This document shows, piece after piece, positions 1-23,376 of a stretch of 23,376 bases of DNA. The first letter of the stretch is position 1. Each line of letters opens with the position of its first letter. This DNA is from a virus. The position numbers and the translations under genes are program-made. The notes under the pieces are model-generated. The model saw nothing but the letters and a program-made list of their open reading frames with translations. It was not told where the DNA came from and searched no databases. Location of the stretch: the IMG/VR virus record IMGVR_UViG_3300030060_006063, positions 1 to 23,376 of that record; one strand, given 5' to 3'.

Positions 1-134
1 TTTGGAGAATATTCAGTCCAATTAGACTCATCATCACCACAATAAAACCCACCTTGAATAACACAATCCTCACAATCACCCTGTGCAAAAGAAAAAGAAA
101 AGCAAAGAATAAATAAAAATAATAACTTTCTCAT
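1..134 (-). CDS. Exported protein, N-terminal part only (cut by left edge)
   Basis: An open frame starts at the ATG complementary to 132-134 and runs off the left edge, giving 44 full codons. The first 18 residues, MRKLLFLFILCFSFSFAQ, form a typical Sec signal peptide: two basic residues, a hydrophobic core, and cleavage likely after FAQ, an ending common in flavobacterial exported proteins. The visible mature part has three cysteines (GDCEDC and a later YCGDD), which suggests disulfides or metal binding, but no domain can be named. It follows the beta-barrel gene after 2 bp, so the two are probably co-transcribed. A TAAGTTTG box (167 to 160, minus strand) lies 25 nt before the ATG but has no clear -33 partner. 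Function unknown; export is the only supported statement. Confidence 0.6.
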   Translation of the reverse strand, partial: MRKLLFLFILCFSFSFAQGDCEDCVIQGGFYCGDDESNWTEYSP

Positions 135-136
135 AA

Positions 137-1186
137 TTAATAAAATAAATAATTAAAACCAAACTTACACTCAAAAACATCTTTCTCCCAGTATCTTTGG
201 TGCATGCCCTCAACAAATAAACCTAAATGGTTTGTTACTCTAAATCCTAAAACAGCACCAGAATCCCAATCTAAGTTATTCATAAAACCATCTCCATAAT
301 CAAAAGAATAATCATCTAATCCATAATGATAAGGCATTAGGTTTACCCAGGCATGTAGCCAAAATTTAGGGTTATATGTGTAATAAGAAACTCCAACAAC
401 AGCACTTAATTCTTTTTGAAACCCAAGCTTATCAAGCTCTCTCTCATTAAACTCTGCTATAGCACTACCAAAATAATGCTTATAAAACTCATCACTTGAT
501 GTAGCAAGAAGCTCATCACCTTTATACCAATGCCAATCACCATTAACAAAGATACTTGAGTAACCAAACTCCTCTGCAAGTTGAGGAAAAGATTGCTCAC
601 CTGGTGTCCAAAAATCATCAATAGGAACAATACCATAAGCTGGATGCACCCTAAAGCAAGCACCAAAAGTAAAATCAAACTTACCAACATTCATCCTAAA
701 CCTACTATCTGCCGACACATACTTCAAATCAACTCTTTGATTGTCAGTATATTGTATTTTATTTACAAAATTATTATGCAAATACCTAAGCCAAAAATTT
801 TGCTCAGTAAACTTCTCACCTCTATTTCGTATAAAAGAATAATTAGCAAGATATTCCCAACCATTAGCATTTCCAATATTAGTATTATCAGAAATGGCTT
901 TCTCGTCTCCATAATACCAAGTCTTCACCTTATACTGATAATCATACCTGGCCACCTTTCTAAGACCTAAAGTAAAATTATAATCAAATTTATTAATTTC
1001 TGTAACATCTTCATAACCTCTATCTATCGCCATATAATCTTGCATCTCAGTCATACTTGTATTCATATTCATAGAAGTATAAAAGGTAGAGTATTTGAAG
1101 AAATTATTTTGGCCAAAAGCTAAGCTACAACTAAAAGCAATAACCATTAACAGAACATATAAAAACTGACTTATATCTCTCTTCAT
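137..1186 (-). CDS. Predicted outer-membrane beta-barrel protein with signal peptide
   Basis: This 349-residue protein begins with a signal peptide (residues 1-25, hydrophobic LYVLLMVIAFSCSLAFG followed by QNN). The rest is built of short alternating aromatic and polar strands rich in Y, F and W, separated by acidic, Asn-rich turns. It ends in FGFNYLFY, that is, with a terminal aromatic residue like the BAM recognition signal of outer-membrane barrels. Its ATG shares one base with the stop of the upstream virion gene (TAATG), so the two are translationally linked. Export and barrel fold are inferred from sequence pattern; I recognise no named family. It could change the host surface (receptor masking, superinfection exclusion), or be a virion protein that happens to carry a signal-like N-terminus. 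No transmembrane helix is seen beyond the signal. Confidence 0.65.
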   Translation of the reverse strand: MKRDISQFLYVLLMVIAFSCSLAFGQNNFFKYSTFYTSMNMNTSMTEMQDYMAIDRGYEDVTEINKFDYNFTLGLRKVARYDYQYKVKTWYYGDEKAISDNTNIGNANGWEYLANYSFIRNRGEKFTEQNFWLRYLHNNFVNKIQYTDNQRVDLKYVSADSRFRMNVGKFDFTFGACFRVHPAYGIVPIDDFWTPGEQSFPQLAEEFGYSSIFVNGDWHWYKGDELLATSSDEFYKHYFGSAIAEFNERELDKLGFQKELSAVVGVSYYTYNPKFWLHAWVNLMPYHYGLDDYSFDYGDGFMNNLDWDSGAVLGFRVTNHLGLFVEGMHQRYWEKDVFECKFGFNYLFY

Positions 1187-1722
1187 TACTTAGTAACTAC
1201 AAACATTTCTAAATCACAAATAGTAGTATGTGCTATTGCGTGAACAGTCCAATGTACGGGTAATTGTAATTGAGACTTAGCTTTTCTACCACCCTCAGCT
1301 AAAATAGTAGTACAATCTATATCACCATTTGTTGCAAGCCATTGTGAGCTTGGTGCTATATAAGTTGCACCAGCATCCAGCTTTATACAAAAAGCCTGTG
1401 TTGCACCACCTGGGTTACTACATAAACCATCAGTATTTGTGAATTTAAGCCATATTGGATATTCGTTATCTAAGTTAGTAAATCTTGCATACTCAAACTC
1501 TGCAAAAGTAACATCACCTCCACTATCTGGCTCTGTTGTTGCTGATAAAATTGGAATCCAGCATTGTGTTGCAGAGACAGGAGGTAGATGTAATATTCTC
1601 TCATAAGCTTCATTACAAGAACTAACAGTACGAGTGTTTGAGTTCCCATAATTTTTTCCATTGAGAGAAATGGAATCAGTTACCACCGAGGTAAAAGAAG
1701 CGTTTGTAATTGTTGTAGCCAT
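1186..1722 (-). CDS. Putative virion or fibre-associated protein
   Basis: 178 residues, with no signal peptide or membrane segment. The composition (many T, S, N, A; short predicted beta strands; scattered cysteines) fits a small beta-sandwich virion protein. A segment near residue 38 (NEAYERILHLPP), followed by a strand-rich part with ARFTNLDNEYPIWLKF near residue 79, resembles small structural proteins that I associate from memory with Bacteroidetes phages; this could not be checked. The start is the ATG at 1722, preceded by AATTAATTAAA, the same AT-rich context as other starts here. It lies 27 bp after the 338-residue gene and overlaps the barrel gene by 1 nt. Likely a head or tail decoration or fibre component; exact role unknown. 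Confidence 0.55.
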   Translation of the reverse strand: MATTITNASFTSVVTDSISLNGKNYGNSNTRTVSSCNEAYERILHLPPVSATQCWIPILSATTEPDSGGDVTFAEFEYARFTNLDNEYPIWLKFTNTDGLCSNPGGATQAFCIKLDAGATYIAPSSQWLATNGDIDCTTILAEGGRKAKSQLQLPVHWTVHAIAHTTICDLEMFVVTK

Positions 1723-1749
1723 TTTAATTAATTTTATTTAAGTTATTAT

Positions 1750-2766
1750 TTATATTCTATTTATTTTTATTCTTGAAGTTCCATGCCATATCCCAGGTAA
1801 AGTAGTGCTGTAAACAACAGGAACTACTAAATCAGCTTCTTCAAATGTGAATGATGCGTTTAAATCAAAACAAACTCCCCAATCAGCGTCTGTTAAGGTA
1901 AAGTTTTGGAAAACTATAATATCACCATTATTAGCGGTTGCATGAGTACAGTCATTTGTAACCCTAAGCAGGGCCAATGTAAATGTTGCTACACCACCAA
2001 TAACACCTTTCCAGTTTGCAAAAGTATCACCCTTTGAGGCATGATAAATAGCTCCACCAAGAGCATGTCTTAATGGTAAATGTGGAGGTGCTGGTGGAGT
2101 TATACCTGTATCTAAAGCCATACTACCAACAGAATGTGTGCTTTTTTGAACCCATATATTAGCGTTATTCAAAAGTGGAGTAGCACTTAATTGGAACTCT
2201 CTTTCAAAAGGCATCCCTTTAAATGATATAGAGCCATCTGTATCGGCCTGCAATACCTGTTGTCCGTAAAAAGTTTTTGTTGTTGAAAAAGCAAAACTTG
2301 TAGTTAAGTCCTCAGGTTTTGGAGCATTATCCATACCACTCACAACCAATTTAGCACCAAGAATACCTACTGTAAAATCAAAATTAGGGTCTGATGTACT
2401 TAAATTGTCAATAGCTGTCTTTATTGCAGAAGCAACAGTTGGAGCTGTGTCATTTGCAGCAATAGTTACATTTACCTGTGCGTAAAGGGGATATAAGGGG
2501 GTGTAAGCTGGAGTTGAGCCAGTAACACCTATACTAACCTCGGCAGCATAATATTTTGAGTAGTATAAAATAAAAGCTGTGTTATGTAGATTAGCTGCCA
2601 CATCACCAGCACACGTTATTTCGGTTGATAAATTAAATTGTGATGCAGGCCATTGTATTTGACTGTCTTTATCTTTACACATAATACTTGATGCCGAAGC
2701 TGTACTAAAGTCTTTCGGTAAATGTATTTGGTCATTAGGTAAAGTTGAGTGAAAGTTTGTAGCCAT
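1750..2766 (-). CDS. Putative virion (fibre or adaptor-like) protein
   Basis: 338 residues without signal peptide or membrane helices. The N-terminus (LPNDQIHLPKDFSTA, residues 9-23) resembles the start of structural proteins I associate with flavobacterial phages, where a conserved N-terminal piece anchors a variable beta-rich body. Residues about 95-150 (VTIAANDTAPTVASAIKTAI, then a strand pair) look like a small alpha-beta domain seen as an insert in phage structural proteins. The C-terminal third is strand-rich. It starts 1 nt after the stop of the connector-like gene, so it belongs to the portal operon. The position between connector and barrel genes suggests a head fibre, neck fibre or receptor-contact protein; this is inference from position and composition. 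Confidence 0.5.
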   Translation of the reverse strand: MATNFHSTLPNDQIHLPKDFSTASASSIMCKDKDSQIQWPASQFNLSTEITCAGDVAANLHNTAFILYYSKYYAAEVSIGVTGSTPAYTPLYPLYAQVNVTIAANDTAPTVASAIKTAIDNLSTSDPNFDFTVGILGAKLVVSGMDNAPKPEDLTTSFAFSTTKTFYGQQVLQADTDGSISFKGMPFEREFQLSATPLLNNANIWVQKSTHSVGSMALDTGITPPAPPHLPLRHALGGAIYHASKGDTFANWKGVIGGVATFTLALLRVTNDCTHATANNGDIIVFQNFTLTDADWGVCFDLNASFTFEEADLVVPVVYSTTLPGIWHGTSRIKINRI

Positions 2767-2767
2767 A

Positions 2768-3487
2768 TTAATATATTATTATTCCATTTTTCTTACTAAC
2801 ACCACCTTTATTTTCATTACAATATTTTGGGTAGCTTTTTTCATTATCACATATAAAGTCCATCATCTTACCTAAGTAAGCATCAGACTTTTTATAAGTT
2901 TCATTTCTCAAAAAGCTTAATTTTTTTGAATCAACTGGCATTGTGTAGTCAGCTACATTCTCAACTAAACCCTGAGAAGTTGTATTATAACTCATATCAG
3001 GTAGCATTTCAAATTTAACACAAAATGCTAAATAATCAATAATATAATTATTAGCTAAATATCCATTAGGTCTTGAAAATGTTAAATTACCCCCAGTAGC
3101 ATCTACTGTTATTGTTGCAGATATTGTTATTGATGTAACAGCACCAGCAGTATTTACTGTTAAAACCTCTGTTTTTTCTTGACTATCACCATCCTTTCTT
3201 TGAGGTATTCCTGTTCCTGTTACAAAATCACCAACCTGAATAAAAGTGCTTGCAGCATCAATAGTAATAGCTGTAGTGCCAGCAGTATAAGTGCAAGCTT
3301 CTACCGAAGTCCAAGGAACACTTGTGTCTTTTTCCTCTGTTATTAGATTATATAAATCCTCACCTAAAGCTGGCTTAATAAAGTTTAGTTCAGCTATTTC
3401 AATGAAAGCTGGCTTAACTAAATAAGTGTCAGTATTTTTATTGGTAAAAGCAGTATCAATTACCTGTGTCGCTGTTATTAGTGCCAT
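2768..3487 (-). CDS. Head-tail connector-like protein with inserted beta domain
   Basis: 239 residues. The two ends look like one helical connector domain of the DUF6712 or gp6 adaptor kind: residues 1-52 hold ELNFIKPALGEDLYNLI, and residues 141-185 hold NGYLANNYIIDYLAF followed by a KFEMLP helix. Between them, residues about 60-140 are quite different: Thr, Val and Ile-rich strands with VGDFVTGTGIP and a closing LTFSRP, a pattern of small Ig-like beta modules in phage tail and fibre proteins. It overlaps the end of the portal gene by 32 nt in another frame, consistent with portal-connector coupling. The C-terminus is Lys and Asn-rich. Connector assignment rests on motif memory plus position next to the portal; the insert is clear from composition. 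Confidence 0.55.
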   Translation of the reverse strand: MALITATQVIDTAFTNKNTDTYLVKPAFIEIAELNFIKPALGEDLYNLITEEKDTSVPWTSVEACTYTAGTTAITIDAASTFIQVGDFVTGTGIPQRKDGDSQEKTEVLTVNTAGAVTSITISATITVDATGGNLTFSRPNGYLANNYIIDYLAFCVKFEMLPDMSYNTTSQGLVENVADYTMPVDSKKLSFLRNETYKKSDAYLGKMMDFICDNEKSYPKYCNENKGGVSKKNGIIIY

Positions 3488-4754
3488 CTATTGCGTTTTT
3501 TTCTAATAATAATAATTCCATTTCCTCCTCTGTTAATTCTGGTAGATGAAATATTTTCCTACCCTCCTCAACAGATATATAATCTGTAGGGTTTATAGCT
3601 CCAAGCATAGTTACTGGAGGTTTGTTTACTATATGTAAATCAGTAACATCAAGTCCAGCATGAACAGATAATATCTTCTTTAATCTTCGTATCATCATCT
3701 GTTGTGGTTCTTTAATTACTGTTGACATAACTATATCATATATAGTTAAAATCTGTTGATTATTCCCTAAAGAGCCAGCCACCTGTATTCCAGACAAAGC
3801 TGGATTCCATCTGTGTGCCGATATAATATTGTCGTTTGTTATTGTTTGTAGCTCCATAAAAGAGCCATCACTTGTGTCATTTATAATTTGAACATTAGAA
3901 GCTGATTCATCACCATTCTTTGCTATAAATAACATTTTAGAGTTATTGTTTTCTCCAGTAAGCTTATCTTTTGCCTCGTCTATAAACTGTTGAGCTTCAT
4001 CTTCTGACATGTCAGCAGCAAGCTCTATAATTGCAGATGGCATAAAACCATTCTTAAAACGAGTTAAATTATACTTACCAATCTGATTAGCTATTTTTAT
4101 ATGGTCTAATGCCGCAACATAATCTGGTAAACCATAATAATAGTAAGTGCTTTCATAGTCTGACAAATGAACAACAGACCTTTGAATATTTTTAGTGTAT
4201 TTCCTGAAATTAGGATATACATCAAGACTTTTTATTTTATCTTCACTTTTCCTAACATCATTCCAATCTGGATGAAAAAGTATTTTATCTTTTGTTTTAG
4301 CTACCCTTGCTGTTGTTGCATCAAGATGGTATAGGTTAACAAAACCTTTCCCAACAACAACTTCAATGTACGCATTACCATGAGTCCAGTAATCAGAAAT
4401 AACCTTTCTCATTACATCATCAAGACTCTCTCCTGACGCATTAACATCATCTATGTAATTTGTTAATTCATCATTAGAACTGCGAAAACCCTCACCAATG
4501 GTAAAGGTTGTTTTTGTGGTTAAGATTGCTCTGTGAGTAGAGGCAGACCTTGCCAACTCACTAAGATGTTGAGGAAATAAATTATCATCACCAAATGGAA
4601 TCCATTTGTTTTTTAATTTACCTAAATCTTTTACTTCCTCTGGTGCATCTTGAGAAGCTTGTTTTGAAAAACCGTAAGCAAGAAGTTTATTCTTCGCTGG
4701 CTTCTGGTGATACCTGCTCCTCTTTTTGCTTGCTTTTGGTTTCTTTGTAGTCAT
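3456..4754 (-). CDS. Phage portal protein
   Basis: The 432-residue length and sequence fit the HK97 or PBSX-type portal family, the dodecameric ring at the capsid vertex through which DNA passes. Typical parts in order: a basic N-terminus; GDDNLFPQHLSELARSAST (residues about 54-73) leading into the first conserved helix; SDYWTHGNAYIEVV (about 125-138), the GNAY-like portal motif; HLSDYESTYYYYGLPDYVAA (about 197-216); and the stem region with FKNGFMPSAII (about 234-244). The tail is acidic. The ATG at 4754 lies within the end of the upstream small gene (68-nt overlap), and its own end overlaps the connector-like gene by 32 nt. The portal lies downstream of the capsid gene in transcription, the reverse of the usual order. 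The family call is solid; the subfamily is not determined. Confidence 0.85.
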   Translation of the reverse strand: MTTKKPKASKKRSRYHQKPAKNKLLAYGFSKQASQDAPEEVKDLGKLKNKWIPFGDDNLFPQHLSELARSASTHRAILTTKTTFTIGEGFRSSNDELTNYIDDVNASGESLDDVMRKVISDYWTHGNAYIEVVVGKGFVNLYHLDATTARVAKTKDKILFHPDWNDVRKSEDKIKSLDVYPNFRKYTKNIQRSVVHLSDYESTYYYYGLPDYVAALDHIKIANQIGKYNLTRFKNGFMPSAIIELAADMSEDEAQQFIDEAKDKLTGENNNSKMLFIAKNGDESASNVQIINDTSDGSFMELQTITNDNIISAHRWNPALSGIQVAGSLGNNQQILTIYDIVMSTVIKEPQQMMIRRLKKILSVHAGLDVTDLHIVNKPPVTMLGAINPTDYISVEEGRKIFHLPELTEEEMELLLLEKNAIDGTNNSDTGN

Positions 4755-4959
4755 TTACCTTTTTCTTTTTAGTGCATTTTTTATTTTCTACCAAACAAAC
4801 ATAAGGCTTACCAGCCCTATAAAGTTGCTCTAATAAATCTTGATTCTTAGAAACCTGTTTAAAAGTTTCTTTGCCTATTGTATAATTACCACCCACCTTT
4901 TCAAATCTGCTAAAATTAACCGTCTCAGCAGGATTGCTATCAAAGTAATCTTTGTTCAT
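4687..4959 (-). CDS. Small conserved-looking protein upstream of portal
   Basis: 90 residues from the preferred start (94 if the ATG at 4971 is used). The preferred ATG at 4959 lies exactly 28 nt after the -7 box of the promoter at 4988-5019, the same distance as for two other promoters in this window. The N-terminal half (FSRFEKVGGNYTIGKETFKQ) is mixed and may fold. Residues from about 50 carry one Cys pair (CLVENKKC), followed by a highly charged Lys and Glu tail. The reading frame ends 68 nt inside the portal gene. It is the first gene of the portal transcription unit. No family recognised; a small head-completion or portal-associated protein is possible from position only. Confidence 0.55.
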   Translation of the reverse strand: MNKDYFDSNPAETVNFSRFEKVGGNYTIGKETFKQVSKNQDLLEQLYRAGKPYVCLVENKKCTKKKKVNDYKETKSKQKEEQVSPEASEE

Positions 4960-4987
4960 TTTATATTTCATATATCTATATTTTTAG

Positions 4988-5019
4988 CAAACATAATGAA
5001 AATTTGGGAGAATGTCAAA
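4988..5019 (-). promoter_or_regulatory. Bacteroidetes-type promoter for the portal operon
   Basis: Read on the minus strand, TTTG (5019 to 5016) is followed by 20 bp and then TATGTTTG (4995 to 4988). This matches the known Bacteroidetes sigma-A consensus TTTG-N19-20-TAnnTTTG exactly and has the same -7 sequence as the plus-strand promoter at 7792-7823. Transcription should begin about 5-8 nt downstream, near 4981, and produce the small gene, portal, connector and fibre genes separately from the capsid message. Confidence 0.75.
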
Positions 5020-5031
5020 CACTCCCCCAAA
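5003..5031 (-). terminator. Hairpin between structural gene and portal promoter
   Basis: GGGAG (5006-5010) pairs with CTCCC (5022-5026), and TGT (5013-5015) with ACA (5019-5021), closing a small loop; outer TTT and AAA can also pair across a CC bulge. It lies between the stop at 5055 and the portal promoter, and the -33 TTTG of that promoter lies in the upper stem and loop. No long U tract follows on the transcript, so termination is not certain. Alternatives are an mRNA 3'-end stabiliser or an operator palindrome over the promoter. Confidence 0.45.
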
Positions 5032-5054
5032 AATTCAATAAATATGAGTAACGA

Positions 5055-5642
5055 TTAAGCTAATTGAACAGCCGCAGTAACAGTAGCTCCAGGAGTAATT
5101 GTTCCTGAATACTCTAATGGGTACTCACCCATTTCAGCACTTAGCTTAACTAATGTACCGTTAGCATCTTGTAGTCCAACACCAGTTGATTGCTCTCCTG
5201 ATGCAAACTCCATATAAGCTGTTTCTTCAAAGATAGTGTCCCATCCAAGAATAAACTTATAAGTTACTGCTGGGTCTGCACAGTCATCAGCATAACTTTC
5301 AACAACAGCGAATATACCACAACTTGTAGCTAATTCATTTAATCTGTTATTAATTTCTGCTGTAACCTTAGGAACATAGAACTCTAATTCTACATTCATA
5401 ATCGTACTTCCATTTTCTCTGGAAGCGTTTGCTGAGAAACCTGCTGTTCCTCTATCAAATTGAAATTCGTATGCTTCTGCGTTTGCAGAACCCGTAGAAT
5501 CAACAGTAGGGAAAGCTGTAATAACGCCTCCTGACGCTGCTACAGTTCCGATTTTCCCTTGCTCAACAAGGTAAATCTTTTTTAACCCACCTCTTCGGTT
5601 TCTGTCACAACATAGAACTTCATGTCCTTGTGTAATTGCCAT
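5055..5642 (-). CDS. Virion structural protein, possibly major tail tube protein
   Basis: 195 residues, strand-rich, without signal peptide. It starts MAITQGHEVLCCDRNRRGGLKKIYL, and the pattern (a short polar N-terminus, a GGLKK-IYL strand, a Tyr-Phe strand pair near YEFQFDRGTAGF, a region ending in a near-C-terminal YPLEYSG strand) resembles tail tube-like structural proteins that I associate from memory with flavobacterial phages. The acidic ATG-proximal context is AT-rich (TTTAAATT). It sits between the capsid gene and the portal unit, flanked on both sides by GC-rich hairpins, which fits an abundant product with a protected message. A head decoration or neck protein is an alternative; its place next to capsid and not next to tape measure is unusual for a tail tube gene. 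Confidence 0.5.
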   Translation of the reverse strand: MAITQGHEVLCCDRNRRGGLKKIYLVEQGKIGTVAASGGVITAFPTVDSTGSANAEAYEFQFDRGTAGFSANASRENGSTIMNVELEFYVPKVTAEINNRLNELATSCGIFAVVESYADDCADPAVTYKFILGWDTIFEETAYMEFASGEQSTGVGLQDANGTLVKLSAEMGEYPLEYSGTITPGATVTAAVQLA

Positions 5643-5683
5643 AATTTAAATTTTTTAAAAGTTATTATTAATTTAATAGTATT

Positions 5684-5703
5684 GGGAGGGAATAAACCCT
5701 CCC
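5684..5703 (-). terminator. Perfect GC-rich hairpin after the capsid gene
   Basis: GGGAGGG (5684-5690) and CCCTCCC (5697-5703) form a perfect 7-bp stem with a 6-nt loop in the 75-bp gap after the capsid stop. It reads as a hairpin on both strands. The minus-strand transcript lacks a U run directly after the stem (AATACTATT follows), so it may be a partial terminator or an mRNA-protecting structure that sets the capsid to downstream gene ratio. Confidence 0.6.
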
Positions 5704-5717
5704 TTTACATAAAGTTC

Positions 5718-6689
5718 TTAGTGACAGCAAGTTACTGCTAAAGAATTATCTTTCAACGCACATCCAAATGAATAGTTCATTCTGAATCTGTTTGCTTTAC
5801 AATCCTTATTATACCACATGTCAACATCTTGTATTTGCCAATCAGTACCTACAGCTATAGCGTCTTTTGCTAAAATCATAGCACACTCAGTTTTAGTTGT
5901 AGCACTTGGGCCATTAGAAGATAATGTAGCACCAAACTCTGCGATGTTTACATCCCAGTCTGGCTTAACTATCATTGGAATACCTTGATAAGATAAGTTA
6001 GCAATTCCTTGTTGCATATCCATATAAGCATTATTAACACCTATAGCGAATAATTCTGCTTTATATTTCTCTGCAAAAGTTCTTGAAACGAACATAACTT
6101 GCTCAGAAGCAGCTAACTCATTTGTACGATTATCCATCATGCTTGCAAGGTCAGTTAAAGCAGTACCTGTGTAAGCTACTATCTGTGCAGCAGGAATACC
6201 ATTTACAGCCTCCCAAACACCATTAGCCAAGTCTTGAACACCAGCTCCTGATGCTGTTTGACCCCACCATAGTACAGTTGAGAAATCTCTTTTTATACCT
6301 CCCATAAGTAGGTCTGAAACAATCTCCATTAAAAGAGTTCCTGTTAAATCATTTCTATTAATACCTCTCTTCATCATTTGAGATTTAATATGGTTAAATA
6401 AAGCGTGAGCTTTTTGCTCATGCTCAACCTCTAAACGATTAAGATTTAAAGTCACTTGGCTGTTTGCCGAAGTAACATCATTGTCCGCAGTATCAAAGCA
6501 TCCATCATTTAGTGCTTTTGTGATACCTTTCATAGCGGCATATTTGTCAAGTTTAATTGACGAACCAGAGATGTCAGTCATGACATCGAACCAGTCCATA
6601 TCATTGTTAGAAACAAATAGAGGCTGTAAAAAATATTTACGAGCATCTTCTTGATTCCAAGAAACTGGATTTGAAATTATATTTGCCAT
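5718..6689 (-). CDS. Major capsid protein (HK97-like)
   Basis: 323 residues, the right length for a small HK97-fold capsid protein without a long fused delta domain. It comes directly after the protease and scaffold, the normal partner order. Features seen: a short N-arm ending in the DARKYFLQPLFVSNNDMDWF region (about 15-34); a long helix-rich part with LEVEHEQKAHALFNHIKSQM (about 87-106); a strand-rich A domain containing VMFVSRTFAEKY (about 198-209), YQGIPMIVKPDWD (about 234-246); and a C-terminal part with IQDVDMWYNKDCKANRFRMNYSFGCAL. The C-terminus has a CC pair. The ATG at 6689 lies 24 bp after the upstream stop. It is followed by a perfect hairpin, as expected for a highly expressed gene. 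The name is inferred from length, position and motif impression. Confidence 0.75.
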   Translation of the reverse strand: MANIISNPVSWNQEDARKYFLQPLFVSNNDMDWFDVMTDISGSSIKLDKYAAMKGITKALNDGCFDTADNDVTSANSQVTLNLNRLEVEHEQKAHALFNHIKSQMMKRGINRNDLTGTLLMEIVSDLLMGGIKRDFSTVLWWGQTASGAGVQDLANGVWEAVNGIPAAQIVAYTGTALTDLASMMDNRTNELAASEQVMFVSRTFAEKYKAELFAIGVNNAYMDMQQGIANLSYQGIPMIVKPDWDVNIAEFGATLSSNGPSATTKTECAMILAKDAIAVGTDWQIQDVDMWYNKDCKANRFRMNYSFGCALKDNSLAVTCCH

Positions 6690-6713
6690 TTTATTATATT
6701 TTTAAAATTATTA

Positions 6714-7067
6714 TTAAGAATTAAATATGTTAACCATTTCAGACCAAGGATTAACCTCTTTTGCTCCAACCTCAGGGTTAGGGTCTTTTTCTGGCACAAC
6801 AGTAGTTGCTGTTGCTTCTAATTTTGCTAATTTTTCTTCCAATACTTTTACTTCGTCAACCAAAGCAACAATATTAGATTCTTTTTCCTCTAAAGTATTA
6901 GAAAGTTCTGTGTTTTCTTTATTAGAATTTTCAATCATTTCTTCTAAAGAACTCATTTTTTCTTTTACTTCATCGTTGTCAAGAACTTTAACCTCAGAAA
7001 CATCTTCCATTTTATTAGAAAATAAGTCTGAAATAAAATTCTTTAACTCATCAAAGTGTTTTTCCAT
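6714..7067 (-). CDS. Nested scaffold protein from internal in-frame start
   Basis: Residue 211 of the protease frame is a Met whose ATG (7067 to 7065) is preceded by TTAATTAAA, nearly identical to the context of the real start at 1722. Starting there gives a 117-residue acidic protein with a coiled-coil core (LSNTLEEKESNIVALVDEVK and following) and a Pro-rich hinge before the C-terminal NPWSEMVNIFNS. This is the arrangement of lambda C and Nu3, where the scaffold is the C-terminal part of the protease gene made from its own start. The upstream residues MFNSNKKLIK look like translated spacer DNA. Independent translation is inferred, not shown. Confidence 0.55.
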   Translation of the reverse strand: MEKHFDELKNFISDLFSNKMEDVSEVKVLDNDEVKEKMSSLEEMIENSNKENTELSNTLEEKESNIVALVDEVKVLEEKLAKLEATATTVVPEKDPNPEVGAKEVNPWSEMVNIFNS

Positions 7068-7685
7068 TTTAATTAATTTTTTATTAGAGTTAAACATTTC
7101 AACCACAAGGCTTGTATTCTTGTAATTGAGCTTATTTACATCAAACTTAGCTGCTAAAGCAATAGGTTCTTCTATATTATTTATAAAACCAGCCTCAAAA
7201 GCTTCGTCTGCCGTAAACCAGGTTTCCTCATCCATCCAATTACGGATTTCTGACTCGTCTTTTCCTGTTTTACTTACATAGATATTTACAAGCCTATCCC
7301 CCATCTTATCCATAAGGTCAGCAGCTTTTCTCATATCTTTAGCACCTCCTGTTTCTCCACCCCATACATTATGAATCATAAACAAGCTATTTTGACTCAT
7401 AGTAACCTCGTCAGCACCTAAAGCTATTATAGAAGCAATAGATGCGGCAAGGCCTTCAATTTTTGCGGTAACTTTTTGAGGTAAACGCTTAATAGCGTCA
7501 TGTATAGCAAGACCATCTATAACTGAACCGCCTGGGGAGTTAATTCTTAAATGAATTTCCTCTGTGGATATATCTTTAATTTCTTCAATAAATGTCTTAG
7601 AGTCAATACCCCAAGCACCTATTTCATCATAAATAACAACTTCCGTTGCATTATTTATTGTATTTTTTATATTATACCAATTCAT
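6714..7685 (-). CDS. ClpP-type prohead protease fused to scaffold
   Basis: 323 residues from the ATG at 7685 (327 if the ATG at 7697 is used; numbering here follows the longer form). Residues 1-190 are a ClpP-like serine protease (the lambda gpC or S49-like head maturation type): RINSPGGSVIDGLAIHDAI (51-69) is the oxyanion loop, S86 in GLAASIAS is the likely nucleophile, H109 in MIHN the likely base, and the WFTADEAFEAGFI segment (160-172) the closing part. Residues 211-327 are a charged, coiled-coil-like segment ending NPWSEMVNIFNS, typical of a scaffold. The protease cuts scaffold and capsid during prohead maturation. The start at 7685 is preferred because it is 28 nt after the -7 box at 7714-7721 and matches the usual WYNIKN-type N-terminus. 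A nested scaffold start is listed separately. Confidence 0.85.
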   Translation of the reverse strand: MNWYNIKNTINNATEVVIYDEIGAWGIDSKTFIEEIKDISTEEIHLRINSPGGSVIDGLAIHDAIKRLPQKVTAKIEGLAASIASIIALGADEVTMSQNSLFMIHNVWGGETGGAKDMRKAADLMDKMGDRLVNIYVSKTGKDESEIRNWMDEETWFTADEAFEAGFINNIEEPIALAAKFDVNKLNYKNTSLVVEMFNSNKKLIKMEKHFDELKNFISDLFSNKMEDVSEVKVLDNDEVKEKMSSLEEMIENSNKENTELSNTLEEKESNIVALVDEVKVLEEKLAKLEATATTVVPEKDPNPEVGAKEVNPWSEMVNIFNS

Positions 7686-7713
7686 AATTTTATACATTAT
7701 AGGTAATGAAACA

Positions 7714-7721
7714 CAAAAATA
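7714..7721 (-). promoter_or_regulatory. -7 box of divergent leftward promoter for head operon
   Basis: On the minus strand TATTTTTG (7721 to 7714) fits TAnnTTTG. No good -33 TTTG is seen at 19-21 bp; the best is a weak TTAC. The 28-nt distance to the ATG at 7685 equals that of the stronger promoters. A leftward promoter is required somewhere in 7698-7851 because genes on both sides diverge. A weaker -33 could mean dependence on an activator, as for late genes. Confidence 0.5.
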
Positions 7722-7791
7722 TATATATTATATATGTAACTTAGGAAATTTTTGGAACAGAAAAAGAAATAAAAAGATTTTTCTTAAAAAA

Positions 7792-7823
7792 TTTGGTGAA
7801 TTAAATTATTTATTGTATGTTTG
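7792..7823 (+). promoter_or_regulatory. Bacteroidetes-type promoter for the replication operon
   Basis: TTTG (7792-7795), 20 bp, TATGTTTG (7816-7823): an exact match to the Bacteroidetes sigma-A consensus. The ATG at 7852 follows 28 nt later, so the leader should be about 20-23 nt, A-rich and without a Shine-Dalgarno sequence. The rest of this 154-bp divergent gap is A+T-rich, with an imperfect inverted repeat (AGAAAAA at 7759-7765, TTTTTCT at 7778-7784) that could be an operator but may be chance in such DNA. Confidence 0.8.
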
Positions 7824-7851
7824 CTTCATTATTAACAAAAACAAATACAAA

Positions 7852-8247
7852 ATGGAAAAAGAAACTAAAAAAGAAACATTAAGAAGATTGTTTATTGAAA
7901 ATAATCTTGTTCAAGAAGATGTATTTAAACATAAGTTTTATACTATAATCACAAGAGCTGGCATAGATAAAATTCAAGCTGCCAATAATATTGAGATTAA
8001 TTATGATTTATGTTTTAATTCTGATGACACTAAATGTGTTATAATAAAAGCAACTGGTAAAATGGGTGATAAAGTTATTGAAACTTTTGGTGAGGCAGCA
8101 CCAATGAATAATCAAAATGGTTATCCAGTAGCTATGGCCGAAAAGCGTAGTATGAGCAGGTGTGTTCTCAAGCTTGCTGGATTTTACGAGCATGGTGTTT
8201 TTTCAGAAGACGAGGCTGATGATTTTAAGAGACCTATGAATGGATGA
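7852..8247 (+). CDS. First early gene; candidate recombination or ssDNA-related protein
   Basis: 131 residues. A longer frame begins at a TTG at 7813, but that lies inside the promoter, so the ATG at 7852 is the start. After a charged N-terminus the protein reads FYTIITRAGIDKIQAANNIE (about 29-48), a strand-rich middle, ETFGEAAPMNN, then PVAMAEKRSMSRCVLKLAG and an acidic end FSEDEADDFK. The GEA-N and AEKR-SR-LKL layout is one I recall from phage proteins near recombination genes, and loosely recalls ERF or Rad52-like annealing proteins, but I cannot confirm a family. It is the first gene of the replication operon and overlaps the next by 8 nt. Real gene: high confidence; function: low. Confidence 0.7.
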   Translation: MEKETKKETLRRLFIENNLVQEDVFKHKFYTIITRAGIDKIQAANNIEINYDLCFNSDDTKCVIIKATGKMGDKVIETFGEAAPMNNQNGYPVAMAEKRSMSRCVLKLAGFYEHGVFSEDEADDFKRPMNG

Positions 8248-8494
8248 TAATGATTGGATAGATGATATATTAGAGGATAAGCCAGCAGAATGGTGGCAGA
8301 TAGATAAGATTGAAATGCTTATAGGAACATCCTCTACTGGTAGTAACTACACAGACCATACTGGTAATTTAAAATTTAACAAAGAAGATTTAACTTATGA
8401 ACAAGCAAACACCATTATTTACGACCTCAAAGAAAATGACAACCCAAGAGATTGTAGAGACCAATTTTACAAAATATTTGGAAGAAACAAATGA
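8240..8494 (+). CDS. Small hypothetical acidic protein
   Basis: 84 residues. The N-terminus is very acidic (MDDNDWIDDILEDKPAEWW), followed by QIDKIEMLIGTSSTGSN and LTYEQANTIIYDLKEN. The WQIDKIEMLI followed by LTYEQANTIIYDL pattern resembles a short helical domain often found near phage recombination genes, in which a helix that begins with a Gln-rich turn is followed by an Ala-Ile helix. It overlaps the upstream gene by 8 nt and the downstream gene by 59 nt, so translation is probably coupled. No catalytic motif is visible and no function is assigned. Confidence 0.55.
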   Translation: MDDNDWIDDILEDKPAEWWQIDKIEMLIGTSSTGSNYTDHTGNLKFNKEDLTYEQANTIIYDLKENDNPRDCRDQFYKIFGRNK

Positions 8495-8918
8495 TTTATC
8501 TGAAATAAAACAAATTATTAAATTTATGAGAAATAATTTGATTAGACAAGATAGAGCTGTTCAACTAATTAGTTTAGATGAATATATTAGTTTTTTTACA
8601 ATGATACCAAAAAAATACTGGTCAACAGAACCTATATTCTATTTTAGAAAAGGTAAATTTGATGCTCTTGGATTTTTGGGTGAAAGACCACATGACTTTA
8701 ATATAGTATCTAAAACTTTAAGTATGTATTATAGTGAGGGTATTGGCATAAGATTAGTAGATATTTTAGATAATTGTGAAAAATTATACTCAAATATAAG
8801 TTGTCAAAAAGAGAGGGTCTTAAAATCATTAAAAGATTTGAAGAAAAAATTAAGTGAAAATAGATTAAAAATATTATATAGAAAATCAAGACAAATTTGC
8901 GATGGAAGATATTATTGA
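8436..8918 (+). CDS. Hypothetical replication-region protein
   Basis: 160 residues from the ATG at 8436, which has an A-rich run (AAAGAAA) before it; an earlier in-frame ATG at 8397 would deepen the overlap with the upstream gene and has a poorer context. The N-terminal half is helical (KYLEETNDLSEIKQIIKFMR), the middle holds aromatic strands (PIFYFRKGKFDALGFLG), and the C-terminus is strongly basic (KSLKDLKKKLSENRLKILYR). The basic end suggests nucleic-acid or protein binding. It sits in the operon just before the DnaA domain IV-like gene, overlapping it by 17 nt. No family recognised. Confidence 0.55.
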   Translation: MTTQEIVETNFTKYLEETNDLSEIKQIIKFMRNNLIRQDRAVQLISLDEYISFFTMIPKKYWSTEPIFYFRKGKFDALGFLGERPHDFNIVSKTLSMYYSEGIGIRLVDILDNCEKLYSNISCQKERVLKSLKDLKKKLSENRLKILYRKSRQICDGRYY

Positions 8919-9309
8919 AAATAAAGTAGATATGCTTTTTGGTATTACAGAAGCATTATCTGGAGTTACAAGGAAAATGATAACATCTAAAAAAAGGCAT
9001 CAAAATGTTGCTTTACCAAGAAATATCATTGGATATATGTTACACAACGAGCTTGGTGTGACAGTTATTAATAGTGGTAAAATTATAAATAGAGACCACT
9101 CAACAATTACTCATTATAGTAAAACATTTGAAAATAATTATAATTATTATACTGAGTTTAAAGAATTATATACAAATATTAGTGAAATATTTTGGAGTAA
9201 TTTTTTAGAAGCTCATAGTTGTGATATTGATATTGAGGTTAAAAACTTGCAAATATTAATTGATAGACTGGAACAAAAGAAAATAAATTTATTAACTAAA
9301 AGTAATTAA
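8902..9309 (+). CDS. Stand-alone DnaA domain IV-like DNA-binding protein
   Basis: 135 residues. Residues about 30-80 match the C-terminal DNA-binding domain of DnaA: SKKRHQNVALPRNIIGYML at 29-47 corresponds to the basic loop and first helices (the R-x-x-LPRQIAMYL region), and INRDHSTITHYSK at 62-74 corresponds to the signature RDHSTV-H motif that recognises DnaA boxes. There is no AAA+ domain and no Walker motif, so it cannot open an origin by itself. The rest is a helical C-terminal tail that may dimerise. It lies between an unknown early gene and the SSB-like gene. It may bind a phage origin, recruit the phage helicase, or compete with host DnaA at oriC. Domain match is strong; the role is inference. 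Confidence 0.8.
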   Translation: MEDIIENKVDMLFGITEALSGVTRKMITSKKRHQNVALPRNIIGYMLHNELGVTVINSGKIINRDHSTITHYSKTFENNYNYYTEFKELYTNISEIFWSNFLEAHSCDIDIEVKNLQILIDRLEQKKINLLTKSN

Positions 9310-9311
9310 TC

Positions 9312-9593
9312 ATGGAAGAAAAAAAATATGTAAATGGAGTTTTAATCAAAGAAAAAACATTTGATAATGGTGGCTCTCAACTAAAAATGTCTATAAAAGT
9401 TGAAGATTTTATGGCTGAATTAAAAAGTATAGAGGATAATGGTTGGGCTAATTTAATAGTTAGCAAAAGAAAAGAGCCATCAGACAAAGGTGTGACACAT
9501 TATGTTAAGGTTGACACCTGGAAACCTGACTCATCTAAAGCTAAACAAACAGTTTCCCAAGGCAGCTCAAATACTGATGACCTGCCATTTTAG
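9312..9593 (+). CDS. Small SSB-like protein with acidic C-terminal tip
   Basis: 93 residues ending in NTDDLPF, the acidic-hydrophobic tip typical of bacterial single-strand binding proteins (DDDIPF in E. coli), preceded by a Ser, Gln and Gly-rich linker as in SSB. The body (KKYVNGVLIKEKTFDNGG, then VEDFMAELK, then a conserved-looking SKRKEPSDKGVTHYVKVDTWKP at about 51-72) is short for a full OB-fold SSB but strand-rich. It starts 2 nt after the DnaA-like gene and is followed by the candidate structured RNA. Likely role: single-strand DNA binding or recruitment of host repair and replication partners through the tip. The tip is plain; the body family is not confirmed. Confidence 0.65.
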   Translation: MEEKKYVNGVLIKEKTFDNGGSQLKMSIKVEDFMAELKSIEDNGWANLIVSKRKEPSDKGVTHYVKVDTWKPDSSKAKQTVSQGSSNTDDLPF

Positions 9594-9613
9594 TAGAGAA
9601 GTAAAAAACATGT

Positions 9614-9684
9614 AAGTAGGTGGGTGTGAGGCTATTTAATATGTCGTCTCCGTAGCCTAATGTGTTCAACACACTCACTTGCTT
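9614..9684 (+). ncRNA. Candidate structured RNA or cis element in operon gap
   Basis: In the only sizeable gap of the plus operon (9594-9703), AAGTAGGTGGGTGTG (9614-9628) pairs with CACACTCACTTGCTT (9670-9684) over 15 consecutive positions, 3 of them G-U. Inside, AGGCTA (9629-9634) pairs with TAGCCT (9653-9658) and stacks directly on the long helix, leaving an 18-nt loop and an 11-nt bulge. A competing hairpin, TGTGT-TCA-ACACA (9661-9673), would break the long helix, so a two-state switch is possible. The local G+C is above its neighbours. It is not a tRNA. Options: leader controlling the replication protein at 9704, a processing site, or part of a replication origin. Confidence 0.45.
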
Positions 9685-9703
9685 TCATTAAACAAAACAA
9701 AAT

Positions 9704-10306
9704 ATGATGAATAGAAAATTTAAAGGAATTTGGATTCCTAATTATATATGGCTGTCCAAAAACCTAACATTACAAGAAAAGATATTCCTGGTTGAAATAG
9801 ATTCTTTGGATAACAATGGGGGTTGTTATGCGAATAATTCTTACTTCGGAAAGTTCTTTGGACTTTCTAATACCAGGGTATCTCTTGTAATTAAATCATT
9901 GATTGATAAGGGTTATGTAACATCTACGATAAACCAAAAACAGGGTAATAAAAGAATATTAAATACCTCTTTAACTAAACGTAAAGACCCTATTAAACAA
10001 AACTTAAAACATAATAATACAATTATAAAAACAAATAATAAAGAAAAAGAAAGATTGTTTGAGATTTTTTGGAAACTATATGATAAGCCAGTTTCTAAAA
10101 AACCTGCTAAAGATAAGTTTTTAAAACTATCTATAGAGGATTGTAATAAATGTATTGATATTACCCCTATGTATGTTCAAAGCACTCCTGACAAAAAGTT
10201 CAGGAAACATGCTGTCACCTGGCTTAATCAGGAGTGTTTTAACGATGACTACACAGTTAATAATGGCCAAATATCATCTGGCAAATTAAAAGGGATGGTA
10301 TTATGA
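9704..10306 (+). CDS. Winged-helix phage replication protein
   Basis: 200 residues. The N-terminal part (1-85) is a winged-helix domain of the replication-initiator kind: FKGIWIPNYIWLSKNLTLQE, then a helix-turn-helix with ANNSYFGKFFGLSNTRVSLV and IKSLIDKGYVTSTIN forming the recognition helix and wing. The C-terminal part (about 120-180) has FEIFWKLYDKPVSKKPAKDK, then FRKHAVTWLNQECFNDDY, the FW-LY-K and WLN-E pattern of helicase-loading or replication-organising phage proteins. Its stop overlaps the primase-helicase start by 4 nt (ATGA), which supports joint work at the fork. It probably binds the phage origin and brings in the helicase. A purely regulatory role is less likely given the C-terminal motif. 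Confidence 0.75.
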   Translation: MMNRKFKGIWIPNYIWLSKNLTLQEKIFLVEIDSLDNNGGCYANNSYFGKFFGLSNTRVSLVIKSLIDKGYVTSTINQKQGNKRILNTSLTKRKDPIKQNLKHNNTIIKTNNKEKERLFEIFWKLYDKPVSKKPAKDKFLKLSIEDCNKCIDITPMYVQSTPDKKFRKHAVTWLNQECFNDDYTVNNGQISSGKLKGMVL

Positions 10307-11997
10307 GTTTCTTTAATTATGGTATAAAAATAAATAGGAATAGTGGTCAAACAAAAACTAAATGTCCTAAATGTTCTCATGAAAGGAGAAAGAGTAGTGA
10401 GCCATGTTTATCTGTAAATATAGATGAGGGTATTTGGAATTGTCATAATTGTGGGTGGAAAGGTTCTTTAAAAAAACAAAATTACATGAGTGAAATAAAA
10501 TACATAAAACCAAAGGTAAAACCAAAAGTTTCAAAATATACTGATGGACTTTTAGATTTCTTTAAAAGTAGAGGCATATCAGAAAAAACATTATTAAAAA
10601 ATAATATATCTGAGGGTTCGGAATATATGCCACAAACTCAATCAGAAAGGAATACTATTCAATTCAATTACTATAGAGATGGTGAACTTGTTAATATTAA
10701 ATATAGAGATGCTGAAAAAAACTTTAAACTTGTAAAAGATGCAGAAAAAATATTATATGGATTAGATGATATAGTTGGATGTGATGAGGTTATTATAGTT
10801 GAGGGTGAAATGGATAAGCTTTCTTTTTATGAGGCTGGTTTGAAAAATTGTGTATCAGTACCAAATGGTGCTTCAAATACAAAACTTGATTATTTAAAAG
10901 ATTTTCCAGATGATTTAAAAAAGGTTTATATAGCAACAGATACCGATGGGCCTGGTAGAAAACTTGCAGAAGAGTTATCAAGACGTATAGGTAGAGATAT
11001 ATGTTATAGAGTTGATTTTAAAGAATGTAAAGATGCTAATGAGTATATATTAAAGTATAATTTACAGGATTTATGTGAAAAAATAAAAACAGCAAAAGCA
11101 TATCCTTTAGAGGGTGTGATAAGTTTAGATAGTTTTGATATAGACATAGATGATTTATATAAAAATGGTATGTCAAGTGGAGATAAGGTTAATCATGTTA
11201 ATTTTGATAGGTTGTTTAGTTTTAAGACATCTCAATTAACAGTAATAACTGGAGTACCCACGCATGGTAAAAGTAATTGGCTTGAGCATATTTGTATGAG
11301 ATTATCTTGTATGCACAACTGGAGTTTTGGTGTTTTTTCACCAGAACATTACCCCTTACAATTACACTTTTCTGTATTAGCTGAAAAATTTATAGGTAAA
11401 ACATTTAGGGAAGAAACTATATATAATAGAATGACAAAGGGTGAGCTTAATGCAGCTAAACAATTTATATCAAAAAAATATCATTGGATAAGGCCTGATG
11501 GTGATGTTTTTACTATTGACTCAATTTTGTCATCTGCTGCTGGTCTTGTTAAAAGACATGGTATAAAAGGTTTAATAATAGACCCTTATAATAAAATTCA
11601 TGCTCCTATGGGAAGTCAAAGTGAAACACAATATATTAATGACTTCTTGACCAAATTAACAATATTTAAACAGAAATATGATATACATATATTTTTAGTG
11701 GCACACCCAAGGAAAATGCAGAAAAAAGAAAATGGTTTATATGATGTGCCTACATTATATGACATAGCTGGCTCTGCAAATTTTTATAATCAGGTTGATA
11801 ATGGGATTACTGTTTATAGAGATTTTCAGTCTGGCTATAGTCATGTTTATGTTCAAAAGGTAAAATTTAGACACATAGGTGAAATAGGTGAGGCTACATT
11901 TACATACAACATGCAAAACGGCAGGTATTATGAATCAACAGAGCAACCAGATAACAATAGCTACTTAAAAGAGCCTGAGCAGTTGAATTTAATTTAA
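10303..11997 (+). CDS. Bifunctional DNA primase-helicase
   Basis: 564 residues with the domain order of T7 gp4. Zinc finger: C21, C24, C47, C50 (CPKC and CHNC). TOPRIM primase core: E168 in IIVEGEMDK and D213/D215 in ATDTDGPG, which bind metal for primer synthesis. DnaB/gp4-type helicase: Walker A GVPTHGKSN at 317-325 with K323; FSPEHYPLQLH at 345-355 (the FS-E motif); Walker B GLIIDPYN at 423-430 with D427; FLVAHPRK at 464-471; and VYVQKVKFR at 515-523 as the final conserved strand with the likely arginine finger region. The protein would unwind DNA and lay primers at the phage fork in the cytoplasm. No DNA polymerase gene is in the window, so polymerase may come from elsewhere in the phage or from the host. 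Confidence 0.93.
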   Translation: MSFFNYGIKINRNSGQTKTKCPKCSHERRKSSEPCLSVNIDEGIWNCHNCGWKGSLKKQNYMSEIKYIKPKVKPKVSKYTDGLLDFFKSRGISEKTLLKNNISEGSEYMPQTQSERNTIQFNYYRDGELVNIKYRDAEKNFKLVKDAEKILYGLDDIVGCDEVIIVEGEMDKLSFYEAGLKNCVSVPNGASNTKLDYLKDFPDDLKKVYIATDTDGPGRKLAEELSRRIGRDICYRVDFKECKDANEYILKYNLQDLCEKIKTAKAYPLEGVISLDSFDIDIDDLYKNGMSSGDKVNHVNFDRLFSFKTSQLTVITGVPTHGKSNWLEHICMRLSCMHNWSFGVFSPEHYPLQLHFSVLAEKFIGKTFREETIYNRMTKGELNAAKQFISKKYHWIRPDGDVFTIDSILSSAAGLVKRHGIKGLIIDPYNKIHAPMGSQSETQYINDFLTKLTIFKQKYDIHIFLVAHPRKMQKKENGLYDVPTLYDIAGSANFYNQVDNGITVYRDFQSGYSHVYVQKVKFRHIGEIGEATFTYNMQNGRYYESTEQPDNNSYLKEPEQLNLI

Positions 11998-12012
11998 TTA
12001 TTTATATATTTG
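11983..12012 (+). promoter_or_regulatory. Candidate leaderless promoter inside the replication operon
   Basis: TTG (11983-11985), 19 bp, TATATTTG (12005-12012), then only 4 nt to the ATG at 12017. The spacing fits the Bacteroidetes consensus, and a start 5 nt downstream would put +1 on the ATG itself. The promoter at 13854-13884 has the same box and the same 4-nt gap. The -33 overlaps the end of the primase-helicase gene. Confidence 0.5.
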
Positions 12013-12016
12013 TATT

Positions 12017-12226
12017 ATGGTAAAAAAAAGAATAGAAAAGAAAAATGAAAGGTTTTTTATAGACCTTAACGCTAAAAGTAATGCTACTGGGGGTGTTTTC
12101 GTTAAGTGTAAGGCGTTAAAAGATAAAGTAAAAGAAATAGAAGAAGATAAAACAAAAAGAGTTGTGGGCGTTGTTTATGATGGAACAGATAATCTCGAGA
12201 TAGTAATAACAAAAATAAAACAATGA
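12017..12226 (+). CDS. Small basic hypothetical protein
   Basis: 69 residues, Lys and Glu-rich: a basic N-terminus (MVKKRIEKKNERFFIDLNAK), then VFVKCKALKDKVKEIEEDKT and two strands (VVGVVYDGTDNLEIVITKIK). It probably has a small alpha-beta or beta fold. It starts 19 nt after the primase-helicase stop, directly behind a promoter-like box, and overlaps the next gene by 4 nt. No alternative in-frame ATG exists, so a leaderless start is implied if the box is used. Function unknown; its place suggests an accessory to replication. Confidence 0.55.
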   Translation: MVKKRIEKKNERFFIDLNAKSNATGGVFVKCKALKDKVKEIEEDKTKRVVGVVYDGTDNLEIVITKIKQ

Positions 12227-12639
12227 TAACATTATTTGAAGAAATAACATACGAATTAACAGAGTATGAACAAAAAACACTATTACCTATAGTTGTAAAA
12301 GGCTTAAAAAACAAACATGGTAAAGAAAATGCTATAACAAATAAAAAGATTTGTGAAGCTTTGTCTGGGCTTGGATATAAAGTTAATGGGCCAAGACTTA
12401 GAAAAATAATACACCACATAAGAGTTGAGCAATTAATAGTAGGACTGTGTTGTAATAGTAATGGTTATTATGTTACTGACAGTTTAGATGAATTACATAA
12501 ATACGTTGAAAGCTTAGCACAGAGAATAAGAAGCCAACAACAAATACACAAAAGCATGAAAAGAGACATGGATAAAATATCTCTTATGGATAATAAATTA
12601 AAATTTGATGATAAAATAAAAATAAATCACTATGACTAA
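12223..12639 (+). CDS. Winged-helix DNA-binding protein
   Basis: 138 residues. Residues about 8-85 have the helix pattern of a winged helix: LTEYEQKTLLPIVVKGLKNK, then AITNKKICEALSGLGYKVNG, then PRLRKIIHHIRVEQLIVGLC followed by the wing GYYVTDSLDELHKY. The C-terminus is a charged helix. I associate this layout with small HTH proteins encoded in phage replication operons in Bacteroidetes, where the target is unknown. It overlaps its neighbours by 4 and 8 nt, so it is part of a tightly packed operon. Likely a DNA-binding regulator or replication accessory. Confidence 0.6.
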   Translation: MITLFEEITYELTEYEQKTLLPIVVKGLKNKHGKENAITNKKICEALSGLGYKVNGPRLRKIIHHIRVEQLIVGLCCNSNGYYVTDSLDELHKYVESLAQRIRSQQQIHKSMKRDMDKISLMDNKLKFDDKIKINHYD

Positions 12640-12991
12640 AAATAAAGACATATACCCATACGAGTTTGACTGCTGTGATGGTGTTAACTACAATGATGAT
12701 GATGATAATAAAGAATGTTTATGTAAAGATGATATAGTAGATATTCCAATACCAGATTATTATATTGGAACTACTCATAAATATGAAGCAAGAAAAGTTG
12801 TTGAAGACTTTGAGTTATCATATAATTTAGGGACTGCCGTAACTTATTTATTAAGAGCCAGAAGAAAGCATAAGTGTCCTGTTGAATGTGTTACTAAAGC
12901 TATGGCTCATTTAAAATTTGAACTTGAAATACTTGAAAACAATAGAGCTGAAAATAACTGCTGTTCCAAAACCTCGAATGACGAGGTCTGA
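12632..12991 (+). CDS. DUF3310 (SaV-like) family protein
   Basis: 119 residues. The C-terminal part (about 42-103) carries the DUF3310 pattern common in phages: a PDYYIG-type entry, YEARKVVEDFELSYNLGTAV, TYLLRARRKHK and a closing KAMAHLKFELEIL helix. In the family this reads as ...VI-DF-L-F-LGNAVKYI-RA-RK...E-L-KA--YL--EL. The function of the family is unknown, although it is often annotated as nucleotide kinase-like. The N-terminal 40 residues are an acidic, Cys-containing extension with a run of Asp. Overlaps the previous gene by 8 nt and the RusA frame by up to 74 nt. Confidence 0.8.
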   Translation: MTKNKDIYPYEFDCCDGVNYNDDDDNKECLCKDDIVDIPIPDYYIGTTHKYEARKVVEDFELSYNLGTAVTYLLRARRKHKCPVECVTKAMAHLKFELEILENNRAENNCCSKTSNDEV

Positions 12992-13325
12992 TGCTTGGAA
13001 AAAAAGACCTTGTGTTTTAAATTATTGGGCTTATAAAGATGAGCTTAGGTTGTTAATGTCTAAAAATAAAGTAGATATTGATAAAGAGATATATGCAGAA
13101 TTTTATATACCTATGCCTAAATCATGGAGTAAAAAGAAGAAAGATAAGTTTGATGGATTAGAACATGAAAAAAGACCAGATATAGATAATTTAGTAAAAG
13201 GTGTTATGGATGCTTTATTTAAAGAAGACTCACATATACACACAATATATGCTAAGAAATTTTGGTCTAAAACACCTAAGATAGTTTTTATCCCTAAGGA
13301 TTTACTATGCGAACATTTGACTTAG
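12918..13325 (+). CDS. rusA: RusA-type Holliday junction resolvase
   Basis: Up to 135 residues. AVPKPRMTRSD (15-25) is the RusA N-terminal loop, and HEKRPDIDNLVKGVMDAL (83-100) plus KEDSHIHTI (102-110) carry the conserved acidic set D88, D90, D98 and D104 that binds metal and cuts four-way junctions. The length fits RusA (about 120). No ATG precedes the conserved N-terminal strand: the first in-frame ATG (12978) would remove it. A TTG start is therefore likely, at 12918, 12924 or 12933; 12933 gives the most usual N-terminus. The gene overlaps the DUF3310 gene and, at its other end, the convergent HTH-like gene by 32 nt. It resolves branched replication or recombination DNA before packaging. 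Confidence 0.88.
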   Translation: MNLKYLKTIELKITAVPKPRMTRSDAWKKRPCVLNYWAYKDELRLLMSKNKVDIDKEIYAEFYIPMPKSWSKKKKDKFDGLEHEKRPDIDNLVKGVMDALFKEDSHIHTIYAKKFWSKTPKIVFIPKDLLCEHLT

Positions 13326-13617
13326 GTGAAAACTTAACTCTTTGTTTGTAAACTATATTCTTTGCTTGCTTTTCTGATATTTCATATTTTACAGAAAGGT
13401 CAATAAAAGTATTACCAACATGCCCTCTGTTTTCTTTTAAGAATTTATCAAAATCATGTATCATCATATAGTTTCTTAAAACCTTGGGGGGTATTACCCC
13501 TCTCTCTGAAAGATGGTAAACAACATCACCCAAAGCGAAACCATCACCAAATCTTTTTGATAAATCATTATAAATTATATCCCTAAATTCAAAAACTACG
13601 CTTTGTTTATTTGCCAT
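13294..13617 (-). CDS. Possible HTH regulator, last gene of the tail-side unit
   Basis: 107 residues, basic. Residues about 69-93 (NTFIDLSVKYEISEKQAKNI followed by VYKQ) look like a helix-turn-helix of the Mor or Martha type, with the turn at the EIS step. The upstream part is helical (FRDIIYNDLSKRFGDGFALG). It overlaps the cysteine-rich gene by 11 nt, so the two form a unit. Its C-terminal codons overlap the end of the rusA gene on the other strand by 32 nt. No signal peptide. If the HTH is real it may control late transcription; the evidence is motif impression only, and it may instead be a tail-related protein. Confidence 0.55.
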   Translation of the reverse strand: MANKQSVVFEFRDIIYNDLSKRFGDGFALGDVVYHLSERGVIPPKVLRNYMMIHDFDKFLKENRGHVGNTFIDLSVKYEISEKQAKNIVYKQRVKFSPKSNVRIVNP

Positions 13618-13849
13618 TCCATAATCCTTTTGGACACTTTATATACGGCTCGTTCATCCTTGCTTTTAGTTTTAAAAAACAACCACAAGCACCACACTTC
13701 TCAAGAATCTCCATACCAAGAGGTTTTTTATAAACACCACATTCATTTGAACGACAAGTTTTTATTCTCTTATTAAAAGTTTTTTCAGAGGTTTTTCTCA
13801 CCCCTTTACCAACTAATAAATCCCAAAATATATAAATTAATGTTTTCAT
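13607..13849 (-). CDS. Small cysteine-rich (zinc-ribbon-like) protein
   Basis: 80 residues. Five cysteines in a ribbon arrangement: RIKTCRSNECGVYKK (27-41), then ILEKCGACGCFLKLKA (49-64), and PYIKCPKGLW (69-78). I recognise the pattern from small phage proteins of unknown function beside tail genes, with a hydrophobic N-terminus (IYIFWDLLVGKG) and a CPKGLW-type end. The ATG is 4 nt after a -7 box, which implies a leaderless message. It lies 25 bp beyond the tape measure stop. Zinc binding is likely from the cysteine spacing; the role is unknown. Confidence 0.65.
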   Translation of the reverse strand: MKTLIYIFWDLLVGKGVRKTSEKTFNKRIKTCRSNECGVYKKPLGMEILEKCGACGCFLKLKARMNEPYIKCPKGLWNGK

Positions 13850-13853
13850 ATTG

Positions 13854-13884
13854 CAAATATAATAAAATTTTTAATTAAAACAAA
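13854..13884 (-). promoter_or_regulatory. Leaderless-type promoter after the tape measure gene
   Basis: Read on the minus strand: TTTG (13884 to 13881), 19 bp, TATATTTG (13861 to 13854), CAAT, ATG. Both boxes match the Bacteroidetes consensus and the spacer is ideal. The -33 lies within the last codons of the tape measure gene. Transcription should start on or next to the ATG at 13849, producing the two small genes independently of the tail message. Confidence 0.65.
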
Positions 13885-16800
13885 GCTGACGATACTTCCA
13901 CTAACTCAACATTTGATTGGCTTTGAGTAACAGAGCTTTCAGTAAGTATAACCTCCTTAGTGTTAATACCAGAAACTATATTTTTAGCAAGCTCTTCCAT
14001 TTGTTGTGAACCACTAACGCTTGTTGATTGAAGCATCCCAGAAGTTCCAGGAGTTACACCTCCATCGGCAAAAGCAATACCTCCACCAGCTTGATTCATA
14101 GCACTTAATTGAGGTTTAAACATCTGTGTAGCCCTTTTTGTTATCACAGCCTCACCACCCTCAAGTTCAACAACTCTTCCTCCAGCGTTAAATTTAACAC
14201 CTCCCTGAGCATGACTTGGCCCATGAACCATACCCCCTCTGGCTAACTTTTCTTCTGGAATTAAACCACCTAAAGCACCAACAAATTTTTGTGAAGCAAT
14301 AGCAGCTATTTGTGCGGCAGCAAGTCCACCAACTACTGCTGCATAAGGTACTCCAGCAACAGGCCCGAGTCCAATAGGAGGTGGTGTTAATGCTGAAACA
14401 ACAGCTAAAGCACCTTGTATCATCGCCTGGATAATATTATTTGCTTTTTGTATTTGAAACTCTTTTTTTGCAATTTTCCTTAACTCTTGTTGCCTCTTCT
14501 CTTCTATATCCTCTTCTCTTTGATTGTAAAGTTTTGTTAAATTTTCTTTAGCCGCCTCATTGTCACCCAAAGCTTCAAGTTCTGCTTTAAAAGCAGTTTC
14601 TCTGTCTTCTCTATCTGCATCATATCTTTCATTTATAGCTTGCCTTTCTCTTGCCAACATATTTGAGGCCCAAGTATTAAAAGCCTCAAAAGCTTGCCTG
14701 TAAAACTCACCATACATAGCTATCTCGTCTGCTATTAACTCTTGTTGACTTGCTGTAGTTTGAGCATTTATCATGTCTATAGCATTAGCTAAATCTTGAG
14801 CATTTCTTATTTGAGCATCAGTAAATATCTCTCCAGCTTCCAATCTTTTTTGTAATTCTGCCTTAAAGTTTTCTGTAATCTGAAAGTCAAGGCCGTTTAC
14901 TCTATTAAACTCTCTAATTTTATTTTGTATAGTATTATCAGCCTCTTGTTTAATAACAGCCATTTTTAACTTCATGTACTTAAAAGCACCCTTAATTCCT
15001 AATTCATCATAGGTCTGTTCAAGTAAGGCTCTTTGAGTCAACCCCTGTTCTACTATATATGTTTCTTCATTCTGAACTTGCTGTAATCCATTATTTCTGG
15101 TTTTTAATATATTTGCCCTTATTTTTTCATTCCTAATTAATTTTTGTTTTTCTATATTAAAAGTGTCATTTAAAAGCTTTATAGATAATTCTTTAGCTGC
15201 ATCACCACCCTCTTTAAGTATTTCAAGCTCCTGTACGCTTAGGTTTTTTAAGTTATCAAACTTAGATTGATTATTTAAAACTGTTTGTGCCAATATCTCA
15301 GCATTATTAGATTTTAAGGCCGTCAAAATAGTTTGTTGATTAGTTTCTGCTAAATTTTTCTGCCTTATTAAGCCATTAAACTCTGTGTCGTATTCCTGGT
15401 TTATAGCGGCTCTTCTTTGCTCAATTCTATCAAAAACAGTTTGAACTATAGTTTTATTTAATTCTTTTAAAAGGTCTTTTGTTTTATTTAACTTAAAACC
15501 AGTATTAACAAACTCTTTTAAATCTTTTGTCCCAGTCTTTAAGCTTGCTGATAAATCATTAAAGAAATTGTCTAATAAACTTACCTCTACACCAAGTTTG
15601 TTTACATCTACTCCAGCCTTATTTGCTTCAATATCAAAACCCTCTAATCCGTTTTGACCCTCTTTAGTTTTCTCAACAAAAGCTTTTATATTTTTCTCCA
15701 TCTGCTCTAAGTCCTCACCATACAAACTCTTCTTGGCAGCCACCATATCAAAATACCTTAATAAAGCACTTTTTTCAAAAAGCTCTTGTTGCCTTTCTAA
15801 TATGATTGCATCCTGTTGTTCTTTCTCTAATTTTCTAAACTCAATTAATAATGTATCTAAATTAGCCTTAACCTTTCTTCTATACGTTTCATCTCCATTT
15901 AATTTTAAGTTTTGATAAACTCTTGTCTGCTGCAACTCAATAGCTAAAGCTTTTTCCAAATCCTGGTTTTGTTGTTTTAATATTTTTACTTTTTCAATCC
16001 TTTCCCTTTGTGCCGCAGTAACTCTTTGATTACTTGCTTTTAAAGATGCAGCAACATCGTCTGTACGAAAACCATCTTTAAAATTACCAATTATCCTGCC
16101 AGTAACCTTATCTGTGTCCTCAGCTATACTTAAAGCTTGATTAGCCTCACGAGTTTTTTCTCTGTTTAGTGCTATTTCTCTTTCAAGTTTTTTTATTTCA
16201 GCATCATTACCAGCTATCTTTAGCTTCTTTTCTTCTTGAGTTATAGCTAAATCTCTTAATTCAATTAAATCTTCTTGAGTAGCAAGCTCTATATCTATAA
16301 GTTCAAGCATATCACCAAACTCACCTTTAAACTGCCTCATAGCTCTTGCACGTTCACTTGTCCCCTCTTCCAATTCAATAATTGCATCAAGCTCATCTCT
16401 AATGGCATCATTTAATCTTCTTTGTTGCATTTCTGTCTCAGACATTTCTTTCCTGAATGTAGCAAAAGTTGCTACAAGGGTTGCTACGGCAGTTATTATA
16501 TTTACCATACCAAGACTCTTGAAAGCAACACCTAAGGCTCTTACCGAAAAAGATGCTGCTGTAACACCAGAAGTTAAGGTTTTTATGGATATAGCAAGAG
16601 CTTTTATAGAAGTTAAAACCCTGGCAAATCCTATAGCAGCAAACCTAACGGCTAAAACAGCTAATACTCTTGATAATAATTTTATCGTTTCTTTTATTGC
16701 ACTTAACGCAACATCACTATTTGTTATTCCTTGTAAAAAAGAAGTTAAACTTGTAATTATATTTCTAATTATAACATCAAATTCATCACCAAGAGCAATA

Positions 16801-17930
16801 CTTAACCCCTCTGCTGCCGACCTTAATATAGTCATATCACCCTCAAGAGTATCTAATCTTATTTGAGACATTCTTGAAGCAGCATCTTCTGCATCATTAA
16901 GTATCTCAACACTATCCTGTAAACCATTTATATTTTGCATTAAAGCCAAAAATGCGGGTGCTGAACGCTTATCTAAAAGCTCAATAGCTTCTGTAGCACC
17001 GAAACCCTCTTCTTTTAACTGCTCCATAGCTGTTATTAATTCAGGTAATCCTGTAACAGCTCCACCTAATCTTTTTGATAATTTAGAAGAAGAATCCCCT
17101 AATCTTAAAAAAACATTTTTTAAAGCATTACCAGCAATAGAACCACTAATACCATTATCAGCAAGATTTGCTAAAAGTGCTGTTGTTTCCTCAAGTGTAA
17201 ATCCTGTTGTTCTTGCTACAGGTGCAACAAACTTCATAGACTCTGTAAATTTATCAAGATTTAAAGCTGAACTTGTAAAAGAAGCAGCCATAACATCTAC
17301 AACATTTTTTGTTTGAATAGCACTCTTACCAAAGGCTCTCAATGTTGTTCCAGCAACTTGAGCAGATTTAGCTAAAGATTCGCCAGTAGCAGCAGATAAT
17401 TGTAGAGTGGCTTGTGTTGCTGCATTTATTTCATCTACACTAAAACCTAATCTCGCAAACTCTTCTTGTAATTTACCAACTTGTGTTGCAGTAAAAATTG
17501 TTGTAGCACCAAATTTTCTTGCTGTTTTTTCTAATTGCAAAAACTCATCATTGGTAGCACCAGAAATAGCTTTAACAGCAGCAAGTTGTGCCTCAAACTC
17601 CGTAAAGGCAGTTACAATGTTTTTCAATCCACCAACAATAGCTCTAACAGCAAAAGCAGAAGCAATAGCAACAGCAGCAGATTTAAATGTATTTATAAGT
17701 TTACTACCAGCTTTATTTAAATTATTAGCTTCTGTAGCAGTTTTACCCATACTGCCTTTTATTGTATCAAACTGTTTACTTAATGTCTTTATTTCAGCAG
17801 TCTTCCTTTTATACTCATCAGTATCTTTAGTTAATTTCTTTAACTCAGTTCTTGCTTTTATTATTTCTGTTTGCAGCCTTTCTAAACCTTTTAGGTCTGC
17901 TTGAAATTGATATGCTGTAGTTATTGCCAT
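13875..17930 (-). CDS. Phage tail tape measure protein
   Basis: 1351 residues. The N-terminus (1-75) is coiled-coil, followed by the TP901-type tape measure core at about 105-340: FEAQLAAVKAISGATNDEFL, then ARKFGATTIFTATQVGKLQEE and ATGESLAKSAQVAGTTLRAFG. Hydrophobic segments at about 80-110, 420-490 and 1170-1220 fit membrane insertion during DNA injection. A long Gln, Glu and Lys coiled-coil fills the middle. The C-terminus has the GG-rich end ARGGMVHGPSHAQGGVKFNA, then VVELEGGEAVITKRA, shared by many tape measures. The length suggests a tail of roughly 200 nm. It starts 3 nt after the stop of the 1625-residue gene. Many antisense frames inside it are shadows. Confidence 0.92.
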   Translation of the reverse strand: MAITTAYQFQADLKGLERLQTEIIKARTELKKLTKDTDEYKRKTAEIKTLSKQFDTIKGSMGKTATEANNLNKAGSKLINTFKSAAVAIASAFAVRAIVGGLKNIVTAFTEFEAQLAAVKAISGATNDEFLQLEKTARKFGATTIFTATQVGKLQEEFARLGFSVDEINAATQATLQLSAATGESLAKSAQVAGTTLRAFGKSAIQTKNVVDVMAASFTSSALNLDKFTESMKFVAPVARTTGFTLEETTALLANLADNGISGSIAGNALKNVFLRLGDSSSKLSKRLGGAVTGLPELITAMEQLKEEGFGATEAIELLDKRSAPAFLALMQNINGLQDSVEILNDAEDAASRMSQIRLDTLEGDMTILRSAAEGLSIALGDEFDVIIRNIITSLTSFLQGITNSDVALSAIKETIKLLSRVLAVLAVRFAAIGFARVLTSIKALAISIKTLTSGVTAASFSVRALGVAFKSLGMVNIITAVATLVATFATFRKEMSETEMQQRRLNDAIRDELDAIIELEEGTSERARAMRQFKGEFGDMLELIDIELATQEDLIELRDLAITQEEKKLKIAGNDAEIKKLEREIALNREKTREANQALSIAEDTDKVTGRIIGNFKDGFRTDDVAASLKASNQRVTAAQRERIEKVKILKQQNQDLEKALAIELQQTRVYQNLKLNGDETYRRKVKANLDTLLIEFRKLEKEQQDAIILERQQELFEKSALLRYFDMVAAKKSLYGEDLEQMEKNIKAFVEKTKEGQNGLEGFDIEANKAGVDVNKLGVEVSLLDNFFNDLSASLKTGTKDLKEFVNTGFKLNKTKDLLKELNKTIVQTVFDRIEQRRAAINQEYDTEFNGLIRQKNLAETNQQTILTALKSNNAEILAQTVLNNQSKFDNLKNLSVQELEILKEGGDAAKELSIKLLNDTFNIEKQKLIRNEKIRANILKTRNNGLQQVQNEETYIVEQGLTQRALLEQTYDELGIKGAFKYMKLKMAVIKQEADNTIQNKIREFNRVNGLDFQITENFKAELQKRLEAGEIFTDAQIRNAQDLANAIDMINAQTTASQQELIADEIAMYGEFYRQAFEAFNTWASNMLARERQAINERYDADREDRETAFKAELEALGDNEAAKENLTKLYNQREEDIEEKRQQELRKIAKKEFQIQKANNIIQAMIQGALAVVSALTPPPIGLGPVAGVPYAAVVGGLAAAQIAAIASQKFVGALGGLIPEEKLARGGMVHGPSHAQGGVKFNAGGRVVELEGGEAVITKRATQMFKPQLSAMNQAGGGIAFADGGVTPGTSGMLQSTSVSGSQQMEELAKNIVSGINTKEVILTESSVTQSQSNVELVEVSSALF

Positions 17931-17933
17931 CTC

Positions 17934-20900
17934 TTAATAATTTTTAGGTTTGTTTCTTAGGTATAGCTTTTTACTATTGCCATCCTCATCTACATAATAA
18001 ACATCAGAAGTAATTGTTAAACTTCCATCTTTTGTTGTTAAATTTGCAACAACTTCACCCCCATAAACACAGAACTCACCAGACTTACTAACACTTATAC
18101 TATTTTGCTTAACGTGCATTTTTCTAACATCATCATAATAACCACTACCAACCTGAAAAATATCATTTTTCTCAAATATATTAGCATTACCAACAACAAC
18201 TTGCCCTCTTGATGCTTGTAATTTTTTACCAAAAGCAATACCATCATGAGCAACATTATTTCTGTTTTTTGGGTTTAATGGTTGATTTGTTACTGCATTT
18301 TTTTTGCTAAAAAGAAGTGGTGGTATTTTAGGTGCTGGACTAAAGTCGTGCATATCTCTTAATGTAACATTATTTGATAAATTAGCTTCCATGCTTCTTT
18401 CTGGGCCTAATTTTGATTTTTTAAAAAAATCACCTCTTTTATTAACGTATATAGTATCACCGTTAGGTGTTTTTACAACCCCCTCAGTACCATCAGGATT
18501 AAATCCACCGTAATTTGTTTCAATTTTACGATATTTAGTATCACCAGGCAAATTTCCTTTCCACTCAATAAGTTCAACTTTTGTTAAAGTGTTTCTTCCT
18601 GGCTGGTAATCAACTATTTTATTAACAGTCCAATAAGTAGCTACACCACCATCCATGTCTATTTTTATTACATCTCTATAATCAAATTGAGCAATATCTA
18701 CTGCTTTAAGGTGCATTTGACATGTTCTCATCGCAGCACCACCATTAATTTTTTGAAATAAACCACCATAATACCTATCAAAAAGACCTCTCTGCATTAT
18801 GCCACTAAAATACTTATTAGCCCAACTTAAATTATCCTCAATAGCACCAGAATCAGCACCATGTTTAAAATTAATACTATAAGCATAAGGATAAGAATAC
18901 TGATTCACATCAGCACTAACATCATTACCCATCTTCCAGTAAGATGTGCTTGAGCTTTCTCCATGCCAATTTAACATTCTAATATTAAATTCTTCTTTTC
19001 TATCTGGTCTTAAATACTCAGTAAACCAACCCCAATCTAAATCATCACCACCATTCCACATACATGGTACAATAGGTTGATTTGATGCTGTTGATGACCA
19101 AGGTATTGTTTTATCTCCATTACCACCTCCAGTTTCAGTAAACAAATCCTTAGTAGGAGAAAAAACTTCTGTACCCATTACATTTTCCTTTTTTCTATAT
19201 AAATCATCATTATATATATCTAAAGAATAAAGCTCTTTCTCTTCTTCAATATTAATTCTATCTGTCACTAAAGTGTCTGAGCCATCCACCTTATATTTAA
19301 AGCTTGTTGTTTTTGCAAGGTCTTCTATTACAAATTTATCAGTCCAATTTTGTTTGTCTATTTTATGAGTCCAATCAACTACTTTCCCTGAGCCGTAAAA
19401 AGCATCATAAGGTTCAACAAAAACTGTTTTTGTGTCTTCATCAGCAGTCCAATGTAAATTAAACATTTGTGTTATTCCCTTTATAAAATCTATCTGTGTT
19501 GTTCCACAACCCAAAGCAGATGATAAATTAACTCTTGATGGAGGCTCATAAGTGTTATCAAGGGTAGGAAAAACCATAAAGTCTTGGTCTTTTATTCTAC
19601 CATTCTTACATTTAACCCACTTAAAGTTTATACCATAATAAGCTATTTGAACTTTATCTCCAGCATTTAAATTAACTTCACACTCTAAAAACTCTGTTGA
19701 ATAAGTAGCATAACCTTGACCATACCAGATAGCCATTTGTTGACCCTCTAAATCTGTTCCGTCAGGGCCGCTATCAGTATTAAGAGAATAAAGATAACCT
19801 GCCTGATAAGATGGGTACTCAAAACCAGCACTATTAATACCCATAACCTGTCCATTAACATGTACCCAAGCAGCCCATCTACCAACATTACCACCACCAT
19901 TACCATTTTTAAATTTAACTTGAGCAGAATAATAAATTTTATATCTACCAGTAAAAGGAACTGTATATCCATCTTGAACATATCCAGGCTCTCCCTCACC
20001 ATCAATGTTAGGAAACATTAAATCTATACCCTCTTCTGTGGGTATATTTGGACAATACCTCCTTGTTACGTTTGGGTCTGTACTTCCTGGAATATTTGGT
20101 AAATCTACTCCTCCAGATTTGGATGCGTGTCCAAACCAATCTCCATCTTCACCCATAGTAAAAGTATCTAATCTATAATCTTCACCACTTGTGTATGGAA
20201 TTATTAATTTTCTAAAAAAAGCACTACTAAAAAAACTACTAACCACATTATATGGTGAATGATTACCGTCCTCATCTTGTATTTGTGAAAAAATAGCCTC
20301 AACAACAGCTTTAGTATATATGGCTGGATGAAAATCTGTTAAAGGAATAACACTATTACTACCATTAGACCACTTACCATAACTTATTAAAGGATATTGA
20401 TATGGTTGTCCAGAAAAATCTTCTGGGTTTTGATAACCTGTTATTGAGCCATTATAACCAACCTGATTCCAAGAACTTGTTACTGTCGCAAAATCTTTAA
20501 CATGTTCTTGTCCTGGCATTTCGAATTTTAAATCACAAAGCTTTTTTTCACCAAGTCTCTCTGGCCAAAAACTTGGGTCTTGTATTATATGGCAAGAGTA
20601 AGTCCCCCCCTTACCTGTTGACATTCTTTCTATCCTTGCATATCCGTTAAAAACATATATGCCATTAGATTTTATTCTTGCTCTCCTCCAACTTATATCT
20701 TTTCTTTGTCTTCTTGAATTATCTGCCGTCATTGATTTAAGGATTCTTTGATTCCTTTTACTTGCAGGAAGTTGAAATGTTTTAGAAAACCCAGTTGCTC
20801 TTTTCCCTGGCTCTCTAACGTCAGCAGAATAAAAATTTAAAGACAAAGGAACTTTATCTGACTCTAAAATATCTAAAACATCATATTTTAAATCTGTCCA

Positions 20901-22811
20901 TCTTCTTGATTCTGTGGTTTCCGTTGTCACCTCTTGGGTTATATCTATGTCCATTGTTTTAACAAGATAACCACCCTTTGTTAACTCTATCTTATCAATA
21001 GTGCAGCTCATTGGTTGATAAGCATCAACAGGGTCAACATGAAGTATGGTAAACTTACCCTCCGAACCATAAGTATTTGGGTTTCCAATAAACCACTTAG
21101 GCCACATGGTGTTAGCATAAGCACCATCATTTCCAGCATCCATGTCCATGCCATTAAAAACAGCACCACTTGCATGAGCAGTTTGACCAGATGAATTAGT
21201 TAAATAAGCGTCCCAAAAAGGAACATCAAACTCATATTCACCAGGTTCAGAAATTTCAAAACCCCAAATCTCGCTTGAAGCTCCTGAATTAGTATATGTT
21301 TGAGTAGCTCCAAGATACTCTAAAGCAAAAGCATATTCCTCTTCTCCATTTATTCCATTTATATTAGTGCTACCCTCATTTAAATAATTTTGATAATATT
21401 CGTCTGGCGTGACTCTAAACCTGCAATAAACTTTACAGTTATCCATTTCAGGAACACTAATCTTAATCCTATAGCCTTTAGTTCGTTCACCGCTATCAGT
21501 AAAGGTAGTTCCATCACAATTAGGAACATTAAAAGGATTACCTGTGTAACGCATACCAATTTTTTCTGTAGCTACTGGCAATCTAATTCCATCTCCAACC
21601 TCAGAGCTTTCGTCACCACCAAAATTACTAACTAACATGTTTCTACAAAATTGTTCATTATTATAATTAGTGCCACCATCTAAAGCTATTTGGCCTCCCG
21701 TATATGGTTGATTATAGCTATCTAACCATGCGTTACCAATATACCCGTCACCTCCACCAAAATCTACTACTTCATATTCTTGATGTAAAGAGCAGAAAGC
21801 AGTTCTTGCACTATTATCAAAACGAAGAGAGCCATCTTCATATCTCCAGTTTGGAGAATGTTCCCATGGGGTTATATATCCTCGAAAATTTTTCAAAAAA
21901 CCAAATGTCACTAAGTAAGGCATTGGATTATATACAGGCTCACCATTCAACATACCAACACTCCACCATTGTTCTGGTATAACCTGTGATATATCTTCCC
22001 ACTCATCTATATATTCCCAAGAATTAAACATAGATGCTTGTGATGGAGGGCCATAAGGGTTTGCATTATCTGTAAATACATTCCACATAGCATTAGCGGT
22101 TTGCGACTTACCTATACCTTTAGCTCTACAAATCAAACTACTACCAGAACCCTCTAATATTTCAAATGATATACATTTATTATTGAACCAAGTAGTTGGT
22201 TTATCTCCTGGGGTAGCTTTCCCATATAAATACAAAAGCCTACCTTGCTCTGTCTTTTCTCTATTTTGACCAGGCCCAAAATTATCTTCTGGAGCAGTTG
22301 GTACATTATCTCTATACATTTCATCATTAAAAGCCATGCAAGTAGGCAGACCATCAAAGCCAGGGCTGCTACCATCAGGTTTTTCAAAGTCAAAAACTAT
22401 AAGTGAGTTTGGGTTAAAAAAAACACCAGAATTACTCCCTGGGTACGAGCCAGTTGTAACATTATATGTGACATTAGATAATGTTATTGTGGAAACATCA
22501 TTATCAAGGTCGTATATACCATTATTCGGCCCATACCCCTGGTTCATTGTATCTGATGCAACAACCCATTGAACATTCGTTATTCTTAAATCAGCAAACT
22601 TGTCGCTTGTTTGATTCATGTAACCCCCGAAATTGTTAAAATTAGAGTTGTAATTGCATACATCACCACATGTTTCAAAATCTGTAAGAATAGGCTTGGT
22701 TACTGTGTCAATAACAACCTCTTCGGTTACACTTTCTGTTATAGATGCTTCTTTTGAAATTTCCTCACTAATTTCTAATATTACATCTGTTATTTTTGGT
22801 GATTCAGCCAT
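17934..22811 (-). CDS. Very large tail-tip or baseplate-type protein
   Basis: 1625 residues without signal peptide. The part around 625-770 has the pattern I associate with Bacteroidetes phage tail proteins: VPLSLNFYSADVREPGKRAT, then GFSKTFQLPASKRNQRILK and YVFNGYARIERM, which in that family marks a tail-tip or baseplate core. In front lies an extension of about 600 residues, rich in Gly, Asn, Trp and Tyr and with several Cys, which looks like stacked beta-sandwich or receptor-binding modules. The acidic first 45 residues are low in complexity. The C-terminal part (from about 1480) contains GGVATYWTVNKIVDYQPG, and ends in a strand-rich domain. It starts 1 nt after the upstream gene and is followed by the tape measure gene. 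Likely tail-tip and host-contact protein. Confidence 0.7.
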   Translation of the reverse strand: MAESPKITDVILEISEEISKEASITESVTEEVVIDTVTKPILTDFETCGDVCNYNSNFNNFGGYMNQTSDKFADLRITNVQWVVASDTMNQGYGPNNGIYDLDNDVSTITLSNVTYNVTTGSYPGSNSGVFFNPNSLIVFDFEKPDGSSPGFDGLPTCMAFNDEMYRDNVPTAPEDNFGPGQNREKTEQGRLLYLYGKATPGDKPTTWFNNKCISFEILEGSGSSLICRAKGIGKSQTANAMWNVFTDNANPYGPPSQASMFNSWEYIDEWEDISQVIPEQWWSVGMLNGEPVYNPMPYLVTFGFLKNFRGYITPWEHSPNWRYEDGSLRFDNSARTAFCSLHQEYEVVDFGGGDGYIGNAWLDSYNQPYTGGQIALDGGTNYNNEQFCRNMLVSNFGGDESSEVGDGIRLPVATEKIGMRYTGNPFNVPNCDGTTFTDSGERTKGYRIKISVPEMDNCKVYCRFRVTPDEYYQNYLNEGSTNINGINGEEEYAFALEYLGATQTYTNSGASSEIWGFEISEPGEYEFDVPFWDAYLTNSSGQTAHASGAVFNGMDMDAGNDGAYANTMWPKWFIGNPNTYGSEGKFTILHVDPVDAYQPMSCTIDKIELTKGGYLVKTMDIDITQEVTTETTESRRWTDLKYDVLDILESDKVPLSLNFYSADVREPGKRATGFSKTFQLPASKRNQRILKSMTADNSRRQRKDISWRRARIKSNGIYVFNGYARIERMSTGKGGTYSCHIIQDPSFWPERLGEKKLCDLKFEMPGQEHVKDFATVTSSWNQVGYNGSITGYQNPEDFSGQPYQYPLISYGKWSNGSNSVIPLTDFHPAIYTKAVVEAIFSQIQDEDGNHSPYNVVSSFFSSAFFRKLIIPYTSGEDYRLDTFTMGEDGDWFGHASKSGGVDLPNIPGSTDPNVTRRYCPNIPTEEGIDLMFPNIDGEGEPGYVQDGYTVPFTGRYKIYYSAQVKFKNGNGGGNVGRWAAWVHVNGQVMGINSAGFEYPSYQAGYLYSLNTDSGPDGTDLEGQQMAIWYGQGYATYSTEFLECEVNLNAGDKVQIAYYGINFKWVKCKNGRIKDQDFMVFPTLDNTYEPPSRVNLSSALGCGTTQIDFIKGITQMFNLHWTADEDTKTVFVEPYDAFYGSGKVVDWTHKIDKQNWTDKFVIEDLAKTTSFKYKVDGSDTLVTDRINIEEEKELYSLDIYNDDLYRKKENVMGTEVFSPTKDLFTETGGGNGDKTIPWSSTASNQPIVPCMWNGGDDLDWGWFTEYLRPDRKEEFNIRMLNWHGESSSTSYWKMGNDVSADVNQYSYPYAYSINFKHGADSGAIEDNLSWANKYFSGIMQRGLFDRYYGGLFQKINGGAAMRTCQMHLKAVDIAQFDYRDVIKIDMDGGVATYWTVNKIVDYQPGRNTLTKVELIEWKGNLPGDTKYRKIETNYGGFNPDGTEGVVKTPNGDTIYVNKRGDFFKKSKLGPERSMEANLSNNVTLRDMHDFSPAPKIPPLLFSKKNAVTNQPLNPKNRNNVAHDGIAFGKKLQASRGQVVVGNANIFEKNDIFQVGSGYYDDVRKMHVKQNSISVSKSGEFCVYGGEVVANLTTKDGSLTITSDVYYVDEDGNSKKLYLRNKPKNY

Positions 22812-22812
22812 A

Positions 22813-23376
22813 TTAATTCTTTTGTACTATTGTGTTTTCTGAAAGTGTATATTTAAACTCTATATAGTGTCTATTTTTTTCTGTTGTGTGCATCTTATAA
22901 GAACCTTTTAATATATTTACAGCAACAAGTCCGCTTCTATTGAAATTTGCTATACTTTTATCAGGGTCTATATCTGTAATATTTTGAGTAATCCAAACTA
23001 AAGGTGATACAATTAACTCCTCTAACCAGTCCACTTCATCTTTACTTAAAGGTTGAGAGAAAACGCTAAAAACCTGCTTTCTCTTGTTCCATAAATTTGT
23101 TCTTGAGTGTTGACCCCTAAGAATACCAAAGTCTCCATTACCATACTCAGCACTTACAGAAAAATCTGTGTGTCTATCAAACTCTGTTCCAGAAAGTTGA
23201 GTTTCTTTAGTCTGAGTGCCAAGTGCTGTAAACCAATCAAAATTACCACGCATATTTTTAAAAACAAATGTTTTGTACTGCTGACAAGTTCCGAATCCAT
23301 CAACAATCTTATATCTTTTAGGGGGTGATGTTCTAATTACAGCACCCGTTGAGTCTTTATGTAATAATCTAATCTG
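22813..23376 (-). CDS. Tail-associated protein, C-terminal part (cut by right edge)
   Basis: An ATG at 23253 could start a 146-residue protein, but the frame is open without a stop through the right edge (41 more codons), so at least 187 residues are present and the true start is probably outside. The part before the ATG (HKDSTGAVIRTSPPKRYKIV, then FGTCQQYKTFVFKNMRGNFD) continues the same strand-rich style. The FKNMRGNFDWFTALG region followed by an acidic ETQLSG turn resembles a short tail-associated protein that I recall from flavobacterial phages. It lies 1 nt upstream of the 1625-residue tail gene, in the same operon. Tail tip or baseplate component by position. Confidence 0.65.
   Translation of the reverse strand, partial: QIRLLHKDSTGAVIRTSPPKRYKIVDGFGTCQQYKTFVFKNMRGNFDWFTALGTQTKETQLSGTEFDRHTDFSVSAEYGNGDFGILRGQHSRTNLWNKRKQVFSVFSQPLSKDEVDWLEELIVSPLVWITQNITDIDPDKSIANFNRSGLVAVNILKGSYKMHTTEKNRHYIEFKYTLSENTIVQKN

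Follow-up and report, generated by a model that had tools for sequence, protein, structure and literature searches.

A covarying hairpin RNA in front of a phage replication initiator gene and its possible role as a leaky terminator

The window analyzed here is a stretch of 23,376 nucleotides, positions 1 to 23,376 of the 29.6-kb virus contig IMGVR_UViG_3300030060_006063. Within it, a 110-nt gap (positions 9594 to 9703) separates an SSB-like gene (9312 to 9593, + strand) from an O-like replication initiation gene (9704 to 10306, + strand; HTH_36, PHROG 270), which is followed by a primase-helicase gene (10303 to 11997, + strand; Toprim and DnaB_C, PHROG 239). The O-like gene possibly starts at the ATG at 9707 rather than at 9704, because the proteins of relatives begin with MN or MK. 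The operon is otherwise tight, as a sequence-only reading of this DNA had claimed: ORF-to-ORF gaps range from -98 to +19 nt, so that all other neighboring ORFs lie within 19 nt of each other. The raised G+C content claimed in the same reading was also found (44% in the 71-nt hairpin described below and 35% across the gap, versus 29 to 33% in the surroundings).

The SSB-like gene encodes a 93-aa protein that belongs to a well-conserved family and has a C-terminal DDLPF tip. No Pfam family was assigned to it, and its AlphaFold model (mean pLDDT, 80) had no PDB match at an E value of ≤0.001. One of 10 family members matched Pfam gp32, at an E value of only 0.06, and a tblastn search with the protein against annotated phages gave no match; the SSB label thus comes from the DDLPF tip and the gene context. 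Directly upstream, at 8902 to 9309, lies a gene for a small protein with a DnaA C-terminal (DnaA-box binding) domain. Similarity to phages of Flavobacterium, Tenacibaculum, and Cellulophaga suggests a host of the Bacteroidota type, as do the A-rich leaders without Shine-Dalgarno sites, which have been described in Flavobacterium (PMC6847099). The leader of the O-like gene (9691 to 9703, + strand) is of this A-rich kind and is unpaired in the predicted fold. A search of bacterial genomes for prophage copies returned distant, partial O-like matches only.

Folding of the gap (9594 to 9703) as the + strand gave -29.0 kcal/mol and a z score of -3.57, and none of 200 shuffled sequences folded equally well; the fold of the - strand was unremarkable (z score, -0.59). 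The two helices proposed in the sequence-only reading were recovered at the same positions. Helix P1 has 15 consecutive pairs between a 5' arm at 9614 to 9628 and a 3' arm at 9670 to 9684, and helix P2, which is stacked on P1, has 6 pairs (9629 to 9634 with 9653 to 9658). P2 encloses an apical loop of 18 nt (TTTAATATGTCGTCTCCG, 9635 to 9652) that occurs once in the window, and an 11-nt bulge containing ATGTGTTC lies on the 3' side at 9659 to 9669. Past the last G-C pair of P1 comes a T-rich tail (TTTCATTA, 9683 to 9690). All of these features are on the + strand. P1 includes one U-G and two G-U pairs, which point to RNA rather than DNA.

A second claim, that the fold has two states, fared less well. 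The competing 5-bp hairpin at 9661 to 9673 can be drawn, but not as an alternative state: for the 71-nt hairpin, the minimum free energy is -26.4 kcal/mol and the energy of P1 plus P2 as described is -24.9 kcal/mol, while the fold with the 9661-9673 hairpin reaches -18.8 kcal/mol, which is 6.1 kcal/mol above P1 plus P2 and 7.6 above the minimum, and its pair probability is about 0.001. In one relative, L004, the bulge is deleted and the alternative hairpin cannot form. We therefore rejected a two-state riboswitch. The sequence-only reading could not match the element to a known riboswitch or tRNA, and this agrees with our searches: Rfam release 15 gave no match at the gathering threshold (sub-threshold matches had E values of 3 to 8), and ARAGORN called neither a tRNA nor a tmRNA at this position. 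A leader peptide in the loop (ATG TCG TCT CCG TAG) was rejected as a general feature, as L005 has no ATG there.

The window's element type is represented by four distinct sequences: the window itself, L002 (3300037847_005806), L004 (3300030118_004476), and L005/L006 (3300047668_001112 and 3300046103_002822). In a hand alignment of these, 13 of the 15 P1 positions are variable, and only 2 of 59 cells are unpaired; a MAFFT alignment with an RNAalifold structure gave 94.7% of cells paired. Changes on both sides occurred in 7 of 19 pairs, a number matched by 0 of 500 shuffles (the shuffles ignore relatedness), and pairing fell to 32 to 52% when the partner was slid by 1 to 3 columns. Several independent compensations are visible among the four sequences. 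The compensatory changes that the sequence-only reading had proposed to look for in the gaps of relatives are thus present.

While P1 diverges, the apical loop is kept in the form TTTAA-N-ATGTC-N-TCCG: between the window and L004, 17 of 19 loop positions are identical versus 16 of 30 positions in the P1 arms. The loop of L005 is longer and less similar (15/23). The window shares its 3' bulge with L002 and L005. When the viral collection was scanned for patterns of the conserved core, the known contigs came back along with one unrelated match (L258), which has no such hairpin; the window's type is therefore confined to its close clade. Among the annotated phages, no isolate of this clade turned up. 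The element is a genuine, covarying, lineage-restricted cis-RNA. This was one of the interpretations offered from the letters alone, and it is borne out by the compensatory changes, a signal specific to the transcribed strand, the absence of an Rfam match, and hairpins that reappear at this position in related phages.

These recurrent hairpins were seen in many further loci, for which the primase-helicase, SSB-like, and O-like proteins served as queries. Where an SSB-like gene is followed by an O-like gene, the gap nearly always contains a strong hairpin, the sequence of which is unrelated between clades. Of 40 distinct gaps, 34 fold better as the + strand (Wilcoxon P = 2.5e-6, without correction for relatedness), with median z scores of -3.5 for the + strand versus -1.7 for the - strand, and the gap outranks every other 70-nt window of its locus in stability in 16 of 34 loci. 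T-runs (5 or more T among the 8 nt that follow the stem) are found in most relatives: 23 of the 40 gaps have one, while 2,000 random draws gave a mean of 4.1 and a maximum of 11. In many relatives, the stem has only 9 to 14 pairs. The hairpin recurs, although its sequence is replaced between clades. In one close relative, 3300012953_001072 (L016/L105; O protein, 84% identical), the gap is missing altogether, and the stop codon of the SSB-like gene overlaps the start of the O-like gene (TAATG).

A second conserved RNA type occupies the gap before the O-like gene in nine loci (L041, L042, L043, L051, L060, L066, L076, L078, and L081). It consists of a G-rich outer stem, a small covarying hairpin with an ACTAC-like loop, an invariant ATTAAATGTTT, a closing arm, and a T-run. 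The reverse complement of the core in the window's type shows a likeness, by eye, to the ACTAC/ATTAAAT motif of this other clade, over a short, AT-rich match.

The same gap can also hold tRNA-like elements. In L118 (3300005595_000013), it matches the Rfam tmRNA model (63.4 bits, E value of 2.4e-22) at positions 2782 to 2859, with the whole mRNA-like domain missing. In this tagless tmRNA domain, which was also gathered as L287 from the same contig, the acceptor is 7 bp long and includes G3-U70, and the discriminator is A. The D-loop reads TTTGGTTTTGAC, a central stem is present, and the T-arm has 5 bp and the loop TTCGACT. Smaller elements, which have a T-arm plus acceptor with little or nothing between them and no T-runs, lie in the gaps of L005 (4842 to 4889), L021 (908 to 951), L025 (1164 to 1206), and L020 (196 to 210 and around); the one in L005 has G3-U70 and is located upstream of that locus's window-type hairpin. 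A canonical T-arm with a 5-bp stem was found nowhere else among the loci gathered before a wider scan.

How would the genes beyond the hairpin be transcribed? The Bacteroidota promoter consensus is TTG-N17-23-TANNTTTG (PMC2483708 and PMC6847099). On the + strand, a promoter-like site (TTG-N20-TATGTTTG) is found at the head of the operon, at 7793 to 7823, and there is no match between those at 7793 and 11983, although the pattern is weak because matches are frequent in this AT-rich DNA. With no promoter in that interval, the O-like gene would be either read through the hairpin or served by processing. Together with the T-runs, this makes a leaky terminator or attenuator placed mid-operon the simplest reading, to which we assign a probability of about 0.5. 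As expected of an intrinsic terminator, a stable hairpin is present on the transcribed strand and not on the other (z scores as given above). The standard pattern is exceeded by the 18-nt loop and the 11-nt bulge, and a terminator pattern scan that covered short loops only did not call the window's hairpin; we thus class it as terminator-like, not as a standard intrinsic terminator. Within the window's type, L002, L004, and L005 have a T-run as defined above, uninterrupted in L002 and L004. In the window, the count reaches 5 T in 8 when it begins at the last G-C pair of P1, and the run is interrupted.

We propose that the hairpin would be cotranscribed in the middle of an early replication operon and that some transcripts would have their 3' end there, downstream of the SSB-like gene. 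Only some polymerases would continue past it into the genes for the O-like initiator and the primase-helicase, so that the DNA-binding protein would be abundant and the initiator limiting, a situation comparable to that at lambda tR1, which precedes O and P. Read-through or the translation of O would probably be tuned by a factor of phage or host origin acting on the conserved apical loop and bulge. Lambda tR1 is Rho-dependent, and the genes downstream of it (O and P) depend on read-through. Like tR1, the window's element is placed mid-operon, ahead of replication initiator genes; unlike tR1, it has a longer stem that carries a conserved apical loop and is bulged on its 3' side, and it has no identified antiterminator or nut-like site. 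N-dependent read-through of lambda terminators has been described (PMC6544977). As a functional kind, a device of this sort in the window would be familiar and fairly ordinary.

Several observations speak against a terminator. The window's own T-run is imperfect, the conserved apical loop would be superfluous in a plain terminator, and 3300012953_001072 does without the gap. Since 17 of the 40 gaps have no T-run after the stem, termination is not the whole story at this position, and termination alone does not explain the conserved loop, the bulge, or those 17 gaps. The two main rivals, an operator and RNase processing, are compatible with attenuation.

The first rival, which we consider unlikely, is an operator: a protein would bind the conserved apical loop and the 3' bulge and thereby control how the O mRNA is translated or how stable it is. 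Candidates would be a host protein or one of three phage proteins (O-like, SSB-like, or DnaA_C-like). The T4 gp43 and gp32 translational operators are structured RNAs with a conserved loop sequence near a replication gene, and the window's RNA shares these traits. The conservation of its loop while the stem diverges (17/19 versus 16/30 between the window and L004) is suggestive only, and other clades have a conserved motif of their own at the same place (the ACTAC loop plus ATTAAATGTTT). Unlike the T4 operators, the window's hairpin is not over the initiation site: it ends about 20 nt before the start codon, which it leaves uncovered. Its ligand would be putative, and the whole element is missing from 3300012953_001072.

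In early transcripts of T7, RNase III cuts long hairpins with asymmetric bulges between the genes of a polycistronic mRNA. The window's hairpin is likewise long, intergenic, and asymmetrically bulged, with 15 plus 6 stacked pairs and the 11-nt bulge on the 3' side, and putative cleavage of these 21 stacked pairs by RNase III would part the message of the SSB-like gene from that of the O-like gene. Where a relative has a tRNA-like element in the gap, RNase P and tRNase Z would act instead, and the acceptor/T-arm elements in L118, L005, L021, L025, and L020 are consistent with mRNA processing. The stems of many relatives, however, are shorter (9 to 14 pairs), and most relatives have T-runs, a combination that suits termination better than the T7 type of site; we regard processing as an unlikely explanation of the window's element.

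It appears improbable to us that the gap harbors a small RNA acting in trans, or a cassette RNA that sits there without control over its neighbors. The turnover of sequence at this position, the complete tmRNA-type domains in the gap of L118, and the gapless relative would all suit such an RNA, but the position is constant over 40 distinct gaps. The small RNA suggested in the sequence-only reading is possible, though improbable, and no promoter that fits the Bacteroidota consensus lies in the gap. A DNA-level replication origin or single-strand initiation site, suggested by the location directly in front of the initiator gene, is very improbable, because the folding signal is confined to the transcribed strand, P1 has U-G and G-U pairs, the hairpin core occurs once in the window and is not repeated, and the absence of the gap from 3300012953_001072 indicates that the element is dispensable in at least one lineage.

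Beyond the leaky terminator proposed for the window, we speculate more broadly that phages of Bacteroidota-type hosts exchange different structured RNA devices in this gap, all of which would uncouple the SSB-like gene from the initiator. The devices would be terminators with clade-specific factor-binding loops and tRNA-like elements, tagless tmRNA domains among them, cut by tRNA-processing enzymes; the RNA in the window would be a new regulatory member of this set, specific to its lineage and recognized by a factor that the phage encodes. This reading is tentative, and we find it possible but doubtful. The element is an undescribed, well-covarying cis-RNA at a point where the phage must balance a DNA-binding protein against a replication initiator, and the 40 comparable gaps offer material for studying how such control is built and replaced. 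That related phages reuse one gap for such different structured RNAs is striking.

The tagless tmRNA domains are neighbors of this finding and do not explain it. For tmRNA domains, we looked for a 7-bp acceptor with G3-U70, a GGTTTCGAC D-loop, and a 5-bp T-arm with a TTCRANN loop. A pattern scan of the viral collection for a D-loop and T-arm 15 to 45 nt apart found 41 contigs. About 28 distinct sequences from these (contigs among L259 to L299) take on this same domain fold, with lengths of 59 to 85 nt and nearly all with G3-U70 and discriminator A. A covariance model (R1) built from 25 tagless domains matches L118 and L005 and has no match at 9594 to 9703 of the window. The window's element differs from the tRNA-like domain of tmRNA (RF00023), a copy of which fills the same gap in L118, in having no T-arm, no D-loop, and no 7-bp acceptor with G3-U70, and we rejected the idea that it is a degenerate tRNA or tmRNA domain.

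Full-length and two-piece tmRNAs are already known in phages (PMC9004378). In the open-access literature, we found no description of a tagless tmRNA, of a tRNA-like processing site in phages, or of such an RNA in Bacteroidetes phages. The tagless domains may represent an undescribed RNA that is widespread in phages and becomes charged with alanine, and if functional, they would be relevant to the way in which phages influence ribosome rescue or alanine charging. The R1 model has one match each in the isolated Streptomyces phages Shaeky and pSt2308 (L300, positions 1501 to 1578 of PV588686.1, and L301, positions 1491 to 1569 of MT701595.1), with which Rfam agrees; both domains lie unannotated inside tRNA clusters.

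A strong inverted repeat (ACTCCTGA ... TCAGGAGT) is located inside the O-like gene of the window, at 10176 to 10240. It is missing from L021, L033, and L035 and is found in L002 to L005, and it is a candidate origin or a coding coincidence.
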